Source: Candidatus Krumholzibacteriia bacterium | GTDB lineage: Bacteria > Krumholzibacteriota > Krumholzibacteriia > LZORAL124-64-63 | Assembly (NCBI GenBank): GCA_016744705.1 | Contig: JADGDU010000002.1 | Coordinates: forward strand, 62,001-126,000 | Direction of reading: 5' to 3' | Length of the DNA stretch: 64,000 bases | Shown here: positions 1 to 64,000 of the stretch, in pieces | How positions within the stretch are numbered: the first letter of the stretch is position 1 | Layout: every line of letters starts with the position of its first letter | Notes under the pieces: model-generated | The model's database searches: none | Seen by the model: the letters and a program-made list of their open reading frames with translations, nothing else | What the model was told of the DNA's origin: nothing | Made by a program: the position numbers and the translations under genes

Positions 1-1379
1 CGGGGTCCGATCCAATCAGTGCTATCAGCACTGAATGCCGAGAATCCGGGCCAAACATCACCATTATCACCACGGTTGAAACTGTCCAGATATTGCCAGC
101 GGCTGGAGTCGCGCACGCCGTCCAGATTTTCATGCCAGCTACCGTCGGCATTGAACCAGGGGCTGGCGTCCACCACATCCACCATGCGGTGGGCGTCGTT
201 GGAGTTGCTGTTCTGGCTGTCGTCCACATGGTAGATAAGCAAACCTTCGGGGCGGGCCAGACCGTAGGCGATTTGACGGCGCAGCAGACCTTCATCAAAC
301 CCTATGGGCCGACGGTTTTCTACCAGAAAATATTCGTTTCCACCAGCTTCACCGGCTCGGAAAAGGCGGTACGCCACGGGGCCATTTTCAGCAGGAGCGA
401 TCATGACTCCCGGGCTGTCACTTTCCACCAATTGGGGAGTGACCCAACCCAGCTTCATCTTGCTCCAGGCCGTCATGTGTGTGGGACAACTGCCAGCCGC
501 GTCACCTTCGCGAGCCGTCCAACTGCCACCGGACATCAGACCCCACTCGCCGATTCCACCGCTGCTATAATCAGTGTCATACAAATCGGGTAAGCCCAGC
601 ACATGACCGTATTCGTGGGCAAAAACACCCATGGTCATCAGGCTGCCATCCACCATCATTTCGGGCTCTACAGAGTAACGGTTGATCTGCACACCATCGT
701 TGGTGGACAAGCCATTCCAGAAAGACCAGGCGTGGCTCCAGATGTCATTGGTATCGCCACTTTGTTCCTGCCCAGGGCCGGCGTGCACAAAGAAGATGGA
801 ATCCACATCTCCATCATCATCACCGCTGTTGGGCACTCCGTCGGGACCATCATTATCAAACTGAGAGAAATCCACCACCGCATCCAGTTGGGCAATGGCA
901 TCTTCAATCATCCCCCGGCAGGTGTTGGCATCTTGGGTGCCATCGGGATTGGCATAAGAAGAATACGTATTATTGGCCGTGGTCCAGCCGGAGATGAGCC
1001 CACTGACTTCAAAGGCCCCATGACTGACTTCCCGGTAATAATCATTCATACTTCCAGTAGGGAAAGTATCCACCGAGAACATCATCTCATCATAATCTGA
1101 AGATGGGTGGTTCACCTGGTCCGCGGCATGGTCCACAAAGTCCCATAAAATCACCAAACTGGTACCGATGCCTGTCACTCTGCCGCTTTTTGCCTGGAAA
1201 TCGATCTGCATATCAGAAGCCATACGGCGAGGCGCAAAGGCCGAATGCATCTGGGCCACTTTTTCACGACCCAGCTCCCGGACCAAATCTGGATGGGCGG
1301 GTGCCATTTCAATTCCGTGACCAAAAGCCAAGGCTCCGCTCACCATCATCCCCATGACCAACAAAAATCTATTTCGCAC
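1..1379 (-). CDS. M6-family (immune inhibitor A-like) secreted metalloprotease, 3' end missing
   Basis: Reading from a GTG at 1379 gives a protein that stays open for 459 codons to the window edge, so its C-terminus is missing. It starts with a basic n-region and a hydrophobic signal peptide (about residues 1-20). The zinc site HEYGHVLGLPD (residues 255-265) matches HExxHxxGxxD of the metzincin-like M6 family, and the Asp/Gly-rich stretches before it fit calcium binding. The start is supported by AAAGAGG seven bases upstream of the GTG. It is probably exported to digest extracellular protein, and lies next to a subtilase on the same strand. A C-terminal sorting domain is likely given its neighbour but lies outside the window. 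Family call is firm; substrate unknown. Confidence 0.88.
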   Translation of the reverse strand, partial: MRNRFLLVMGMMVSGALAFGHGIEMAPAHPDLVRELGREKVAQMHSAFAPRRMASDMQIDFQAKSGRVTGIGTSLVILWDFVDHAADQVNHPSSDYDEMMFSVDTFPTGSMNDYYREVSHGAFEVSGLISGWTTANNTYSSYANPDGTQDANTCRGMIEDAIAQLDAVVDFSQFDNDGPDGVPNSGDDDGDVDSIFFVHAGPGQEQSGDTNDIWSHAWSFWNGLSTNDGVQINRYSVEPEMMVDGSLMTMGVFAHEYGHVLGLPDLYDTDYSSGGIGEWGLMSGGSWTAREGDAAGSCPTHMTAWSKMKLGWVTPQLVESDSPGVMIAPAENGPVAYRLFRAGEAGGNEYFLVENRRPIGFDEGLLRRQIAYGLARPEGLLIYHVDDSQNSNSNDAHRMVDVVDASPWFNADGSWHENLDGVRDSSRWQYLDSFNRGDNGDVWPGFSAFSADSTDWIGP

Positions 1380-1477
1380 CTTAGACCTCTTTCGTTTGAA
1401 TACAATTTCTACCCATTAAGTATACAACCAAACCATCACAAAACCCTCACACCTCACCAAGAGAAAAATTCAAATAG

Positions 1478-1523
1478 AAACGACCCGGTAATTCCGCACG
1501 AAGCAGGATCTACCGGGTCGTTT
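1478..1523 (-). terminator. Rho-independent terminator between the two secreted peptidases
   Basis: Two perfect 13-base arms (1478-1490 and 1511-1523, core CGACCCGGTA/TACCGGGTCG) enclose a 20-base loop. The hairpin lies 27 bases after the subtilase stop codon. T-rich sequence flanks both sides, so it could act in either direction. On the minus strand it would end the subtilase message before the M6 gene. Confidence 0.8.
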
Positions 1524-1549
1524 GTTTTTATCTCACTCTTTGAGACGAG

Positions 1550-4500
1550 CTATTTAACCAAAGTCATCTTCTTGGCTGTGGATTCACCACCGGCAACATA
1601 CTTATAAAAGTACATTCCGGAAGGAACACTGTTACCAGCGGCATCGGTACCGTCCCAGGTCACAGTGTGTTGGCCTGCCACCCGTGTCTCACTGACCAAA
1701 GTGCGAATCTTGCGACCGCTCAGGTCATAAACAGCCAAGTCCACATGGCCATCTAGGGCCACGGAGAACTTGATGTTCGTCACAGGGTTGAAGGGGTTCG
1801 GATGATTCTGGGCCAGCTCGAACAGCTTGACCGGAGTATCATTGGAAACCGGTGTCACAGGATTGAGCGCGGCATTTGCTGCGTCCACATTTTCCTGTAA
1901 TTCTTCCAATGTGGATCCGTATACCAGGGCGTAAGTCTTGGTGGCGGTTCCACCGTTGCCATCAAGGCTGACCACGCTGCTAGTGACAGCAGACCAATCA
2001 TCGTCCGTGGCGGCCTCAGGCAAAGTGATCAGGCCGCGCAGATGACGAATTTTGATTCCGTCATCGATGGCACTGTTGGGGTACACGTAATCAGGGTTGC
2101 TGATCAGGGAGAGGTTCTGAGCCGAATTGGCTTCACCAATAAGTGCGATACCGTAGTACGGCCCGCCCACTGTGTACATGTAGGTCAGATTCCGAGAATC
2201 ATCGGTTGCGCCACGGTTCGCACCGGAGTCACTAATATCGAAGTCACAGAAAACGCCGTTGTACAAGGTGCTCAGGGCGCTGGCCCCGTCGTTGATCATT
2301 TTGTATTCCAGGATAACAAATTCATTTTCATCAATACCGCTGAAAGCATAACTGGTTTGTTCAACAACCAGAGGCTTGGGAGCGGCATGACCTGAATCCG
2401 TAAAGATGGCTTTGAATGTCTGGTCGCTGCCAGCAGTACCCAGGTCTGCCATACGGCCGTTGGGGTCCAGGGATACTTCCCACTCATAGTTATCAGATCC
2501 GTCGCCGCCGAAGTCGCGGTTACAGATATAAGTGGCACTGGTTCCCGCCCAGAAAGAGCCCAGGAAGAGGCTGCTGCCACCATCAAGGTAACCCATGCCA
2601 TCGCCTTCGTTACCGTTCTGATCCATCACACCGATGATACCCTGGTCTGTCACCGTCAGGTAAACATCGCCGATGTTGTGGGTGCGCCAATCGGGCAGTC
2701 CCACATACCATTGGATCTCAAACGTACGCTCGAAGTATGAGCCGCTGCTGACATTCAACAGCAGAGTGAAGGGATAGCCTTGAGGAGCACTGGAGGAGAT
2801 ATCGAGAGTGAAGGCATCGGCCATGTTAGTGACTGTGCCGCCATTCATGGGAATATCGGGAAAGTTTGCACTGCCATCGAGCATAGTCACGTGAGGGTTG
2901 GAGACAACGCTCAGAGTTGCGGTCACACCCAGGGCGTCTACAACCGGGCTGACATTCTTCAACTCAATAACCAAGTCATTGACGACACCCGGATCCAGCA
3001 CGGTGTCTCCGGAAGGATCTGGCAACAGTGCAGACTGGACAATATCAGCGGAAAGGTTCGTGGGCGTAGCCATGACGATATCATAGGCGTCGATCCGGCC
3101 TGATCCGTAGCTGTTGTCCTTGCCGTTTGATCCCAAATCGATGGAATTCAATTCCATGAGGGAATCGATACCGGCAGGAGAAAGGCTGGGGTTTTTTTCC
3201 AGCATGAGAGCAGCCACACCAGCAGCATGAGGACAAGCCATGGAGGTTCCACTCCAGGAATTGCCACTGTAACCGCCACCAACAGTGGTGGAGTTGACGC
3301 TGGTACCAGGGGCCGAAATATCAGGTTTGAGCAGCCCCACACCAGGAGCGAATGCCCAATCGTTGAAAGGATCCACATCGTCCCATTTTACGGGGCCGCG
3401 GGAAGAAGAGCCGTACATGGCATCATTCTGGTAACCGGTTCCACCAACAGTGACCACGCCACTGAGGTTTCCGGGAGTGGTAGCCAAAGCGTTCCAGGGG
3501 GCTGGAACACGAGCTGTCAGGCCACACTCAATAGGCGGATTATAATTGTAATGGTCGTTACCGGCAGAGTTGAACATCAACACTCCGGCATCGCGGATAT
3601 TATTGAAATTGACCCGGTCGTTGCGCATGTAAGTGGCGGGAAGCTCTCCGGGCACACCCAGAGACATGGTCATGATGCGGGCACCGTTTTCAACACAGTA
3701 CTGTTCCGCAGCCCAGATCATACCCAAGGTTCCTGAACCATCAGCAGCAAAGGCCTTGCAAGCCATGAGCTTTGCGCCAGGAGCCACACCTGTTTGAGTG
3801 CCACCGGTTCCATCACCGGCCACGGTTCCAGCGGTATGGGTGCCGTGTCCGGGGCTGGCACCATCATCGTTGGGATTGTTGTCGTTGTCGCCAAAATCCC
3901 AGCCATTGACATCATCAATGAAACCGTTGTTATCATCATCAAGGCCGTTGTTGGGGATTTCGTCCACATTGATCCACAACTGGTGGGCCAAATCAGGGTG
4001 ATCCAGGTCAATACCCGAATCGATGTGTCCCACGACAACCCCATCGCCCGTGAATCCCAAATCATTCCACACTTGAGGTGCATTGATGTAATCAACACTC
4101 CACGCATTGACCGCGAGGATTCCTTTTTCGGCAGGACTGGGCTCACCGATGCGGCCACGAGAGGTGGCTGTGGTCAGGTCGTAGCTCATATCCAGATACA
4201 GGGTGGCCGAATCTGTCAAGCTACCCAGGGCTTCCACCACAGAGGAAGAGGCATTGAACATGATAGCTCCAGCCATATAAAGCTGGGTCACATTGGAGAT
4301 TTCTGGCTGTTGCTCAGGATCATCCAAGATGAAAAAGGCGTTTCTCTGGCTCTTCCGGTTTTTCTTCTTCAAGGCCTCAATGACGCTTTTTCTGCGTTTA
4401 TCAGGAGAGAGGCGGTCCAGTTCCAAGACCAAATCACCCAATTCAGGGGGATTATCATAAACCATAAGCACAGGAATGAGATCCGTGGCTTTATCCGCCA

Positions 4501-4609
4501 TAGCCGCAGCCAGGTCGGGATGTATTTTAGCAGCAGTTGCGGTATCGGGAGCGGTGAGCCCCATGGCAAGTACCAGAAGGCAGAATGTAAGGGCGTATGA
4601 GATACGCAT
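1550..4609 (-). CDS. Secreted S8 subtilisin-like serine protease with FlgD-like C-terminal sorting domain
   Basis: A 1019-residue exported protease. ATG at 4609 is preferred over an upstream in-frame codon because GGGAG sits seven bases before it and a clean signal peptide (about residues 1-27) follows. The catalytic triad is visible: Asp197 in HIDSGID, His255 in GHGTHTAG and Ser456 in SGTSMACPHAAG, with oxyanion Asn351 in SAGN. An Asp/Asn-rich loop between Asp and His looks like a calcium site. Residues 30-180 resemble an inhibitor-type propeptide. The last 90 or so residues carry NHPNPFNPVTNIKFSV, YDLSGRKIRTL and SGMYFYKY, the FlgD-Ig/type IX-like sorting signature. It is probably a surface or secreted nutrient protease with its own promoter and terminator. 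Confidence 0.95.
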   Translation of the reverse strand: MRISYALTFCLLVLAMGLTAPDTATAAKIHPDLAAAMADKATDLIPVLMVYDNPPELGDLVLELDRLSPDKRRKSVIEALKKKNRKSQRNAFFILDDPEQQPEISNVTQLYMAGAIMFNASSSVVEALGSLTDSATLYLDMSYDLTTATSRGRIGEPSPAEKGILAVNAWSVDYINAPQVWNDLGFTGDGVVVGHIDSGIDLDHPDLAHQLWINVDEIPNNGLDDDNNGFIDDVNGWDFGDNDNNPNDDGASPGHGTHTAGTVAGDGTGGTQTGVAPGAKLMACKAFAADGSGTLGMIWAAEQYCVENGARIMTMSLGVPGELPATYMRNDRVNFNNIRDAGVLMFNSAGNDHYNYNPPIECGLTARVPAPWNALATTPGNLSGVVTVGGTGYQNDAMYGSSSRGPVKWDDVDPFNDWAFAPGVGLLKPDISAPGTSVNSTTVGGGYSGNSWSGTSMACPHAAGVAALMLEKNPSLSPAGIDSLMELNSIDLGSNGKDNSYGSGRIDAYDIVMATPTNLSADIVQSALLPDPSGDTVLDPGVVNDLVIELKNVSPVVDALGVTATLSVVSNPHVTMLDGSANFPDIPMNGGTVTNMADAFTLDISSSAPQGYPFTLLLNVSSGSYFERTFEIQWYVGLPDWRTHNIGDVYLTVTDQGIIGVMDQNGNEGDGMGYLDGGSSLFLGSFWAGTSATYICNRDFGGDGSDNYEWEVSLDPNGRMADLGTAGSDQTFKAIFTDSGHAAPKPLVVEQTSYAFSGIDENEFVILEYKMINDGASALSTLYNGVFCDFDISDSGANRGATDDSRNLTYMYTVGGPYYGIALIGEANSAQNLSLISNPDYVYPNSAIDDGIKIRHLRGLITLPEAATDDDWSAVTSSVVSLDGNGGTATKTYALVYGSTLEELQENVDAANAALNPVTPVSNDTPVKLFELAQNHPNPFNPVTNIKFSVALDGHVDLAVYDLSGRKIRTLVSETRVAGQHTVTWDGTDAAGNSVPSGMYFYKYVAGGESTAKKMTLVK

Positions 4610-4679
4610 GAAGAATCTCCCAATGATGGTGAGAAGGGCGAGTTGAGCGTTTAGCAGGGGCGACCTGCCACTCAACTGA

Positions 4680-4701
4680 ATTCCAGATCATATTCTGGAA
4701 T
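4680..4701 (-). promoter_or_regulatory. Perfect inverted repeat in the subtilase leader
   Basis: Arms ATTCCAGA (4680-4687) and TCTGGAAT (4694-4701) flank a 6-base centre. The repeat lies between the predicted promoter and the subtilase ATG, near the expected transcript start. It could be an operator or a leader hairpin; no regulator is identifiable. Confidence 0.4.
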
Positions 4702-4723
4702 ACAATTCGGGCCATTAAATATC

Positions 4724-4752
4724 AGTGTACCATAGTATTGTTAATAATTCAA
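4724..4752 (-). promoter_or_regulatory. Sigma-70-like promoter of the subtilase gene
   Basis: On the minus strand TTGAAT (4752-4747) and TACACT (4729-4724) are spaced by 17 bases, each matching 4 of 6 consensus positions. The predicted start lies about 110 bases upstream of the ATG, leaving room for the inverted repeat in the leader. Sequence prediction only. Confidence 0.45.
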
Positions 4753-4774
4753 TAGAACCCACTGAAATTATTGC

Positions 4775-5179
4775 TTATTCGATCAAATATTCGTTTGTAA
4801 TTTTGGCTGCTTTTCCCAACATGGCGGAAGCAGAACAGTAAGTTTGTTCACTCAACTTGATGGCTCGTTCTAATTTCTTAACATTCACAGGGCCCCTGAC
4901 ATGATATGTAAGATGGATTTCGGTAAAAATTTTGGGATGAGTTTCGGATCGTTTGGTTTCGGCCGTAACAGTCAGTGCTTCAAGGGGTTCCTTCATTTTT
5001 GTCAAAATACTGGTCACATCCACACCAGTGCAGCCAATAAGACCTAAGATAAGCAGTTCCATAGGGGTAGGAGCAGTATCAGTACCGCCTGCAGCAGTGG
5101 GGGCGTCGGTCACAACAGCGTGGCCGGTTCCCGATGTGTAGACAAATCTTCTGCCACCAGTCCAAGTTGCTTTCATCAT
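4775..5179 (-). CDS. OsmC/Ohr-family peroxiredoxin-like protein
   Basis: This 134-residue protein has the OsmC fold signature: T-P-x-E-L-L-LxxLxGCxxxD with Cys50, and the second cysteine Cys115 in YCSASAML. OsmC proteins reduce organic hydroperoxides with these two thiols in the cytoplasm. The YhfA-type sequence makes the exact substrate uncertain. Two ATGs in tandem (5179, 5176) follow GGGGAG at good spacing, so the start is secure within one codon. It lies 35 bases after the BrkB-like gene on the same strand and is probably co-transcribed with it. Confidence 0.88.
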   Translation of the reverse strand: MMKATWTGGRRFVYTSGTGHAVVTDAPTAAGGTDTAPTPMELLILGLIGCTGVDVTSILTKMKEPLEALTVTAETKRSETHPKIFTEIHLTYHVRGPVNVKKLERAIKLSEQTYCSASAMLGKAAKITNEYLIE

Positions 5180-5214
5180 CTTATTGTCTCCCCATCATTT
5201 TTATTTTCAAATGG

Positions 5215-6090
5215 TCACCGAAGAAGGCGCACCCGCTCTGGGGGGTCATCTTCTTCCATTCGTTTCATCAGGGCATTGATTTCGGCTCCCAGCAGAAAAA
5301 GCAGGCCGGAAATCCAGAGCCACATCATCAAGATTACCACGGTGGCCAGGGAACCGTAGGTTTTATTGTAATGTCCAAAATTGCGCAGAAAGACCCTAAA
5401 GGCCGAGGAGGCCAGCAACCACAGCAAGGTGGAAGTGAAAGCTCCGGGCAATATCCAGCGAAATCTCTGTTTGGCCTCGGGGGCCACATAGTACAGCACC
5501 GAAAGAGCGACCAAATTCAGCAGGAAGGCCATGGGCAGACGCAGGCTCGTCCAGAAGGTATTGGTTTCACTGGCAATCCCCACCCACTCGAACACCATTT
5601 GAGTGGCCTGGGGGCCCACAAGAATGATGGTCATGGCCAAAAGCCATACGCCGCTCAATCCCAGGGTCAGACCAATGGCCAGAATTTTCTGCACTACGAT
5701 ATTTCGGCGAGGCCGGATGTTGTAAGCCCGGTTGATGGTGGTGATTAAGGCACCAATGGCCATGGAGGCTCCCCAAAGACCGGCCAGCAAACCAAAACTC
5801 AACAACCCCTGGTTGCTTTGGGGGATCAGCTCCATGACGATGTTGGTCACGTAATGAGCGGCCTCCACCGGCATCTGATCTTCCAGGGCGGTCAGCAAAA
5901 GAGGTTGCAACTTTTCCCCGAGGGGAAACGTGCTGATAAAGCTCAGCAGGAAAATCATGAATGGGAACAAACCCAGCATGGCGTAAAAGGCAATTTGCGC
6001 AGCCATGCCCATGGCATCGTCGTATGCCATTTCTCTTTGGAGGCGCAGCAGGAAAAGCCACGCCCGCTTTGTTTTGCGGGATAAATCCAT
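5215..6090 (-). CDS. YihY/virulence factor BrkB-family membrane protein
   Basis: A 291-residue inner-membrane protein with about six hydrophobic segments and the family hallmarks AAQIAFYAMLGLFPFMIF near residue 30 and FGLLAGLWGASMAIGALITTINRAYNI in the middle (shown here as a description of the conserved Gly/Ala-rich helix and the Asn-Arg-Ala-Tyr turn). The family was once called ribonuclease BN, but that is a historical misassignment and the true function is unknown; transport has been suggested. The C-terminus is charged and cytoplasmic. No strong ribosome site precedes the ATG at 6090. It is divergent from the S9 peptidase gene, with 126 bases between. Confidence 0.87.
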   Translation of the reverse strand: MDLSRKTKRAWLFLLRLQREMAYDDAMGMAAQIAFYAMLGLFPFMIFLLSFISTFPLGEKLQPLLLTALEDQMPVEAAHYVTNIVMELIPQSNQGLLSFGLLAGLWGASMAIGALITTINRAYNIRPRRNIVVQKILAIGLTLGLSGVWLLAMTIILVGPQATQMVFEWVGIASETNTFWTSLRLPMAFLLNLVALSVLYYVAPEAKQRFRWILPGAFTSTLLWLLASSAFRVFLRNFGHYNKTYGSLATVVILMMWLWISGLLFLLGAEINALMKRMEEDDPPERVRLLR

Positions 6091-6216
6091 AGTTCAGAAA
6101 GAATGCCCTCTATGGCTATGAAATGCAACGATTGATCACAAGGTTTCCTTTGTGGCTCATCTGTCTTATTGTAAACCGATGATTTTGTCTGACCACATCC
6201 CAACTCTGGAGTTGCC

Positions 6217-8802
6217 ATGCCAAGCCAATTGCAAGCCTCTGCCACGACCCTGAAACGGTTTCCCTTTTTGCTGGTCTCACTCATCCTGCTCTGTGCAGCC
6301 GCTTCCTGGGCAGAAACTCTGCCTGTGGAAAATGTTTTGACGACCAAGCCACAGCCGCTGCAACTCCCCGTTTTTCATGATGACGCCATGGCCGGCACCG
6401 ACCTGGACAAACTTTTTAAGACATTGCCTCTTCTTCCAGGTGCTGACTGGCCCATGGCAGGCGAAGACAATTGGCAGAATTTGACCATCAACGACAAAGG
6501 CTTCCCACTGCGCAAACCAGATTCCGGTGCCTTGGTCCAATATCTGGTTTTCTACGTGGAGAGCGACCGTTGGCAAAAAGCCACCCTCGGCTTGAAATGT
6601 GATCTTCCTGTGGTGGTTCACCTTGCCCAGGAAACTCTTTCCCTTGAGGAAAAAGACGACGATGGCCTGCGCACGGCCAAATTGACTTTGCCCATGGGCA
6701 AACACCGGATCGTCTTACGGGTTTTGTTGGATTCTGCCAGCGAAGAAACCCCTGAATTTCAATTGCATCTGGAAGCTGCTGAGGACGCGTTGCTGGAATC
6801 CAGCACTGACCCCTCCCACGCAGTAACCATCCAAACAGTTCTGGAAGCTCCCCGGGTGGGGCGTATTGCCATCTCCCCAGACGGTCGTTACACCGTCTTG
6901 AAACTGAGTGAATTTCGCGACGGAAAAACCAAAGAGAACTGGCTGGAAATTCGCCGCACCGAAGATTTGAAAATTGAACAATATTTGCGCGGAATGGGAT
7001 CGCCATCCAATGTGAGTTGGTATCCTGGCACAGGAAAAGAAACCGCCCTGACCTGGGAAACCAGCCATGATGATCATTCCACAGTCTGGCTTTTCAATCT
7101 GGAAAGCGGCGAAACCCGGGCGGTCCTGGAGCACGTGGCGGACTTGGGTCATTGGCAATGGGCTCCCGATGGGGCCTCAATTGTTTACGAAATCCACCGT
7201 TCTCCCGAGGCAGACAAACGCAAAGTCAAACACGTCGCCCACCCCGCTGACCGACAGAGTTGGTGGCGAGGTCGCTCCCACCTGATGCAGGCATTTCCCG
7301 CCAGTGGCCACCAGCGACAACTGACCGCTGGACCACTCAACCCCGACAGCTGGGAGATTTCTCCCGACAGCAAGAGCATCATCTTTTTCACTGGCGAAAA
7401 CGATTGGACCAACCGGCCGTTCCGCATCACCAAACTATGGTTGCTGGACCTGGAAACCCTAACGGCGAAAGAGCTCCTCAATGACCCCTGGATTGGTGGC
7501 GCATTCTTCAGCCCCGACGGAAAAACCCTCTGCCTGACGGGATCCCCCTCCGCCTTCGAAGGTTTGGGACGCAACTTACCCGATGGCGTGCAGGCCAACG
7601 ACTATGGCGGACAAGTTTACCTCATGGATTTGGTCGACCTCAAACCCCGTCCCATCAGTATCAATTTTGTGCCGGATGTGGGCTGGGCCCAGTGGTCCGC
7701 TGGCGACGGTATGATCTACGCCCGTTGCACCGATACCCAGTACAACAATATCTATCGGTACGACCCTAAAAAGAGCCGCTGGGAAAAAGTGGACACGGGT
7801 GTGGAAAGCACCGACCAAATCGCCTTGCCCCAAGAGGGAAAACTCGCAGTGGCTCGAGGCACCAGCGCCACGCACCCGAACACAGTGCAGGTCATTGACC
7901 TGAAGAAGAATTCCGTTAAAAAAACATTCAACCCCGGTGCGACCCAGTACCAAGGCCAGGGTATTGTTTTCGGAACCGTGGAGAACTGGGTGGCAGACCT
8001 TCCCAACGGTGAAAAGCTGGACGGCATGGTTTATTACCCCGCCGATTTTGACCCGGCTAAAAAGTACCCCCTGATCGTGTATTATTACGGAGGAACCAGC
8101 CCTATCACCCGGGACTTTGGCGGACGATATCCAAAAAATGTATGGGCCGGCCAGGGATACGTCGTTTATGTGCCAAACCCTAGTGGCGCTACGGGTTATG
8201 GACAGGCCATGGCCGCCCGCCATGTGAATGACTGGGGTATCATTACGGCTGGAGAAGTCATAGACGGCACCAAGGCTTTCCTCGCTGCCCACGAATTTGC
8301 CATGGCTGATCGTGTGGGCTGCATGGGGGCCTCCTATGGTGGATTTCTGACCGAATATATCATCACCCAGACGGATGTTTTTGCGGCCGCCATCAGCCAT
8401 GCGGGCATCTCCAGCATCTCCAGTTATTGGGGCGAAGGCCTGTGGGGATACGCTTATGGGACCCGCGCTCTGGCCAACAGCTATCCCTGGAAAGATCGTG
8501 AACTGTACGTGGAACAGAGTTCCCTTTTCCATGCGGACAAAATCACCACCCCCTTGCTGTTGGTGCATGGAGACTCTGATATCAATGTGCCCATCGGAGA
8601 AAGTGACCAACTCTTCACGGCCATGAAGATTTTAGGAAAAGAAGTGGAGTATGTGCAGATCGTGGGCCAGGATCATCACATCGTCAATCATGAGCAGCGG
8701 ATTGTTTGGAACGATACAATTCTGGCCTTTTTTGCCAGGCATTTGAAAGATAGGTCTGGCTGGTGGGATGCCCTTTATCCAGAAGCGGAAGACTATCGGT
8801 AA
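6217..8802 (+). CDS. Exported S9-family prolyl oligopeptidase-like serine peptidase
   Basis: An 861-residue protein with a signal peptide (hydrophobic residues about 16-32, ending ASWA). It has a long beta-propeller region (about 200-570, repeats such as ISPDGRYTV, WSPD-like turns, FSPDGKTL) and a C-terminal alpha/beta-hydrolase domain. The nucleophile is Ser706 in GASYGGF, the acid Asp788 in HGDSDINVP, and the base a His in GQDHHI (820 or 821). Proteins of this kind cut short peptides, often with dipeptidyl or oligopeptidyl specificity. Location in the periplasm or outside fits a peptide-using life together with the neighbouring secreted proteases. TGGAG precedes the start. Confidence 0.93.
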   Translation: MPSQLQASATTLKRFPFLLVSLILLCAAASWAETLPVENVLTTKPQPLQLPVFHDDAMAGTDLDKLFKTLPLLPGADWPMAGEDNWQNLTINDKGFPLRKPDSGALVQYLVFYVESDRWQKATLGLKCDLPVVVHLAQETLSLEEKDDDGLRTAKLTLPMGKHRIVLRVLLDSASEETPEFQLHLEAAEDALLESSTDPSHAVTIQTVLEAPRVGRIAISPDGRYTVLKLSEFRDGKTKENWLEIRRTEDLKIEQYLRGMGSPSNVSWYPGTGKETALTWETSHDDHSTVWLFNLESGETRAVLEHVADLGHWQWAPDGASIVYEIHRSPEADKRKVKHVAHPADRQSWWRGRSHLMQAFPASGHQRQLTAGPLNPDSWEISPDSKSIIFFTGENDWTNRPFRITKLWLLDLETLTAKELLNDPWIGGAFFSPDGKTLCLTGSPSAFEGLGRNLPDGVQANDYGGQVYLMDLVDLKPRPISINFVPDVGWAQWSAGDGMIYARCTDTQYNNIYRYDPKKSRWEKVDTGVESTDQIALPQEGKLAVARGTSATHPNTVQVIDLKKNSVKKTFNPGATQYQGQGIVFGTVENWVADLPNGEKLDGMVYYPADFDPAKKYPLIVYYYGGTSPITRDFGGRYPKNVWAGQGYVVYVPNPSGATGYGQAMAARHVNDWGIITAGEVIDGTKAFLAAHEFAMADRVGCMGASYGGFLTEYIITQTDVFAAAISHAGISSISSYWGEGLWGYAYGTRALANSYPWKDRELYVEQSSLFHADKITTPLLLVHGDSDINVPIGESDQLFTAMKILGKEVEYVQIVGQDHHIVNHEQRIVWNDTILAFFARHLKDRSGWWDALYPEAEDYR

Positions 8803-8837
8803 TATCACTGGCTGGAGAGTTGAATTGCGAATGCACC

Positions 8838-8859
8838 GGGGGCAGGGAATCCTGCCCCC
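8838..8859. terminator. Hairpin between convergent S9 and reductase genes
   Basis: GGGGGCAGG (8838-8846) and CCTGCCCCC (8851-8859) form a perfect 9-base stem with a GAAT loop in the 65-base gap between convergent genes. There is no strong T tract on either side, so it may be a bidirectional but weak terminator. Confidence 0.6.
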
Positions 8860-8867
8860 GAGCTCTT

Positions 8868-9656
8868 TCATCCCGTGAGATTTTGACCGCCATCCAGGCT
8901 CAGAGACTCACCGGTCATGGCTTTGTTGGACAGAAGAAACAGCATGGCCGCACACACCTCATATGGAGTTACGAAACGCCCCAGGGGAATCTCTTCCTTG
9001 GTCGTGTGATCATACTCGCCCCCTGAGGGATTTGGCGGCAAGACTGCTCCGAGCGCCAGTTCATTGACTCGGATTTTTGGTGCCAGAGCCACAGCCAGAT
9101 TTTGCGTCAGGCCATGCAAGCTCCATTTGCTCATGGTGTAGGCAAAATTGTCTGCCCCCGGGCGCAGGGCCCTGAAATCATTCAAATTGATCACATCTCC
9201 GCCCCGGTCATCCGGCAAAATATCAGCCATGGCCCGGGCCAAAAGATACGGCGCCCGCACATTCACATTCTGGTAATCATTCCAAAGTTCGTCATCTGTT
9301 TCCTGCACTGTTCCCGGTCCAAACATAGCCGCATTGTTGATGAGGATATCTACGGGTTGTTCCAGGACATCGGCAGCCCGGTAAAGCAGGTCCTGGGCCA
9401 TGAAAGCGTCTTCAAGGTCTGCTTGCAATTGAACCACCTTGGCACCGCGTTTTTCCAACTCATTTTTGGTAGCGCTGGCTTCAAATTCCGAGTCCCGATA
9501 ATGCAAGACAATGTCTGCACCCTGTTCTGCCAAGGCCCTGGCCATGAGCCGGCCCATGCGCCGGGCTCCGCCTGTAACCAAGGCCGTGCGGCCAATCAGG
9601 AAACCTGGAGCCGGCCATACTTTTTTTAAGGGATCTTCTATTTTATCGATAGCCAT
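8868..9656 (-). CDS. SDR-family reductase, FolM/PTR1 (pteridine reductase)-like
   Basis: A 262-residue Rossmann oxidoreductase. The cofactor loop is VTGGARRMG, and Arg after the second strand (LHYRDS) points to NADPH. NNAA and YTMSK (Tyr-x3-Lys) are present. The usual catalytic Ser is replaced by Asp in NLNDFRA, as in FolM and PTR1 dihydrobiopterin/dihydrofolate reductases, which is the main reason for this call. ATG at 9656 with GGGAG five bases upstream was chosen. The longer open frame back to 9734 would run into the preceding Smr gene, which ends at 9674 with a 17-base gap. Substrate not proven. Confidence 0.8.
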   Translation of the reverse strand: MAIDKIEDPLKKVWPAPGFLIGRTALVTGGARRMGRLMARALAEQGADIVLHYRDSEFEASATKNELEKRGAKVVQLQADLEDAFMAQDLLYRAADVLEQPVDILINNAAMFGPGTVQETDDELWNDYQNVNVRAPYLLARAMADILPDDRGGDVINLNDFRALRPGADNFAYTMSKWSLHGLTQNLAVALAPKIRVNELALGAVLPPNPSGGEYDHTTKEEIPLGRFVTPYEVCAAMLFLLSNKAMTGESLSLDGGQNLTG

Positions 9657-9673
9657 CAAAACTCCCAAAAAGT

Positions 9674-10072
9674 TCAGTTCAATTTCACAACAATAGCACC
9701 GGATCCACCCCAATAACCGGGAGCTTCCTGCCAACTTCTAACCAGGCCCGGATTGTCATCACACCACTGGCGCACCAAGGGTCCCAATACAGAAATTCCT
9801 CTGATGGAATTTTGCCCCTTGCCATGCACCACCAGAACTTCTTTGATCCCCTGCTTGGAGAAGGCGGGCAATTGGGACGCCAATCGCCCCAAGGCTTCCT
9901 CAGCGGAAATCATGCGCAGATGGATTTTTGGCGGTTCCTCGGGGTGTCGGGAAACGGGTCGGGCTTCAGGGTACTCTTCAATGGCCTCGTGCCGAATGGA
10001 GCGGTGCTTTCCCCGCCGAGATGAACTCACCTTCTTTGGTGATTTTGGTTTTTTCCCGCCCTTGCTGGCCAC
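9674..10072 (-). CDS. Small Smr-domain protein
   Basis: A 132-residue protein starting at GTG 10072 with a very basic N-terminal tail (Lys/Ser-rich, residues 1-25) and a C-terminal Smr domain. The domain shows ALGRLASQLPAF, then VLVVHGKGQNS with the HGKG motif, and ends GSGAIVVKLN. Smr domains are DNA/RNA endonuclease-like modules; stand-alone forms are linked to nucleic-acid repair or rescue of stalled ribosomes. The basic tail would suit nucleic-acid binding. It is the first gene of a two-gene unit with the reductase. GGGGTGG precedes the GTG. Confidence 0.85.
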   Translation of the reverse strand: MASKGGKKPKSPKKVSSSRRGKHRSIRHEAIEEYPEARPVSRHPEEPPKIHLRMISAEEALGRLASQLPAFSKQGIKEVLVVHGKGQNSIRGISVLGPLVRQWCDDNPGLVRSWQEAPGYWGGSGAIVVKLN

Positions 10073-10181
10073 GAACCCACCCCTGAATCAAAATTTTCAC
10101 CATTGACTGTATTATTATACTCTTTCGATCTTGAATCGTAAAACCCTCATATTAATGAAAATAGATAAAATTAGCTGAAAA

Positions 10182-11477
10182 TCAACTGACGAGCTTCTCC
10201 TGATCCCTCAGCAATTTGAAAAGCCTTCCGGCGAAATATACCCACAGAGTAGCCACAGCAAAAAATTTCAATGAAACCAGAAGCCCCAGTGGCCCATGAT
10301 CGGATATTTGGAACAGGAACGGCAGCGGCCATGCCATCAATCCCACTGCCAGCCCCACAAAAATCAGGGTTCTTAAGGATGTTTTTCCTGTGGTGAGCTG
10401 GATCAGAGCCAATAAGGCCGCAGGCAGAACAAAGACCAGGTGATGTTCCCAGGACAGGGGCGCCATGAGGAAGATGGAAAGCAAAACCAGCACAAATTCA
10501 TCATTCAAATAACGAGTTTCCTTTTGCTTAGTCAGCTTAAATCCCAAGTAAGCCAGAACGGCAATTATCAGTATTGAAGCCAGATAGGGCAGAATCCGAG
10601 CCAGTCCTGGATTTAGGTTCATAGCATAAGCCGGGTGCAAAAACGCACGAGCTGCGAAACCGTTGAGACTTTGATTCCAAGGTATGGCCGGAGAAAAAAC
10701 ATTGCCCGGTGATTGGGCATAGCCACCGGTGGGCATGATTAAATTGATCCAATCGCTCCATGCCTTTTCTGGAAGAATGATAGTGCTGATGGCTACCAAA
10801 ATTCCCACATATACTCCGGTGAAAGCGGCCACACGAAATTTGCGACGAATCAACAGCAGAGGTAAAAACAGAATAGGGTATGTCTTCAGAAGAATGGCGG
10901 CGGCCAAAGGGAGCCCCACCAGGGCCGGATGTGCCCGGGCCCGCAAGGTCAACCAGAACAGGCAGAGCGCCACCAAAACCACCAAGTTGATCTGGCCATG
11001 ACCGAGAGTGACAGCCAACGGATGATACTGCAGGGTGTAAAGAATCAGCATAGGCAATAGTAACCAGCCCACAATTCCTTCATCCGTCTCCCCGCTGGTG
11101 ACGGGGGGCAACGACAAAGCAAAAACCCTAAAGAGGAGCAGGTACATGACCATCAAAATACAGAGATGGTTAACCACCAGAACCACGATCTTCAGACCAG
11201 AATACGAGAACCACGCATACGGAGCCAGAAGCAACAGGCTTGATGGTGGATACAGGTACGGAAAAACCTTCTGTTGCAATTGATTTTGAACTGGCTGCCA
11301 TGCCCCACTCTGGTAAGGAGAGCTGTGCTGGTTAAACGTAATATCGGTGGCGTAATAAAACGATGGCAGATCCACGTTTTTGTCTTCAACCGAGCGGAAC
11401 CCGTGGTTGGTGATGAATGGGATATAGATAAACAAAAAGACCAGTGCTAAAACCAGTCTGCCTTTGTTGGCAACCAT
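10182..11477 (-). CDS. GT87/DUF2029-type membrane glycosyltransferase
   Basis: A 431-residue polytopic protein with about ten hydrophobic helices, starting at ATG 11477 with GTGGAG close upstream. The first periplasmic loop carries the acidic NVDLPSFYYAT region, and SSPYQ plus a Pro-rich FPYLYPPSSLLLL segment follow, as in DUF2029 polyprenol-phosphate mannosyltransferases (GT87). HGQINLVVLVALCLFW and LLLKTYPILFLPLLL are typical family blocks. Such enzymes add a sugar from a lipid carrier on the outer face of the inner membrane. Acceptor unknown; the neighbours do not form a sugar cluster. Confidence 0.82.
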   Translation of the reverse strand: MVANKGRLVLALVFLFIYIPFITNHGFRSVEDKNVDLPSFYYATDITFNQHSSPYQSGAWQPVQNQLQQKVFPYLYPPSSLLLLAPYAWFSYSGLKIVVLVVNHLCILMVMYLLLFRVFALSLPPVTSGETDEGIVGWLLLPMLILYTLQYHPLAVTLGHGQINLVVLVALCLFWLTLRARAHPALVGLPLAAAILLKTYPILFLPLLLIRRKFRVAAFTGVYVGILVAISTIILPEKAWSDWINLIMPTGGYAQSPGNVFSPAIPWNQSLNGFAARAFLHPAYAMNLNPGLARILPYLASILIIAVLAYLGFKLTKQKETRYLNDEFVLVLLSIFLMAPLSWEHHLVFVLPAALLALIQLTTGKTSLRTLIFVGLAVGLMAWPLPFLFQISDHGPLGLLVSLKFFAVATLWVYFAGRLFKLLRDQEKLVS

Positions 11478-11674
11478 GAGACTCCACCTAGAAGGATAGT
11501 GTGCTGTACCGGCTAATAGTAGCCTTACGACTTATGACCTCTCATGCTGGCGGGATAGCAATGAGATCATAATTACGCCCTTAAATGAGCGAAGTTTCAA
11601 TTAAAGTAAAGAAAGATCATGAAATGAAATAATGTTTTTTTCGTTACCTGTTTGTGATAAAAACCGGACACCAA
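11478..11674. other. Intergenic region upstream of the GT87 gene
   Basis: No open frame with coding character was seen in this AT-rich stretch between the hcp terminator and the glycosyltransferase start. It presumably holds the glycosyltransferase promoter; no convincing -35/-10 pair was identified. Confidence 0.4.
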
Positions 11675-11706
11675 AAAGGCGGAAAGTCCGCAGACTTCCC
11701 GCCTTT
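11675..11706 (-). terminator. Rho-independent terminator of hcp
   Basis: Two 14-base arms (11675-11688, 11693-11706) with a 4-base loop. On the minus strand the only imperfection is a G-T wobble, and TTTTTGG follows. It lies about 30 bases after the hcp stop codon. Confidence 0.88.
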
Positions 11707-11737
11707 GATTTGCCAATTTCAGGCATTCAAACAGGCA

Positions 11738-13366
11738 TTACTTCCCGGCCATAATGGCAGCCACGTCCTCTTTCACATCACCAATGGGCATGATGTTGAA
11801 ATTTTCCACCAGAACCTTGGCCACGTTGGGCGAAAGGAATGCAGGCAGGGTGGGCCCGAGGCGGATGGACTTCACGCCCAGATGCAACAGAGCCAACAGC
11901 ACAACAATAGCCTTCTGCTCGTACCAGGCGATGTCGTAGGAAATGGGCAGGTCGTTGATATCTTCCAGCCCAAAGACTTCCTTCAACTGCAACGCGATGT
12001 AGGCCAGAGAGTAGGAGTCGTTGCACTGTCCGGCATCCAGGATGCGAGGAATGCCACCAATGTCGCCCAGCTCCAGCTTATTGTAGCGGTACTTGGCACA
12101 ACCGGCGGTCATGATCACGGTATCTTCGGGCAATTCATTGGCCACGTCAGTGTAATACTGGCGATCCTTGCTGCGGCCGTCACAGCCAGCCATAACGACA
12201 AAGCGTTTGATGGCGCCAGTCTTAACCGCATCGACAACTTTATCAGCCAGGGCCATAACCTGAGCATGGGCAAACCCGCCGACGATTTCACCAGTCTCAA
12301 TTTCCACAGGAGCGGCACAGGTTTTGGCCTGCTCGATGAGAGCCGAGAAATCTTTGCTGCCACCTTCTGGGCGGTCGGCCACATGCTTGACCTCGGGCCA
12401 GCCTGCCATACCCGTGGTATAGATGCGATCTTTGTATTCTGCCTTCACTGGAGTGATGCAGTTGGTGGTCATCAGGATAGGGCCGTTGAAGGTGGTGAAC
12501 TCTTTGTCCTGCTCCCACCAGGCGTTGCCATAGTTGCCAACAAAGTGGTCAAACTTTTTGAAGGCTGGGTAGTAGTGGGCTGGCAGCATTTCACTGTGAG
12601 TGTATACATCCACGCCCGTGCCTTCGGTCTGCTTCAACAGCTCTTCCATGTCTTTCAGATCGTGACCGGAAATCAGAATGCCGGGGTTATTGCGGACACC
12701 CAGGTTAACAGTGGTCAGTTCGGGATGGCCATAGCTGGTGGTATTGGCTTCATCCAGCAGGGCCATGGCGGTGACGGCCACTTCGCCACATTTCATTACC
12801 TGACCGATCATTTCATCTACGGTCAAATCCTTAGTAGTGGAAGCCAGGGCTGCCTCCATGAAATCAAAGATTTCAGCATTCTTGAAGCCCAGCAAAGCTG
12901 CGTGATCCGCGTAAGCAGCCATACCCTTCAATCCGTAAACCAAAAGTTCCCGCAGGGAGCGCACGTCTTCGTTGGGCTGAGACATGACCCCAATTTCCAG
13001 GGCTTTCAGAGGGACTTCGGCATTGGTGCCAGCCCAATTGACGCAATCCAATTCACTGGTGAAACCAACGACCTCTTTCAGTGCGTCCCGCTTGCTGATG
13101 GATTCCTGGATCAAAAGGCCCAGGCGATCGACATCGAAGTTGGCATTAGTGATAGTGGCAAACAGACCCTGGCAGATAAAGGTGCCGATGGAGTCGTCGT
13201 TCTTGCCCTGGGCGTTGGCTTCTTCGGCCACCAGAGCCAACCCCTTCAAGGTGTGGACCAGGACATCGTGATATGCAGCGATGTCTTCTTTTTTCCCACA
13301 CACTCCGGCCACGGTGCAGCCAGTGCCCTTAGCCGCTTCCTGACATTGAAAACAGAACATGCTCAT
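11738..13366 (-). CDS. hcp: Hybrid cluster protein / hydroxylamine reductase
   Basis: A 542-residue Hcp. The N-terminal cluster motif is C-x2-C-x8-C-x5-C ([13 protein letters not shown] then VAGVC), the spacing of the anaerobe-type [4Fe-4S] class rather than the [2Fe-2S] class of enteric bacteria. Conserved blocks for the hybrid Fe-S-O cluster follow, including [47 protein letters not shown] and [12 protein letters not shown]. Hcp reduces NO or hydroxylamine in the cytoplasm and protects against nitrosative stress. ATG at 13366 follows AAGGAG by six bases, so the longer frame to 13384 is rejected. It is monocistronic, with its own terminator and an operator-like upstream region. No Hcr reductase gene is nearby. 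Confidence 0.96.
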
Positions 13367-13844
13367 GTCGTTCTCCTTGTTCACACGCCCTGTGGATGGT
13401 ATTTCCCGGGCGGAAACTGGTACAAATTGTGGGTCACCTGACCCGGAACCCCCTCATGTTGCAGAGGGAATATGTACATGTTTGTCCAGTTTTCCAAATA
13501 AAAACCAGACAAACTTGTCCGCTTTTCAAAAAACGTTGAGTACCCCTTACAACGCAAGTCACCTAACTAATGTAAAACTATATACTTAACCCAGAACCAA
13601 CACTATTGTTTCAGTAGGGTTTTCGGGAAAACCAAGCCCAAATAACAGAGCGACTGTTTGACGTAAAATATCCTTTCTTCATCCTGGATATTGCTATTCA
13701 AAGGAAGGTAGAAACAAAAGGTCATCTCTCAATACATCGTTGTAGGCTCAAATGGGAAGACAACCAGCAAAACATGGTGTTTAATCAAATGCGCATGACT
13801 CTTGTTATTCCAATTGGCGATCCAAGTAAAGGAATCCATGCCCT
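13367..13844. other. 478-base divergent regulatory region between hcp and a histidine kinase
   Basis: This AT-rich region between divergent genes shows no credible coding frame. It carries two related dyad elements near hcp (13474-13520, listed separately) and a further inverted repeat GGTTTTC-GG-GAAAACC (13618-13633) nearer the middle. Promoters for both flanking genes must lie here, but I could not fix the boxes with confidence. Confidence 0.5.
13474..13520 (-). promoter_or_regulatory. Two tandem operator-like sites upstream of hcp
   Basis: GACAA-AC-TTGTC at 13508-13519 is a perfect dyad. A degenerate copy (GTACATGTTTGTCC, 13474-13487) lies 33 bases away, about three helical turns. The two share ACA-N3-TTGTCC. 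They sit 110-150 bases upstream of the hcp start. They do not match FNR (TTGAT-N4-ATCAA) or HcpR (TTGAC-type inward half-sites). A redox or NO regulator site is a guess from the gene content. Confidence 0.4.
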
Positions 13845-16148
13845 ATGGACTTGAATAGCAGCCCTCCAGATTTTCTTGAAGTTGCCCTGAATACTGTCAG
13901 CGATGGCATTTGGATCACAGACGCTGATGACCGTATGGTATTTTTTAACACTCAAATGGAAATTATTGCAGGTGTGCCAGCTGATCAGGTCCTGGGTCTC
14001 TGTGTCATAGACGATTTTCCCCCAGAGACAACCCAGCATTTCCTTACTCATTATCAAAAAGCCAAATCCACACTCCACCCTGTGAAATATCAAGCTTACG
14101 TAGTAACCCTCGCGGGCCGTGAGACCATTCAATCCGGCTTGTTAAAACCCCTCATTACTGATGGACAGTATTCAGGAATGGTTTGCACCATTTCTGACGT
14201 TACAGAAAAACAGCTTTTGGCTAAAAGCATTGAACAAATGGTCCAGGGGTTTAGTTCTTTATCCCGTAAGATGCCAATTATGTTTCATTCCGTTGATCGG
14301 GATGGAAGGCTCGTCACGGCCAGTGAGACCTGGCTGGATACCCTGGGGTACCAACGTGAAGAAATCCTGGGTAAACGCTCGACTGATTTCCTGACCAAGG
14401 AGTCGCGTAAGGAAGCCGACGAAATTTTCATGCCGGCGATCTCCCGTGACGGCTACCTACAAAACGCTCCGCTTCAATTTGTCACCAAGACCGAGGAAGT
14501 CGTCGATGTTTTGGTTTCGGTTTACGCCGAATGTGATGACAATGGCCAGATAACCCACATGATGGTCATCAGCTCAAATGTCACCAAACAAAGGCAATAT
14601 GAAAAAGCGCTCCTTGAGAGTGAAGAAAAGTTTCGGATATTGACTGATGCTTCCCCTACTGGCATTTACCTTACTGACGAAAATGGTCAATGTGTTTATG
14701 CCAATCCCCGCTTATTAACCATTCTGGATATGACATTTGCCGAGGCTCTAGGTATAGGTTGGACCAACGCTCTTCACCCGGATGATCGTGCCAGAGTTGA
14801 ATCGAGCTGGATAAAATCCGTTGAGTCAGAACAAACCTGGTGCCTGGATTATCGTTTCATCAGTAAGCAAGGTAAAGTCTACTGGGTCCAGGGAACAGCC
14901 GAAGGATACCGCAATAACGAAGGTGATATCCAAGGCTACATCGGTAACATTATTGACCTTTCCCAAAGAAAGGCCGCCGAAGAAGGCGAAGTCATTTTAC
15001 GGAAACAACTGGAATTGGCTCAAAGAATGGAATCCATTGGCCGGTTGGCCGGAGGTGTCGCTCACGATTTTAACAACATGTTGAGCATTATCCTGGGTTG
15101 TGCTGATCTTTCTCTGGAAATCTTGGATCAAGACCATCCCGCCCGCCTTGAAATACTCAAAATCGAAAGAGCGGCCCAACGTTCGGCAACTTTGACTAAG
15201 CAATTGCTTGGATTTGCTCGCCGGCAAACGGCCAGCCCCGAATCTCTGGATCTCAACACCACCCTAGAATCAGCTCTGGATATGCTCAAGCGTCTGATCG
15301 GAGAAAACATTGAGCTGAATTACCGTCCTGGACCGCAACCCTGTGCTGTAAAAATCGACCCCAGCCAAGTGGACCAGGTCCTGACTAATTTGCTCATCAA
15401 CGCGCGGGACGCCATTGACGGAGCAGGCGAAATCAACGTCACCACCGGGATCACCGAAATTACTGACGGTGAAGATTCCCTCCGCAGAAACCTCAAACCC
15501 GGACCATATGTCACTATCGCCATTTCTGACAATGGCAGCGGCATGGATGAAGAAACCCAGAACCATATTTTCGAACCATTTTTCACCCGGAAATCAGAAT
15601 CTGGTGGCACGGGACTGGGCCTGGCCATGGTCTTTGGAATCATCACCCAGAATCATGGGCACATAGAAGTTGAAAGTAAACTGGGCCAGGGAAGCACATT
15701 CAAAATTTTTCTGCCATGCCACGATTTCCAGAACAAAGAGAAATCGGATACCGAATTCCTCACGGACACGCACCCACTCTACCAGGGGACCATTTTACTG
15801 GTCGAAGATGAACGAGAAATACTGGCCCTGAATACTTTACGGCTCGAAAAGTTTGGCTACAAAGTTCTTCCTGCCGACCGACCCAGCGTCGCCATCACTC
15901 TGGCCGAGGAACATCCCGAGCCCATCGAACTGCTCCTTACAGACGTGGTGATGCCCGAAATGAACGGGATGGTATTAGCTCAGAAATTAGCTCAGTCTCG
16001 CCCCCAGATGGCTTGCCTTTTCACGTCCGGCTATCCCCGAGATGCCCTCAGTGACGAAGGATTTCTGGACCCAGAGATTCATTTTCTGCAAAAGCCGTTT
16101 TCTAATGCGGAGTTGAAAGATAGTGTGAAATCCGTGTTAGAGGACTAA
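13845..16148 (+). CDS. Soluble triple-PAS hybrid sensor histidine kinase with receiver domain
   Basis: A 767-residue protein without membrane helices. Three PAS domains occupy about residues 8-125, 130-255 and 265-385 (the last with a PAC motif YRFISKQGKVYWVQGTA, Trp-rich). A HisKA domain has the phospho-acceptor His407 in GGVAHDFNNML. The ATPase domain has the N box NLLINARDAI, DNGSGMD, and GTGLGLAMV. The C-terminal receiver has Asp700 in LLLTDVVMP and a conserved Lys in LQKPFSN. The HDFNN type of H box is common in hybrid kinases of anaerobes. AAAGGA lies 11 bases before the ATG; a nearer out-of-frame ATG stops after six codons. Signal unknown; it sits divergent from hcp, so redox or nitrogen-oxide sensing is possible. 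Confidence 0.9.
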   Translation: MDLNSSPPDFLEVALNTVSDGIWITDADDRMVFFNTQMEIIAGVPADQVLGLCVIDDFPPETTQHFLTHYQKAKSTLHPVKYQAYVVTLAGRETIQSGLLKPLITDGQYSGMVCTISDVTEKQLLAKSIEQMVQGFSSLSRKMPIMFHSVDRDGRLVTASETWLDTLGYQREEILGKRSTDFLTKESRKEADEIFMPAISRDGYLQNAPLQFVTKTEEVVDVLVSVYAECDDNGQITHMMVISSNVTKQRQYEKALLESEEKFRILTDASPTGIYLTDENGQCVYANPRLLTILDMTFAEALGIGWTNALHPDDRARVESSWIKSVESEQTWCLDYRFISKQGKVYWVQGTAEGYRNNEGDIQGYIGNIIDLSQRKAAEEGEVILRKQLELAQRMESIGRLAGGVAHDFNNMLSIILGCADLSLEILDQDHPARLEILKIERAAQRSATLTKQLLGFARRQTASPESLDLNTTLESALDMLKRLIGENIELNYRPGPQPCAVKIDPSQVDQVLTNLLINARDAIDGAGEINVTTGITEITDGEDSLRRNLKPGPYVTIAISDNGSGMDEETQNHIFEPFFTRKSESGGTGLGLAMVFGIITQNHGHIEVESKLGQGSTFKIFLPCHDFQNKEKSDTEFLTDTHPLYQGTILLVEDEREILALNTLRLEKFGYKVLPADRPSVAITLAEEHPEPIELLLTDVVMPEMNGMVLAQKLAQSRPQMACLFTSGYPRDALSDEGFLDPEIHFLQKPFSNAELKDSVKSVLED

Positions 16149-16299
16149 CCACGCCAACAGTCCGCAAAGCCGTTATGTTTGGGCCACCAACATTCTCCAC
16201 GGCACAACAAAAACATTTAGTATTGTGAGCGTGTATCGCCTACCATCGTCCCTTGAACCCATCACAAGATTGCAGAAAGCTCACGGAGATCTTCGGCCC

Positions 16300-18372
16300 A
16301 TGAAAGTCATCATCGCAGAAAAGCCATCAGTGGCCCGCGACATAGCCAAAGTTCTCAAAATCACGTCATCCAAAAAAGGCTTTATTGAAGGCCGTGGTGC
16401 CGCAGTTACCTGGGCCTTTGGCCATCTGGTGACCCTTCAAGAACCCAGTGAATACAACCCCGCTCTCAAACGATGGTCCCTGGAAACGCTTCCCTTTGTG
16501 CCCGACGAATTCAAACTCAAACTCATCACCAACCGTGGTGTGGCCGAGCAATTCGAAACCATCAAAACCCTTTGCCTGCAAGCGGACGAAATCATCTGCG
16601 CCACCGATGCGGGGCGAGAAGGTGAACTCATCTTTCGCTACATCCTGACCCTCAGCGGCTGCGAAGAAAAGCCCATCCGACGCCTCTGGCTAAACTCCCT
16701 CACCCCTGAAGCTATCCTGACGGCTTTTAAAGATTTGCGCGATGGCCACGACTTTGATCCGCTTTACGCGGCTGCCCGTTGCCGCAGTGAATCAGATTGG
16801 ATCGTGGGCCTCAACTCCACACGGTACTACACCGTCAAACACGGCCGCATTGGTGGTGGAGGCGACCGCGTGCTTTGGACCATTGGACGGGTTCAAACCC
16901 CGGTTCTGGCCATGATCGTGGAGCGGGATGATCTCATCGACCAATTCCAGGCCAAACCCTTCTGGGAGCTTAGCACCACCTATCGGGAGGCTGTATTCAA
17001 ATACAGCGGCAAACGCAGCGAAAACTCCAGAAGGGCCGAAACTCTCCTGGAAAAAGTTAAAAACCAGGAATTTGAAATCACCAAAATCGCGGCCAAGAAG
17101 AAGAAGGAACAACCGCCCCAGCTCTTTGATCTGACCACACTGCAACGGGAGCTCAACAAACAGCACGGACTCTCGGCGGCCGATACCCTGAGCGCCACTC
17201 AGAATCTTTATGAGGCAAAATTGGTCACTTACCCTCGTACGGATTCACGGTACCTCAGCAAGGATATGAAACCGCGCATACCCAAAATCATGGAGCAACT
17301 CCATTCCTTCTGGCCGGAACCGGTCGCCCCGCTGGATCTGAAGAAATTGCCTTTCAACAAGCGCATCATCGATGATAAAAAAGTTACCGATCACCATGCC
17401 ATCATTCCCACTGGCCACCGGCCGCGAAATTTGGGGGCCCATGAGCAGTTGGTTTATGAAGCCATCACCATCCAGTTTGTGGCAGCTTTTTATCCTTTAT
17501 GCCTGAAGAACATCACAACGGTGGACGGGGTCAGCAACAGCGTAAAATTCCAGGCCAAAGGCACCCAGATTGTGGAGCCTGGCTGGACTTCTCTTTTTCC
17601 CAAAAAGAAGAAGAAACAAGCCAATGAAGACAACCAATCTCTGCCGGAATTTGTTCAGGGCGAGAAAGGGCCTCACGAGCCTTTTCTACGGGAAGGAAAA
17701 ACAAAGCCACCCAAGCATTTTTCGGAAAACTCTCTTTTGGGCGCCATGGAGGCTGCGGGCAAACTGGTAGACGACGATACTTTGCGGGAGGCTCTCAAAG
17801 AACGGGGCATTGGTACTCCAGCCACACGGGCGGCTATCATCGAAACTCTGATTCGTCGCAACTATATCCGTCGGGAAAAGAAACAACTGCGATGCACGGA
17901 CATGGGACGGTGCCTGATTGCCCTCATCCAGGACCCGCTGCTCAAATCTCCGGAAATGACGGGCGAGTGGGAAGAGAAGCTGAAGCAGATCGAGCGCAGC
18001 GACCTGGATTCGGGAGAATTCATGAATGGGATCAGTGACTACATCACCAAGATGATCCAAAACAGTAGTCGCAAGGGAATCGATTCTACCAAATGGGGCG
18101 ACTGTCCTTTGTGCCAAAAAGAAGTGATCAAAGGGAAACGGGCTTTTGGTTGCTCCGGTTGGAAAGATGGTTGTTCCTATATTCTGGAACCGGAAATCAA
18201 AGGCGTCGGGCTTTCCGAACAGCAGGTTCAACTGCTTCTGCAGCAGCGAATTTTACCCCATCCGCTGCGCATTAATGATGAGCCCCGTATTGTGATCCTT
18301 TCAACCCAAGGTGTGCCCATGGATTTGAGATTGCCTTCTGCTGAACGGCAGATAAAAGGGCAAAAAGACTAG
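16300..18372 (+). CDS. topB: DNA topoisomerase III
   Basis: A 690-residue type IA topoisomerase. It starts with the TOPRIM motif MKVIIAEKPSVARDIA (Glu near residue 7), then TDAGREGELIFRYI. The active-site tyrosine is Tyr311 in LVTYPRTDSRYL, and the gate domain GIGTPATRAAIIETLIRRNYI is present. The C-terminus keeps one Cys cluster (DCPLCQKEVI ... FGCSGWKDGC) like a zinc ribbon. The enzyme decatenates and relaxes negatively supercoiled DNA by single-strand passage. ATG at 16300 is preferred over an upstream frame because the family begins with this motif. It converges with the M50 gene, with only one base between stop codons. Confidence 0.95.
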   Translation: MKVIIAEKPSVARDIAKVLKITSSKKGFIEGRGAAVTWAFGHLVTLQEPSEYNPALKRWSLETLPFVPDEFKLKLITNRGVAEQFETIKTLCLQADEIICATDAGREGELIFRYILTLSGCEEKPIRRLWLNSLTPEAILTAFKDLRDGHDFDPLYAAARCRSESDWIVGLNSTRYYTVKHGRIGGGGDRVLWTIGRVQTPVLAMIVERDDLIDQFQAKPFWELSTTYREAVFKYSGKRSENSRRAETLLEKVKNQEFEITKIAAKKKKEQPPQLFDLTTLQRELNKQHGLSAADTLSATQNLYEAKLVTYPRTDSRYLSKDMKPRIPKIMEQLHSFWPEPVAPLDLKKLPFNKRIIDDKKVTDHHAIIPTGHRPRNLGAHEQLVYEAITIQFVAAFYPLCLKNITTVDGVSNSVKFQAKGTQIVEPGWTSLFPKKKKKQANEDNQSLPEFVQGEKGPHEPFLREGKTKPPKHFSENSLLGAMEAAGKLVDDDTLREALKERGIGTPATRAAIIETLIRRNYIRREKKQLRCTDMGRCLIALIQDPLLKSPEMTGEWEEKLKQIERSDLDSGEFMNGISDYITKMIQNSSRKGIDSTKWGDCPLCQKEVIKGKRAFGCSGWKDGCSYILEPEIKGVGLSEQQVQLLLQQRILPHPLRINDEPRIVILSTQGVPMDLRLPSAERQIKGQKD

Positions 18373-18373
18373 A

Positions 18374-19510
18374 TTATTTCACGTGAAGATACCGTGATTC
18401 CCTCACAAATGCCCCGATGAGTTTGAAAATACGCCTGGCCACCGCCCCCCACAGCAACAGCACCAGCACCGGCACAATCACCGTCGACCATGCGCCCCAT
18501 CCGGCAGGCAAAAAAGCACCCAGACGCCCAGCCCAGATCACGGGCAAAACCACCGCCACAAATCCCAGAAAGACAATATTCATAAGTCTGTGAATCAGTT
18601 TGAAAATCAGTTTTGGTCGGGAGACGGTTTCCCTGCAAACCCGATCCAAATCCTGAAACCCCAGGACATCGCACAGAGCCCAATAGCCATCAGCCCGGAT
18701 GAATGGAATCATGTTCCAAATGACAGCCCCATAGGTCAGGCGGGCGGCGACCATCACCGCCACCGAATGCAGGGAAAGGTTGCTGGCCACCAGAATCAGC
18801 ACGGCTCCATAAGCTGCCTGAAACGATATTCCAGCCAAGTCCACCCGCAGTTTTCCTTTCTTGGGGAGCATGGCGATAGCGGACACATCGTTGTGGAGAA
18901 CTGGAATGACAAAGAGTATTCCCGCGCCAATGCCCCCGGCCGGATAACCCTGATCTGAAAGTGCTGCGGCATGACCCAATTCGTGCAAAACGGCGCCTAA
19001 CAAGAAGAGGCCTGCCGCCACCAACCAGTCTCCGGTTTTGAGGAGACCGAAGCCCTCCCTGGTCAGTGGCAACAGGGGCACAACCAAGCCCCAAAGGGCC
19101 ATCCCGATCAAAGCCCACCCTTTGGTCAGGGTCTCCAGCGGCCGTGCCATTTTTTGAACAACGAGGGCAGAAAGTATAGGGACCCGCAACCAAAGGGCAC
19201 GGCGTGAGGCATTGGCCGCAGGTCTTTCCATTTGGGCTTTTAAACTGGCCATGGTTTGGAGAATTTGCTTCTCCGTCCATAGGGTCCCATCGCTCTGGTT
19301 TCCCCGACGCAAACAGTCCAGCACTTCATCTGATTTTGGCCGCCTGCCTTCCAGAGGTACCAACCATCTGGCGGGCACCTCTGGCATGAGCAGGCGTTGT
19401 CCTCCGGCATTGATCACCCACGGTCCGGATCGATGAGACAGGATCCTCCACTTTTCCCCCACCTCATCCACCCAATCTGGCCAGGCCCAGCAAACACAAC
19501 CGCAAAGCAT
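18374..19510 (-). CDS. M50-type membrane zinc metalloprotease with N-terminal PqqD-like region
   Basis: A 378-residue membrane protein. Residues about 22-95 form a small soluble domain (LLMPEVPARWLVPLEGRR ... EVLDCLRRG) whose pattern resembles PqqD/RRE peptide-recognition domains; this is inference. The membrane part has HELGH (His176, Glu177, His180) and NMIPFIRADGYW with the third zinc ligand Asp274. That is the layout of peptide zinc metalloproteases found in bacteriocin and epipeptide operons (YydH-like). About eight hydrophobic helices are visible. ATG at 19510 overlaps the acyltransferase gene by 47 bases, with GGGTGA eight bases upstream; a GTG at 19468-19470, overlapping that gene's stop, is an alternative. 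It is the last gene of the peptide cassette, so cleavage or export of the modified peptide is the likely job. Confidence 0.8.
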   Translation of the reverse strand: MLCGCVCWAWPDWVDEVGEKWRILSHRSGPWVINAGGQRLLMPEVPARWLVPLEGRRPKSDEVLDCLRRGNQSDGTLWTEKQILQTMASLKAQMERPAANASRRALWLRVPILSALVVQKMARPLETLTKGWALIGMALWGLVVPLLPLTREGFGLLKTGDWLVAAGLFLLGAVLHELGHAAALSDQGYPAGGIGAGILFVIPVLHNDVSAIAMLPKKGKLRVDLAGISFQAAYGAVLILVASNLSLHSVAVMVAARLTYGAVIWNMIPFIRADGYWALCDVLGFQDLDRVCRETVSRPKLIFKLIHRLMNIVFLGFVAVVLPVIWAGRLGAFLPAGWGAWSTVIVPVLVLLLWGAVARRIFKLIGAFVRESRYLHVK

Positions 19511-20645
19511 GGAATTTCACCCAATGAAGACCGTGCTCATCGCACAATTGCTGTAAAGTCGGACGTCCGTTGCGCAGGCTGAGGAGGTCTTGATCTTGCA
19601 GACCTTCAGCGGGGAAAAAACGGTCGTCTGTAAGGTCAGCCAATACGTCGCCGGGCCACACCTCGGCGTGTTTGTCCAAGACCAGGCACACCGAATCCGG
19701 GGATCGGTCCAAGCAGATATTGAAGGAGTGGATGAAGTCTTCCCTCAAGCCCCTGGGTACCATGGAGCCCTGATTCAGGCCTGGCGAGAAACACGCGCTG
19801 GCATCCCGCAACATAGGCCAATGCTGCCACTGGTCCGGTCGCTTCATAATCTCGCTGAAGCACCAGTCGAACATCAACCGGGAGACATTGTCCGGATCAT
19901 CCTTGCGAGTCCAATGTTGGGTGGGTTCTTTTTCCCAAATCAGATCACCCGATTCATCCCAGTGCAGGGCCACCAAATGAGCAGCGCATTGCAGGCGGCA
20001 CAGCAGCCGAGCCAACCCTGTGCGAATGCGGATATCGCGACCAGGCAGGGCATATCTCAGGCCGTTGCTGCGGGTGCCTTCCATGCCTTCGGCGCCATTG
20101 TTACCGTCCATGTAGACTAGAACCGGTCGCTCATCCTGAATGGCTTTGAAAAGAGTGCGTACAAAACCCTTTTCTCCCACCGCCACCCACTGGATTTTTC
20201 CTTTGTGCCCCAGCAACTCCATCAACTTGCGGGTGGGCTCGCGAAAAGAATCACGCGCCGCTGCGTTGAGCAGAATGACCGGCTCAAGTCCCGCATCCAA
20301 AAAGGGCTCGACCAGCAGTTGGTACGGTCCCTGATGGAAAGAAAGAATCAGTCCCGATTTCATTTCAGGGTTTTCTCTGAGTAAACTGCGGCCGGGGGCC
20401 AGAATGCTCCGGTCCCCCGCCCACAGACCGGCAAGAGCCTCCCGTTCTCTTGCCAGCGCCTTTTGATGATTTTCTCTGAGTTTTAGAAAATCATCCCATT
20501 CGGCATCGGGCCACAAAGCCCGTAAAGTCCATAAATCCCAGGCAGCCTTGGGGTAGTGGTGGGTCACTTCCGCCCGCCTTTCGGGCCCGGAACTCCTCAG
20601 AGTTCCGGACCTCGACAGGCGGCTGCTTTCATCGGTCGGGATCAA
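19464..20645 (-). CDS. LpxL/HtrB-like acyltransferase homologue with altered HX4E motif
   Basis: The 393-residue frame starts at a TTG (20645) overlapping the peptide stop as TTGA. A GTG at 20567 is a good alternative, because a strong hairpin (20587-20608) would then fall between genes. The fold signature is that of lipid A acyltransferases: KSGLILSFHQGPYQLLVE, RPVLVYMDGNNG, and ALPGRDIRIRTGLARLLCRL match the HX4E block, the strand-Asp block and the G-R-x-x-x-x-x-TG block. In HQGPYQ the family acid is Gln109, so the His/Glu dyad is broken. No membrane anchor is obvious. Placed between a precursor-like peptide and an M50 protease, it may acylate or bind the peptide rather than lipid A. Family homology is fairly sure, function is not. 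Confidence 0.75.
   Translation of the reverse strand: MIPTDESSRLSRSGTLRSSGPERRAEVTHHYPKAAWDLWTLRALWPDAEWDDFLKLRENHQKALAREREALAGLWAGDRSILAPGRSLLRENPEMKSGLILSFHQGPYQLLVEPFLDAGLEPVILLNAAARDSFREPTRKLMELLGHKGKIQWVAVGEKGFVRTLFKAIQDERPVLVYMDGNNGAEGMEGTRSNGLRYALPGRDIRIRTGLARLLCRLQCAAHLVALHWDESGDLIWEKEPTQHWTRKDDPDNVSRLMFDWCFSEIMKRPDQWQHWPMLRDASACFSPGLNQGSMVPRGLREDFIHSFNICLDRSPDSVCLVLDKHAEVWPGDVLADLTDDRFFPAEGLQDQDLLSLRNGRPTLQQLCDEHGLHWVKFHALRLCLLGLARLGG
20587..20608 (-). promoter_or_regulatory. Strong hairpin just downstream of the precursor-like peptide gene
   Basis: CCGGAACTC (20587-20595) and GAGTTCCGG (20600-20608) form a perfect 9-base stem with a 4-base loop, 34 bases after the peptide stop. No T tract follows, so it fits an mRNA-stabilising or attenuating element that keeps peptide output above that of the downstream enzymes. 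It would be coding if the acyltransferase starts at TTG 20645. Confidence 0.5.
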
Positions 20646-20866
20646 GCGCCTCTCCCACCAACGATTTCACCGGTATCAACAGGATCATCAATGTCGATGT
20701 CATTGCCGCTGCACTTGTCGTGGCAGCAATTTTCCCCATCAAAAAGATTACTGTCCACCACATCTCCACTGGGCATCATCGAGCTGACTTCCAGGCGTTC
20801 TTCAAGCTGGTGAATTTTCAGGGGTTCGAGGCTTTCGTTCAGTGTCCGAGCTTCCTTGTTCGTCAT
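20642..20866 (-). CDS. 74-residue Cys-containing peptide, candidate RiPP precursor
   Basis: The ATG at 20866 has a perfect AAGGAGG five bases upstream, the strongest ribosome site in the window, so this small gene is real. Residues 1-30 are charged and helical-looking (KIHQLEERLEVSS), like a leader peptide. The rest is Asp/Gly-rich with Cys47, Cys48 and Cys52 (ENCCHDKCSG) and ends GEIVGGRGA. There is no signal peptide. The next two genes encode an acyltransferase homologue and an M50 protease with a PqqD-like region, the first sharing a TTGA overlap with its stop. I recognise no family; a leader/core precursor is inferred from size, composition, expression signal and neighbours. Confidence 0.72.
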   Translation of the reverse strand: MTNKEARTLNESLEPLKIHQLEERLEVSSMMPSGDVVDSNLFDGENCCHDKCSGNDIDIDDPVDTGEIVGGRGA

Positions 20867-20995
20867 TGTTCCCTCCTTGAAACATGAATCGTACCGGGTG
20901 ATGCAGGATAGAAGGCAAGGATGAGGCCAAACAACACAAGGACCATAAGCGCCTCATTATCAAAGACTTAATGTCTTGCCTTAAATCCAGGGGAT
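20867..20995 (-). promoter_or_regulatory. Promoter region of the peptide cassette
   Basis: A terminator just upstream isolates the cassette, so a promoter must lie in these 129 bases. A small dyad AAGAC-TTAAT-GTCTT (20963-20977) lies here. A TTGTGT/TTGTTT-like -35 with a poor -10 is visible, but no clear consensus promoter was found. Confidence 0.35.
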
Positions 20996-21030
20996 AAAAA
21001 ATGACCCCGCCGTTTGACACGGCAGGGTCA
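20996..21030 (-). terminator. Rho-independent terminator of the DUF2797 gene
   Basis: On the minus strand TGACCCTGCCG (21030-21020) pairs with CGGCGGGGTCA (21012-21002), with one wobble and a 7-base loop, followed by six T. It lies about 30 bases after the stop codon and separates this gene from the peptide cassette. Confidence 0.9.
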
Positions 21031-21060
21031 GATCGTCAGTCCTGAGAGACACCCGGCAGA

Positions 21061-21897
21061 TCAGCCAGCCGCTACCTCCACACGGTACCCCGAATATTTG
21101 CGCAGATTGATCACTCCACTGTCAAAAATCAGATACTGCGCTTTCATACCCTGCAAAATCCCCCCAGCCACAGGATTCTTATCCAGATTCAAACTCGTCA
21201 CTTTAGTGGGCCACTGCAGAACCGGATATTCAAACTGATGCTCCAGACGCTCAAGGGGCGACAAAATGCCCTCGGTTCCCCACTCCTGCAACCGCTCAAC
21301 CACCCGCTCCACCACTTCCATGAGATCACGATCTTCCGGACTGCCCTTCAACATCCTGGTCCAATGGGTCTTGTCTTTGAAGCCCTCACTGCTAAGACGC
21401 TTCTCCACTTCTCCCACCGCCCGTCGGTTGGGCAGTAACGCCACCGGCACCGCCGCCACAGCACCTTGATCAATCCACCGCGAAGGGAGATTCACTTCCC
21501 GCGTGATTCCCACCTTCACTCCGGAAGTGAGCGAACAATACAAATAGTGGGGATGAAAGCAGACTTCCTGAGCAAAAGCTTCGTCCCGGCAAGGGTTATC
21601 CGCCTCACCGTGATGGCAAAGCTCGGGTTTGATAATGCAAATATCCGCCTCGGCCCTGCTCCTGGTGCAAGGGAAACAAAAGCCCTGGGCAAAAGTCTTT
21701 TTTACCTTCCGTCCACAGGCAATACAGTTGATCTCTCCGGTGAAACGCAGTTCCAGAGCAGAGCCCAGATGGTCATTCAGCAAATGGTCACCCACACGCT
21801 TTTCTTTCTCAAACCAGCCATCTGTGAGGTGGTACTGCACCGGCTGGGCCGCTTCCACGCGCATCTTTTTTAAGGTTCCTGTCCAAACAATATCCAT
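21061..21897 (-). CDS. DUF2797-family protein
   Basis: A 278-residue protein of the uncharacterised DUF2797 family. It has a Cys-rich zinc-ribbon-like part (CIACGRKVKKTFAQGFCFPC and further Cys/His around CRDEAFAQEVCFHPHYLYC) followed by SGVKVGITREVNLPSRWIDQGA. The Tyr ... KVGIT ... R spacing recalls GIY-YIG/T5orf172-type nuclease folds; that resemblance is my inference. The C-terminus ends with a beta-rich piece that speaks of inserting into DNA or protein but gives no function. It is monocistronic, with ATG at 21897 and its own terminator. Not obviously part of the peptide cassette. Confidence 0.8.
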   Translation of the reverse strand: MDIVWTGTLKKMRVEAAQPVQYHLTDGWFEKEKRVGDHLLNDHLGSALELRFTGEINCIACGRKVKKTFAQGFCFPCTRSRAEADICIIKPELCHHGEADNPCRDEAFAQEVCFHPHYLYCSLTSGVKVGITREVNLPSRWIDQGAVAAVPVALLPNRRAVGEVEKRLSSEGFKDKTHWTRMLKGSPEDRDLMEVVERVVERLQEWGTEGILSPLERLEHQFEYPVLQWPTKVTSLNLDKNPVAGGILQGMKAQYLIFDSGVINLRKYSGYRVEVAAG

Positions 21898-22001
21898 AAT
21901 CTCTTCTCATTCGTGCATGACAGATGGAATACATCCGGCTAAACTTCCACCCAGCCGGGCTCTTTTGAAACTCCGGCCCACCGTAACACCCTGGAGAATG
22001 G

Positions 22002-23228
22002 ATGCTCAACAGGATCTGGACCTTCTTTTTTGTTGGAGGCTTTGCCGCGGCCATTTACCGCGCTGCCACCGGGCACCCGGAAGTATGGCAGGAGATGGTG
22101 GGTTCCACCTTCGACATGGCCGAAACTGCCTTCAAGATAGCGCTGGGATTGACCGGTGTCATGTGCCTTTGGTTAGGCATCATGCGCATTGGTGAAAAAG
22201 GCGGCGCCGTGGACCTGTTGGCCCGCGCATTCGGCCCCCTGTTGCGTCGTTTGTTTCCCGGAATACCTGAAGGCCACCCCGCCACCGGCAGCATCGTCAT
22301 GAATATGGCTGCTAATATGCTGGGCCTGGACAACGCCGCCACACCCCTGGGCCTGAAAGCCATGAAAGATCTCCAGCAGCTGAACCCTCAGAAAGAGACG
22401 GCCAGTGATGAGATGATTCTCTTCATGGTCATCAATACATCTGCGGTCACCGTCATTCCGGTTACTGTTTTTACCTACCGCGCACAAATGGGCGCTGCCG
22501 ACCCGACCGATATTTTCCTGCCCATTCTCATCGCCACCTTTTGCAGCACCGTGGCCGGACTGCTGATCACTTCCTGCTTTCAGAAAATTCGCCTCTTTAG
22601 TCCGGTGGTCCTGGCCTATCTGGGCGGTATGGGCTTGCTCATAGCCGGCATGGTGGCCTATTTTGGTAACCTGGAACGTGAAGCCATGCAGGCTCAATCT
22701 TCGATCCTGGCTAATTTCCTAGTGTTTTCTGTAATTATTGGCTTTATGCTGGGGGCAATTCGCCGAAGAATAAACCTGTACGAGACTTTTATCGATGGCG
22801 CCAAAGAGGGCTTTCAATTGGCCGTGGGTATCATTCCTTATCTGGTGGCCATGCTCGTGGCCATTGGGGTTTTTCGGGCCAGCGGGGCTATGGACCTTGT
22901 GCTGGACGCCGGCCGCAACCTGGTGGGAACTATCGGGCTGGATGGCCGTTTTATTGACGGAATGCCCACCGCTTTCATGAAGCCCCTGAGCGGCAGTGGC
23001 GCCCGTGGCATGATGATCGAAACCATGCAATCCCATGGGGCCGATTCTTTTGCCGGACGTTTGGTCAGTGTGATCCAAGGCAGCACTGAAACCACCTTCT
23101 ATGTTTTGGCCGTATATTTTGGTGCGGTGGGAATCCGCAAAACCCGGCATGCTGTGCTTTGCGGATTGGTAGCCGATGCTGCCGGTATTACCGCAGCCAT
23201 TGGAGTTAGTTATTTGTTTTTTGGGTGA
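22002..23228 (+). CDS. SpmA-SpmB fusion (nucleoside-recognition domain) membrane protein
   Basis: A 408-residue polytopic protein that joins SpmA-like (residues about 1-200; GHPATGSIVMNMAANMLGLDNAATPLG) and SpmB-like (about 215-408; SGSGARGMMIETMQSHGADSF) halves, both of the Gate/nucleoside-recognition family. In Bacillus the separate proteins help dehydrate the spore core; fused forms occur in non-spore-formers, where the role is unknown but likely transport. CTGGAG precedes the ATG at good distance. It overlaps the next gene by GTGA and probably leads a three-gene operon. Confidence 0.88.
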   Translation: MLNRIWTFFFVGGFAAAIYRAATGHPEVWQEMVGSTFDMAETAFKIALGLTGVMCLWLGIMRIGEKGGAVDLLARAFGPLLRRLFPGIPEGHPATGSIVMNMAANMLGLDNAATPLGLKAMKDLQQLNPQKETASDEMILFMVINTSAVTVIPVTVFTYRAQMGAADPTDIFLPILIATFCSTVAGLLITSCFQKIRLFSPVVLAYLGGMGLLIAGMVAYFGNLEREAMQAQSSILANFLVFSVIIGFMLGAIRRRINLYETFIDGAKEGFQLAVGIIPYLVAMLVAIGVFRASGAMDLVLDAGRNLVGTIGLDGRFIDGMPTAFMKPLSGSGARGMMIETMQSHGADSFAGRLVSVIQGSTETTFYVLAVYFGAVGIRKTRHAVLCGLVADAAGITAAIGVSYLFFG

Positions 23229-24415
23229 CCCTTGGGTCTCTATTTCATGAGGATGCGCACTTGAGTGTATGGGAATTCATTTTTTGGCTGAGCGTGGGAT
23301 TGGTGGTGTACGTGTACGCCGGCTACCCCTTGCTGGCGAACCTGTTGGGGCGACTTCTGCACCACGGTGTCTCCACTGCTGAGCCAGGAACCTTCACCCC
23401 TTCTGTCACCGTAGTCATTGCCGCCTACAACGAGGCGGCCCACATCGAAGAGACAGTGCGCAACAAACTAAGCCTCAACTACCCTGCCGAAAAATTGAAC
23501 GTCATTGTGATCTCGGATGAGAGTGAAGACGGCACAGACGATATCGTGCGCGCCATTGGCGACCCCAGGGTGCGCCTCATCCGCCAGGTGCCCAGAGCAG
23601 GAAAAACATCGGCGCTGAATCTGGCCCTGCCCCAGGCCACCGGTGAAATCATCGCCTTCAGTGATGCCAACAGTCTTTACCACCCAGACGCTTTGCAACA
23701 CTTGGTGTCCTGCTTTGCCGACCCCGAGGTGGGCTACGTCACGGGCCGCATGGTCTACAAAGCTCCCGATGGCTCCCTGACGGGCGAAGGCTGCTCCACT
23801 TACATGAGCTATGAAAATGGCCTGCGCGCATCTGAAACCAAACTGGGTTCCATTGTGGGTGTCGACGGAGGAGTGGACGCCACCCGCCGCAGCATCTACA
23901 AACCCATGCGGGCAGATCAACTGCCGGATTTTGTGCAACCTTTGACCGTCCGCGAACAGGGATACCGCGTCATTTACCAACCTGAAGCTCTGCTTTACGA
24001 AGATGCACTGGCCTCTGCCAGTGATGAATTCCGCATGCGCGTTCGGGTTGGCTTGCGTGCCTTCCACGCCCTGAAAGACAAATCCAATCTGCTCAACCCC
24101 TTCCACTACGGGATTTATGCCTGGCAACTTTTATCCCACAAGGTTTTACGCTACCTGGCTTTTCTATTCATGATTTCTGCCTTGTTGGTTAACATTCCCT
24201 TGTTCATGGGGGGAAGCATATTTTGGAAGACCATGATGGTTGCCCAGGTCAGCTTCTACCTGATCGCCTTGTTCGGGCACACCCAACGCCATAAAAATGT
24301 CCCCAAGGTCATCAGTCTTATTTACTACCTCTGTGTTTTGAATGTGGCCAGCGCCCTGGCCTGGGTCCAGTTCCTCATGGGTCGCAAACAGGTAATTTGG
24401 AAACCCCGAACCTAA
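23225..24415 (+). CDS. Family 2 glycosyltransferase, membrane-bound
   Basis: A 396-residue GT2 enzyme. An N-terminal helix (about residues 17-38) is followed by the GT-A domain: TVVIAAYNEAAHIEETV, VIVISDESEDGTDD, RQVPRAGKTSALNLAL (GK-x-x-A-x-N block) and FSDANS as the DxD-equivalent. RVRVGLRAF lies near the C-terminal acceptor site, then two to three helices. It resembles processive or polyprenyl-linked polysaccharide synthases. GTG at 23225 overlaps the SpmAB stop as GTGA; a TTG at 23262 with GAGG upstream is an alternative. The downstream VanZ-type gene starts in its stop codon. Confidence 0.88.
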   Translation: MTLGSLFHEDAHLSVWEFIFWLSVGLVVYVYAGYPLLANLLGRLLHHGVSTAEPGTFTPSVTVVIAAYNEAAHIEETVRNKLSLNYPAEKLNVIVISDESEDGTDDIVRAIGDPRVRLIRQVPRAGKTSALNLALPQATGEIIAFSDANSLYHPDALQHLVSCFADPEVGYVTGRMVYKAPDGSLTGEGCSTYMSYENGLRASETKLGSIVGVDGGVDATRRSIYKPMRADQLPDFVQPLTVREQGYRVIYQPEALLYEDALASASDEFRMRVRVGLRAFHALKDKSNLLNPFHYGIYAWQLLSHKVLRYLAFLFMISALLVNIPLFMGGSIFWKTMMVAQVSFYLIALFGHTQRHKNVPKVISLIYYLCVLNVASALAWVQFLMGRKQVIWKPRT

Positions 24416-25359
24416 TGAAGCCCCAGCGTCTTGCCCCTGCACTCCCGGCCCCCGCGTTTCTCAACCGCTGGCCCTTCCTATTGGGTGTGCTTGTCTTTCT
24501 CCTGGTACCCTTTTTTCTACCCATTCCCATGGCCCTGCGTCGCCACCCGCTCATCGGAAATCTGGGCGACCAGGTGCATGTGCCTTTTTTAATGATCCTG
24601 ACCCTCTTGATCTACTGGCGTGGTCCCTTGCAAGGGCGTCTGAAATGGGCAATTTTCGCAGGAATGGCTCTGGGAGGCCTCATTGAATTGGTGCAGACTC
24701 TGGTGGGCAGAACCGCCCTGCTGGAAGATTTTGTTCTGGACTTGGCCGGCATTGGCTTGGCCGCAGGATTGGTCATTTGGAAAGGCCACAAAATCCGCGC
24801 TGGGCTGGGCCTGATTGTTGTTGTGGTGATAACCTTGTCGGCCCAGCTCTACTTTCTGCCCGGCCTCATCCTGGGCAGCTATCATGCCCAGAAGGTGTTC
24901 CCTCTGATCTCAAATTTTGAAGGAGTTTATGAGAAATGGCTCTGGTCTGATACCTTCCAGGCGCGCTATGCTTTGGTCAAGGACGATGGCAATACGGTTC
25001 TGCAATTGGAGAGCGGGCCGCCCAGTCGATGGCCTGGTGTGCAAATGCGCCACTTTCCCAACGATTGGACAGACTACACCACCCTCAAACTGGACGTGCG
25101 CCACATCACTCCAGACAGAGAGACCGTTCCTTTTTCCGTCCGGCTCGATGATTTTCAATCCCGGCAGGATCATACCTGGGTCAGCAACAGTTTCCGAGCC
25201 ACCACCCAGTGGGAAACCTACAGTATTCCCGTCAAGGATCGGCAAGTTCGCAACGGCGACAGGTTCCTTAACACCCAGGACTTATCCTATCTCCTGGTTT
25301 TCCTGAGCGATAAGCAAGATTCCACCATCATCGAGATCGATAACATTCGCCTGGAATAA
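24415..25359 (+). CDS. VanZ-like membrane protein with C-terminal carbohydrate-binding-like domain
   Basis: A 314-residue protein whose ATG overlaps the GT2 stop (TAATG). The N-terminal half has five hydrophobic helices and the VanZ pattern GDQVHVPFLMILTLLIY ... GLIELVQTLVGRTALLEDFVLDLAGIGL (Glu-Gln-x8-Asp-x3-Asp core, given here as spaced features). The C-terminal half (about 165-314) is a beta-rich jelly-roll type: NFEG at its start, YTTLKLDVRHI, FSVRLDD, and IIEIDNIRLE at its end, as in CBM11/CIA30-like sugar-binding folds. Joined to a glycosyltransferase, it may bind the exported glycan. The domain fusion is unusual; function unknown. Confidence 0.78.
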   Translation: MKPQRLAPALPAPAFLNRWPFLLGVLVFLLVPFFLPIPMALRRHPLIGNLGDQVHVPFLMILTLLIYWRGPLQGRLKWAIFAGMALGGLIELVQTLVGRTALLEDFVLDLAGIGLAAGLVIWKGHKIRAGLGLIVVVVITLSAQLYFLPGLILGSYHAQKVFPLISNFEGVYEKWLWSDTFQARYALVKDDGNTVLQLESGPPSRWPGVQMRHFPNDWTDYTTLKLDVRHITPDRETVPFSVRLDDFQSRQDHTWVSNSFRATTQWETYSIPVKDRQVRNGDRFLNTQDLSYLLVFLSDKQDSTIIEIDNIRLE

Positions 25360-25362
25360 AAA

Positions 25363-25384
25363 AGGGTGCTGCTTCCAGCACCCT
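25363..25384. terminator. Bidirectional Rho-independent terminator
   Basis: AGGGTGCTG and CAGCACCCT form a perfect 9-base stem with a CTTC loop. On the minus strand TTTTTATT follows, making it a good terminator for the propeller gene; on the plus strand it follows the VanZ-like gene directly. Confidence 0.88.
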
Positions 25385-25408
25385 CTTCAACAGTCATGTC
25401 CAGTGCCG

Positions 25409-26653
25409 CTATTTCAGCGGCCGCATATAAATCACTTCCATCGGTTCAGCTTCTTCATCATCGTCTCCGCCTGCCATGCCAGACGTTTGCAGAGACATCA
25501 GGGCGTCTGTGAAACCCGTGACCAGCACCGCTGACCCATCCGGGGCCCAGAAGAGGTTATCATCTTTACCGTCGCCTTCACAACTGGCGGCCACCTGTTT
25601 GATAAAATGGCCGTCAGGGTTGAAAACATCGTAGGTGACCAGAATACCCTCTGGCTGGTTATAACCAGATTGGCTGGAGGTCACCCACAAATTTCCATCC
25701 TCGGCAAAACGCAAACTGTTGACATCCGGTTCAATTTTCGAAATGTCGAATTTGGCATTTGGCAAACGGGACATTTGGCTTTCAGCCATATTATAAACCC
25801 GTTGGTATTCTTCATCCGTACGTTGCCGGTGTTCATATTCCCGTTCGATGACTCTGTCGAGTTGGCCATCGGGCAGATAAACATGAATCTGGTATAGGTT
25901 TCGGCTCTTGCAAAGATACACCCGGCCATCGGCCCCCACCGCAGCTTTGCGGAAGGTGATTTCGTTTTGCTCATCTTCCTTGAAATGGAAATTGGAAAAA
26001 TCCATCTCATTGACGATTCCAGTAAAACGCACCAACTCTGCACCCTCAGTGCTAAAATTGGAGACAAAATTCACATCTGTACGGCCAGACGATCCATTCT
26101 GTTTGAAAGAATTTCCGATGATGGTCAATTGGCCACTGCTATGGGGAAAACAATCGTAGAGGGCCATTAACCCTCCGGATTCCATCTTGGGCTCCACCTG
26201 TCCCTGGGGATTCCCCTCCCAATCGATCATCGTGATTTTGCCGGGAAAGCGCTGGACCAAGCCCAGGTTCCCATCGGGCATCTTCACCAGATTGGTGGGC
26301 ATGCGGGTTTCTCCCGGGCCCTCCCCTTCACGGCTGAGGGTAGTCAGGCGTTCGCCCTCCGGCGAATAAACCGGAACCTCAGAGAGGCGTGTATCCAACA
26401 GGTAGATGGATCCATCGTCTTCCACCAGAACTTGAGTGATCAGGCCAAAAAAATCTTCTCCGTCTTCTCCCCCCACACGCCAAACCTCTTCCAGATTGAC
26501 CGTCTCAACACCCTCCGAAGGACTGCTTTCATTGGTAATGTGTAAGACGCCATCGCGCACAACTTCTTCCCCAGCCAGCACAGAGCCAGCCACCAAGACC
26601 ATAAATACGACCAGACACACCTGTGCCCTGTCAGCGAATGATATAGAATTCAT
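25409..26653 (-). CDS. Exported 6-bladed beta-propeller protein
   Basis: A 414-residue protein with a signal peptide (about residues 1-27, ending VLAG). It has repeating propeller strands of the 6-bladed NHL-like type: LVEDDGSIYLLDTRLSEVPVYSPEG, VKMPDGNLGLVQRFPGKITMID-type and FAEDGNLWVTSSQSG-type blades (described by their D-G-x-hydrophobic turns). Such proteins are common in Bacteroidota and related phyla, often as secreted or surface scaffolds; no catalytic residues are evident. An acidic tail (GGDDDEEAEP) precedes the end. AAAGGA precedes the ATG. It stands alone between a terminator and a divergent transporter. Confidence 0.8.
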   Translation of the reverse strand: MNSISFADRAQVCLVVFMVLVAGSVLAGEEVVRDGVLHITNESSPSEGVETVNLEEVWRVGGEDGEDFFGLITQVLVEDDGSIYLLDTRLSEVPVYSPEGERLTTLSREGEGPGETRMPTNLVKMPDGNLGLVQRFPGKITMIDWEGNPQGQVEPKMESGGLMALYDCFPHSSGQLTIIGNSFKQNGSSGRTDVNFVSNFSTEGAELVRFTGIVNEMDFSNFHFKEDEQNEITFRKAAVGADGRVYLCKSRNLYQIHVYLPDGQLDRVIEREYEHRQRTDEEYQRVYNMAESQMSRLPNAKFDISKIEPDVNSLRFAEDGNLWVTSSQSGYNQPEGILVTYDVFNPDGHFIKQVAASCEGDGKDDNLFWAPDGSAVLVTGFTDALMSLQTSGMAGGDDDEEAEPMEVIYMRPLK

Positions 26654-26770
26654 AAAATTTCCTTTCCTGGACGATTAACAAATCAAACCGTCCGGATGGG
26701 TTCAGTGCAAGCCCGCCAATTCTACGACAAAAAACTTCATTTGTTACCTCTTTTGTAATTATTCGCCCCG

Positions 26771-28114
26771 ATGACTACTTTCCCGGGCATGAACACCCGT
26801 ACCAGCATATCTGAGATCTTCCGTTTTTGGCTGCCTTTGCAGACAACCTGGTTGATGATGGCCATTGAAGGCCCTTTGCTCACCGCCATCATCGCCCGGC
26901 TGGTAGAGCCCAAGCTCAACCTTGCCGCTTATGGTGTGGCCTACGCTTTGGCCATCATGGTGGAAGCTCCGGTGATCATGATGATGAGCGCCTCCACAGC
27001 TCTGGCCGATTCCGCTGAAAATTTCCGCCGGCTGCGAAATTTCACCTGGGTTTTGAACGTGGGCATCACCGTGGGCATGATGGCCCTTCTCTTTTCCCCT
27101 GCCTGGGATCTGGTGATCCACCAATGGATGCAGCTCGATCCTGAAGTGGCCTCCCTGACTCACACTTCCCTCATTATCCTTCTGCCCTGGCCAGCGGCCA
27201 TCGGTTTTCGCCGGTTCTATCAGGGGTTGCTGATCCGCACCGGGAACACTCGGAAGGTGGCCTGGGGCACCGGCATCCGGCTTACAGGTATGATGATCAC
27301 TGCTTTTGGGCTCATGAAATTCACCAATCTGCATGGTGCCTGGATTGGAGCCTCCGCTCTGACCACCGGCGTTTTAGTGGAAGCGGCTGCCAGCCGGATC
27401 ATGGCTTCCGCAAGCATTTCGGAAATTCTGGCATCTGAAGATAAAACCACCTTGAGCTATGGTGAAATCACCCGTTTTTATTACCCGCTGGCTCTGACCT
27501 CAACCATCTCCCTGATGGTCCATCCCATGGTCACCTTCTTTCTTGGCCAATCTCGCAACAGCTTGGAATCTCTGGCGGTGCTTCCCGTCATCAACGCCCT
27601 GGTGTTTGTCTTCCGCACTCCCGGGCTCAGCTTCCAGGAAGCGGCCATCACCATGCTCGCTCGTAGCAAGGACAACCTCGCTACCGTAAAACTCTTTGCA
27701 GTGTACCTGGGTGGAGCCGCGGCCGTGGGTCTGGGGCTGATTGCCCTCACCCCTCTGGCCGGTGTGTGGTTCCAGCGCATTTCCGGATTGAGCACAGAAC
27801 TCGCCATTTTTGCCCAATTGCCGGTTCGCATTTTGGTTATCATGCCCGCCCTCAGCGTCACACTTTCCATGCAACGCTCGCTGCTGGTTCACCGCCGCAC
27901 CACCGGGCCAGTGACTTGGGCGTCGGCCCTGGAAGTGACAGGTATTCTACTGACTTTGGTGGTCACCCTGAAGATGGGCAACTGGATCGGCGCAACAGCT
28001 GCGGCCACCGCCTTTATGGTGGGCCGGGGAATGGGCATACTCTGGTTATGGAAAACTCCCCGCCTTTTCAAGCAGGGAGTCTCCCCCAAATCATCGCCCA
28101 ATCATCAACGGTAG
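26771..28114 (+). CDS. MATE/MOP-superfamily transporter, ANKH-like
   Basis: A 447-residue protein with about twelve hydrophobic helices in two similar halves. LTAIIARLVEPKLNLAAYGVA, followed by an APVIMMM segment, and RRFYQGLLIRTGNTRKVAW in the loop between helices, match the multidrug/oligosaccharidyl-lipid/polysaccharide (MOP) superfamily. The first block most resembles the ANKH (progressive ankylosis) branch. Substrate unknown. No clear ribosome site precedes ATG 26771; ATG 26789 is an alternative. The 3' end overlaps by 10 bases the convergent secreted-protein gene. Confidence 0.75.
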   Translation: MTTFPGMNTRTSISEIFRFWLPLQTTWLMMAIEGPLLTAIIARLVEPKLNLAAYGVAYALAIMVEAPVIMMMSASTALADSAENFRRLRNFTWVLNVGITVGMMALLFSPAWDLVIHQWMQLDPEVASLTHTSLIILLPWPAAIGFRRFYQGLLIRTGNTRKVAWGTGIRLTGMMITAFGLMKFTNLHGAWIGASALTTGVLVEAAASRIMASASISEILASEDKTTLSYGEITRFYYPLALTSTISLMVHPMVTFFLGQSRNSLESLAVLPVINALVFVFRTPGLSFQEAAITMLARSKDNLATVKLFAVYLGGAAAVGLGLIALTPLAGVWFQRISGLSTELAIFAQLPVRILVIMPALSVTLSMQRSLLVHRRTTGPVTWASALEVTGILLTLVVTLKMGNWIGATAAATAFMVGRGMGILWLWKTPRLFKQGVSPKSSPNHQR

Positions 28115-29184
28115 TCTGCCTTCAGAGCATCCCAGGTCATGCTTTCAATCTGGACCATTCCATCCTGACCACAAACCTGCAATTCATACTCGATGGATGT
28201 CAGTTCAAGATTCCAATGGCCCACACCCTGGAGCGCAACAAAAATAAAGTATTCGTTGCCCGGGATTGTGGGGTAGTTGATTTCGCCAGAAACACAGGGA
28301 TCAACGTGAACACTAGACGAACCATATGCAGGACAACCAGCAGCATTAACGAAGAGACTGAAAGGAGCTTCCGCAATGATGGAGGCTTTGATTTCCGTTC
28401 CTGAAGCGATGACGGAGTACCAATCAGTATCCCGACTAAAATATGAATATGCGGGTCGTAAATATCCTGAAATACCCGCTATATTGAGACATCCCGTATC
28501 AGGCTGGAAAGAGTCAATATTCTGCAAAATGGGAGGATCTGCATTGCATCCTGTGTTGTATGTATCAACGTAATCATTGGCCAGCGGCGGCTCTCCCTCG
28601 GGCATCGCATCGGAAGAAAACGTCACATCGCAGGCTGGCATTTGTTGGACCTCAATGGTGTAAGTCCCTTGGGATCCATCGTATCCATCGATAATAATAA
28701 AGTAAGTATGGCCACTATAAACGGGCAATCCAGCCATACGGGCCGCAAGAAAGCCACACTCTGAAACACCATAATAAAACATTGGAACACATGCATAAGG
28801 GTCACCCGAGACATACTCATCTTCGTAAACAAAGAGCTGATTTCCAAAAGCCGATTCACACAAATCAATATCCAGTAGCATATCGGAAGTGGGAGTAAAA
28901 CTGTACACGACATCTGCTGCATTGTTGGGCCCGATCACACAGATATCGTTATAGTCGTTTTGGTACCCCACAGTGTTGCCAGAATCACTAAAAGGCAGCA
29001 TATCAATGGGGATAGCACTCTCGATGGTATCACCACCTAACCTGATACCATTTTCAATGGGAGTCATGGCTTGAGAGAAGTTGCTTTCAAAAGACGCAGG
29101 ACCTTTTGACCCCTCTTCCTGGTCAGAAGCAAAAGCAGAAAAAGCGAGCATAAAAAACAGAACAGTACAAATCAATCGTAACAT
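28105..29184 (-). CDS. Secreted Cys-rich protein with PPC-like beta domains
   Basis: A 359-residue exported protein with a signal peptide (residues 1-19). Two beta-rich repeats look like bacterial pre-peptidase C-terminal (PPC) domains: DVVYSFTPTSDMLLDIDLCES ... YFIIIDGYDGSQGTYTI, and DTDWYSVIASGTEIKASI ... EYFIFVALQG (features given as separated blocks). About twelve cysteines suggest disulphides in the mature form. No enzyme motif is seen. AAGGAAGG precedes the ATG at six bases. Probably a surface or secreted binding protein; the domain name is inferred from pattern only. Confidence 0.65.
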   Translation of the reverse strand: MLRLICTVLFFMLAFSAFASDQEEGSKGPASFESNFSQAMTPIENGIRLGGDTIESAIPIDMLPFSDSGNTVGYQNDYNDICVIGPNNAADVVYSFTPTSDMLLDIDLCESAFGNQLFVYEDEYVSGDPYACVPMFYYGVSECGFLAARMAGLPVYSGHTYFIIIDGYDGSQGTYTIEVQQMPACDVTFSSDAMPEGEPPLANDYVDTYNTGCNADPPILQNIDSFQPDTGCLNIAGISGYLRPAYSYFSRDTDWYSVIASGTEIKASIIAEAPFSLFVNAAGCPAYGSSSVHVDPCVSGEINYPTIPGNEYFIFVALQGVGHWNLELTSIEYELQVCGQDGMVQIESMTWDALKADYR

Positions 29185-29285
29185 GATTTACCTTCCTTTT
29201 GATCTCCACAGTGATTGATCACCGTGCACCCTTCGGCCTCACAAAGCGGCCAGGGCACCTCCTAAGTATCCCCATACTTCAGCGG

Positions 29286-31520
29286 TTAACCTTGCACAAC
29301 CCCGACAGTCGTCAAATTCACCACCCCCTGCACTGTTTCCCCATATTGAAGAATATGCACCGGCAACCTTGTGCCCATCAGCAATGGCCCTATGGGAATG
29401 GCCTCGCCCATGTGCTGCAACGACTGCATGGTCAGATTTCCTGATTGCAAATCAGGGAAAACCAAAACATTGGCATCGCCAGTGAGACTGGAGAATGGAA
29501 AGAATTCATGACGCAATCGGGAGTGGCGGGCCGTGGCCAATTGCATCTCCCCTTCGATTTCCAATTCCGGAGCCTGAGCCTTGACGATTTCCACCGCCCG
29601 TTGAACCTTCTGGGCGTAAGGATGGCTGGTGCTGCCAAAATTACTGAACGACAACATGGCCACTCTGGGTTGTACTCCCAGGGACCGGGCCGTGGTGGCG
29701 GCTTGCAGGGCAATTTCCGCCAGCTGTTGGGCCGTGGGATCAATGTTCACCGCACAGTCGGCCAGCAGAACAACTTCCTTGGGCATCAAAACCAAATGGT
29801 GGCTGGAAACCCGGCTCACTCCCTCTGCCGGTCCAATGATTTCCAACAAAGTCAGCAGCGTATCAGTGAAGTGGGTGGACGATCCGGCAATCATCATATC
29901 GGCGTGACCGCTGTGGACCATCATGGCCCCAAAACAATCCGGCTGCCTCATGCGGTCTCCCGCCAAAGCCCGGATCACACCGTGCCGCTGGCGCATCTGG
30001 AAATATTCTTCGCAATATTCCTCCAGATGAAGGCTGCGCAAGGGGTCGATGAATTTTGCACCGCCAAGGTCCAATCCTAGACTGTCAATTTTCTGCTGGA
30101 TTTCAGCTTCATTGCCCAACAAGATGGGCGAGGCAATGCCTTCATCCATGAGCTGGCTGCAAGCACGTAAAATGGTCTCATTGGTACCTTCGGTAAATAC
30201 CACCTGGCGCGGATCCTGGCGGGCGCGCATGAGCAATTCACGCATCTTTTCCCGACCCGTCCCCAACCGCACCGACAACCGGCCTTCATACTCTTGTCGG
30301 GCCAGGGGCTTATTGGCCACACCTTCGGCGATGGCCTGCTCAGCCACGGCCGCCGATTGCCGGACGAAGATCCGCGGGTCCAGCGGTTTGGGGAGCAAAT
30401 ATTCGGCACCAAAACTGAATCTCTGTCCGCCGTAGGCCCGCTCTACTTCTTCGGGAACATCTTCCCTGGCCAACTCAGCCAGAGAACGGGCAGCCGCCAG
30501 AAACATTCCTTCGGTGATGCTGGTAGCCTGCACATCCAAGGCCCCCCGGATGATGTAGGGAAAGCTTAACAAGTCCACGATGGCATTGGGGTGCATGTCC
30601 AGGGCCGTGGCCACGATGGCATCCTGGCGACTGGCTCTGGCCTCTTCGTAACTGATCTCAGGCTCCGGTGTGGCCATGGCAAAAATAATGGGAAAGCGCG
30701 CCATGGAGCGAATCATTTCCATATTCAGGATGCCACCGGAAGAGGCCCCCAGAAACACATCAGCCCCCACCAGACCATCGGCCAGATTTTCGAGAGGTGA
30801 GCTGCGCGCGAACACCTGTTGGTACTGATGCAGGTCCTGGCGATCCGTGTGAATTAAGCCATCGACATCATACATGAGTAAATTCTCAGGCAGCACACCT
30901 TGCTTCAATAACAACCGGGCACAACCGATGCCCACGGTGCCAGCTCCACAGATCACCACTCGCACTTCATCCATCTGTTTGTCCACCAACTCCAGGGCGT
31001 TGATCAGGGCCGCCAGAGCCACCACCGCTGTGCCATAAAGGTTCTCATGAAAGATGGGGATCTCGATGATTTCCCGCAGCCGGTCGTATATCTGCAAACC
31101 TTGAGGCGCTTGAATATCCTTAAGGTTCAAGGCTCCAAATGTGGGCTCCAAAAGGCGCATGGTTTCCACAAATCCATCCACATCAGTCTGGTTCAATTCC
31201 AAACCATAAACATCAATATCAGCCAGACGTTTCAAGAGGATGGCGATGCCTTCCTGCACTGGCTTAGCCGCCCGTGGGCCAACGTTTCCCATGCCCGGCA
31301 CAGCCGACCCATCGGTGACCACACCCACCAGGTTTCCTCGGGAAGTGTAGCGAAAAACTTCAGCCGGATCCTGGGCAATTTCTTCTGCCGGGAAGGTGGC
31401 CCCGGGCAAATAGGCCAACCGGATTTCCCGGGGCGTGATGCAGGATTTGGTGGCCGAAACCCCAATCTTCCCGGGGCGGCCTTTGCTATGATAATCCAGA
31501 GAATCCTGTTTCCTGATCAT
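29286..31520 (-). CDS. maeB: MaeB-like malic enzyme-phosphotransacetylase fusion with degenerate malic site
   Basis: A 744-residue protein with the full MaeB layout: malic enzyme N domain (1-160), NAD(P) Rossmann domain (CGAGTVGIGCA near 190) and a phosphotransacetylase-like C domain (about 415-744, SFSNFGST, GDANVLVFPDL, IGPLLMGTRLPVHIL). The family Tyr is kept (Tyr58), but key residues are not: the catalytic Lys of PVxEGK is Ile92, the metal ligand Glu of LEDI is Lys134, and HDDQHGTA reads HENLYGTA, losing the metal Asp (Asn160). Oxidative decarboxylation of malate therefore seems unlikely; a sensory or other carbon role is possible. Its ATG overlaps the dikinase stop by 4 bases (ATGA), so the two are translationally coupled. 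Confidence 0.9.
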   Translation of the reverse strand: MIRKQDSLDYHSKGRPGKIGVSATKSCITPREIRLAYLPGATFPAEEIAQDPAEVFRYTSRGNLVGVVTDGSAVPGMGNVGPRAAKPVQEGIAILLKRLADIDVYGLELNQTDVDGFVETMRLLEPTFGALNLKDIQAPQGLQIYDRLREIIEIPIFHENLYGTAVVALAALINALELVDKQMDEVRVVICGAGTVGIGCARLLLKQGVLPENLLMYDVDGLIHTDRQDLHQYQQVFARSSPLENLADGLVGADVFLGASSGGILNMEMIRSMARFPIIFAMATPEPEISYEEARASRQDAIVATALDMHPNAIVDLLSFPYIIRGALDVQATSITEGMFLAAARSLAELAREDVPEEVERAYGGQRFSFGAEYLLPKPLDPRIFVRQSAAVAEQAIAEGVANKPLARQEYEGRLSVRLGTGREKMRELLMRARQDPRQVVFTEGTNETILRACSQLMDEGIASPILLGNEAEIQQKIDSLGLDLGGAKFIDPLRSLHLEEYCEEYFQMRQRHGVIRALAGDRMRQPDCFGAMMVHSGHADMMIAGSSTHFTDTLLTLLEIIGPAEGVSRVSSHHLVLMPKEVVLLADCAVNIDPTAQQLAEIALQAATTARSLGVQPRVAMLSFSNFGSTSHPYAQKVQRAVEIVKAQAPELEIEGEMQLATARHSRLRHEFFPFSSLTGDANVLVFPDLQSGNLTMQSLQHMGEAIPIGPLLMGTRLPVHILQYGETVQGVVNLTTVGVVQG

Positions 31521-34500
31521 CCCGGCACCTCTGATTTAATGCAGAGCGGATAGTGCTCCACGGTTTTGCGCAATTCGGCGCGGAAAGTGGCGATAGGACG
31601 GGCCTGCAACAACCACAGGCGGTCGCCCTCTATGGTAAATTCAATATCCAGAGGATAACCGTAACCGTTTTCCAAAGCGCTGGCTTTGGTTACGATTTCA
31701 CACAATTCAAAATATTCAAGGGCCGGACGCAAGCGCTGGTGGTAGAGAGTTTCTTCCAGGCGGGTGCCCCAACCACGGCGTTGGTCATAGACCATTTGAG
31801 TGGGTTTGTCGTTGGTCAGGTAGTTCAGATGGGTGGGGTCTTCGCCTGCCTTGAAATCTTTCACCACAGTGACCAGATCTGCTGCCACCAGACCCGAGAC
31901 AATCCCCTCGCCAAGGCCCAGACTCACATTGATCAATAATTCCCGCAGATCACCCCGGGCCACATTCACCGTCTGCAAAACACCAGACACCCGGGAGTGA
32001 ACCATGCGCTGCACCACGACCCCACCCGAGGGCATAGCCATGGTGGTTCCCGCCGCTTCCCGTGAGTACAGAGCGCGTTCGGTCCATAACCCGCTCCAGG
32101 TCAACCGCAGATACTTCAGCAAAGACTCCACTCCCTTCACAAAGAGGAAGCTTTCAAACTCACCGGCTCGCATCACCGTTTCTGTATCTTCGTCACAGGA
32201 TGAGGAACGCAAGGCCACAAAGTCATCACCATCGACGAGCTGGGCATGGGCTGTTTTCACACTTTTCAGCAACTCGTTCGGCAGTTTTGTTTCCAACCAT
32301 AACCTGCTGATAGCCGCAGACTTGGCCCCATTGTCTAGGCTTTCCCGTCCCAAGACATACTGAATAGCCTCTTCCAGAGTTCGCGCCCCGGCTCCCAGAT
32401 ATTCAGCCGAACCCACAGGTTCTTTCAGCATCTGAGCGAAGGCCACATTGGTAACCACAAACCACGGCGGCACTGTTTCTGCCCCTGCCAGGCGATCCAT
32501 TTCCGCCAGGTTGGCCGCCTTCCACCCAATGAGAGGATTCGACTCCAGTCCACACTGGTTTGCCTTCAATACATTTTCCATTTTGGTGGCATTCAAAGAA
32601 TGGGCATCCATTTGGGCCAAAAACTCCTGGCTTTCAATGAGCAATTCCGGTCGGGGGGTGGCTGTCCCCAAAACGGTCCCGATGCGTCCAATGCGGCGCA
32701 GCAGATGCCGGATGGCCGCTCCCTTAGTTGATAGATTTTCTGATAATTTCAACAGCAAATCAGTGCGCAAGTCTTCCAACCGATGCCGGGCCCGATCACT
32801 GACCTCTGCGGGGTCCGGACATGCAGGCAATTCTTCATTCAGTCCAAACTGCTGCAATAACATCACAGAATCGGTCATGGCCAGCCGCCAATGCATGGCG
32901 CGCAGTCGCCAACCCAGCACTTCGTAGAGGAAAGTAGAGGTGGGAATTTGTTGCATGGCCGCGCGCTCAGCTGTGGCGCAACAATCGGCCACGTGGTGGC
33001 AGATTTCATAGAGTTTTGACCTTGCCGACTCAGCAACTTTATCATTGGCCAGGATTCTCAACAGCAATCTTTTTTTGTCTGTGTTGAGAACTTTTTCCAT
33101 GGTTTCGCCGATGACAAGTTCTTCTACGGCGAAGGCAGTCAGGGATGGGTCGGTGAGCCGATCCACGATCTTTTGGATCTGATGACGGGCTCGCAGTTGT
33201 TGGGCCCGAATCTCCAGAACGGCCGAATCATCCACCACATGATCCGCCCTGGCACAGGCCTCTCCCAGCAGGCGCAAACCATCCCAGAGAGCCAAGGTAT
33301 CGCGGTCCTGCCCAATGATCTGGGCCAGACTTTCATCTGCGTCGAGGATGACCAGATCATTCTCCAACAGCTCTTCGGCGTGCCGGCGAACAACTTCTCT
33401 TTCGCACACGATGAAGTCACCAACTTGGTGTTCCTGCTCACGGTATTCCGGAACCATAAACCGCAGGGCAGGCTCGCTGCCCGTATCGTCCCATCCCGCT
33501 TCCGCCACCATGGCTGGCTTGCCAAATTGGATGGCCAACAGGGCCGCGTGGCTGAGCACTGCACCCCCTGTGGAAAGGATGCCAGCACAACGGCATAGAA
33601 ATTGGTTATCCGTGGGACACACTTTGCGAGCCACCAGGATGGCACCTACCAAATCCTGGGGCTGGCGGCCTTCGGTTCCAAAAAGAACCCGGCCCACCGC
33701 GCGACCCGGCGCGGCTTTCAGGCCTTTGAGTACTCGATCTTCCCCTTTGATCCGGCGATCCTCCGCTGGACGGTCCAACTGGGCCTGGGCCCTCAATTCC
33801 GCCAGATCAAGATTCTGATCGCAGGTTTTTAAGGTCATCACTCCCGCCAAATAGTTGGCGCTGAGCATGAGTTCCCAAAGGTGATGAGCATCCAGATTGG
33901 CGTTGGATTGCCAAGGATCTGTTTCAGCACAGCGGTAGCGCATCAAACGGGATTCCTGGCAATAAGCACCCAAACGAATCACACCATGCGCATCCCGAAC
34001 CACAAAGATACTGAGATCCCCTCCCAGAACGGTGACGGTGGATTTTTCCACCACCAAGCCCCCTACAAAACCCGTGGGTGTGAATTCCACGAAGCGTTCC
34101 AATTCCGCCAAGGGACGGGAAAGTCCGCAGGATTCGGCGGCAGCATTGCCACCCTCCACCAGGAGCAGTGCAAAAAATTCTGCTTCGTGAACGATTTGAA
34201 ACACATCTGGAGAGGCCGTTTCGAAATCTGTTTCTCCAGGGAATATCCGCCCCACTTTCAAGGCCTCAGTCACCGGCTTCATAACAACTTTTTCCACCTC
34301 CAGAAGAGGCAGCAACCCTTGCCTGGCTTCTTCCTGCAAGGCAGGAATCTGGAGTGACAAATCAGCCAGAACCGATGTCAATTGATTCAGAAAATCATCC
34401 GGTGGTTTGCTGCTGAAACAATCTCTGCAAGCACCCTCGCCATCCCAAAGAAGCTCCTGCACCCCAGTGGGCCCGTGGGCCTTTTCCACCAACACCCCGG

Positions 34501-36529
34501 TACGCTTTGCATTGAGAATAGTCCCCATGGGCAACACACCACTGCGGCGGAAACGGTCGGCCCAATGCTCGGCAACTTTCTGTCTGGCTTCATCTGACAA
34601 CTGGAGAGAACCGATGACCCAATCCACTTCCATCAGATAAGGGGCCATGCGCAACAAAGCCGACACATGATCGCACAGATCACCCAGGGAGAAGCTGCGT
34701 TCCTTGTCGTAGCGTACAAACAAACGCATGCCTTCCATGCGCACGTCAAAATCCAGGGTGCGGAACATCAAACGAATGGCGTCCAATGCGGAGTTAGGGT
34801 GCAACTCAATTTCATAATTGGAGACTCCGTAATACTCCAGATCCATCATGCCCCCGCGTTGGGGAGGTGAATAATCCACCCGCAAAAAGGCAGGGTGGTT
34901 GCGGAAGGCCAGGTAGTAGTGCACCTCATTTCCAAAGATAAAGACATCCACAGAGGGAAATGCTTCCGTTCCAAAAAGCATCTGTCGGGACAGACTATCG
35001 GCCACAATGCGCACTGGAAAAGGCAATAAATCCGGCATCGTATTTTCAATGCCAGCTTCAAACTCTGCATACCGAATGGTTTTGCAGACCACTTTTGATT
35101 CGTCAGGCTTCACCAGAATCAAGTCCACTGTCCGGTTGGGGGCGTGGGTTGTATCCACCATTTTAAACCCCAGCTTCAGGCCCTTCTGGTGCAAATACCG
35201 CTTGAGGCCGTGGACGCTCCGCACTTCCCCCAGGTTACTCGGATCTTCAAAAGCCAGGACCAGGCGAGTCAGTTCCGCCGACAGAGGGCCCGTCTCTGGT
35301 TCGTCTGCCAGGGCTGTGATCGATCGGCCGCGCAGATCTTCCCACAACTGAGGTAAAATGGCGCAATCATCAGACAAATCCACAAACAGGGAAGCGTAAG
35401 TTTCCACCACGGAATCAAGATGAAAGATGATCCGCTCCACCTTGGCTTTATCCAAGGGGGCCACATCCAAAATTTCCCCCAACAATTCTGCATGAGTGAT
35501 ATTCAAGACGCGGAATCGATCCACGGGGTCGCTTTTTTCGCGGTGGCTTCCAGGTTTTTGTGCAGATCCACCGTGCGTGGTGATTAAGTGAAAACTGCGC
35601 CCAATGCTGGCTTCCGTTTGGGAAAAGAGAAGGACTTCACTTTCGCGGACAATCAAGGGAAGCGTTCCTGGTAAAACAATCTCCACAAAGTGCTCGATGC
35701 GGAGCCCCAGACTCACATGGGCCCAGCCCACAGTGGCCACCGCTTCTCTGACCAGAATTTCACCGTGTGTTTTTATGGCTGTGCGGAACAGAGCCAACAC
35801 CCGGGCCGGCAGACGTTTCCCCTCACTCAAATCATACAGGTCCTGGTGGGTGGCTCGTGTGAAATTGAGGTAGGGGCCGAGCACTTCGAAGGCCTTGGCC
35901 CCCAGAATGAGTTGGGAATTTTCCGGTGGAGCGGGAGCGCCCTCTTTGTCCAATAAGGTCGCTGCCAGTTTTCGGGTATGATGATCAGGATCTTTACGCA
36001 GAAGTGTGAGCAGTCCATCACCACCAGAGGTTCCATGATGACGTTCCACAGTGCCGATGAGCAGCTCTAACAGATCTTCGTCTTCAAAGGGACTGAATTC
36101 CAGATCCATCAACCGCGCGTATTCCCGCAACAAAGGCCTATTCAACGGGATCGTTTTTTTGTTGACCAACTCCAACGTCAGGCCAGTGGCCAACTGGGCC
36201 ACGCCTTCGTCCGCCGCTTGTAACAAGGCCTTCAACAAGGGCCACGGCCGGTCCATCTTCACTGCCAGATCAGCCAGCATTTCATAAACAGGCAACGCGA
36301 TAAAATCGTCTGTGACGGCCAACAACCGGGCCAGCTGCCGGATATGTTTCCATTGGGAGGGGCGTGGCGGGTGGGATAAAAGGGCGATGATTCGGTCGCA
36401 GTCCAGGCGCACTTCATCGTCGTCTCCACAGACCATGGCCAATTGCTCGCTGATAGAAGCGACAAGCTGAGCAAGAGTGGGTGTTGCAGAGACTTGGGCC
36501 AAGGATATATCCGATGCGGCCGAAGACAA
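31517..36529 (-). CDS. Giant dikinase (PEP synthase/glucan water dikinase-like) with phosphohistidine then ATP-grasp order
   Basis: A 1670-residue cytoplasmic protein. Residues about 1-220 are helical and HEAT-like; 220-900 are unassigned. The phosphohistidine domain has His994 in GGAVLSHAALLA. A helical stretch follows, then a C-terminal ATP-grasp domain (about 1330-1655): NPLIGWKAANLAEM, VALRSSSCDEDTE, TWSGLWTERALYSR, GGVVVQRMVHSRVSGVLQ, SLGLGEGIVSG and DRLWLLQARPI. In PEP synthase and PPDK the ATP-grasp comes first; this order is that of plant glucan water dikinases, as is the VLSH spelling. No PEP/pyruvate TIM barrel is present, so the acceptor is unknown. The start at TTG 36529 lacks a ribosome site; ATG 36436 is possible. 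Coupled to the MaeB-like gene. Confidence 0.82.
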   Translation of the reverse strand: MSSAASDISLAQVSATPTLAQLVASISEQLAMVCGDDDEVRLDCDRIIALLSHPPRPSQWKHIRQLARLLAVTDDFIALPVYEMLADLAVKMDRPWPLLKALLQAADEGVAQLATGLTLELVNKKTIPLNRPLLREYARLMDLEFSPFEDEDLLELLIGTVERHHGTSGGDGLLTLLRKDPDHHTRKLAATLLDKEGAPAPPENSQLILGAKAFEVLGPYLNFTRATHQDLYDLSEGKRLPARVLALFRTAIKTHGEILVREAVATVGWAHVSLGLRIEHFVEIVLPGTLPLIVRESEVLLFSQTEASIGRSFHLITTHGGSAQKPGSHREKSDPVDRFRVLNITHAELLGEILDVAPLDKAKVERIIFHLDSVVETYASLFVDLSDDCAILPQLWEDLRGRSITALADEPETGPLSAELTRLVLAFEDPSNLGEVRSVHGLKRYLHQKGLKLGFKMVDTTHAPNRTVDLILVKPDESKVVCKTIRYAEFEAGIENTMPDLLPFPVRIVADSLSRQMLFGTEAFPSVDVFIFGNEVHYYLAFRNHPAFLRVDYSPPQRGGMMDLEYYGVSNYEIELHPNSALDAIRLMFRTLDFDVRMEGMRLFVRYDKERSFSLGDLCDHVSALLRMAPYLMEVDWVIGSLQLSDEARQKVAEHWADRFRRSGVLPMGTILNAKRTGVLVEKAHGPTGVQELLWDGEGACRDCFSSKPPDDFLNQLTSVLADLSLQIPALQEEARQGLLPLLEVEKVVMKPVTEALKVGRIFPGETDFETASPDVFQIVHEAEFFALLLVEGGNAAAESCGLSRPLAELERFVEFTPTGFVGGLVVEKSTVTVLGGDLSIFVVRDAHGVIRLGAYCQESRLMRYRCAETDPWQSNANLDAHHLWELMLSANYLAGVMTLKTCDQNLDLAELRAQAQLDRPAEDRRIKGEDRVLKGLKAAPGRAVGRVLFGTEGRQPQDLVGAILVARKVCPTDNQFLCRCAGILSTGGAVLSHAALLAIQFGKPAMVAEAGWDDTGSEPALRFMVPEYREQEHQVGDFIVCEREVVRRHAEELLENDLVILDADESLAQIIGQDRDTLALWDGLRLLGEACARADHVVDDSAVLEIRAQQLRARHQIQKIVDRLTDPSLTAFAVEELVIGETMEKVLNTDKKRLLLRILANDKVAESARSKLYEICHHVADCCATAERAAMQQIPTSTFLYEVLGWRLRAMHWRLAMTDSVMLLQQFGLNEELPACPDPAEVSDRARHRLEDLRTDLLLKLSENLSTKGAAIRHLLRRIGRIGTVLGTATPRPELLIESQEFLAQMDAHSLNATKMENVLKANQCGLESNPLIGWKAANLAEMDRLAGAETVPPWFVVTNVAFAQMLKEPVGSAEYLGAGARTLEEAIQYVLGRESLDNGAKSAAISRLWLETKLPNELLKSVKTAHAQLVDGDDFVALRSSSCDEDTETVMRAGEFESFLFVKGVESLLKYLRLTWSGLWTERALYSREAAGTTMAMPSGGVVVQRMVHSRVSGVLQTVNVARGDLRELLINVSLGLGEGIVSGLVAADLVTVVKDFKAGEDPTHLNYLTNDKPTQMVYDQRRGWGTRLEETLYHQRLRPALEYFELCEIVTKASALENGYGYPLDIEFTIEGDRLWLLQARPIATFRAELRKTVEHYPLCIKSEVPG

Positions 36530-36704
36530 AACGGGAATGACTACGCAATGTCAATTATTTAACATCCTGCCCTGTTTGTCCAGTGAAACCTGATGGGCAA
36601 CAAGGGGTAACGAATATTCAAATTCGTTGTATACTGTTGTCAATATTCCCCTTCTTGGTCAAAAGCAGAAAGTTTGTCATAAAGTGACTACGGATAAGAC
36701 CCCA
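36530..36704. promoter_or_regulatory. Divergent promoter region between dikinase and NtrB-like kinase
   Basis: TATACT at 36630-36635 is a good -10 box for the rightward kinase gene, though its -35 is poor. A TTGACA (minus strand, 36554-36549) points towards the dikinase, but without a convincing -10. If the TATACT box is used, the kinase cannot start at the in-frame TTG 36627, which supports the ATG at 36705. Confidence 0.4.
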
Positions 36705-37757
36705 ATGATATTTTTGAGAACATACGGATTGATCATTCTCCTGGTCATCCTCATAACCTTTCTGCATTACACTCATGAATCTCACCTGCATGAACTGCAC
36801 GGAGTTTACAAACTCTTCTTTTTCCTGCCGATCATTCTGGGTGGATTTCGCGGCGGCAAAGCCGGGGGCCTTTTGGTAAGTCTGGCTGTGGGTGTGGCTT
36901 TTTATCCCCATGCCTTCATATCATCCTGTAGTTCCTGTGGATCCACTGTGGACAAAATTATCGAGATGGCTCTTTACCTGGGAGTGGGACTTCTGACCGG
37001 CACCCTGAGCGACCATCTCCTCCATGCCCGCAATGACCTGCAACACACCCTGACAGAAAAATCAGCCATGGAGGCTGAATTGATGCGCTCCACCAGGCTG
37101 GCGGCCGTGGGCCAACTGTCGGCGGGTCTGGCTCATGAAATTCGTAATCCTCTGGCCAGCATTCAAGGCTCGGCCGAAGTTTTGGCCGATGACTTTGATC
37201 CCCAACACCCCAAGGGCCGCATGCTCACCATTCTCATGGATGAAGCCCGGCGACTGAATGCTGTGCTCACCCGTTTTCTGGAATTTGCAAGGGTTGAACC
37301 CGGGGAAAGAGAATCCTTTGATTTGCAAAAAGAAGCCCACGCCGTGGCGGACATGATTCGGCATCATCCTGAATTCAGTTCGGTTGTTTGTAACGTTAGG
37401 GCCGAAGCTCACCCTCACCGCGCCATAGGCAACCGGGAACAAATCCGGCAGGTTCTCTTAAACCTGGCCCTGAATGGAGCCATGGCCAGTGGCCCTGAGG
37501 GAAAAATCACATTTAGCCTGCAAAACCGGGCCAACCAATGCTGGTGTGAAGTCATAGACACCGGGTCAGGATTCACCTCCGAAGCCAGACAACAGTTCGG
37601 CACACCTTTTTTCAGCACCAAAACTCAGGGCACAGGCCTGGGTCTGGCCACAAGCCTGAAAATTGTTCAGGATCAGAGTGGAACCCTGGAGCCTGGAAGT
37701 TCTGCCCTGGGTGGCGGTAAGGTCACCCTCAAACTGCCTCTGGCCCCCGCGGAATAA
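36705..37757 (+). CDS. NtrB-like membrane sensor histidine kinase
   Basis: A 350-residue kinase from ATG 36705. Three to four N-terminal hydrophobic helices (about residues 5-105) form a DUF4118-like membrane part, with a Cys/Ser-rich loop SSCSSCGST. A linker follows, then HisKA with His144 in AGLAHEIRNPLASIQG, and the ATPase domain with DTGSGF, GTGLGLATS; the N box reads LNLALNGAMA. The frame could extend to a TTG at 36627, but a -10 box lies there. No receiver or regulator is adjacent, so this is an orphan kinase. The Cys loop could sense metal or redox; this is a guess. Confidence 0.85.
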   Translation: MIFLRTYGLIILLVILITFLHYTHESHLHELHGVYKLFFFLPIILGGFRGGKAGGLLVSLAVGVAFYPHAFISSCSSCGSTVDKIIEMALYLGVGLLTGTLSDHLLHARNDLQHTLTEKSAMEAELMRSTRLAAVGQLSAGLAHEIRNPLASIQGSAEVLADDFDPQHPKGRMLTILMDEARRLNAVLTRFLEFARVEPGERESFDLQKEAHAVADMIRHHPEFSSVVCNVRAEAHPHRAIGNREQIRQVLLNLALNGAMASGPEGKITFSLQNRANQCWCEVIDTGSGFTSEARQQFGTPFFSTKTQGTGLGLATSLKIVQDQSGTLEPGSSALGGGKVTLKLPLAPAE

Positions 37758-37855
37758 TGCCCCACCCGCCTGATTTTATGTTATAATTACGAGAGTTATC
37801 ATTTGGTCCGTTCGCCCCCCCTTTACGGATCTTTTTTTCTTGCCCGGAGGCTGAA

Positions 37856-40420
37856 ATGACCCGCCGTGTTCTGTCCCTGCTTGCCCTTGTGGCTCTCATC
37901 GTCCCCGCCCTGTTGATGGGCCCCTCCCCAGAGCCCACCAAAGGCCGTGAGCCCTCTATGGCTCCCAATATGTGGTTCTTCAACCAACGGGCCTATCCCC
38001 ACGGTGAGATCAAACAGGAAAGTTTCCGCCTGGCCATCGACCAGGCCACGGAAAAGAAAAAGGAAGCCCGGGACTTACGCGCCTCAGGACAAAAAAACCT
38101 GCACCGCGACACCACCTGGGATGAACGCGGCCCCGTGAACATCGGCGGGCGTGTCACCGACCTGGCCGTGCACCCCACCGACGCCAACACCGCCTACGCC
38201 GCCATGGCCAGCGGGGGCGTCTTCAAAACCAGCAACGGTGGCGTGGACTGGGTTCCTTTATTTGATGACGAAGCCTCCCTCAGTTGTGGCGCCGTCGCCA
38301 TCGATCCCGGTAACCCCGAAACTGTTTGGGTGGGTACAGGCGAAGCCAACGCCGGCAGTTACAGTTTCTTCGGTTTGGGCATATACCGATCTGATGATGG
38401 CGGATCCAGCTGGCAGAACAAAGGACTGGCCGAGGGACGATACATTGCCCGCATTGCCGTCGATCCCATCGACAGCGACAAAGTCTTTACAGCCGTGACC
38501 GGCAAGCTGTTTGGCACCGGCCCCAACCGCGGTGTTTACCGCACCGCCGATGGCGGCGACAATTGGGAACGCTGTTTCGCCCTGACCGATTCCACAGCGG
38601 CCATCGATCTGGTCATGAATCCTGAAAACCCGGACATCCTTTACGTTGCCATGTGGGAACGAACCCGAGGACTGACTTACCGCCACAGCGGTGGCCCCAC
38701 CAGTGGCATCTGGCGCACCACCGATGGTGGCGACAACTGGGAACACCTGACCACAGGTTTGCCCGGAGGCAGCAACGGCCGCATCGGCATCACCCTGTGT
38801 TCCTCTCAGCCGGATGTCCTTTACACCGTTTACGCCGACCCTTCAGGATATTATTCAGGCGCCTACAAAACCACCAACGGCGGCGACAGCTGGACCAATG
38901 CCGGGTCTTCCAGTTTGAGCAATGTTTACAGCAGTTACGGCTGGTGGTTTGGCAACATTCGCGTGGACCCCTCCAACGCCAACAACGTCTTTATTTTGGG
39001 CCTGCCATTTTATCGGTCAACCAATGGCGGCCTCTCCTGGTATGAAGAAGGCTCCAACATGCACGTGGACCACCACGCTATGGCCTTTGCCCCCAGCCAA
39101 CCCAGCAAAGTGTATGAAGGAAATGACGGGGGCTTGTATTACAGCAATGACAGCGGCGGCAACTGGACCAAAGTCAACAACCAACCCACCAGTCAATTTT
39201 ACGCCATCGCCATCGACGAACAATACCCTGAGCGCCTGTACGGAGGCACCCAGGACAACGGCACCTGGCGTACCATGAGCGGCAATCTTGACGACTGGGA
39301 TCATATCCTGGGCGGAGATGGTTTTCATTGTCTGGTAGACCCCACCGACAACAGCATCATTTTTGCGGAATACCAGAACGGCGGGCTGAACAAAAGCACC
39401 AACGGCGGCTCCTATTTCTCTGGAGCCATGGACGGTGTCTCCGGCAGCGACCGCATCAACTGGTCCATGCCGGTGATCATGGATCCCGTGACACCCACCA
39501 CAATGTACCTGGGCACCCATCGCGTTTATAAAAGCACCAATCAGGGTGACGACTGGAATGCCATCAGCGCAGACCTCACCGGGGGCGACCAAGGCGCCGG
39601 ATTTGGCACCATCACCACGTTGGCCAGTGCTCCCTCCAGCCCAGCCAATGTCCTGGTGGGCACAGATGACGGCCGTGTCTGGAAATACTCACCCCTCTTT
39701 GGCGGCTGGACCTTGATCTCCTCGTCCCTGCCCAATCGCTGGGTTACTCGGGTAGCTTACGACCCCAACAATTCCAACATCATCTATGCCACCTTCAGCG
39801 GCATGCGCTGGGAAGAAAATGAAGGCCATGTCTTCAAAAGCACCAACGGCGGAACCCAATGGACCGACATCAGTGGCGACCTGCCCGACGCCCCGGTCAA
39901 CTGCGCCGTCATTGACCCCGGCCTGGAAAACACTCTTTATGTGGGAACCGATGTGGGCTGCTACTTCACCACAAATAATGGAACCGATTGGCATGTGCTC
40001 GGAGATGGACTGCCCAATGTTCCCGTGTTGGATATGAAGTATCACGCCGGCACCCAAACACTGGTGGCAGGCACCCACGGCCGCAGTATGTTCAGTCTGA
40101 CGCTGCCTATTTCCACGGGCGTTGATGATACTCCCGTCTTGGCTGGTGGATTTAACCTGTCCAACCACCCCAACCCTTTCAACCCCCTGACTACTATTTC
40201 TTTCACTCTGGAGAAATCAGGCACCGTTTCGGTGGATGTGATTGATCTGCGGGGGCATCTGGTGGATCGCCTGCACCAAGGAAGTCTGGATGAGGGCCAG
40301 CATGAATTACGCTGGAATGGACAATCCCAGGCAGGCCTGGACATGCCCAGCGGACTGTACTTTGTACAGATAAAATCAGATGGGCAGACTGCTCGTCAGA
40401 AAATGACCCTGGTGCGTTAA
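37856..40420 (+). CDS. Secreted Asp-box (BNR/sortilin-like) beta-propeller with FlgD-like sorting domain
   Basis: An 854-residue exported protein with a signal peptide (about residues 1-21). About eleven Asp-box repeats of the S-x-D/N-G-G-x-x-W kind are visible (SNGGVDW, SDDGGSSW, TADGGDNW, TTDGGDNW, TTNGGDSW, STNGGLSW, STNQGDDW, STNGGTQW and others), fitting the VPS10/BNR double propeller. The last 85 residues have NHPNPFNPLTTISFTL, DLRGHLVD and SGLYFVQI, the same sorting domain as the subtilase. These proteins are often large surface glycan- or protein-binding factors; no catalytic residues are seen. CGGAGG lies five bases before the ATG. The stop overlaps the convergent arfB by 4 bases. 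Confidence 0.9.
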   Translation: MTRRVLSLLALVALIVPALLMGPSPEPTKGREPSMAPNMWFFNQRAYPHGEIKQESFRLAIDQATEKKKEARDLRASGQKNLHRDTTWDERGPVNIGGRVTDLAVHPTDANTAYAAMASGGVFKTSNGGVDWVPLFDDEASLSCGAVAIDPGNPETVWVGTGEANAGSYSFFGLGIYRSDDGGSSWQNKGLAEGRYIARIAVDPIDSDKVFTAVTGKLFGTGPNRGVYRTADGGDNWERCFALTDSTAAIDLVMNPENPDILYVAMWERTRGLTYRHSGGPTSGIWRTTDGGDNWEHLTTGLPGGSNGRIGITLCSSQPDVLYTVYADPSGYYSGAYKTTNGGDSWTNAGSSSLSNVYSSYGWWFGNIRVDPSNANNVFILGLPFYRSTNGGLSWYEEGSNMHVDHHAMAFAPSQPSKVYEGNDGGLYYSNDSGGNWTKVNNQPTSQFYAIAIDEQYPERLYGGTQDNGTWRTMSGNLDDWDHILGGDGFHCLVDPTDNSIIFAEYQNGGLNKSTNGGSYFSGAMDGVSGSDRINWSMPVIMDPVTPTTMYLGTHRVYKSTNQGDDWNAISADLTGGDQGAGFGTITTLASAPSSPANVLVGTDDGRVWKYSPLFGGWTLISSSLPNRWVTRVAYDPNNSNIIYATFSGMRWEENEGHVFKSTNGGTQWTDISGDLPDAPVNCAVIDPGLENTLYVGTDVGCYFTTNNGTDWHVLGDGLPNVPVLDMKYHAGTQTLVAGTHGRSMFSLTLPISTGVDDTPVLAGGFNLSNHPNPFNPLTTISFTLEKSGTVSVDVIDLRGHLVDRLHQGSLDEGQHELRWNGQSQAGLDMPSGLYFVQIKSDGQTARQKMTLVR

Positions 40421-40842
40421 TCGTACTTTTTACCGCGTTGCCTTTTAACGTCGGCACGCTTCTTCTTGTCATCCAGGCGCCTTTGCCTGGATGCCCGGGT
40501 GGGTTTTGTCCTGCGGCGCGGCTTGGGGGGCACCAGAGCCTCACGAACCAGAGCAGCCAACCTCTGGGTCACCTCTTCCCTGTTGCGGTGCTGACTGCGG
40601 TTGGAATCGGCGGCCAGCAACAGGTCGCCATCATCGGTCAGACGGGTAGCCAGCACATTCATCACCCGCCTTTTTAAAAAATCTGACAAGGCACTGGTGG
40701 AGGGAATATTCCAGCGAACCTGAATGCGGGAATCGGTTTTATTGACGTGCTGGCCGCCAGGTCCCGAAGAACGGCTTGCGGTGTATTGCAACTCAGAACC
40801 TGGAATAACAACCAGGTCATTGATGATAATATCGTCGGACAT
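40417..40842 (-). CDS. arfB: Ribosome-rescue peptidyl-tRNA hydrolase ArfB (YaeJ)
   Basis: A 141-residue release-factor-like protein. The catalytic GGQ is Gly29-Gly30-Gln31 in SGPGGQHVNK. The C-terminal tail is very basic (RRRTKPTRASRQRR ... KKKRADVKRQRGKKYD), as needed to enter the empty mRNA channel. ArfB frees stalled ribosomes that lack a stop codon. ATG 40842 follows GGGAG by five bases; the upstream ATG at 40854 lies before that ribosome site. Full-length and intact. Confidence 0.95.
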   Translation of the reverse strand: MSDDIIINDLVVIPGSELQYTASRSSGPGGQHVNKTDSRIQVRWNIPSTSALSDFLKRRVMNVLATRLTDDGDLLLAADSNRSQHRNREEVTQRLAALVREALVPPKPRRRTKPTRASRQRRLDDKKKRADVKRQRGKKYD

Positions 40843-40935
40843 GTTTTCTCCCATGGCGGCTAAAAAGAAACTTCAGCGTTATACTAGCAGATGCTTTCAA
40901 ACAGTTAAAAACAAAAACTCAGGAGGTTGCCCTTC

Positions 40936-41286
40936 GTGATCATTCGCAAATTGGACCAAGTGGAAAAGACTGGTGTGGATATTCCAGGAGTCAAAGGGAT
41001 CACCAAGCAGCTGGTGCTGGGCAGCAGCGATGGTGTACCCAATTTCAGTATCCGGGTATTCACCCTCGAACCGGGTGGACACTCCCCCCATCACACTCAT
41101 GAAGTAGAACATTTAAACGTGATTTTATCAGGACAGGGCGCCTTGATGGATGAGAGTGGCGCGGCCAACCCCTTGATTCAGGGTGACTTTGCTTTTGTGG
41201 CGCCTCATGAAGTGCATCAATTTCGGAATACTTCCGAGACTGAAGATTTCGTCTTTATTTGCGCTGTGCCCAAGGAATATGAGTGA
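40936..41286 (+). CDS. Small cupin-domain protein
   Basis: A 116-residue single-domain cupin. Motif 1 is GGHSPHHTHEVEHLNVILSG with the metal-binding His/His/Glu set, and motif 2 is GDFAFVAPHEVHQFRN with the last His. The GTG at 40936 lies nine bases after AGGAGG and is chosen over a TTG that directly abuts the ribosome site. Small cupins serve as dioxygenases, isomerases or metal/ligand binders; the substrate cannot be told. Its stop overlaps the next gene's GTG (GTGA). Confidence 0.87.
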   Translation: MIIRKLDQVEKTGVDIPGVKGITKQLVLGSSDGVPNFSIRVFTLEPGGHSPHHTHEVEHLNVILSGQGALMDESGAANPLIQGDFAFVAPHEVHQFRNTSETEDFVFICAVPKEYE

Positions 41287-41792
41287 TCTTGAAATATCTC
41301 TCAGGGTACTCCGAATCACTCACCACACAGGTCCAGCAATTGATAGCCCAAAAGAACTTGGGATCGCTGCTGTTGGACAAATATCCTCATTCTCATGAAA
41401 TCAGAAACGAAAAGGCCCTCTACGAATACACGGTGGATATTAAAAACCGTTACATGCGCAAAACACCAGCTCTGAACAAAGTATGTTACGATCCCAAAAT
41501 CCATGTCATCGACCATGCCTTGGGCCAGCATAAAAGGATTTCCCGGGTCCAAGGATCCAAACTGAAATCTAAAAACGAGATTCGGGTGGCCTCGGTTTTT
41601 AGAAAGGCGCCTCAGGCTTTCCTGGATATGATTCTGATCCACGAGCTGGCCCACTTCAAAGAGTCCACGCATAACAAGGCCTTTTATAAGCTTTGCCTGC
41701 ACATGAACCCGCAATACCATCAACTGGAATTTGATCTGCGCCTTTACCTCACCCATCTGGACTTGGTGGGCGAGCTATATAATATTGAATAA
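41283..41792 (+). CDS. YgjP-like (DUF45) zinc metallopeptidase
   Basis: A 169-residue protein with the YgjP/DUF45 zinc site IHELAHFKESTHNKAF: His120, Glu121, His124 and the third ligand His130. The N-terminal half is basic, with IKNRYMRKTPALN. Family members are cytoplasmic SprT/WLM-related proteins of uncertain role, possibly in protein quality control. The start is a GTG at 41283 that overlaps the cupin stop, so the two are translationally coupled; the pairing itself is not one I know. Confidence 0.85.
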   Translation: MILKYLSGYSESLTTQVQQLIAQKNLGSLLLDKYPHSHEIRNEKALYEYTVDIKNRYMRKTPALNKVCYDPKIHVIDHALGQHKRISRVQGSKLKSKNEIRVASVFRKAPQAFLDMILIHELAHFKESTHNKAFYKLCLHMNPQYHQLEFDLRLYLTHLDLVGELYNIE

Positions 41793-41821
41793 TCAAACTT
41801 GGCCAAAGCCAATAGCCTCTA

Positions 41822-43540
41822 TCACGCCAGACTATCAACCACTAAGAACTTTTCGATCATTGATTTCAATTCCTTGATACGCACAGGCTTGGAAAGATAC
41901 TCATCCATACCCACCTCAAGACACTTTTCGCGAGACCCAATCATGGCACTGGCCGTCAAGGCAATGATAGTGGTGGAAGCCGCGTCATGGGACATGGCCC
42001 GGATCTCTTTGGTGGCCTCCAGTCCGTCCAGAACCGGCATGTGAATGTCTATCAGAATGATGTCGAAATTAGTGTATTGCAAAAGGTCCACGGCCTCTTG
42101 GCCATTCTTGGCCAGTTCTGCATAATGCCCCAATTTTTCCAGAACACGCATAGTCATGAGCTGGTTGATGGGATTGTCTTCAACCAGCAAAACTCTGGTG
42201 ACCATATCGGTGTTGGGTGATTCTTCTACCTGGCACGAGGCCTCTGGTCGGGATGGATCCATGACCGGAAGAATTGGGAAATATACCTGAAAACGACTTC
42301 CGGCTCCCACTTCACTTTCCACATGGACCGAGCCATCCATGGCATCCAGAATACGCTTCACCACCGCCAGTCCCAACCCCCCACCATCTGTCTGTTTTCC
42401 TATGGTGCCATCCACTTGTTCAAATTTTTCGAAAACCCGAACCATGTCGTCCTGGTGAATCCCCCGACCAGTGTCGGCAACAAGGAGCTGCATAGTCCTG
42501 GAGCCATCTTCGTCCTGATGCCCTGAACAGGTCACTTTGATTCCACCCTCATCGGAGAACTTGATGGCATTGTCGATCAAATTCATCAGCAACTGCGAAA
42601 TGCGATGTTTGTCCCCTTTAACTTTTTGAGGCAAAGCGGAATCAATTTCGACTTTAAGGCAAAGCCCTTTGGCCTTGGCGTCCCCTGCCAGGGAATCAAC
42701 CGCAAAATTTAAGCACTCCCGGAGATCATATTCTTCCTGAGCCAAGACCATCGGACCAACATCAGCGTGAGAGAGGTCCAGAATATCACTCACCAAACGG
42801 TACAAATTATTGGCCGAAAATTGGGCCGTCTCCAGACATGACTTTGGCGAGGAAGCCAGCTCATCCAGCATGGCCAATTCAAGATTGGCAATAATTCCGT
42901 TCAGAGGTGTGCGCAATTCGTGGCTCATATTGGCAATAAATTCACTCTTGATTTTGATGGAAACTTCCGCTTCACGGGCGCGGGTGTCTGCTTCCAAAGA
43001 AGACAAATTGAGCCGCTCAATTTCCAACCGCCCATGAGCATGCCCCACCAGCGTGCCTACTCTCTTCAGCAACCGTAAATGTTCAGGCCCGAAAAAAGAC
43101 CTTTCTTTGCTGAAAAAGATGATGCAGATGTGAGATTTCTTATATTGAAGAGGAACACACATGCAGGAAACCTGGTCCATCTCATCTCGGACCAAATTAA
43201 AAGAAGAGCTTCGTTGAAGATCGAACAAACGGAGCGCCTTACCTGCCAAGGCCCGGGGAGGAATTTCTGTTGTTTTCCAGGGCAGATTTGCAATTCCCCG
43301 GGAAGTAGAAGCCAGCACTTCCAGTTCCTCTTCCTCGATCAAAAGTAAAATACCTTCTTCGCATTGGATATATTCAAAAATGAAATCCATAGCCACTTGG
43401 AATGATTGGCGCGAATCCTTCGCCTTTTGAACTTCCCCGAGACAGGACAACAGAGTCTCCGCCTCACTGCGTCCCTGGCGTTCACGATCCAGAGATCGCT
43501 GTAACTCCATTATTGATTCCCGCAAATTTCCCGGTTCCAT
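41822..43540 (-). CDS. Soluble GAF-domain hybrid histidine kinase with receiver
   Basis: A 572-residue protein without membrane helices. A coiled-coil start (1-35) leads to a GAF domain (about 45-180, with RGIANLP and VSCMCVPLQYK). HisKA has His207 in ANMSHELRTPLNG, and the ATPase domain has NLIDNAIKFS, DTGRGI and GGGLGLAVV. A receiver follows with Asp498 in ILIDIHMPVLDG and Lys in YLSKPVRI. AGGGG lies seven bases before the ATG at 43540. It begins 10 bases after the FIST gene, so the pair is an operon in which FIST probably senses a small ligand and passes the signal to this kinase. Confidence 0.9.
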   Translation of the reverse strand: MEPGNLRESIMELQRSLDRERQGRSEAETLLSCLGEVQKAKDSRQSFQVAMDFIFEYIQCEEGILLLIEEEELEVLASTSRGIANLPWKTTEIPPRALAGKALRLFDLQRSSSFNLVRDEMDQVSCMCVPLQYKKSHICIIFFSKERSFFGPEHLRLLKRVGTLVGHAHGRLEIERLNLSSLEADTRAREAEVSIKIKSEFIANMSHELRTPLNGIIANLELAMLDELASSPKSCLETAQFSANNLYRLVSDILDLSHADVGPMVLAQEEYDLRECLNFAVDSLAGDAKAKGLCLKVEIDSALPQKVKGDKHRISQLLMNLIDNAIKFSDEGGIKVTCSGHQDEDGSRTMQLLVADTGRGIHQDDMVRVFEKFEQVDGTIGKQTDGGGLGLAVVKRILDAMDGSVHVESEVGAGSRFQVYFPILPVMDPSRPEASCQVEESPNTDMVTRVLLVEDNPINQLMTMRVLEKLGHYAELAKNGQEAVDLLQYTNFDIILIDIHMPVLDGLEATKEIRAMSHDAASTTIIALTASAMIGSREKCLEVGMDEYLSKPVRIKELKSMIEKFLVVDSLA

Positions 43541-43550
43541 CCGACAACCC

Positions 43551-44810
43551 CTATATTATTTCAGAATCTCGAAAAAGGACGACCGAAATCATCAAATTTC
43601 CGTGGGCGTTTTCCTGAGCCAGGTGGCATCCTTGCTCGCCAAAAGTGAATGTCCCCAGAAACGGATCACCGTCCAGGGCATGATTGATTTTCTGTACAAC
43701 CTGCGGCAACATCTCATCCACGGTGAGCATACATCCGGCGCAGTAGACCACGACTCCTCCCAAAACGGGAGAGTTCGGGTTAAGGCAAGCTTGGCGTGCT
43801 GATGCAGCCACATGTTCAGCCCTATCCACCAGTTGTTCCCGTTCGCTCTCCATCATTACCAGTTTCGTCCCGGTCGCGATTTCTGCAAACATCCTCAGGG
43901 AGCCATCAGTATCCATATTGGCCGGATGAGTAAGAGTGAAATGATCTACTCCACCAATATCATCCACCTTGTAGCCCAAGGGGGCCAATGCTGATTCAGC
44001 GAGGATATTCCCACCTTCGGCAACCCACTTCGAGAACCGGCCACCCGACCATTGGTTATAGACTTCCGAGGCTGGCTTTCCATCGATGGAAATGATTTTT
44101 CGACCCTCTGCCTCAGTGACCGTTCCGTTGTGAGCGGTGGGATCATAACCACTGTGAAAGGCCAGGCTGGTTTCCACCGTGGGAAACAAAACAGTCACTA
44201 CCACCCCATCCTCATAGGTGTTGTGGCCTGCAATCTGAGACCATTGTCCAGCAATGTTGTTATCCGCTGAACTTCCTCCTGCAACGGGTACTCTGGTCCC
44301 CACCACCTCGGCTATCCCTTTCAAAAGGCCCTCTTCCATGCCCGGGGCCGAACTGATCCAAACTAAAGAAGGAGTTTCGTCCGGGCGCCCTGAATTTTCC
44401 AGGGCCTGCTCTAAGGCAGCAGCAGCCGCTTTCCGCGGCGAGTCTCCAATTTCAGCTCCCCCCACCCCATAAGCACCTTCGGGGTCGGAGATAACAAACA
44501 AGCCGAAGGCGGGAGAATTATTCCCCCAAACACCTTCTTCGTTCATTATTGACCGGCAAGATGAGCTGCCCTGGAAACAGGATTCAAGACCTGCCAACTT
44601 GACGGACTCGGCAATGCAGTCTGGATTATGAGCTTCCGTATAAAAGGCCAATACCCAGGTGGCAGATTCCACCAATTCCGAACCTAATATGTCCAGACAG
44701 TCGTGCACCGCTTCCGTTGTATCTGTTGCCACCGAGGTGGCTGTACCACAACGGAAATCAGACGCCGTACTAATTGAGATTTTTTTCACTGATGCAGATG
44801 AAAACGACAA
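43551..44810 (-). CDS. FIST-domain (FIST_N plus FIST_C) sensor protein
   Basis: A 419-residue cytoplasmic protein with both FIST modules: FIST_N (about 30-230; GCSSxG-like SSSCRSIM, VAGGSSADN) and FIST_C (about 245-400; LGGVVVYCAGCMLTV, FLGTFTFGEQGC). FIST proteins bind small ligands such as amino acids and act with signalling partners. The start is a TTG at 44810, supported by AAAGGAG six bases upstream and no better ATG. It is followed after 10 bases by the GAF hybrid kinase. The Cys-x2-Cys in YCAGCM and the late Gly-Cys are worth noting for metal or redox sensing. Confidence 0.9.
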   Translation of the reverse strand: MSFSSASVKKISISTASDFRCGTATSVATDTTEAVHDCLDILGSELVESATWVLAFYTEAHNPDCIAESVKLAGLESCFQGSSSCRSIMNEEGVWGNNSPAFGLFVISDPEGAYGVGGAEIGDSPRKAAAAALEQALENSGRPDETPSLVWISSAPGMEEGLLKGIAEVVGTRVPVAGGSSADNNIAGQWSQIAGHNTYEDGVVVTVLFPTVETSLAFHSGYDPTAHNGTVTEAEGRKIISIDGKPASEVYNQWSGGRFSKWVAEGGNILAESALAPLGYKVDDIGGVDHFTLTHPANMDTDGSLRMFAEIATGTKLVMMESEREQLVDRAEHVAASARQACLNPNSPVLGGVVVYCAGCMLTVDEMLPQVVQKINHALDGDPFLGTFTFGEQGCHLAQENAHGNLMISVVLFRDSEII

Positions 44811-44895
44811 TGTTTACTCCTTTGTCCTTCTCATCGGTTTATTCTGCTAATACTTGAAGAATATCCTTATGAAAATTCAGTGATTCAGGAATAAC

Positions 44896-44936
44896 AAAAA
44901 GCCCGCTGAAAGGTCCAACCTTCCAACGGGCTTTTT
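44896..44936 (-). terminator. Rho-independent terminator of dpaL
   Basis: AAAAAGCCCG (44896-44905) and CGGGCTTTTT (44927-44936) pair perfectly, with a further AAGG/CCTT helix inside. The arms are symmetrical, so the element may also insulate the FIST operon on the other side. It lies 25 bases after the dpaL stop. Confidence 0.9.
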
Positions 44937-44961
44937 CATCAAAGCATTGTTTTCGTGCCAG

Positions 44962-46215
44962 TTATTTCACTGTTTCGTCACTCCAGAAATCTTTGGGCAC
45001 GGGGTCTGCACCTTCCCAAATGATTTGACGGAAATGCACAGGGTCTGTATTGCCCTCTGTATTGAGGAAAAGGATTTGCGAATCTTCATTAATATCGAGG
45101 TAGTCCCTCAATTCTTCAGCGCCATTCTCTTTCAGAACCGCCACCAAAGCACCTAAAGTGACCGCTCCAGATTCTCCGGAGACAACCATGGGATCGCCGG
45201 CCAGTGGCGTGGCATAAATTCTCATACCTTTGGCCGCCAGATAGTCAGGACAGGTCATGAAGGCATCCGCACAATCTTTAAGAACTTCCCAGGCAATGGG
45301 ACTGGGCTCACCACAGGCCAGACCAGCCATGATGGTATCCAAACTGCCACCAATATTGTGCGGTTGGCCATCATTTTGCTTGGCCGAGTGGTATAAGCAA
45401 TCCGCATTTTCAGGCTCAACCACAATGCACTTTGGCGCATCCTGACCGAACAAACTGTGGTAATAACCGATAACAGCAGCAGCCAAAGCCCCCACACCAG
45501 CTTGTACAAAGACGTGGGTGGGCTTGGAGATTCCTTGAGAAGAGAATTGTTCCTGGATCTCAGCCATCATGGTGGTGTAACCCTGCATGATCCAATTGGG
45601 GACGGTGGTGTAGCCTTCCCATGAAGTATCGGAAACCACTTCCCAACCATTCTCGTTGGCATCAATCACGATTTGTCTCACTGCGTCATCATAGTTGCCT
45701 TCAATCACCTTAACGATGGCCCCGTTATTTTTGATGGCGTTGATTCGGGGCAGGGAGGTATCAGAGTGCACGTAGATGACGCACTTATGTCCTAATTTGC
45801 TGGCGGCCCAAGCGATGCCACGTCCATGGTTACCATCTGTAGCCGAAGCAAAAGTAATCTCACCCAGTTTGTCCTTGGCTTCTTTGGAAGTGAGGAACTC
45901 ATAGGACATTTCACTGTCCGGCAAGTTGAGTTTTTCCTGCATGAAGCGATAAATAGCAAATGAGCCGCCCAAAACTTTAAATGAGCTCAACTCCAACCGG
46001 ACAGCTTCATCTTTCACCCAAATTCCGCCTGCGCCCAACATGTGCGCCAAATTGGACAAGCTGCGCAGCGGTGTCATTTTAAAGCCAGGAATTTGCCTGT
46101 GGAATTTTCGAGCCACCCGAGAAACTTCAACAGGGAACATCTCCTTGCTGGTGGTGACATCCTTGACGGCTTTTTTGTTTAGAACCCATTTTATATCTGG
46201 GGCTTGATTCTTCAT
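44962..46215 (-). CDS. dpaL: Diaminopropionate ammonia-lyase
   Basis: A 417-residue fold-type II PLP enzyme. Lys80 in SSFKVLGG binds PLP; Asp127 in SATDGNHG and Asp196 in SDTSWEGY correspond to the two acids used on the D and L substrate forms in the family. The reaction turns 2,3-diaminopropionate into pyruvate and two ammonia. The enzyme is cytoplasmic and typical of amino-acid users. GTGGAG precedes ATG 46215 by five to six bases. It is monocistronic, with its own terminator. Ammonia release would fit the Rh/Amt channel further right, but no direct link is shown. Confidence 0.93.
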   Translation of the reverse strand: MKNQAPDIKWVLNKKAVKDVTTSKEMFPVEVSRVARKFHRQIPGFKMTPLRSLSNLAHMLGAGGIWVKDEAVRLELSSFKVLGGSFAIYRFMQEKLNLPDSEMSYEFLTSKEAKDKLGEITFASATDGNHGRGIAWAASKLGHKCVIYVHSDTSLPRINAIKNNGAIVKVIEGNYDDAVRQIVIDANENGWEVVSDTSWEGYTTVPNWIMQGYTTMMAEIQEQFSSQGISKPTHVFVQAGVGALAAAVIGYYHSLFGQDAPKCIVVEPENADCLYHSAKQNDGQPHNIGGSLDTIMAGLACGEPSPIAWEVLKDCADAFMTCPDYLAAKGMRIYATPLAGDPMVVSGESGAVTLGALVAVLKENGAEELRDYLDINEDSQILFLNTEGNTDPVHFRQIIWEGADPVPKDFWSDETVK

Positions 46216-46354
46216 GATTTCTCCACGGAATGGGTTTGAATGACACCGAGGCTATGATCCATACTTAAAGTTTGGGCTGCCTTCAACCTAAATATAATAC
46301 CTAAAATGGCTAAAATCCGGGCTGGCACAAATTATTTGATATTATAAAATTAAT

Positions 46355-47365
46355 TTAACGCCAAAGCCCTTCTCTAGTAACATTGGTAAATGATTGTCCG
46401 TCATAGCGATAAAGCCCCAGCCAACCCCCAGCCCAAAGTCGGCCATCCTTGTCCTCGAATGTGCTTTGGATGGCATGGCTGCCCAGTCCCTCCTGCTTGG
46501 CAAAATTGGTGAACGATTGTCCATCGAACCGGTACAATCCAAAATTTTCCACCGGAAACCAGATATTGCCAGAGCCATCCAGATAAAGATCCCATACTTC
46601 TGAGCCGCCAACACCATCCTGTGGCGTATAATGAGTAAACGCCTCGCCATCCCAACTGCAAACCCCATTGTGGTGGGTTGCAAACCAAATATCCCCGTCT
46701 TTTCCTTCCAGAATACAATTCACCGCATCGTTGCACAGGCCATCTTTCTCCGAAATATTGGACAATGTTTTTCCATCATATATGAAGGCTCCGCCGTTGG
46801 TGCCAAACCACATTTGCCCTTTGCTGTCCTGCATGATGCTGTGCACAATTCTGGCGCTGGTCACACCTCTCAAATAATCCGGCTCAGTTTCTGGAAGATT
46901 AAAAGCAGTAAATTCCTGGCCATCGAAAAGACTGATTCCCATTAGAGTGCCGACCCAGATCAGGCCCTGATCGTCTATGACGATACTCCAAACATCATTA
47001 TTGACCAGGCCGTCCTGCTCGGTGAAATTAGTGAACGAGGTCCCATCAAACTTGGTGATCCCCCCAGAGGTGCCGAACCAAACATTGCCTGCTTCATCCT
47101 CTACAATTCCCCGCACCGCATAACCCCCAAAGCCTTCTTTCAGGGATAAATATTCCAGAGCATTCCCACTGTAGCGAATGACTCCATCGCCGTTGGTCCC
47201 GAACCAGAAGTTCCCTCTATTATCTTGAAAAATGCGACGGACAAAATCGCTGATCTGGTCGTTGATGTCCGGGTCTTTGATCATCGTTGAGTTTTCTTGG
47301 GCATTTGCTCCGGCCACGGCCCCAATACAAGCCATCACTAAAATCAAACCAATAACTTTTTTCAT
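46355..47365 (-). CDS. Exported seven-bladed Reg_prop (two-component regulator propeller) protein
   Basis: A 336-residue protein with a signal peptide (residues about 1-23) and seven repeats of the Reg_prop type: G-N-x-W-F-G-T ... F-D-G (GNFWFGTNGDG, GNVWFGTSGG, GLIWVGTLMG, GQMWFGTNGG, GDIWFATHHNG, GNIWFPVENFG, GRLWAGGWLG). In hybrid two-component systems these blades form the periplasmic sensor, but here no transmembrane or kinase part follows. It may be a free ligand-binding propeller. ATG 47365 with AAGGA five bases upstream is chosen over the longer frame from 47419. Confidence 0.87.
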   Translation of the reverse strand: MKKVIGLILVMACIGAVAGANAQENSTMIKDPDINDQISDFVRRIFQDNRGNFWFGTNGDGVIRYSGNALEYLSLKEGFGGYAVRGIVEDEAGNVWFGTSGGITKFDGTSFTNFTEQDGLVNNDVWSIVIDDQGLIWVGTLMGISLFDGQEFTAFNLPETEPDYLRGVTSARIVHSIMQDSKGQMWFGTNGGAFIYDGKTLSNISEKDGLCNDAVNCILEGKDGDIWFATHHNGVCSWDGEAFTHYTPQDGVGGSEVWDLYLDGSGNIWFPVENFGLYRFDGQSFTNFAKQEGLGSHAIQSTFEDKDGRLWAGGWLGLYRYDGQSFTNVTREGLWR

Positions 47366-47670
47366 GTCGATCCTTTTGGTCACGGGGCCGGGTCTTTCAA
47401 TGCGTTCCGGACTAAACATGTCTTATTTTAATAAGTTCCCCCACCTCCAGGAGGAAATTGAGGTGCTTGGAATGTGCCTGATCACCACACCAGGGGTGTC
47501 TGTGGTGAAATGGCACACTATATCAGAGCCATCCCCCATGTGGGGGAACCGCCACAACTATCTGACAATAAAGACATTAAAGAAGCATTGCATTTTCTAG
47601 GACGCTTGCTCAGACGCGGCACAATCCCTGCCTATAACTTCCCAAACACACAAACCTGGGAGGTTACCCC
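47366..47670. other. 305-base divergent region between propeller and outer-membrane protein genes
   Basis: The region has no convincing gene. A short dyad (47532-47547, arms TCCCCCA/TGGGGGA) lies about 125 bases before the next start. A 66-codon frame (47474-47674) overlaps that start but lacks a ribosome site and any recognisable feature. Promoters of both flanking genes should be here. Confidence 0.4.
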
Positions 47671-48282
47671 ATGAAAGCAAAAATGAATGATTCAATACTT
47701 CGCATCACCGTCCTCACTGTTATTCTGGTTATATCTGCGCCCTCAATTCTGTGGGCTTACGAAGGCCACCAAGAACGAGATGCCCACGACGGAATCTTTA
47801 TCGGGCTGAGCGCTGGTGGAGGAGGCAGCTCCATCAACTACTCAGATGGCAGCCGCAGCATCACAGAAGATCCCACCCCTGGTGGGTTCGGAGCATTGCG
47901 CTTGGGATATGCTTTTAATGAAAGCTTTGCCATCAGTCTGGAGAATTTCGGTTTCGGCAGCGATTATGAAGATGAGAAATGGGAAATCGGAGCCTCTTTC
48001 GCTTCTATGACCTGGCACCCGGGCGGCAGTGGATTCTATGTGAGGGCTGGCGTAGGCGGCGGTGGCGGAAACTATACCCACCCCGAAGACGGAACCCGAC
48101 ATGAACTGAAAGATCAGTTGGCCGGGATGTTCGGAATCGGTTACGATTTTCGCCTCTGCAACAAATTGGCCCTGGGCGTAGGCATGGATTCTTTTGCCAT
48201 AAACGCCGACAAAACCACAGGCTATGAAGACGATTTCATCGGCAGTGGTTCATTTTCCATCCAGTTGAACTGGTTCATTTAG
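47671..48282 (+). CDS. Outer-membrane beta-barrel protein
   Basis: A 203-residue protein with a signal peptide (about residues 1-29, ending LWA). Gly-rich alternating strands follow: GIFIGLSAGGGGSSINY, GALRLGYAFNESFAISLENFG-type pairs, GFYVRAGVGGGGGNY, and the C-terminus FSIQLNWFI with a terminal hydrophobic residue. This fits an eight-stranded OmpW/OmpA-like barrel of unknown role. GGAGG lies seven bases before the ATG. It is 57 bases upstream of the Omp85 gene on the same strand and may be its operon partner. Confidence 0.78.
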   Translation: MKAKMNDSILRITVLTVILVISAPSILWAYEGHQERDAHDGIFIGLSAGGGGSSINYSDGSRSITEDPTPGGFGALRLGYAFNESFAISLENFGFGSDYEDEKWEIGASFASMTWHPGGSGFYVRAGVGGGGGNYTHPEDGTRHELKDQLAGMFGIGYDFRLCNKLALGVGMDSFAINADKTTGYEDDFIGSGSFSIQLNWFI

Positions 48283-48339
48283 AGATCACTGGTTGTGCGC
48301 TTCGGAGCCATGAGGCATGATGAACTCAAAAGGTCACCA

Positions 48340-49803
48340 ATGAACAAAGCCCTGACAATCAACCACAAATCCACAACCGGGTGGAAGCAGAACCGGAGGG
48401 TGGCACACACCCTCCGGCTTTGCCGTGCTGTTTGGTGGTGGCCTCTGGTCCTTTTGCTTTCGTTTTCCAGCCTTTCTACCAATCTGGCCCTAGCCCAGGA
48501 CTTTCTGCCCACGGGCCACTCCAGCCAACACACGCTGACTCTGGCCGACATCCTCGTCGAAGGTTCCACCCGTACATCTGATGAGTTGGTGCTCCAACAC
48601 CTTGGGTTATGGCCGGGACAGGTCATCGACCAGGGAGAATTGATTGATTCGGTGGGCAAGCTCCGCGATGGCGGCCTTTTCAAATCTGTCGATTTTCACA
48701 CCCGCCCGGGGCAACAGCGAGGCCAATTGGTCCTGGTGCTCGAAGTTGAAGAACACGGTTTCGATTTCCGCTGGACCGCAGGCAACACCGATCTGGATGG
48801 CTGGTATCTTGCGCCCATCGTCCTGGCCAAAGAGAACCCCCTCGGCAAAGGGGGGGCCTTCGATTGGCAGTGGCGTATTGGGTTTCGCACCAGTGGCACC
48901 ATGCTACGTTACGGCCGCCCCGTCGGATCGGATCGCCGCAGTTACTGGGGTGCCGGATTTTCAGCATTCAACACCCAACGGCCTTATTTCTCAGATGGGA
49001 TTGAATACCGGCACAATGTTTTAACCACCGGTCTGACCGGAGTATATGGCCACCGCCTCAGTGAAAACAGCTTATTGGAATCGGTTCTGAAAGTTGAATC
49101 GGTCAAAGTACAGGACCATTCGGAAGCCGTTTATGGCAGTGAAGATGGCCTCATCGATGAAGGCCAAGTCATCCCTGAAGAAGATTTGCCCCCATCCATT
49201 GCCCGTGATGTTGGGCGCGCCTCACGCATCATTCTGGAACTGGACTGGCAGCACGATACCCGTTCCCATGAGCGCAAAGTGGGCACCCCCACATCTGGTC
49301 TTTGGGGGCGCCTCAAGGGCCGGGCTATCTTACAGAATAGCCGTTCTCATCCTGGGCTGCAGGCTGATGTTCGCTGGTACCATGAAGCCCCTGGTGGTGT
49401 TCTGGCCGCCCGGATGCGAGGAGCCTTGGTGGGCAACAATGCCCCCTTCCATGACCGGCTTTATCTGGGCGGGATGTACACCGTCCGGGGATTCCCCACC
49501 CACTCCCTCTCCTCCCCCGGAGGCGACACCTGGCTCTGGTCCGGATCCCTTGAACACCGCAGTCAAATCCTTGGCGACCACAAAGGCACCAAACTGGCCG
49601 GCATCTTTTTCCTGGATGCCGGAGCATCCGGTGTATCAGATGGCAGTGATCCCTACAGTGGGGTGGCTGCCGCTGCAGGATACGGCCTGCGCATGCGAGT
49701 TTGGTGGTTGGATTGGATTGGGATCGATGTGGGCTTCCCCCTGACTGATCGTCCGGTGGATATGCGCTTCCAGGTTAACGCCAGCATCGGTTGGTCATTC
49801 TGA
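48340..49803 (+). CDS. Single-POTRA Omp85-family outer-membrane protein
   Basis: A 487-residue protein. After a long n-region and a hydrophobic signal (about residues 31-53, ALAQ), one POTRA domain is seen (LTLADILVEGSTRTSDELVL ... LRDGGLFKSVDF). A C-terminal barrel follows with the family RGF motif in MYTVRGFPTHSL and a final aromatic residue (WSF). BamA has five POTRAs and FhaC two, so one is short. Omp85 proteins insert or secrete proteins or lipids at the outer membrane. ATG 48340 follows AAAGG by six bases. The stop overlaps the DUF4390 start (TGATG), and the gene heads a five-gene operon with a two-component system. Confidence 0.85.
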   Translation: MNKALTINHKSTTGWKQNRRVAHTLRLCRAVWWWPLVLLLSFSSLSTNLALAQDFLPTGHSSQHTLTLADILVEGSTRTSDELVLQHLGLWPGQVIDQGELIDSVGKLRDGGLFKSVDFHTRPGQQRGQLVLVLEVEEHGFDFRWTAGNTDLDGWYLAPIVLAKENPLGKGGAFDWQWRIGFRTSGTMLRYGRPVGSDRRSYWGAGFSAFNTQRPYFSDGIEYRHNVLTTGLTGVYGHRLSENSLLESVLKVESVKVQDHSEAVYGSEDGLIDEGQVIPEEDLPPSIARDVGRASRIILELDWQHDTRSHERKVGTPTSGLWGRLKGRAILQNSRSHPGLQADVRWYHEAPGGVLAARMRGALVGNNAPFHDRLYLGGMYTVRGFPTHSLSSPGGDTWLWSGSLEHRSQILGDHKGTKLAGIFFLDAGASGVSDGSDPYSGVAAAAGYGLRMRVWWLDWIGIDVGFPLTDRPVDMRFQVNASIGWSF

Positions 49804-50471
49804 TGCGGCGCCTGGGAACAAAAAACCTATGGGCTATTTGTCCCTCTTTGGCTCTATGCCTTTTTCTGGCCAGCTTCTGTCTGGCTGATGATTCAGCTCG
49901 GCTGGTTCGGGCCACCCCTTCGGTGGTTGGCGGCCGATTGGTTTGCCGCCTGGAAACTGCTGGACTGCCCGGAGAAAAACAACTGCAATCCATGAAGTCG
50001 GGACTGATCTCTTCGGTAGATCTGAACCTGGCGCTGGAAAATGAAGCCGGCAACATCGTCGGTGGACAAAATCTGTCTCTACGCATGGGCTTCGATCTCT
50101 GGGAAGAAATTTTTTCCTTGGATACCGACGGCCATCAGAAACGTTTCAAGACTTTGGATGACCTGCAAAAATACCTGGCTGAAATCAATGATCTTCCCGT
50201 GGGGCCATACGCCTTGGTGGGAACGGACGGAAAATTCCGACTGAGAGTGAGCCTGACCGTACACTCTATCGCCCCCGAAGAACAGGCCCGTGTAGAAGAT
50301 GTCATTGCTGGGGACCGGCGCCCTCACCGAGAAGGACAGGACCAGCAGGAAACCTCCGTCAGCCTGGGCCACCTGATCCGTTTTTTCTATAAGGGAGAAG
50401 ACCAGGGGGATGGACAAGATCTGCAATCACCATGGTTCACCAGAAAGGATTTAGCCAATGCGCCGCATTAG
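49803..50471 (+). CDS. DUF4390-family exported protein
   Basis: A 222-residue protein with a signal peptide (about residues 1-28) starting at ATG 49803, inside the Omp85 stop. Beta-rich blocks ARLVRATPSVVGGRLVCRLETAG-type and NLSLRMGFDLWEEIFSLDT, KTLDDLQKYLAEI match DUF4390. This family commonly lies just before NtrY/NtrX-like genes in other Gram-negative bacteria, and it does so here, overlapping the kinase by 14 bases. A periplasmic sensing or partner role for the kinase is inferred. No enzymatic motif is seen. Confidence 0.8.
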   Translation: MRRLGTKNLWAICPSLALCLFLASFCLADDSARLVRATPSVVGGRLVCRLETAGLPGEKQLQSMKSGLISSVDLNLALENEAGNIVGGQNLSLRMGFDLWEEIFSLDTDGHQKRFKTLDDLQKYLAEINDLPVGPYALVGTDGKFRLRVSLTVHSIAPEEQARVEDVIAGDRRPHREGQDQQETSVSLGHLIRFFYKGEDQGDGQDLQSPWFTRKDLANAPH

Positions 50472-51939
50472 TACCCGTCTGGCGGTATCCTTTCTGATCG
50501 TGGCCCTACTGCCCACTTTGCCCCTCTCTTTGGTGGTGCGCAGTCTATTGGAGCGGCGTTTCGGGCCGGTCATTTCCGAACCCCTGGAGTTAGCTCTGGA
50601 ATCAGGACTGACCGAAAGCCGGGGACGTCTCGGAGATAGAACCACCGGATTGAAAAGACTTGCCGATCGCATGGCTCTGGACAATGGCCACCTTGAATTT
50701 CTTTTGCTGGATGAATGGGGAACCGACCAACCAGATTCAGCCAAAGATGTTTTCCTCAAGAATCATCCCCAGTTCATGGATCAGATCCAGCAACTTCCAA
50801 TGCCGGCCAAAAGTACAGCCACGCCAGTCCAGCGTTTAGAAACCATTTTGGCCTCACGCATCATGACCCCTGACGGTCACTTGATTCTTTTGGCCCAACC
50901 TTTGCCCAATGGCATGGTTCTGCGGGCGGGCCACATGACTTCCGGCATGAGCCTGCTCAGAGTTGTGGCCTCTGATGAAAACCGGGTGGTGTTGAGTTTT
51001 GTGGGACCTTTCCTGGTGGTCTACGGACTGTTGATCATCGTGGCCCTTGCCCTTGGGCTGCTGTGGTCCCGTCAAATGGTCGGCCCACTCGAAACCCTGG
51101 TCACAGCCACCCGCCGAGTGGCTGCTGGTGATCTCCAATTCCGTCTCAAAAAACAGGGACCGGGTGAAGTGGGTGAACTGGTGGAAAGCTTTGACACCAT
51201 GATCAGCCGCCTGACGGTACAACGCCGGGATCTGGCCCGCCTGGAGCGAGTATCGGCCTGGCGAGGCATGGCCCGCACCTTGGCCCATGAAGTCAAAAAT
51301 CCGCTGACTCCCATTTTATTAGCGGTCAACCAGGCCCGCGACACCTATAGCGGTGACGACCCCGCCTACGGTGCGCTTCTGCAGGAAGTCGCCGAAATTG
51401 TCGGTGAAGAAGTGGAAACCCTGCGCAGCCTGGTGCGAGAATTTGGCGATTTTGCCCGCCTGCCCAAATGTGAATTACTGCCAGGAGATATGGGCGACTT
51501 GCTAAGAGACCTGAGCAAACTTTATGGCCAGGAGAACCTGCAAATCATTGGCGAAGACCTGGCAGGCAGCGCGGTCTTTGATAGCTCGGCTCTGCGCCGA
51601 GCCCTGATCAATCTTATCGACAACGGCATGGCAGCCTGCCGGGAAGCGGGCAAACCCACCCTGGTGGAATTGGAGTTTCTGGATCGCGGATCTGAAATGC
51701 GGCTGGCCATCCGCGATGCCGGAGTGGGCATATCAGGGGAAAACCAGGCTCGCATTTTTGAACCGGATTTCACCACCAAAAGTGGCGGCATGGGTCTGGG
51801 TCTGGCCATTGTTGAGAACATCGTCCTGGGGCATGGCGGCAGCATCGCCGTTAAATCTGATCTTGGTTACGGAACCACCTTCACCATCGATTTGCCCGCA
51901 CTGATTCCGGGCACAGAGCAACAGGAAGAATCATCATGA
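50458..51939 (+). CDS. NtrY-like membrane sensor histidine kinase
   Basis: A 493-residue kinase with a first helix (about 9-29), a periplasmic domain (30-180), a second helix (about 182-203, GLLWSRQMVGP border), a HAMP domain with AGDLQFRLKKQGPGEVGELVESF, and no PAS domain. HisKA has His277 in TLAHEVKNPLTPI, the NtrY-type H box. The ATPase domain has NLIDNGMAA, DAGVGI and GMGLGLAIV. It overlaps the regulator gene as ATGA and so should act on it. The periplasmic domain and operon suggest sensing of envelope state. Confidence 0.92.
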   Translation: MRRISTRLAVSFLIVALLPTLPLSLVVRSLLERRFGPVISEPLELALESGLTESRGRLGDRTTGLKRLADRMALDNGHLEFLLLDEWGTDQPDSAKDVFLKNHPQFMDQIQQLPMPAKSTATPVQRLETILASRIMTPDGHLILLAQPLPNGMVLRAGHMTSGMSLLRVVASDENRVVLSFVGPFLVVYGLLIIVALALGLLWSRQMVGPLETLVTATRRVAAGDLQFRLKKQGPGEVGELVESFDTMISRLTVQRRDLARLERVSAWRGMARTLAHEVKNPLTPILLAVNQARDTYSGDDPAYGALLQEVAEIVGEEVETLRSLVREFGDFARLPKCELLPGDMGDLLRDLSKLYGQENLQIIGEDLAGSAVFDSSALRRALINLIDNGMAACREAGKPTLVELEFLDRGSEMRLAIRDAGVGISGENQARIFEPDFTTKSGGMGLGLAIVENIVLGHGGSIAVKSDLGYGTTFTIDLPALIPGTEQQEESS

Positions 51940-53378
51940 GTTCAAAAATCCTCATCGTCGATGACGAACGAAACATCCGCCGCACCTTCCAAATGGTTTT
52001 GCAGAGTGAAGGCATGGTCGTTGAAACGGCGGAGAGCGGTGAAGAGGGTCTAAAGAAGTGTGCCCAGTTCAAACCTGATGTGATGGTCCTGGATGTGCGC
52101 CTGCCAGGGATGGATGGCATCGAAGTTTTGACCCAACTGGCCCAAAGTGATCCCGAGTTGCCGGTGATCATGATTTCCGGTCACGGAACCATTGCCACCG
52201 CAGTGAGTGCCACCCAACACGGGGCCTTCGATTTTGTGGAAAAACCCCTGAGCAAGGAACGCCTGTTAGTAGCCATCCGCAACGCCATGGAACGCAGAGA
52301 TCTGGGCCGCGAAGTCAAACAATTGCGGGCAAAGGTCAAAGGGCGTCACCTGATGGTGGGAGAATCGGAGCCTATTTGCGCATTGCGACAGCAGATCAAA
52401 TTGGTCGCCCCCACGGGGGCCCGGGTTTTGATCACAGGGGAAAGCGGCACTGGCAAGGAACTGGTAGCCAGGGCACTGCACGAAGCAGGAGACCGCCCCA
52501 GCGGACCCTTCGTGAAGGTAAACTGCGCAGCCATTCCGGAAGAACTCATTGAAAGTGAGCTTTTCGGTGCAGTGAAAGGGGCCTTTACCGGCGCAACCCA
52601 CAATCGAGACGGAAAATTCCTGCAAGCCGACGGCGGCACCCTCTTCCTTGATGAGATTGGCGACATGTCTTTGAAGGCCCAAGCCAAAGTACTGAGAGCC
52701 CTTCAGGAAGGTGAAATAGAGCGGGTTGGGGGGAGCGAAACCTACAAGGTGGATGTGCGAATTCTGGCAGCCACCAACAAAGACCTGGAGGCTGAAGTGG
52801 CATCAGGCCAGTTCCGTGAAGATCTCTTTTTCCGGCTGAATGTCGTGCCTATGCATTTGCCACCTTTGCGTGAACGATCCAGCGACATATCCCTTCTAGC
52901 CGAACATTTTCTGGCCATTTATCTGGACGAAAACGGTCTCTCTCAACGCTCCTTTGCGGATGAATCTTTATTGCATTTGCAGTCATTGCCTTGGAGTGGA
53001 AACATCCGGGAATTGGGAAATGTGGTTGAGCGCCTGGCCATCCTCAGTGCTGGGTCCTGCATTACGGTACAGGACTTAAAAAACTGTGGAGTGAGCGAAA
53101 GTTCAGCATCTCCTGCTTCCTTCGTTACTCCAGCCAAGTCCGCTTCGGACGAGGTTAAGCCCTGCCTCGACTTGAAGGCAGTGCAAGCCGTGGGTGGATT
53201 GGTGGCAGCGCGGCAGGAATTTGAAAAATCACTCATCAGCGAAGCCTTGAACCAAAGCGGCGGCAATGTTTCAGGAGCCGCCCGTCTCCTGGGCATCGAC
53301 CGTACTAACCTCCACAAAAAAATTGTGACTTATGGTTTGAACCCAGGGCGCGGCGGTCACGAAAAAGGTGGTCCCTGA
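51936..53378 (+). CDS. NtrC/NtrX-type sigma-54-dependent response regulator
   Basis: A 480-residue regulator: receiver (Asp53 in VMVLDVRLPG), AAA+ domain with Walker A GESGTGKE (Lys174), the sigma-54 loop GAFTGA (215-220), Walker B GTLFLDEIGDM, and an HTH_8 Fis-type DNA-binding domain (NVSGAARLLGIDRTNLHKKI) near the end. The intact GAFTGA means it should drive sigma-54 promoters. It is translationally coupled to the kinase before it and to the outer-membrane protein after it (TGATG). Target promoters could not be found nearby. Confidence 0.95.
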   Translation: MSSKILIVDDERNIRRTFQMVLQSEGMVVETAESGEEGLKKCAQFKPDVMVLDVRLPGMDGIEVLTQLAQSDPELPVIMISGHGTIATAVSATQHGAFDFVEKPLSKERLLVAIRNAMERRDLGREVKQLRAKVKGRHLMVGESEPICALRQQIKLVAPTGARVLITGESGTGKELVARALHEAGDRPSGPFVKVNCAAIPEELIESELFGAVKGAFTGATHNRDGKFLQADGGTLFLDEIGDMSLKAQAKVLRALQEGEIERVGGSETYKVDVRILAATNKDLEAEVASGQFREDLFFRLNVVPMHLPPLRERSSDISLLAEHFLAIYLDENGLSQRSFADESLLHLQSLPWSGNIRELGNVVERLAILSAGSCITVQDLKNCGVSESSASPASFVTPAKSASDEVKPCLDLKAVQAVGGLVAARQEFEKSLISEALNQSGGNVSGAARLLGIDRTNLHKKIVTYGLNPGRGGHEKGGP

Positions 53379-54010
53379 TGTCTCGCTTTCACCTCTGTAT
53401 CATTATGCTCTTGCTGTTACTGCCCGGATACGTCCAGGCTCAGGAACCGGAAGTCAAACTGCGTTCCTGGGGCCTGGGACTCAAAAGTATTACCGCCTGG
53501 TACAACACCCACGATGTCTTTGGCAAAGAGATTCTACCGGAAACCGGCATTGACGAATATGGAAGCGGCATGGAATTCACACTGAGCCGCCGCCTGGGTG
53601 ATCGTTTTCTTCTGGGCGGCCAATTTGTGGGGTCGGTGTTCGGAGTTCAGGACCGGGAGGAAGAGATTCTGCGCCTGGAAGCTCAATTCACCGGCACGGT
53701 TCTTTTTCGGGAGCGCGAGACTCTGCAACCGTTCTTGCGTGGTGGCGTGGGTGTCGGTTTTGATTTGGTCAAAAGTCACTCCAATGAGGGAGAGGTGACC
53801 GCTTACGGGACTTCGGCCCTCTTTTCTGGAGGCCTGCAAGTGCGAGTTTCCAGTCGACTTAGCCTTGAGCTCGAAGCCGCATCCACCTTTATCAACTTCC
53901 TGGAAGTCATCGACAGCACCGTCGATGATTTGGGGCCCGATGAGAGCTGGCGTGTGCGCGATTCCAGCTGGGGATGGCGATTGGGCATAGGAGCAACCCT
54001 CTGGCTCTAA
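53378..54010 (+). CDS. Outer-membrane beta-barrel protein of the two-component operon
   Basis: A 210-residue protein starting at ATG 53378, which overlaps the regulator's TGA. A signal peptide (about 1-22, VQAQ) is followed by alternating beta strands (GMEFTLSRRLGDRFLLGGQF, LRLEAQFTGTVLF, LQPFLRGGVGVGFDL-type) and a C-terminal WRLGIGATLWL. It looks like an eight- to ten-stranded porin-like barrel of unknown function. Its place in the operon suggests an envelope output or a factor monitored by the system. Confidence 0.78.
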   Translation: MSRFHLCIIMLLLLLPGYVQAQEPEVKLRSWGLGLKSITAWYNTHDVFGKEILPETGIDEYGSGMEFTLSRRLGDRFLLGGQFVGSVFGVQDREEEILRLEAQFTGTVLFRERETLQPFLRGGVGVGFDLVKSHSNEGEVTAYGTSALFSGGLQVRVSSRLSLELEAASTFINFLEVIDSTVDDLGPDESWRVRDSSWGWRLGIGATLWL

Positions 54011-54095
54011 TACAGGTCTAATTTCATCTTTTGACAGGGCATATTCCACCGCCCACCTTTCCTTTTGGTTTTAAATAACCTCCCTGTTACCCCTT

Positions 54096-54114
54096 GAGTT
54101 CCAAGAACTCTTTT
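54096..54114 (+). terminator. Weak terminator-like hairpin after the envelope operon
   Basis: GAGTTC-CAA-GAACTC followed by TTTT lies 86 bases after the last gene and 29 bases before the ammonium channel start. The six-base stem is short, so read-through into the channel gene is possible. Confidence 0.4.
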
Positions 54115-54142
54115 GGGAAAAAACTGACATTGGAGAAGAACA

Positions 54143-55300
54143 ATGCGCCACGAGAAACTGCTGCTTAGAGCTGTGATGGTATTCTTATTGCTTTCGATGA
54201 CTTTGCCCAGCGTGGCTGCCGCCATGGATCACCCTGAGGCAGTCGTTGAAGTCCAGATGTACAACCGCGCCATCCACATCATGGCCATGCTTTTGATTGG
54301 GTTCGGCTTTCTGATGGTTTTCGTTCGGGGTTATGGGTTGAGCGCCCTGACGGCCACGTACCTCATGGTCGCGGTGAGCATCCCCGGCTATTTCCTGATC
54401 AAATCTTTTGGCTGGTTTGGCCATGCCGCCGGTGGTATTGAGGGCCTCATCCTGACCCAATTTGCCGCCGCCAGTCTGTTGATCTGCGCTGGAGCCGTAC
54501 TGGGTCGCCTGAAGATGTGGCAATACCTCATCATGGGCGTGCTTTTCCTGCCTCCTTATATGCTCAATGAATGGATTTTGCTGGAAGGCGGCTGGAATTT
54601 GATTGATGTGGGTGCCTTCGTCGACACCGGTGGTTCCATCGTCATCCACGCTTTCGGAGCCCTTTTTGGACTGGGTGTGGCCCTGAGTATGTCGCCTTTG
54701 GCCAGCCGTGAAGTGCCAGTCAAAAGTGACTTCACCAGCGATCGTTTCTCCCTGCTTGGCAGCATGGTGCTCTGGGTCTTTTGGCCCAGTTTCTGCGCCG
54801 CTCTGGTCTCTCCGGAAATGATCCCATCCACAGTGATCAATGTAGTGATGGCTCTGACCGGCTCCACGCTGCTGACCTACTTTGCCACCTTGGTGCTGCG
54901 CCGGGAGATCGATCCTGCCGACATCGCCAACGCCACCTTGGCCGGTGGTGTGGCCATCGGTTCCACATGCGACCGAGTGGATATGGGCACAGCCATGGCC
55001 ATCGGTGCGGTGGCCGGATTTGTTTCCACCTTTGGCTTTGCCATCCTTCAGGACCGCATGCAGAAATTCCATAAAATGGTGGACACATGTGGGGTGTCGA
55101 ACCTGCACGGTATTCCCGGCCTGCTCGGTGGCTTCGCGGCTCTGGTTTTGGTTTCCAGCATTGACCAAAAGGCCCAGTTGCTGGGCATTGGCATCACCAT
55201 CGCCATCGCCCTGGTGACTGGATTGATCGCCGGCCGGGTTCTGGCTCTGACGGGGATTCGTAAGACTCCTTACGAAGATTCAGAAGAGTTCGCGGATTAA
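54143..55300 (+). CDS. amt: Rh/Amt-family ammonium channel
   Basis: A 385-residue membrane protein with an N-terminal signal-like segment (about 8-27) and eleven further hydrophobic helices. GGSIVIHAFGALFGLGVAL and GVSNLHGIPGLLGGF hold the twin pore histidines. The FGALFGL and HGIPG spelling is that of the Rh branch rather than bacterial AmtB (which reads DFAGGTVVHI and HGVGG). It conducts NH3 or NH4+ across the inner membrane. No GlnK gene is adjacent. TGGAG precedes the ATG with suitable spacing. It lies after the NtrY/NtrC-like operon, but no sigma-54 site was found upstream. Confidence 0.9.
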   Translation: MRHEKLLLRAVMVFLLLSMTLPSVAAAMDHPEAVVEVQMYNRAIHIMAMLLIGFGFLMVFVRGYGLSALTATYLMVAVSIPGYFLIKSFGWFGHAAGGIEGLILTQFAAASLLICAGAVLGRLKMWQYLIMGVLFLPPYMLNEWILLEGGWNLIDVGAFVDTGGSIVIHAFGALFGLGVALSMSPLASREVPVKSDFTSDRFSLLGSMVLWVFWPSFCAALVSPEMIPSTVINVVMALTGSTLLTYFATLVLRREIDPADIANATLAGGVAIGSTCDRVDMGTAMAIGAVAGFVSTFGFAILQDRMQKFHKMVDTCGVSNLHGIPGLLGGFAALVLVSSIDQKAQLLGIGITIAIALVTGLIAGRVLALTGIRKTPYEDSEEFAD

Positions 55301-55320
55301 GTTTCGCCTGATCAAAAGGA

Positions 55321-55356
55321 AAGGGTCGCCTGTCAAAGGCGACCCTTTTTTTGTGG
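55321..55356 (+). terminator. Rho-independent terminator of the ammonium channel gene
   Basis: AAAGGGTCGCC (55321-55331) and GGCGACCCTTT (55339-55349) form a perfect 11-base stem with a 7-base loop and a run of T. It separates the channel from the convergent lipoprotein gene. Confidence 0.95.
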
Positions 55357-55367
55357 CAATCAGAGAC

Positions 55368-56186
55368 TTATGGACAGAGCGTATTCATTTGATATTCATC
55401 CCAACAGGCTTCGATTCCCTCGTTGTAGTCGGGCACTCTCAAGCTGCCGCTGCCTGAGGCATTCCAACGGATGAAACTGCTCTCGCCACCGTCGCCCAGA
55501 GTGAATTCTATGCTGAAATTGGGGTCCTGGTCTATAAAGCGAAGTTGGTCGCCTTCTTGACCTTCATCATGGCTCAGGAAATTCAGGAAATGACCTTCGC
55601 CCTGAACGCCCCAGCTGATTTCACCGCTGATCGGGTAGGCGGGATCGTCCAGGTCATGGAAACTCCACTGACCTTCTTCTCCATTTTCACTGGAAGTTCC
55701 AAAGAACCAGAGGACTTCCTGTTCGTAGCCCTGAGGAATGAGACTCAGTTCCCATTCAACCACATCACCGGCGGGCAATCCGCGCAGAACAACTGTCGCC
55801 TCCAGGGAACCATGGGTCCATAGGTAGGTCCAGACCCATGTTCCGTCAGGATCGGCTACCGGTACCGTGTGCACGGCTGCCGAAAAAGCCTGAACCGGAG
55901 CGGCCAGAACAAGGTGAGCCATGACATCCAGGACCACCGAGCGCAAATAGGCATTGAGGAAGTGGTCATACTCGCCATCTGATTTTTCCAATCCCTGAGC
56001 AGATTCAAAGAAACCAAAATCGAAGACCAATTGCTGGCTGTCAGGAAGAATGGGGGCAGTGTTGATATTGCTCTCGGGTGTGTTGCTGTCTTCGCTGCAA
56101 CCCGCCAGTTGGGTCAGCAGAATGATCATTAAAGCGGCCAGGGCGAGAAAGCTGGTGCCGTTTCGCAGGGAGTGGTTGGTATGCAT
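55368..56186 (-). CDS. Lipoprotein of unknown function
   Basis: A 272-residue lipoprotein. ATG 56186 follows AAGGAG by eight bases; the frame is open further upstream, but without a ribosome site. The signal ends in a lipobox LAGC with Cys30. The mature part begins with a Ser/Asn-rich linker, then beta-rich sequence with many Trp and Gly (DGTWVWTYLWTHGSLEATVVL-type strands, VVEWELSLIPQ, SGEISWGVQGEGHFLNFL). No family is recognised. It is divergent from the TonB operon, with a shared control region. Confidence 0.75.
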   Translation of the reverse strand: MHTNHSLRNGTSFLALAALMIILLTQLAGCSEDSNTPESNINTAPILPDSQQLVFDFGFFESAQGLEKSDGEYDHFLNAYLRSVVLDVMAHLVLAAPVQAFSAAVHTVPVADPDGTWVWTYLWTHGSLEATVVLRGLPAGDVVEWELSLIPQGYEQEVLWFFGTSSENGEEGQWSFHDLDDPAYPISGEISWGVQGEGHFLNFLSHDEGQEGDQLRFIDQDPNFSIEFTLGDGGESSFIRWNASGSGSLRVPDYNEGIEACWDEYQMNTLCP

Positions 56187-56560
56187 GTCGGGGGCTCCTT
56201 GAGTCGGGGTGAATGCGTTTCCACCATCGTTGCAAAGGATGTTCCAAACGTGAATTTGGAAACAACATTCCCCTAACTGCCAACAGTGCAGTTGATTGTC
56301 TCGCTTCAAAGAATCAGAGCCAGCCCTTGGCGACTGTGCCAAGTTGCCACAACTGCGGTGATACGGAACAGAATTCACAGCTTCCCTGTGTGAAGACACG
56401 CAACACTTCGGAGCGACGAATGGCACAGTCTCCCCCACGGCAACGCCGTAAGTGACTCTATATCTAGGCATTGCATCGTTTAGACTTTTACTGTAATCAA
56501 TGGCACATCCAATGCAATAGGGTAGACAAATTACCAATCCCTTTTGTTTTGGAGGTCCCA
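56187..56560. promoter_or_regulatory. 374-base control region between a lipoprotein gene and the TonB operon
   Basis: No gene is supported here. Two dyads stand out: TTGGC-N6-GCCAA (56327-56342), and ATTGCAT (56470-56476) with ATGCAAT (56512-56518) flanking TGTAAT (56492-56497), a -10-like box for exbB. The second dyad could be an operator around the promoter. No Fur box was recognised. Confidence 0.4.
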
Positions 56561-57226
56561 ATGTTTATGACAATCGCACGATTCTTTCAGTCAGGTGGCC
56601 CGATGATGTGGGTCATCCTCGCCATCGGAGCCGGAGCCTTAAGTATCATCCTGGAACGCCTGTTTTTCTTTTACCGCCAAGGTTCCCTGCAGGCCGATGA
56701 GCTGGCCTCCAAAACCGCCGCCCGCATCACCGACCAGGAAATCTCCGAAGCCATGAAAGACTTGATAACCGATGATGGCCCCACACGCCAACTCATGCGC
56801 CGGGCTACTGAATTAGCCTGGGAAGGGGAAGATGCCGACGGTATCCAGCGGGCAGTAGAGGAGCTGGCCATGCGGCAAATGCCTCGCTTCGGTCACCGCC
56901 TTAACTATTTGGCTATGCTGGCCAATGTGGCCACCCTGGCCGGATTGCTGGGAACGATTTTTGGGCTGCAGCAGAGTTTCAGCGCCCTGGCTGTGGCCGA
57001 GGCCGCCCAAAAAGCAACAGTTCTGGCTGCCGGAATTTCTCAGGCCATGAACACCACCGCCTTTGGTTTGATGGTGGCTTTGCCCTGCCTCATGGTGCAC
57101 GCCCGTCTGGCCAGTATGGCCTCTCGCCGCAGTGACGATTGTGATGCGGGCGTGACCAAGCTTTTGAATTTCTTCCAGGCCCGTGATCGCCAACGTTACC
57201 GCGTCATCAACCGTAAGGAAGCGTAG
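56561..57226 (+). CDS. exbB: ExbB-type proton channel subunit
   Basis: A 221-residue MotA/TolQ/ExbB protein from ATG 56561 (TGGAGG five bases upstream; the longer frame has no ribosome site). The first helix is MMWVILAIGAGALSIIL, then a cytoplasmic loop, then LANVATLAGLLGTIFGLQQSF and the third helix AMNTTAFGLMVALPCLMVH with the conserved Thr/Ala-rich turn. With ExbD it turns the proton gradient into TonB motion in the inner membrane. It leads an operon of six genes. Confidence 0.93.
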   Translation: MFMTIARFFQSGGPMMWVILAIGAGALSIILERLFFFYRQGSLQADELASKTAARITDQEISEAMKDLITDDGPTRQLMRRATELAWEGEDADGIQRAVEELAMRQMPRFGHRLNYLAMLANVATLAGLLGTIFGLQQSFSALAVAEAAQKATVLAAGISQAMNTTAFGLMVALPCLMVHARLASMASRRSDDCDAGVTKLLNFFQARDRQRYRVINRKEA

Positions 57227-57233
57227 GCTCGTC

Positions 57234-57716
57234 ATGCGTAAAATGAACTCATCGCTCACTCAAAGTCGTCCCTCCCGAGCTGCGCAAATTGCTGATCTGG
57301 ATGTGACGCCAGTTATGAACATGTTCATCATCCTGATCCCCTTTTTGATCAGCATGTCGGCCTTCACCCACCTGGCCTCTCATAGCTTTGACTTACCAGG
57401 AGATGAAGGCACCGAGCACGCCAGTGAGCAAAAAGACATGCCCCTGACCATCGTGCTTGGGCCCCAACAAGCGCTACTCGTACAGGGTGATGTGGAGTTG
57501 CAGCGAATCTATTGGACGGAGAATGAATCTTCTTTTGGCCCCCTCGTGGCCTTTCTGCAAACGCGAACTTTGGAGAAGATTGTGGTGGCTGTCGATGGAG
57601 CCGTTCTCACAGCCCAGGTGGTCTCCTGTTTGGATGCCTGCCGGGCTGCCGGTTGCCAGGACGTGGGCCTGGCTGACGGAAGCGGCGTCCTGGCGGTGGA
57701 AGAGGTTCAACTATGA
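57234..57716 (+). CDS. exbD: ExbD-like protein 1
   Basis: A 160-residue ExbD/TolR protein. One transmembrane helix follows the family motif DLDVTPVMNMFIILIPFLI; the proton-carrying Asp of the usual D-hh-hhLLIFF block is shifted, since the first half of this helix reads VTPVMNMF. The periplasmic part ends with a compact alpha/beta TolR-like domain (IVVAVDGAVLTAQVVSCLDACRAAG-type). It lies 7 bases after exbB. A second ExbD follows with a 4-base overlap. Confidence 0.87.
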   Translation: MRKMNSSLTQSRPSRAAQIADLDVTPVMNMFIILIPFLISMSAFTHLASHSFDLPGDEGTEHASEQKDMPLTIVLGPQQALLVQGDVELQRIYWTENESSFGPLVAFLQTRTLEKIVVAVDGAVLTAQVVSCLDACRAAGCQDVGLADGSGVLAVEEVQL

Positions 57717-58171
57717 TCAGGAATGCAAAAGGATGGCGTCCCGCTGATGATACACCGGCCCGTCTGCAACTCACCAGCCTGGTGGATATGATGGTCATCC
57801 TGGTGGTCTTTCTGCTGATGAGTTTTTCGGTGGAAGGTCAGTTGGTCACCCCCGCCGAGGGCTTGGAGCTCTCTCCATCCCAAAGTGAAATCCCCGTTGT
57901 GGCCGGCCTTGTGCTGGAAGTGGGGTTGCAGCAGGTGCGTTTGGCAGGTCAGGTTCTTCTGGATGCAGAAACGCTGGCCCAGCCGGACATGTCTGCTCTC
58001 GACCCTCTGCGTTTGGCCCTCAAGCAATGGCCCCAACCAGTAGGAGAAAATCCTGTCCTGATGCAGGTGGATCGAAGAGTGCCGTACAGCTTTCTCAGCC
58101 GAATCCTGGCCGTGTGCAGCGAAACGGGTTGGCAGAATCTATCCCTGGTGGTTTTAGGGGCGGGGTCATGA
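57713..58171 (+). CDS. exbD: ExbD-like protein 2
   Basis: A 152-residue second ExbD. It has the fuller motif LQLTSLVDMMVILVVFLLM, with Asp in the helix at the expected proton-binding place, and a short periplasmic domain ending NLSLVVLGAGS. ATG 57713 overlaps the first ExbD stop (ATGA). Two different ExbDs beside one ExbB suggest a hetero-oligomer, as in other gliding or TonB-rich bacteria. Confidence 0.88.
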   Translation: MIRNAKGWRPADDTPARLQLTSLVDMMVILVVFLLMSFSVEGQLVTPAEGLELSPSQSEIPVVAGLVLEVGLQQVRLAGQVLLDAETLAQPDMSALDPLRLALKQWPQPVGENPVLMQVDRRVPYSFLSRILAVCSETGWQNLSLVVLGAGS

Positions 58172-59010
58172 TTCTCAATAATCAAACTTACTCTTCCGGC
58201 AGCTTAGTCCGATATGCTCAGCCTGAAACGAAAACTAACGATTCAAGGCACCAACTGGCCATGGTCTGGACTCCCCTGCTGCTGTGTCTGCTTTTGGGCT
58301 GGGCCCTGTCCGCCATGGATGTGCCATCCCATTGGGTTAACCATCAAGGCAATAATCAAGCCATCAAGGTCTCCCTGGATGCCTTTCGGCCACCCGAAAA
58401 GCCTTCGCCAATAGTGGAACCAATGGCCGAACCCATCCCTGAACTCATTCCCGTTCTGGATGCGGAAACCATCCTTCAGGCCCCTGATGAAAAACCTCGT
58501 TTGGAGGAACCAAAATCTGCTCCTGTGGTGCAGCCCAACGTGGCCCAGGAACCGGCAGCCACTGCCCCGGCCCGCCGCATCTATGGTGTGCGGAAAATTT
58601 ATGCTCAGGGGCTGGGCTCTTCTTCTGAGGCATCCGGGGGGTTGGTCACCAAACGCGGCAATACTCTCAATGGACGGCGTGACACTTTGACAGCCACCGA
58701 AGCGGATCTGCAAGGGGAATTGGCGGCCCTCAGCTCAGTGGACCAGGCCCCACAGCCGGTGCACCGCGTCAAACCCGAATACTCCGAAGCCATGCTGTCC
58801 GCCCAAGTTCGCGGGGAAGTCACAGCCTACCTCCTGGTAGATGTGGACGGCTCTGTGCAGGACGTAAAAATCACCGAAGATATTGGCCATGATTCCCGGC
58901 AGGTAGCAGCCCGGGCTTTACGCCAATTTCGTTTCAAACCCGCCAGCCGGCAGGGCCAGCCCGTGGCCGTCTGGATTCTTCATCGCATTCGTTTCGAATT
59001 CCAACAATAG
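58168..59010 (+). CDS. tonB: TonB energy transducer
   Basis: A 280-residue TonB whose ATG 58168 overlaps the ExbD2 stop (ATGA). The N-terminus is cytoplasmic, one helix follows (about 32-52, LLLCLLLGWALSAM), then a Pro/Glu-rich periplasmic spacer (RPPEKPSPIVEPMAEPIPE). The TonB C-terminal domain covers about 195-280, with VKPEYSEAMLSAQVRGEV, LVDVDGSVQDVKI, ALRQFRFKPASRQGQPV and VWILHRIRFEF. It would energise the receptor encoded 14 bases downstream. Confidence 0.93.
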   Translation: MILNNQTYSSGSLVRYAQPETKTNDSRHQLAMVWTPLLLCLLLGWALSAMDVPSHWVNHQGNNQAIKVSLDAFRPPEKPSPIVEPMAEPIPELIPVLDAETILQAPDEKPRLEEPKSAPVVQPNVAQEPAATAPARRIYGVRKIYAQGLGSSSEASGGLVTKRGNTLNGRRDTLTATEADLQGELAALSSVDQAPQPVHRVKPEYSEAMLSAQVRGEVTAYLLVDVDGSVQDVKITEDIGHDSRQVAARALRQFRFKPASRQGQPVAVWILHRIRFEFQQ

Positions 59011-59024
59011 AGCAAAGGTCAATC

Positions 59025-61694
59025 ATGAAAAGATGGTTCATTCTCTCGGTGTATGCAGTGCTGGCACTGTCCATGGCCGGCGCTGGACAAGCGCAGGAGG
59101 ATCCTGAATCCCCCAGCCTGCAACCCGCCGCCCCGGATGTGGAGCCGGAACTGGTTCATTTTGTGGAAGCAGAATACCCGCCTCTGGCCCTGCGTGAAGG
59201 CCGTGAGGGTCAGGTCATTTTGGAGCTTCTGGTCAATGCCGCCGGCGCCGTAGATACGGTGATGGTCCTTGTTGGGCTGGCCCCAGATCTGGATGAAGCG
59301 GCCATCGTTGCCGCAGGAGATTGCCGGTTTTCCCCAGCCATGGCCGAAGGCCAACCCGTGCCCGTCTACCTTCAGTTTGCCTACACCTTTTCGGTGCAAC
59401 AACAAGCTGCCACCATGGACGAGCGGGTGAATCTGCGAGGCAAAGTTGTGGAAATGGGAACACGGCAATCCATTGGCGCGGCCATGGTCGTGGCCACATT
59501 TGTGCAACCCGATACCAGCGCCCTCAATATCCCCTGGCCCCATTACCGGCAGCGACTCGGGGAAATGCCTGGCCAATTTCATGAAGAGGGCCGTCTGGTT
59601 ACTTTTGCTGACTCAACCGGTCACTTTTCCTTTCGGGCTCTGCCACCGGGTACGGTGGAACTCTCTTTCCCCAACGCCGGCTATCGGCCATTGGTCACTG
59701 CAGAAGAAGTGATAGCCGGTGAACTCATTGAGGGTGTTTTTCGCCTGGAGCGCACCCAATACAACGAGTATGAAATCGTGGTCTATGGTCGGGGACCGGA
59801 AAAAGAAGTTTCCCGGCAGAGTTTGTCGGTGCAGGAAGTGGAGCGCTTACCGGGGTTTGGCGGAGACGTTATAAAATCTCTGCAGGCCCTGCCCGGAGTG
59901 GCTCGTCCCACCATGGACAACCCCGGAGCCGTGGTGGTGCGTGGCAGCGGCAACTACGATACGCGTTTTTTCCTCGATGGGGTAGACATACCCACCCTGT
60001 TCCACTTTGGAGGTGTAAAAAGCACCTACAACAGCCTCAGCCTGGGCAGCATGGATCTGTATCCCGGCGGCTTTGGCACTCGTTACGGAGGCTGTGTGGG
60101 GGGTGTGGTCGAACTCCGGGGACGCCCCGCCAAGGAGGATCGCTGGCACACCACTCTGGATGTCAGCCTCCTGGATGGGTCCTTCCACACCGAAGGCCCA
60201 CTGGGCAAAGGATTTGGTCTGACCATCAGTGGACGCCGCAGCTTCGTGGGTGAATTGGCCGAAGCCGCCTTAAAAAACAACGACGATGTGAACATGACAG
60301 TGGCCCCTTATTACTGGGACACCGTAGCCCGTCTGGATTACGGTACAAAAACAGATCACCGATTCTTCCTCACCTATTTTGCCGCCAGGGACCGCATGAA
60401 AATGGTGGTACCCGATGAAAACCACGGCAGTCCGGAAGTCAACGAAGCGGTGGATTCCATCGAAATGGATCTAAGCTTCTCACGATTGATCTTTGGCTAT
60501 GATGCTGATTTTGGCGAGCGTTTCAGCAATGAGCTGCGCCTGGCCGCCGGACGGGAATCCAATTCAGGACATGTCATGGGAGAGTTCAGCTTCGAAAGCA
60601 AAGGTCCCACTTACAGTTTACGCAATGACCTGGCCTACAAAATGAACCCCCAGCTTGTGGCTCACCTGGGTGCCGACCTGGTTTTCAGCCCTTTCGATTA
60701 TGAAGTAAAAGTCAACGGCTACCCCGCTTCCAAATTAGAAGACAAGGAATTTTCAGACCTGGGCTCTTACCTCAATTTCGAGTGGCGTCCCGCACCCAAC
60801 CTGCTGATCACGCCGGGAATTCGGTATGATTATTATCAGCACCTGAATCAGGGACAGATGAGTGTGCGGGCAGCAGCCCGCTGGGATTACCGTAAAAACC
60901 AAACACTGACGGCTTCGGCGGGAACCTACAACCAGGCCCCCCAACCCATGGGCCAAAGTACGGATCCTGTCTATGGCAATCCCGACCTGCCGCCAACCCT
61001 GGCCCGGCACTTCACCCTGGGCCACGAGTGGCGCATGACCGACAGACTCAGCCTGAAAGTGGAGGGTTACCACAACACCCAAAATCAGATTCCTGCTTTT
61101 GCCGACACCAACGATCTGAATTTTCTGCCCGATGCCGACGGCCGCATGTATGGCCTGGAATTCATGCTGCGCCATGAATCGGATGGCGGATTCTTTGGTT
61201 GGCTGGCCTATAGCCTGGGTCGCAGTGAACGCCGCTTCGCCCGTGATCCCGGCAATGGCATGAGCTGGGATGCTGACGCCTGGGTTCTGCACGACATGGA
61301 CCAGACCCATCACGTAGAAGCGGTGGGTAGCTGGAAGCTGGGCAACAACTGGTCCTTCGGCACGCGGATGCAGTATGTCTCAGGTGTCCCCCAAACCCCC
61401 ATCCTGGGTTATACCGGCAACGAATACGAATTTGATGGCGACACCGGCAGCTATGTCCCCGTTGAAGGCGAGTATCTCTCTGATCGCATGGATCCCTATT
61501 TCCGCATGGATCTCCGGGTGGACAAAAAGTTCATCAAAAAGAGCACCATCTGGTCGGTATATCTCGACCTTCAGAATGCCAACTATTTCGTCTACAACAG
61601 TCCCGAAGGATTCACTTACAACTACGACCACTCGAAACGCCAGGAGTTCGGCTGGATCTTCGTGCCCGCCCTTGGTGTTCGTGTGGAATTTTAG
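59025..61694 (+). CDS. TonB-dependent receptor with an extra N-terminal TonB-C domain
   Basis: An 889-residue outer-membrane receptor with a signal peptide (1-25, GQAQ). Residues about 40-125 look like a TonB C-terminal domain (VEAEYPPLALREGREGQVIL, DCRFSPAMAEGQPVPVYL), which is unusual. A carboxypeptidase-regulatory-like domain (about 133-240) follows, then the plug (GVARPTMDNPGAVVVRGSGNYDT region, LDGVDIP, FGTRYGGCVGGVVEL) and a 22-strand-type barrel ending GVRVEF. It takes up an unknown ligand; no siderophore or B12 gene is near. Its stop lies in the ribosome site of the next lipoprotein gene. Confidence 0.9.
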   Translation: MKRWFILSVYAVLALSMAGAGQAQEDPESPSLQPAAPDVEPELVHFVEAEYPPLALREGREGQVILELLVNAAGAVDTVMVLVGLAPDLDEAAIVAAGDCRFSPAMAEGQPVPVYLQFAYTFSVQQQAATMDERVNLRGKVVEMGTRQSIGAAMVVATFVQPDTSALNIPWPHYRQRLGEMPGQFHEEGRLVTFADSTGHFSFRALPPGTVELSFPNAGYRPLVTAEEVIAGELIEGVFRLERTQYNEYEIVVYGRGPEKEVSRQSLSVQEVERLPGFGGDVIKSLQALPGVARPTMDNPGAVVVRGSGNYDTRFFLDGVDIPTLFHFGGVKSTYNSLSLGSMDLYPGGFGTRYGGCVGGVVELRGRPAKEDRWHTTLDVSLLDGSFHTEGPLGKGFGLTISGRRSFVGELAEAALKNNDDVNMTVAPYYWDTVARLDYGTKTDHRFFLTYFAARDRMKMVVPDENHGSPEVNEAVDSIEMDLSFSRLIFGYDADFGERFSNELRLAAGRESNSGHVMGEFSFESKGPTYSLRNDLAYKMNPQLVAHLGADLVFSPFDYEVKVNGYPASKLEDKEFSDLGSYLNFEWRPAPNLLITPGIRYDYYQHLNQGQMSVRAAARWDYRKNQTLTASAGTYNQAPQPMGQSTDPVYGNPDLPPTLARHFTLGHEWRMTDRLSLKVEGYHNTQNQIPAFADTNDLNFLPDADGRMYGLEFMLRHESDGGFFGWLAYSLGRSERRFARDPGNGMSWDADAWVLHDMDQTHHVEAVGSWKLGNNWSFGTRMQYVSGVPQTPILGYTGNEYEFDGDTGSYVPVEGEYLSDRMDPYFRMDLRVDKKFIKKSTIWSVYLDLQNANYFVYNSPEGFTYNYDHSKRQEFGWIFVPALGVRVEF

Positions 61695-61704
61695 GAGGTT
61701 GGCC

Positions 61705-62856
61705 ATGAAAAAGCTGATTCTATTAGCCCTATTGAGCAGTCTTTTGCTGGGCATCACCGCCTGCAGCGAAGGCTTCCCCGACGAAGAGATGCACTTTGGT
61801 ACCGAAAATAAAACCCGACCTTATGCCGTCATCATCGACCCACCTGAAGCAGCTCCGGGCGACACCGTTTTAGTGACACTGTACGCCCAGACTCCCGATC
61901 TGCAGCAGCTGGATATCTCTTGGCGGGTGGCCCTGGATTACGACATCGGTTTGTATGATGAGGACAAAACCGAAGGCCGTTTCCTGGATATAGACGTGCC
62001 CCCCGCGGTGGTGGATGAAGATGGTTTTCTAACTCAGGTCTTCTCATGGGTGGTGCCCGATTCGGTGCACCAAATCACCTCCGCCATTCCCACCGTCCTG
62101 ACCGATCCGGCCATGATCTATTTGGCAGAGGAACTGATTGGTCCCGAGGCAGGCTCGCCTCCCGCCAAGCTGGCGGTGGATGCCTGGTTGAAGGCACTCA
62201 CCGCCCAGGACATGGAAGAGATGTCCCCCATCCAGCGCACCGGAACCTGGGCCCTGGCTGACATCTTCTCCTGCCAGATCCGTTTCAGGGTGGCCATGTG
62301 GGATGAGCTCCACCTGGATGTGACACGCAATTTGACCGTGCGTCATACGGGGCGTCTGGGAGGACCAAATATGAACCACAATGCGGATGTCGATGAATTT
62401 AAGCTCACGGCTTTGCACAAAATTGATGCCACCAAAGATGATTTGGAAGATCCGCAAGTGGCCCGTACTGAATTTGACCTGTTGCCTTCCGGGGAGAATG
62501 AAATCCCACTGGATGCCAACTGGACTTATTACATATCGACCGGTTTCCACCCCCAGCAATACACCTCTCCTTTTGATCCTTCGTTGGTGCTTCAGGAGCA
62601 GGCCGAGTACCGGTGGTATTTCTATCGAAAAGACGCACCCGCATCGGGTCACCAGTTTTATCAGACTGAAGATGGAGAAGAAGCCGAGATGTGGAATCTG
62701 GAAGAAGAAGTGCGTATTAATCCGGCGAGTTCAGGTTCTGTTTTTCGGGTGGTTTCGGTTCTGCGTGATGAACGCGGCGAATGGAAAATGTACCATGCTG
62801 TGCCGGGCACTGAAGTCACCGAAAGGACCTTGCGCTTTGTGGACCAGACACCCTGA
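61705..62856 (+). CDS. TonB-operon lipoprotein of unknown function
   Basis: A 383-residue lipoprotein from ATG 61705, with TAGGAGG seven bases upstream, partly made of the receptor's stop. The lipobox is ITAC with Cys20. Near the N-terminus AVIIDPPEAAPGDTVLVTLYAQTPD looks like an Ig-like strand pair; the rest is beta-rich with several Asp/Glu-rich loops (DDLEDPQVART, DGEEAEMWNLEEE). No family is recognised. Placement after the receptor suggests a surface-exposed or periplasmic partner that binds the same ligand, like SusD or SusE, though it lacks SusD's helical character. Confidence 0.8.
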   Translation: MKKLILLALLSSLLLGITACSEGFPDEEMHFGTENKTRPYAVIIDPPEAAPGDTVLVTLYAQTPDLQQLDISWRVALDYDIGLYDEDKTEGRFLDIDVPPAVVDEDGFLTQVFSWVVPDSVHQITSAIPTVLTDPAMIYLAEELIGPEAGSPPAKLAVDAWLKALTAQDMEEMSPIQRTGTWALADIFSCQIRFRVAMWDELHLDVTRNLTVRHTGRLGGPNMNHNADVDEFKLTALHKIDATKDDLEDPQVARTEFDLLPSGENEIPLDANWTYYISTGFHPQQYTSPFDPSLVLQEQAEYRWYFYRKDAPASGHQFYQTEDGEEAEMWNLEEEVRINPASSGSVFRVVSVLRDERGEWKMYHAVPGTEVTERTLRFVDQTP

Positions 62857-62882
62857 TGGTGATCAGGGGTAGAATTTAATCG

Positions 62883-62920
62883 GGGTTTCATGGGGTCTCT
62901 GCCAAGGCCTCATGAAACCC
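62883..62920 (+). terminator. Terminator of the TonB operon
   Basis: GGGTTTCATG (62883-62892) and CATGAAACCC (62911-62920) pair perfectly around an 18-base loop, with CTTTTTC about ten bases later. It lies shortly after the lipoprotein stop. Good stem, slightly distant T tract. Confidence 0.7.
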
Positions 62921-63008
62921 AGTGCATCCTTTTTCTCCCCTTGGATTAATAATTGCTGTTTCCCCAAGACCAGGCAACCATATGGGTCATATGCCAGCGG
63001 GGGATTTC

Positions 63009-64000
63009 ATGCGGTACCTATTTCCAATCCTATTTCTAACCCAAATTTTTTGCTGTATTCCGCACGGAGGTCTGGCAAACGGGTATGATTGCCTCAATTA
63101 CGACAATTTTATTCAACAGCTAAACAGTATCCCGTTTCCAGATCATTTTTACAGCGCCTATACTTCGCACCCAGTTTTTGAGGGAGAATACTTCTTCCTG
63201 ACGGAAAAAAGTTCCGGCTTGGTAGTAGGCCTACTGACTGCCGAAAATGAAATGGAAATCCTTTCCATAACGCCCACCTGGGACCGGCCTTGTGATGTGA
63301 AGATATTGAACGGGAAGGCGTTTGTGGCCGACGGCCTTGCCGGACTGCAAGTCTTTGATATCAGCGACCCTCTTCAACCCCAGTGGCTGGCCCATATCGA
63401 CACCCCCGGAACGGCCATGCAGGTGGATGTCACCGCGGACCGGGTCTTTATTCTGGACACCTATCTGGGGTTCACGGTTATCGACGTGGAAGAAGTACGT
63501 TCACCCCGGATCATTGCCAATGTGCCAATCCCCGTGACCCTCCCGTGCAACATGGTCCGGCATGGCGATATTATGGTGCTGGTCAATGGCAGCAATTTGC
63601 TTTACCTGTTTGATATCGCCAACCCTGATGAGCCGTTCATCCTGTCTGAAATCGAATATCTCACGGACCTTATCGACCTGGATATTGAAGGTGATACCCT
63701 GGGCCTTTTGACCTCTGAAAACCGCATGGAATTCCATGACTTCCAGATCCCTTTGCTGCCCCAAATTATTTCGAGTGTGGATTTGCCTTACAATTCTCGG
63801 TATATCCGTTTCGCGGGCCAACTGGCCCTGGCCAGTTGCTCCCAGTTCGGCATCGTGGGCATTGATATCACAGACCTCACCCAACCGCAGGTGGGATTCA
63901 GATACCCCACCACCGGCAGCGGCTATTCCGGTTTTGCCCGCAAGGATGAACGGCTGTTGATTGTGGGCAACACTGTGGAATTGCTGGGCTTCACTCGGCC
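63009..64000 (+). CDS. Exported LVIVD-type beta-propeller protein, 3' end missing
   Basis: The frame runs open from ATG 63009 to the right edge (330 codons seen). GGGGGA lies four bases upstream. A signal peptide (about residues 1-23) precedes propeller repeats of the LVIVD kind: GLQVFDISDPLQPQWLAHID, GFTVIDVEEVRSPRII, LLYLFDIANPDEPFILSE and GIVGIDITDLTQPQVGF. These repeats occur in secreted or surface proteins, often large and ending in the FlgD-like sorting domain; here the end is not visible. Cys residues near the N-terminus may form a disulphide. Confidence 0.82.
   Translation, partial: MRYLFPILFLTQIFCCIPHGGLANGYDCLNYDNFIQQLNSIPFPDHFYSAYTSHPVFEGEYFFLTEKSSGLVVGLLTAENEMEILSITPTWDRPCDVKILNGKAFVADGLAGLQVFDISDPLQPQWLAHIDTPGTAMQVDVTADRVFILDTYLGFTVIDVEEVRSPRIIANVPIPVTLPCNMVRHGDIMVLVNGSNLLYLFDIANPDEPFILSEIEYLTDLIDLDIEGDTLGLLTSENRMEFHDFQIPLLPQIISSVDLPYNSRYIRFAGQLALASCSQFGIVGIDITDLTQPQVGFRYPTTGSGYSGFARKDERLLIVGNTVELLGFTR

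Follow-up and report, generated by a model that had tools for sequence, protein, structure and literature searches.

The locus considered here raises the question of what a 74-aa peptide, an LpxL-like protein and an M50 protease homologue do together. Their genes form a three-gene unit, in this order, on the minus strand of the window, i.e. the stretch of 64,000 nucleotides that was analysed, and the unit is flanked by a DUF2797 gene (upstream) and a topoisomerase gene on the opposite strand. The cassette is real, conserved and RiPP-like. Its elements are (window coordinates):

18374..19459, minus strand: gene of the M50 (site-2-type) membrane metalloprotease, most likely with a GTG start; the reading frame stays open as far as ATG 19510
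18971..18985, minus strand: HELGH zinc-binding and catalytic motif of the protease; His, Glu and His are invariant in 21 of 21 members
19226..19453, minus strand: N-terminal soluble domain of the M50 protein, predicted with AlphaFold2 as three strands followed by three helices in an RRE-like topology
19464..20645, minus strand: gene of the LpxL/LpxM/PatA-like enzyme (LPLAT superfamily), 393 aa, TTG start, assigned by fold match and PF03279
19467..19694, minus strand: C-terminal domain of the enzyme, predicted with AlphaFold2 (pLDDT about 87-96) as strands followed by three helices in an RRE/PqqD-like topology
20106..20108, minus strand: Asp180 of the enzyme (DGN motif), candidate partner acid of His104, kept in 31 of 31 members
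20334..20336, minus strand: His104 of the enzyme, catalytic His of the LPLAT motif, kept in 30 of 31 members
20574..20622, minus strand: predicted RNA hairpin just 3' of the peptide stop, within the first codons of the enzyme ORF, with covariation
20642..20866, minus strand: gene of the Cys-containing precursor peptide, 74 aa, stop included, recognised by dN/dS and 36 aligned homologues
20711..20728, minus strand: Cys motif CCHDKC (residues 47-52), proposed modification site; Cys occurs in all homologues
20777..20839, minus strand: conserved leader, residues 10-30 (L..L.I.QLEERLEVSS), seen in pairwise identity and as a motif in Bacteroidota peptides
20872..20878, minus strand: ribosome-binding site AAGGAGG of the peptide gene, 12 nt 5' of the ATG
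21002..21030, minus strand: terminator-like hairpin at the end of the upstream DUF2797 gene

The first-pass annotation had described the peptide with cysteines at positions 47, 48 and 52 and a strong ribosome-binding site. Both were found as described, and the peptide gene is a real gene under purifying selection. Its dN/dS against two relatives is 0.079 and 0.046 (65-73 codons), which is similar to or lower than the values of its neighbours (enzyme 0.08-0.13, protease 0.22). Since these values are accompanied by 36 aligned homologues, the peptide goes beyond a chance ORF. In nearly all homologues AAGGAGG, GGAGG or AGGAGGT stands at the matching position. Conservation is graded along the chain: mean pairwise identity over the 36 peptides is 0.56 for residues 10-30, 0.33 for the Cys core and 0.11 for the tail. 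The family consensus of the leader is L..LGI.ELEERLE.SPLL, and the first Cys follows 13-24 residues past the leader where measured. Every one of the 36 homologues (62-95 aa in length) contains at least one Cys; most have the spacings CC.C, C.C.C or CCxxxC, and one subgroup has a single Cys. Two tandem copies of the peptide occur in the window relatives L083 and L085. No family for these peptides was found in Pfam and NCBIfam. A small gene with a conserved leader and a variable core beside a modifying enzyme is the layout of a RiPP precursor.

The boundaries of the unit are largely those proposed before. The terminator that was said to isolate the trio is present between the unit and the DUF2797 gene. 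The TTGA overlap of peptide stop and enzyme start is credible, since TTG is the sole usable upstream start in close relatives (e.g. L082) and other genera overlap similarly, with ATGA, TAATG or TAGTG. The overlap of about 47 nt between the enzyme and M50 genes, on the other hand, probably results from the start codon that was chosen. In the closest relative a TGA lies in frame two codons past ATG 19510, and conservation starts at about residue 17. Therefore, the M50 start is probably GTG 19459 rather than ATG 19510, so that stop and start lie a few nucleotides apart.

No exporter gene adjoins the cassette in the window, and no lanthionine synthetase or PKS genes were recognised there. Likewise, neither an epimerising radical SAM nor further daptide genes were recognised near it, and its conserved neighbours include no recognised metal transporter. 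The sole linked modifying enzyme here is the LPLAT-superfamily protein. The earlier statement that the cassette has no radical SAM enzyme holds for the window locus, where a TIGR04463-type maturase is absent and the rest of the genome gives weak matches only. It does not hold for the wider system, in which a SPASM maturase lies beside the trio in two Bacteroidota locus types. An unlinked TIGR04463-type radical SAM was considered as a partner and rejected, the matches in the family being weak except in genome G049. The maturases of G049 were rejected as well, since this genome has no LpxL-like gene and its maturases have different neighbours.

A strong stem-loop is predicted just past the peptide stop in nearly every locus. 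Among 18 alignable loci, 7 of the 18 predicted pairs show compensatory changes. The hairpin lies inside the start of the enzyme ORF in several genera, including that of the window, and is intergenic elsewhere. A search of Rfam with it gave no match. We infer that it may be a device favouring the precursor over the enzyme. The element, at 20622-20574 in the window, was absent from the first-pass description.

The claim that the second gene encodes an LpxL-like acyltransferase homologue was borne out at the level of fold. The AlphaFold2 model of the enzyme (mean pLDDT 86) matches LpxM (5knk, E 1.8e-9) and PatA (5f2z, E 3.3e-9). At the level of sequence, PF03279 matches 22 of 31 members; for the window enzyme the match has E 0.028 and 14.1 bits, which is under the Pfam cut-off of 22.3, and a sequence search of the PDB gave only a weak match to PatA (E 0.25). 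The signatures of the family are HxGPY and DGN, and Arg203/Arg208 are conserved in addition to His104 and Asp180. The canonical acid of the HX4D/E motif is lost in all 31 members and replaced by Q, N, S, K, P, A or T. This loss speaks against an acyltransferase, the activity of which is thus assumed. The spacing between His and candidate acid is 76 in the window enzyme, resembling the 74 of PatA if the catalytic His of PatA is His126, as we take it to be. For PatA, the topologically distinct Glu200 has been proposed as the partner of the catalytic His, and VexE, in which Tyr occupies the canonical acid position, is an active enzyme whose His has a distinct acid (Asp532) as its partner (PMC9597891). 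Since His104 and Asp180 are kept, VexE works without the canonical acid and the spacing is PatA-like, a working His104/Asp180 active site is plausible by analogy.

In the third gene product the expected motifs HELGH (residues 176-180) and NMIPFIRADGYW are both present. The third ligand, Asp274, is invariant in 21 of 21 members, so that HExxH and Asp are found in membrane helices as in M50 proteases generally. The sole NCBIfam matches of the protein are daptide_HExxH, which matches 21 of 21 members, and LiaK/YydH, which matches 20 of 21. For the window protein the scores are E 3e-18 with 66 of 300 bits and E 2e-12 with 47 of 225 bits, respectively, and the equivalog cut-offs of the daptide and LiaK/YydH proteases are not reached. 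The model of the protease resembles SpoIVFB (8vjl, E 8.5e-3, probability 1.00), and the PDB sequence search gave only a weak match to the MJ0392 protease (E 0.005). Among known RiPP proteases are M50 enzymes from the epipeptide pathway and from the thia-amino-acid (pearlin) pathway (PMC10885120).

PqqD-like recognition domains had been named as components of RiPP operons in general. The predicted topologies of the enzyme C-terminus and the M50 N-terminus agree with such domains, but profile comparison revealed no sequence relationship: the two domains and the C-termini of the Bacteroidota enzymes reach a probability below 1% against local PqqD homologues, and a comparison between the two window domains likewise stays below 1%. 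The models thus give a structural hint that both domains may be RRE-like. A stand-alone PqqD gene, located 27 kb off on the same contig, was also considered as a recognition partner; it adjoins an HPr-kinase-like ORF and was set aside.

The enzyme was found in 32 of 38 genomes of one Krumholzibacteriia family and in none of 42 genomes from other families of the class. The first-pass annotation had staked its proposal on enzyme and peptide homologues occurring together, and this survived the test: at 32 of 33 loci an iterated HMM recognised a peptide homologue directly 5' of the enzyme gene, and peptide-only or M50-only finds sit at contig ends. An M50 gene is present in 28 of the 33 loci; in 27 of these it follows the enzyme gene immediately, and in L092 the distance is 1.9 kb. 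At two loci the contig ends within the enzyme, so that the protease cannot be observed. It is absent at L104, at L109, which belongs to the single-Cys subgroup, and probably at L112. L104 is also the exception with respect to the peptide. Here the candidate is divergent (L..LDVREL pattern) and His104 of the enzyme is replaced by Gln, the only such case, which looks like a decay of the whole unit. The surroundings are often alike, with DUF2797 and nucleoside-recognition-like genes adjoining, which suggests vertical inheritance of the cassette. In several subgroups genes of a HisKA kinase and an OmpR-type regulator are found nearby, often divergent. Such a near-universal presence in one family, at a fixed position, is unusual for secondary metabolism.

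Distant relatives of the LpxL-like enzyme occur in Sphingobacterium and Runella. In profile comparison the Bacteroidota enzymes match the window enzyme with E 1e-19, and His104 and Asp180 are aligned. Of 151 genomes sampled in the Runella family, 49 contain the enzyme, and a Cys peptide in up to three copies precedes it in all 30 loci read. These peptides are about 50-67 aa long from an MK start and have one Cys or CC (MKKQFAIK...KNES...CC...SL). A membrane regulator of the LytTR type and a LuxR-type response regulator adjoin the Runella-family loci examined. At 10 of these loci a wider region was read, and no M50 gene was recognised beside the enzyme; an adjacent M50 gene is absent from most Bacteroidota versions. 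Sphingobacterium possesses several distinct paralogues with a Cys-containing ORF of 42-49 aa located 63-98 nt upstream (less clear in L150); one of these loci has a histidine kinase and a LytTR regulator downstream. Most telling are three Bacteroidota genomes, G250, G616 and G743 (a near twin of G250), in which peptides with a LEERLE leader accompany the LpxL-like enzyme. G250 and G743 carry three such peptides in tandem, and the cores across the three genomes are CC..C or C..C.C. G250 and G616, which were read more widely, also encode an M50 homologue (E 1.4e-20 for that of G250 against the window M50 family) and a radical-SAM/SPASM protein, which is most similar to known peptide maturases. 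In a second phylum, leader, LpxL-like enzyme and M50 protease are thus combined in surroundings recognisable as those of a RiPP. Since the count in a whole-phylum sample of Bacteroidota was 6 of 396 genomes, the distribution there is patchy; the wider contig scan used a single peptide pattern, so that the wider distribution is undersampled.

Taken together, the reading as a RiPP cassette is strongly supported. For its chemistry, cysteine acylation is our best guess and the likeliest one. We consider it fairly probable that the locus is a minimal RiPP-type operon, in which a Cys of the peptide is acylated by the LpxL-like enzyme and the M50 protease cleaves to yield a lipopeptide. The peptide gene encodes a leader, a Cys motif and a hypervariable tail, as expected for a precursor, which would be made in excess of the enzyme by virtue of the hairpin past its stop. 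Two RRE-shaped domains, the C-terminal one of the enzyme and the N-terminal one of the M50 protein, would then bind the leader. With His104/Asp180 as its catalytic pair, the enzyme would take an acyl group from ACP or CoA as thioester donor and transfer it to the core, most probably to a cysteine, and the acylated peptide would enter the inner membrane. There, the M50 protease may cut the membrane-held peptide past the leader, whereupon the lipopeptide would be released or exported. The product might act as a signal specific to the species instead of being a housekeeping lipid. Such a role is suggested by the HisKA/OmpR neighbours, the LytTR neighbours in Bacteroidota and the hypervariable tails; an antimicrobial or membrane role is possible as well. 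Tentatively, we extend this to a class of ribosomal lipopeptides, which is possible but for which we would claim less: an LPLAT enzyme would S-acylate the Cys of a leader-bearing precursor and a site-2-type protease would release a species-specific membrane or signal lipopeptide, near-universally in one Krumholzibacteriia family and, in Bacteroidota, with add-ons such as radical SAM, LytTR and two-component sensors.

The lost HX4D/E acid could also mean that the operon is of the RiPP type and attaches no fatty acid. The enzyme would then perform another transfer (of a short acyl group, or an intramolecular thioester or lactone formation) or serve as a scaffold that binds the leader and docks at the membrane, the Cys being modified by unlinked enzymes. 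That other enzymes can act on such peptides is indicated by the radical-SAM maturase which the Bacteroidota relatives add. However, the conserved His104, Asp180 and Arg203/Arg208 suggest catalysis, the activity of VexE shows that the canonical acid is dispensable in this fold (PMC9597891), and 37 of the 38 genomes of the family yielded no strong TIGR04463-type radical SAM. Hence, we regard this explanation as unlikely. Still lower is the probability of a Cys-rich metal or redox peptide (chalkophore-like or a membrane thiol carrier), with acylation as an anchor only and release controlled by the M50 protease. The spacings CC.C, C.C.C and CCxxxC of most peptides would fit such a function, but the single Cys or plain CC in one subgroup and in most Bacteroidota peptides leaves no shared metal site, and the conserved neighbours lack a recognised metal transporter.

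A strong hairpin at the beginning of the enzyme gene, preceded by Cys codons, recalls a cysteine attenuator, in which the short ORF would be a regulatory leader controlling enzyme expression and the peptide itself would have no role. This is very improbable, since conservation is highest in the Cys-free leader, dN/dS is 0.05-0.08 over 65-73 codons, and peptides of 62-95 aa with strong ribosome-binding sites occur, partly in tandem copies. On the grounds of dN/dS and the tandem copies, a simple attenuator was rejected. Finally, the folds of LpxM/PatA and of a site-2 protease would also be seen if two ordinary genes, one for a late acyltransferase of lipid A or phospholipids and one for a site-2 protease, were adjacent by chance, with a spurious small ORF upstream. 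This is scarcely credible and already contradicted by the identical gene order in dozens of genomes, the purifying selection on the peptide and the independent pairing of peptide and enzyme in another phylum.

A 2022 review describes lipidation of RiPPs as very rare and names GNAT acylation, polyketide hybrids and prenylation as its routes (PMC9505594). Within the open-licence literature, no report of LpxL/LPLAT enzymes paired with RiPP precursors was found. Closest in concept are the selidamides, GNAT-acylated RiPPs such as phaeornamide and the nostolysamides, where a dedicated acyltransferase fatty-acylates a ribosomal precursor; for our cassette this is a proposal. In selidamides enzymes of the GNAT superfamily act on Lys or (hydroxy)ornithine (PMC9505594), whereas the cassette has an enzyme of LPLAT fold, a conserved Cys and no recognised lanthionine synthetase. 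Lipolanthines and goadvionins are ribosomal lipopeptides like the proposed product, but they are polyketide hybrids (PMC9505594), and no PKS was recognised here. The M50 proteases of daptides and epipeptides (YydH/EpeP/LiaK) share the arrangement of an intramembrane HExxH protease beside a RiPP precursor; the cassette protease scores far under their curated cut-offs and lacks a recognised epimerising radical SAM nearby. Maturases of TIGR04463/CefB-like radical-SAM/SPASM systems accompany Cys peptides with a LEERLE leader, the LpxL-like enzyme and M50 in the Bacteroidota relatives, in contrast to the window. With LpxL, LpxM, PatA and VexE, the last likewise without the canonical acid, the cassette enzyme has the fold and the catalytic His in common, and it differs in its peptide context, its extra C-terminal domain and its HxGPY and DGN signatures.

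If our proposal is true, this peptide-dedicated branch of the LpxL/PatA superfamily would be a new enzyme family for RiPP chemistry, and the little-known phylum Krumholzibacteriota would gain a conserved peptide product with an apparently important role. HxG[PS]Y and DG(N), combined with a LEERLE leader and Cys, provide a handle for genome mining, and cultured Bacteroidota such as Runella would offer a testable product.

A divergent paralogue of the cassette was found at three loci, L109, L111 and L112 (genomes G054, G055 and G052, respectively), where the peptide ends in a single-Cys motif reading SYVCNI, SYVCTI or SYICTI. No M50 gene was found at L109, and L112 probably lacks one too; the L111 locus is truncated by the contig end. 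Hybrid histidine kinases adjoin L111.

A relative of the LpxL-like gene with a PqqD-looking C-terminal stretch is present on contig PBYL01000482 of a MAG labelled Thalassovita (L153/L146). Upstream of it no peptide gene was recognised on this contig, and the ORFs on its 3' side resemble, by eye, an AMP ligase, a phosphopantetheinyl transferase and a FabZ-like dehydratase. This locus may represent a form of the system that provides its own acyl groups.

PqqD matches were obtained in 23 of the 28 relatives sampled. On the contig that carries the window (G000, C78), a stand-alone PqqD-family gene region lies about 8–10 kb ahead of it:

L214:5935-7648, PqqD-family gene region

Two ORFs precede the gene; by eye, one is HPr-kinase-like and the other is small and peptidase-like. 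The gene possibly belongs to a second peptide system unrelated to the cassette.

The cassette-free Krumholzibacteriia genome G049 encodes two radical-SAM proteins scoring >300 bits to TIGR04463, a family of Cys-rich peptide maturases:

L249 and L250, on contigs C131 and C380

Both lie in a gene context different from that of the cassette, with ABC-transporter-like genes present.

Three further ORFs were noted in the window:

11738-13384, minus strand, hybrid-cluster protein-like by eye, from a 21-letter protein motif
29286-31520, malic-enzyme-like, adjoining the next ORF
31517-36529, minus strand, 1670 aa, resembling by eye a pyruvate-water dikinase or phosphotransferase-type enzyme

The last of these is very long and has a large N-terminal extension.

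Follow-up and report, generated by a model that had tools for sequence, protein, structure and literature searches.

A giant dikinase with reversed domain order and its constant gene neighbour, a MaeB-like protein with a remodelled malic-enzyme site

The DNA analysed, hereafter the window, is a stretch of 64,000 nucleotides that carries on its reverse strand the two genes described here, and all the coordinates given for features within them refer to that strand. The upstream gene (31517..36529) is an open reading frame for a giant dikinase of 1670 amino acids, recognized by its Pfam domains and by 46 relatives, and it starts with a TTG codon that aligns with the ATG of a relative (L009/L067) of 80% identity. 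The downstream gene (29286..31520) encodes a MaeB-like protein of 744 amino acids, referred to as the partner, with malic-enzyme-like and phosphotransacetylase (PTA)-like domains (Pfam malic, Malic_M and PTA_PTB). The stop codon of the dikinase gene and the start codon of the partner gene share an ATGA sequence (31517..31520), and from this arrangement translational coupling of both genes is likely; the same overlap of 4 nt is present in about half of the relatives and is the most frequent spacing among them. A promoter and terminator scan detected promoter-like sites in no excess over shuffled sequences. Divergent from the dikinase gene, and separated from it by 97 nt, there is a gene on the forward strand (36627-37757) for a sensor kinase with DUF4118-like, HisKA and HATPase domains, a neighbour that is not conserved in other phyla, and around 100 nt downstream of the partner gene a reverse-strand gene (28105-29184) encodes a protein of 359 amino acids that apparently has a signal sequence and is matched by no Pfam family.

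The domain content of the dikinase was studied with Pfam. The mobile, His-carrying domain (PEP-utilizers) was found at residues 962-1063 (E 4.7e-8) and the ATP-grasp domain (PPDK_N) downstream of it, at residues 1332-1653 (E 1.1e-52), in agreement with the order proposed in the initial annotation, and both domains were matched in the 42 family members scanned over the dikinase half. The PEP/pyruvate TIM barrel (PEP-utilizers_C, PF02896), also reported as absent in that annotation, was detected in none of these 42 proteins, and the same library matched it strongly in the controls, E. coli PpsA and the PPDK encoded by the same genome. The protein belongs to the PEP synthase/PPDK/RPH superfamily, with an order of N-terminal domains, swivel His domain, helical region and ATP-grasp. 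The catalytic His994 (codon at 33548..33550) is a His in each of the 42 members that cover this position, and K1337, R1441, D1628 and E1630 are likewise unsubstituted in every member covering them. An additional residue had been proposed between the Gly pair and the His, and the alignment contradicts it: most members show the consensus S-T-G-G-G-[IV]-L-S-H with the normal G-G-x-x-x-H spacing, and in the protein from the window the last Gly is replaced by Ala, without any insertion.

The structure of these domains was examined with two AlphaFold2 models that jointly span residues 1-1664, and with structural alignments (VIA-align). In the model of residues 471-1664 (pLDDT 86.3), a swivel or phosphohistidine carrier domain with a beta-hairpin insertion (residues 926-1078; 33296..33754), which aligns to the phosphoryl carrier domain of PPDK (2fm4, Z 11.7), is followed by a region of long helices (residues 1079-1315; 32585..33295) and by the C-terminal ATP-grasp (residues 1316-1664; 31538..32584), in such an arrangement that about 340 residues separate His994 from the start of the ATP-grasp. 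This last domain aligns to those of PpsA (2ols, Z 35.3), RPH (5hv1, Z 34.5) and HpeI (9goj, Z 28.9), and its nearest Foldseek matches were HpeI (E 5.8e-16) and RPH. A hidden TIM barrel was also considered and rejected, as no member matches PEP-utilizers_C and the models consist of helical repeats, mixed alpha/beta parts and long helices, with no TIM-barrel-type run of alternating strands and helices.

The 925 residues preceding the swivel domain have no match in Pfam or among PDB sequences, where a profile of this part found chance-level matches only, so that the roughly 900 N-terminal residues described initially as unassigned stay without assignment. Foldseek searches with the same residues returned no structure at E <= 0.001 from the PDB or from viral models, and no homologue of this N-terminus lacking the dikinase was found at E 0.001 among 297 genomes. 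The AlphaFold2 model of residues 1-925, built from 39 sequences (mean pLDDT 85.8, pTM 0.82), shows an all-helical, HEAT/ARM-like repeat region at residues ~17-267 (35729..36481) followed by mixed alpha/beta parts. The helical region aligns to helical-repeat proteins with a best Z of 9.5 over 142 residues, a range that is common for helical repeats, and HEAT_2 was matched in three of 39 members (best E 0.005). Further on, a conserved alpha/beta core (residues 420-700; 34430..35272) carries the motifs HGLKRYLHQ, RNHPAFLRIDYSPPLRGGMIDLEY and RYDKER and accounts for 35 of the 36 columns that are invariant in the N-terminal alignment, and because of this concentration of invariant positions the second substrate would most plausibly be bound there, making the core a candidate acceptor domain. 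No convincing fold match for the core was found in the PDB, the VIA-align rows covering mainly the helical repeats; a weak Foldseek match to 2plg (prob 0.69 and 0.91), whose placement at around residues 500-640 was guessed from the order of strands and helices, is a lead only. The last residues before the swivel domain (701-925; 33755..34429) form a mixed alpha/beta region according to the predicted secondary structure.

The distribution of the family was investigated by scanning 84,980 species genomes with an eight-member alignment. Of the 48 loci detected, 46 are full or partial members of the family and two (L083 and L084) encode ordinary RPH-like dikinases. The 46 relatives of the dikinase, which form an unnamed family, span at least eight phyla, with record titles that include Krumholzibacteriia, Gemmatimonadetes, Calditrichaceae, Bacteroidota/Ignavibacteria, Desulfobacteraceae/Syntrophobacteraceae, Anaeromyxobacter, several classes of Acidobacteria, Eisenbacteria and Planctomycetota. 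As all the member genomes are MAGs, a single phylum label could be due to faulty binning, whereas adjacency on the same contig cannot. A search of plasmid records found no place with 80% coverage of the query; the top ones were ATP-grasp matches of the PpsA type. In two relatives (L050 and L077) the dikinase gene is broken near residue 400 and the partner gene is intact; gene fission was considered here, but the breaks correspond to a frameshift (L050, about 2060-2200) and to an in-frame TAA (L077, 7160-7230), and are hence read as lesions or assembly errors. The genome of the window encodes in addition, outside it, two PPDK_N proteins of 917 and 1111 amino acids (L001, 1-4152; L003, 1-4158) in which a central ATP-grasp is combined with a nucleotidyltransferase domain (NTP_transf_2) at the C-terminus; no His swivel was detected in them, and each adjoins another swivel-less PPDK_N protein (L005 and L006).

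A tree of ATP-grasp domains was built with 67 sequences, including 45 family rows and PpsA, PPDK and RPH sequences. The 45 family domains formed a single clade (support 99/96) apart from the PpsA, PPDK and RPH sequences tested, so a position inside PpsA/PPDK, which together with a hidden TIM barrel the initial annotation had named as the outcome that would overturn its proposal, was not found. The family shares with PpsA and PPDK the fold of the ATP-grasp, the swivel His domain and the catalytic residues, but in those enzymes the order is ATP-grasp, swivel and TIM barrel, whereas in the family it is reversed, the barrel is missing and around 900 extra residues stand at the N-terminus. RPH also has its ATP-grasp before the His domain. 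The homologous ATP-grasp, the absence of a TIM barrel and a two-component logic bring the family close to RPH and to HpeHI, CreHI and PpsAB, from which it differs in the C-terminal position of the ATP-grasp and in having a MaeB-like partner. In the VIA-align comparison with RPH the ATP-grasp alone was aligned, and within that alignment the RIF-binding domain found no counterpart.

The stronger finding concerns this next gene, which adjoins the coordinates given in the initial annotation. The MaeB-like gene lies directly downstream of the dikinase gene in the window and in all 45 relatives with downstream sequence. In the remaining one (L037) the contig ends before the partner; a second contig of that genome carries the partner next to the end of a dikinase gene. 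No other conserved neighbour was detected in the flanks of the relatives, and a larger conserved operon was discarded since the genes beyond the two-gene unit vary. Both genes co-occur in exactly the same 15 of 377 sampled genomes, a figure with no simple p-value as these genomes are related to each other. In the home phylum 10 of 80 genomes have the dikinase, and the partner (at least 61% identity) was present in precisely these, the next-best MaeB reaching at most 47%; in a second phylum both were found in the same five of 297 genomes, with a next-best MaeB of at most 50%. Four of the five genomes of this second phylum were newly fetched and adjacency was confirmed in them, as well as in one further genome from the phylum sample; the fifth belongs to the relative L049. 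Pairwise distances of partners and dikinases are correlated (r 0.85), with mean identities of 64% for the partners and 41% for the dikinases. A separate, ordinary MaeB is encoded in 15 of 18 further host genomes, in the 10 hosts from the home phylum and in the genome of the window itself. Literature searches returned no published description of such a pair.

The residues of the partner were compared with those of Bdellovibrio MaeB (6ZNG), to which it is similar in malic and PTA architecture over the full length with 36-48% identity. In the malic-enzyme-like half of the window protein (residues 1-400; 30321..31520), and using the Bdellovibrio numbering, K107 is replaced by I, E149 by K, D174 by E, and D175, a metal ligand in malic enzymes, by N. 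K107 is lost in all 46 partners, and the other replacements are almost as general, with E149K and D174E in 41, D175N in 42 and N300T in 39 of the 46; the set of K107, E149, D174 and D175 is complete in 22 of 22 ordinary MaeB proteins and in none of the partners, which form one clade. For the Bdellovibrio enzyme, the role of general acid/base is assigned to K107, held by D174, that of putative proton donor to E149 and that of tautomerisation to Y52, with N300 in contact with the nicotinamide (PMC7902834). As Y52, D150 and a GAGTVG motif of the NAD type are retained in the partner, this half may yet have some catalytic activity. Because the partners are better conserved than the dikinases and diverge in parallel with them, the altered site is under constraint, and the pattern of substitutions is read as uniform remodelling, not as decay. 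The most diverged partners (L055 and L066) show differing site patterns (YTQNLDL.. and YIRDDDF..), one of them having an Asp in each of positions 174 and 175, and they may represent a different function or an early branch.

The PTA-like half (29289..30242) keeps the equivalents of R535, N718 and P735 of the acetyl-CoA site. This domain is an acetyl-CoA sensor in MaeB, and mutation of R535 abolishes acetyl-CoA binding (PMC7902834). R535, the Arg of the 3'-loop, is kept in 42 of 43 partners and N718 in 39 of 43; other residues of the pocket are changed (T614 to A, Y721 to M or L, K722 to H or Q), for which reason the ligand could be another acyl-CoA or a CoA-like compound. The partner is best matched by models of NADP-malic enzyme (PRK12861.1 of NCBIfam, and Pfam), but that function is not supported by its residues, and the case is a residue-level warning for the annotation of malic enzymes.

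We propose, as a tentative reading to which we give somewhat less than an even chance, that the two genes form a module in which a MaeB-like protein without malic chemistry gates the dikinase by acetyl-CoA. The C-terminal ATP-grasp would phosphorylate His994 of the swivel with ATP, the dikinase half-reaction, as expected because the catalytic residues are fully conserved, and the swivel would then deliver its phosphoryl group to an acceptor bound in the conserved core. The partner would derive from a duplication of MaeB, with malic-enzyme chemistry lost and the acetyl-CoA sensor residues retained; it would most likely bind the dikinase, through the helical-repeat N-terminus or the core of the latter, and on sensing acetyl-CoA or a similar acyl-CoA it would gate the dikinase or present a substrate to it. 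Adjacency and coupling of the genes are no proof of a complex. The broader claim, that this is a new two-protein system in which a malic-enzyme pseudoenzyme acting as acetyl-CoA sensor controls a giant phosphohistidine dikinase of permuted domain order, equipped with a new acceptor domain, is held slightly more tentatively. Among the acceptors contemplated at first (a polysaccharide, a water/AMP-type reaction or a protein partner), the protein partner is the best fit, given the fixed partner gene, and the emphasis on glucan was misplaced.

The main rival, which we regard as rather unlikely, is a two-component metabolic enzyme with the MaeB-like protein as acceptor-binding subunit, where the phosphohistidine swivel would reach a metabolite (e.g., an enol or keto acid) in the remodelled malic pocket to give a new phosphorylated product. 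Dikinases with substrate binding and ATP-grasp on separate chains exist in HpeHI, PpsAB and CreHI (PMC12167813), and the uniformity across phyla of E149K, D174E, D175N and N300T suggests use over decay, with the retained GAGTVG motif also in favour; but the conserved core of the dikinase, with nearly all its N-terminal invariant columns, would need another role, and the metal and base residues of the malic site are absent. Less probable again, with the strict partner gene in its favour, would be a protein kinase of central metabolism that transfers its phosphohistidine group to the partner, to its MaeB paralogue or to another enzyme as a switch. Such a role has been proposed for VadK (Rv1127c) of M. 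tuberculosis, a precedent in which a PPDK derivative devoid of the pyruvate domain undergoes His autophosphorylation and associates with enzymes of the methylcitrate cycle (PMC13400623). However, VadK is a short, truncated PPDK with canonical domain order, lacking the 900-residue N-terminal part and any reported MaeB-like partner, and in the partner studied here no residue was recognised as an acceptor.

Two further readings are disfavoured. The pairing superficially resembles a malic enzyme with a PEP synthase, as in a channelled gluconeogenic pair that would convert malate to pyruvate and then, by a noncanonical PEP synthase, pyruvate to PEP; this is very improbable, as the catalytic Lys, the proton donor and one metal ligand are gone from the partner, the PEP/pyruvate barrel is missing from the dikinase, and the genome already has an ordinary PPDK and an ordinary MaeB. 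Hardly credible is a bacterial enzyme of the glucan-water-dikinase (GWD) type acting on glycogen or another polysaccharide. What stood of the likeness proposed initially is the His domain placed before a C-terminal ATP-grasp, as in plant GWD and PWD, together with the LSH motif at the catalytic His. But GWD1_pHisD (PF22973), although present in the Pfam library, was matched neither in the dikinase nor in 42 relatives at E values up to 1, a long helical insert separates the His from the ATP-grasp in the family, and the fixed partner, with no other conserved neighbour, is of the acyl-CoA-sensor type. None of 39 members has a carbohydrate-binding Pfam domain, such as the module of the plant enzymes, and a polysaccharide acceptor was rejected on this ground.

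The PEP-pyruvate-acetyl-CoA node is controlled by dikinases and malic enzymes, and the dikinase and the MaeB-like protein together probably constitute an unrecognised metabolic switch or enzyme. The strict inheritance of a permuted dikinase with a disabled MaeB in many phyla hints at a regulatory or enzymatic step that annotation has not named, and if the proposal is true, many uncultured bacteria would have in this pair an ATP-driven switch, or a new step of phosphorylation, at their pyruvate/acetyl-CoA node.
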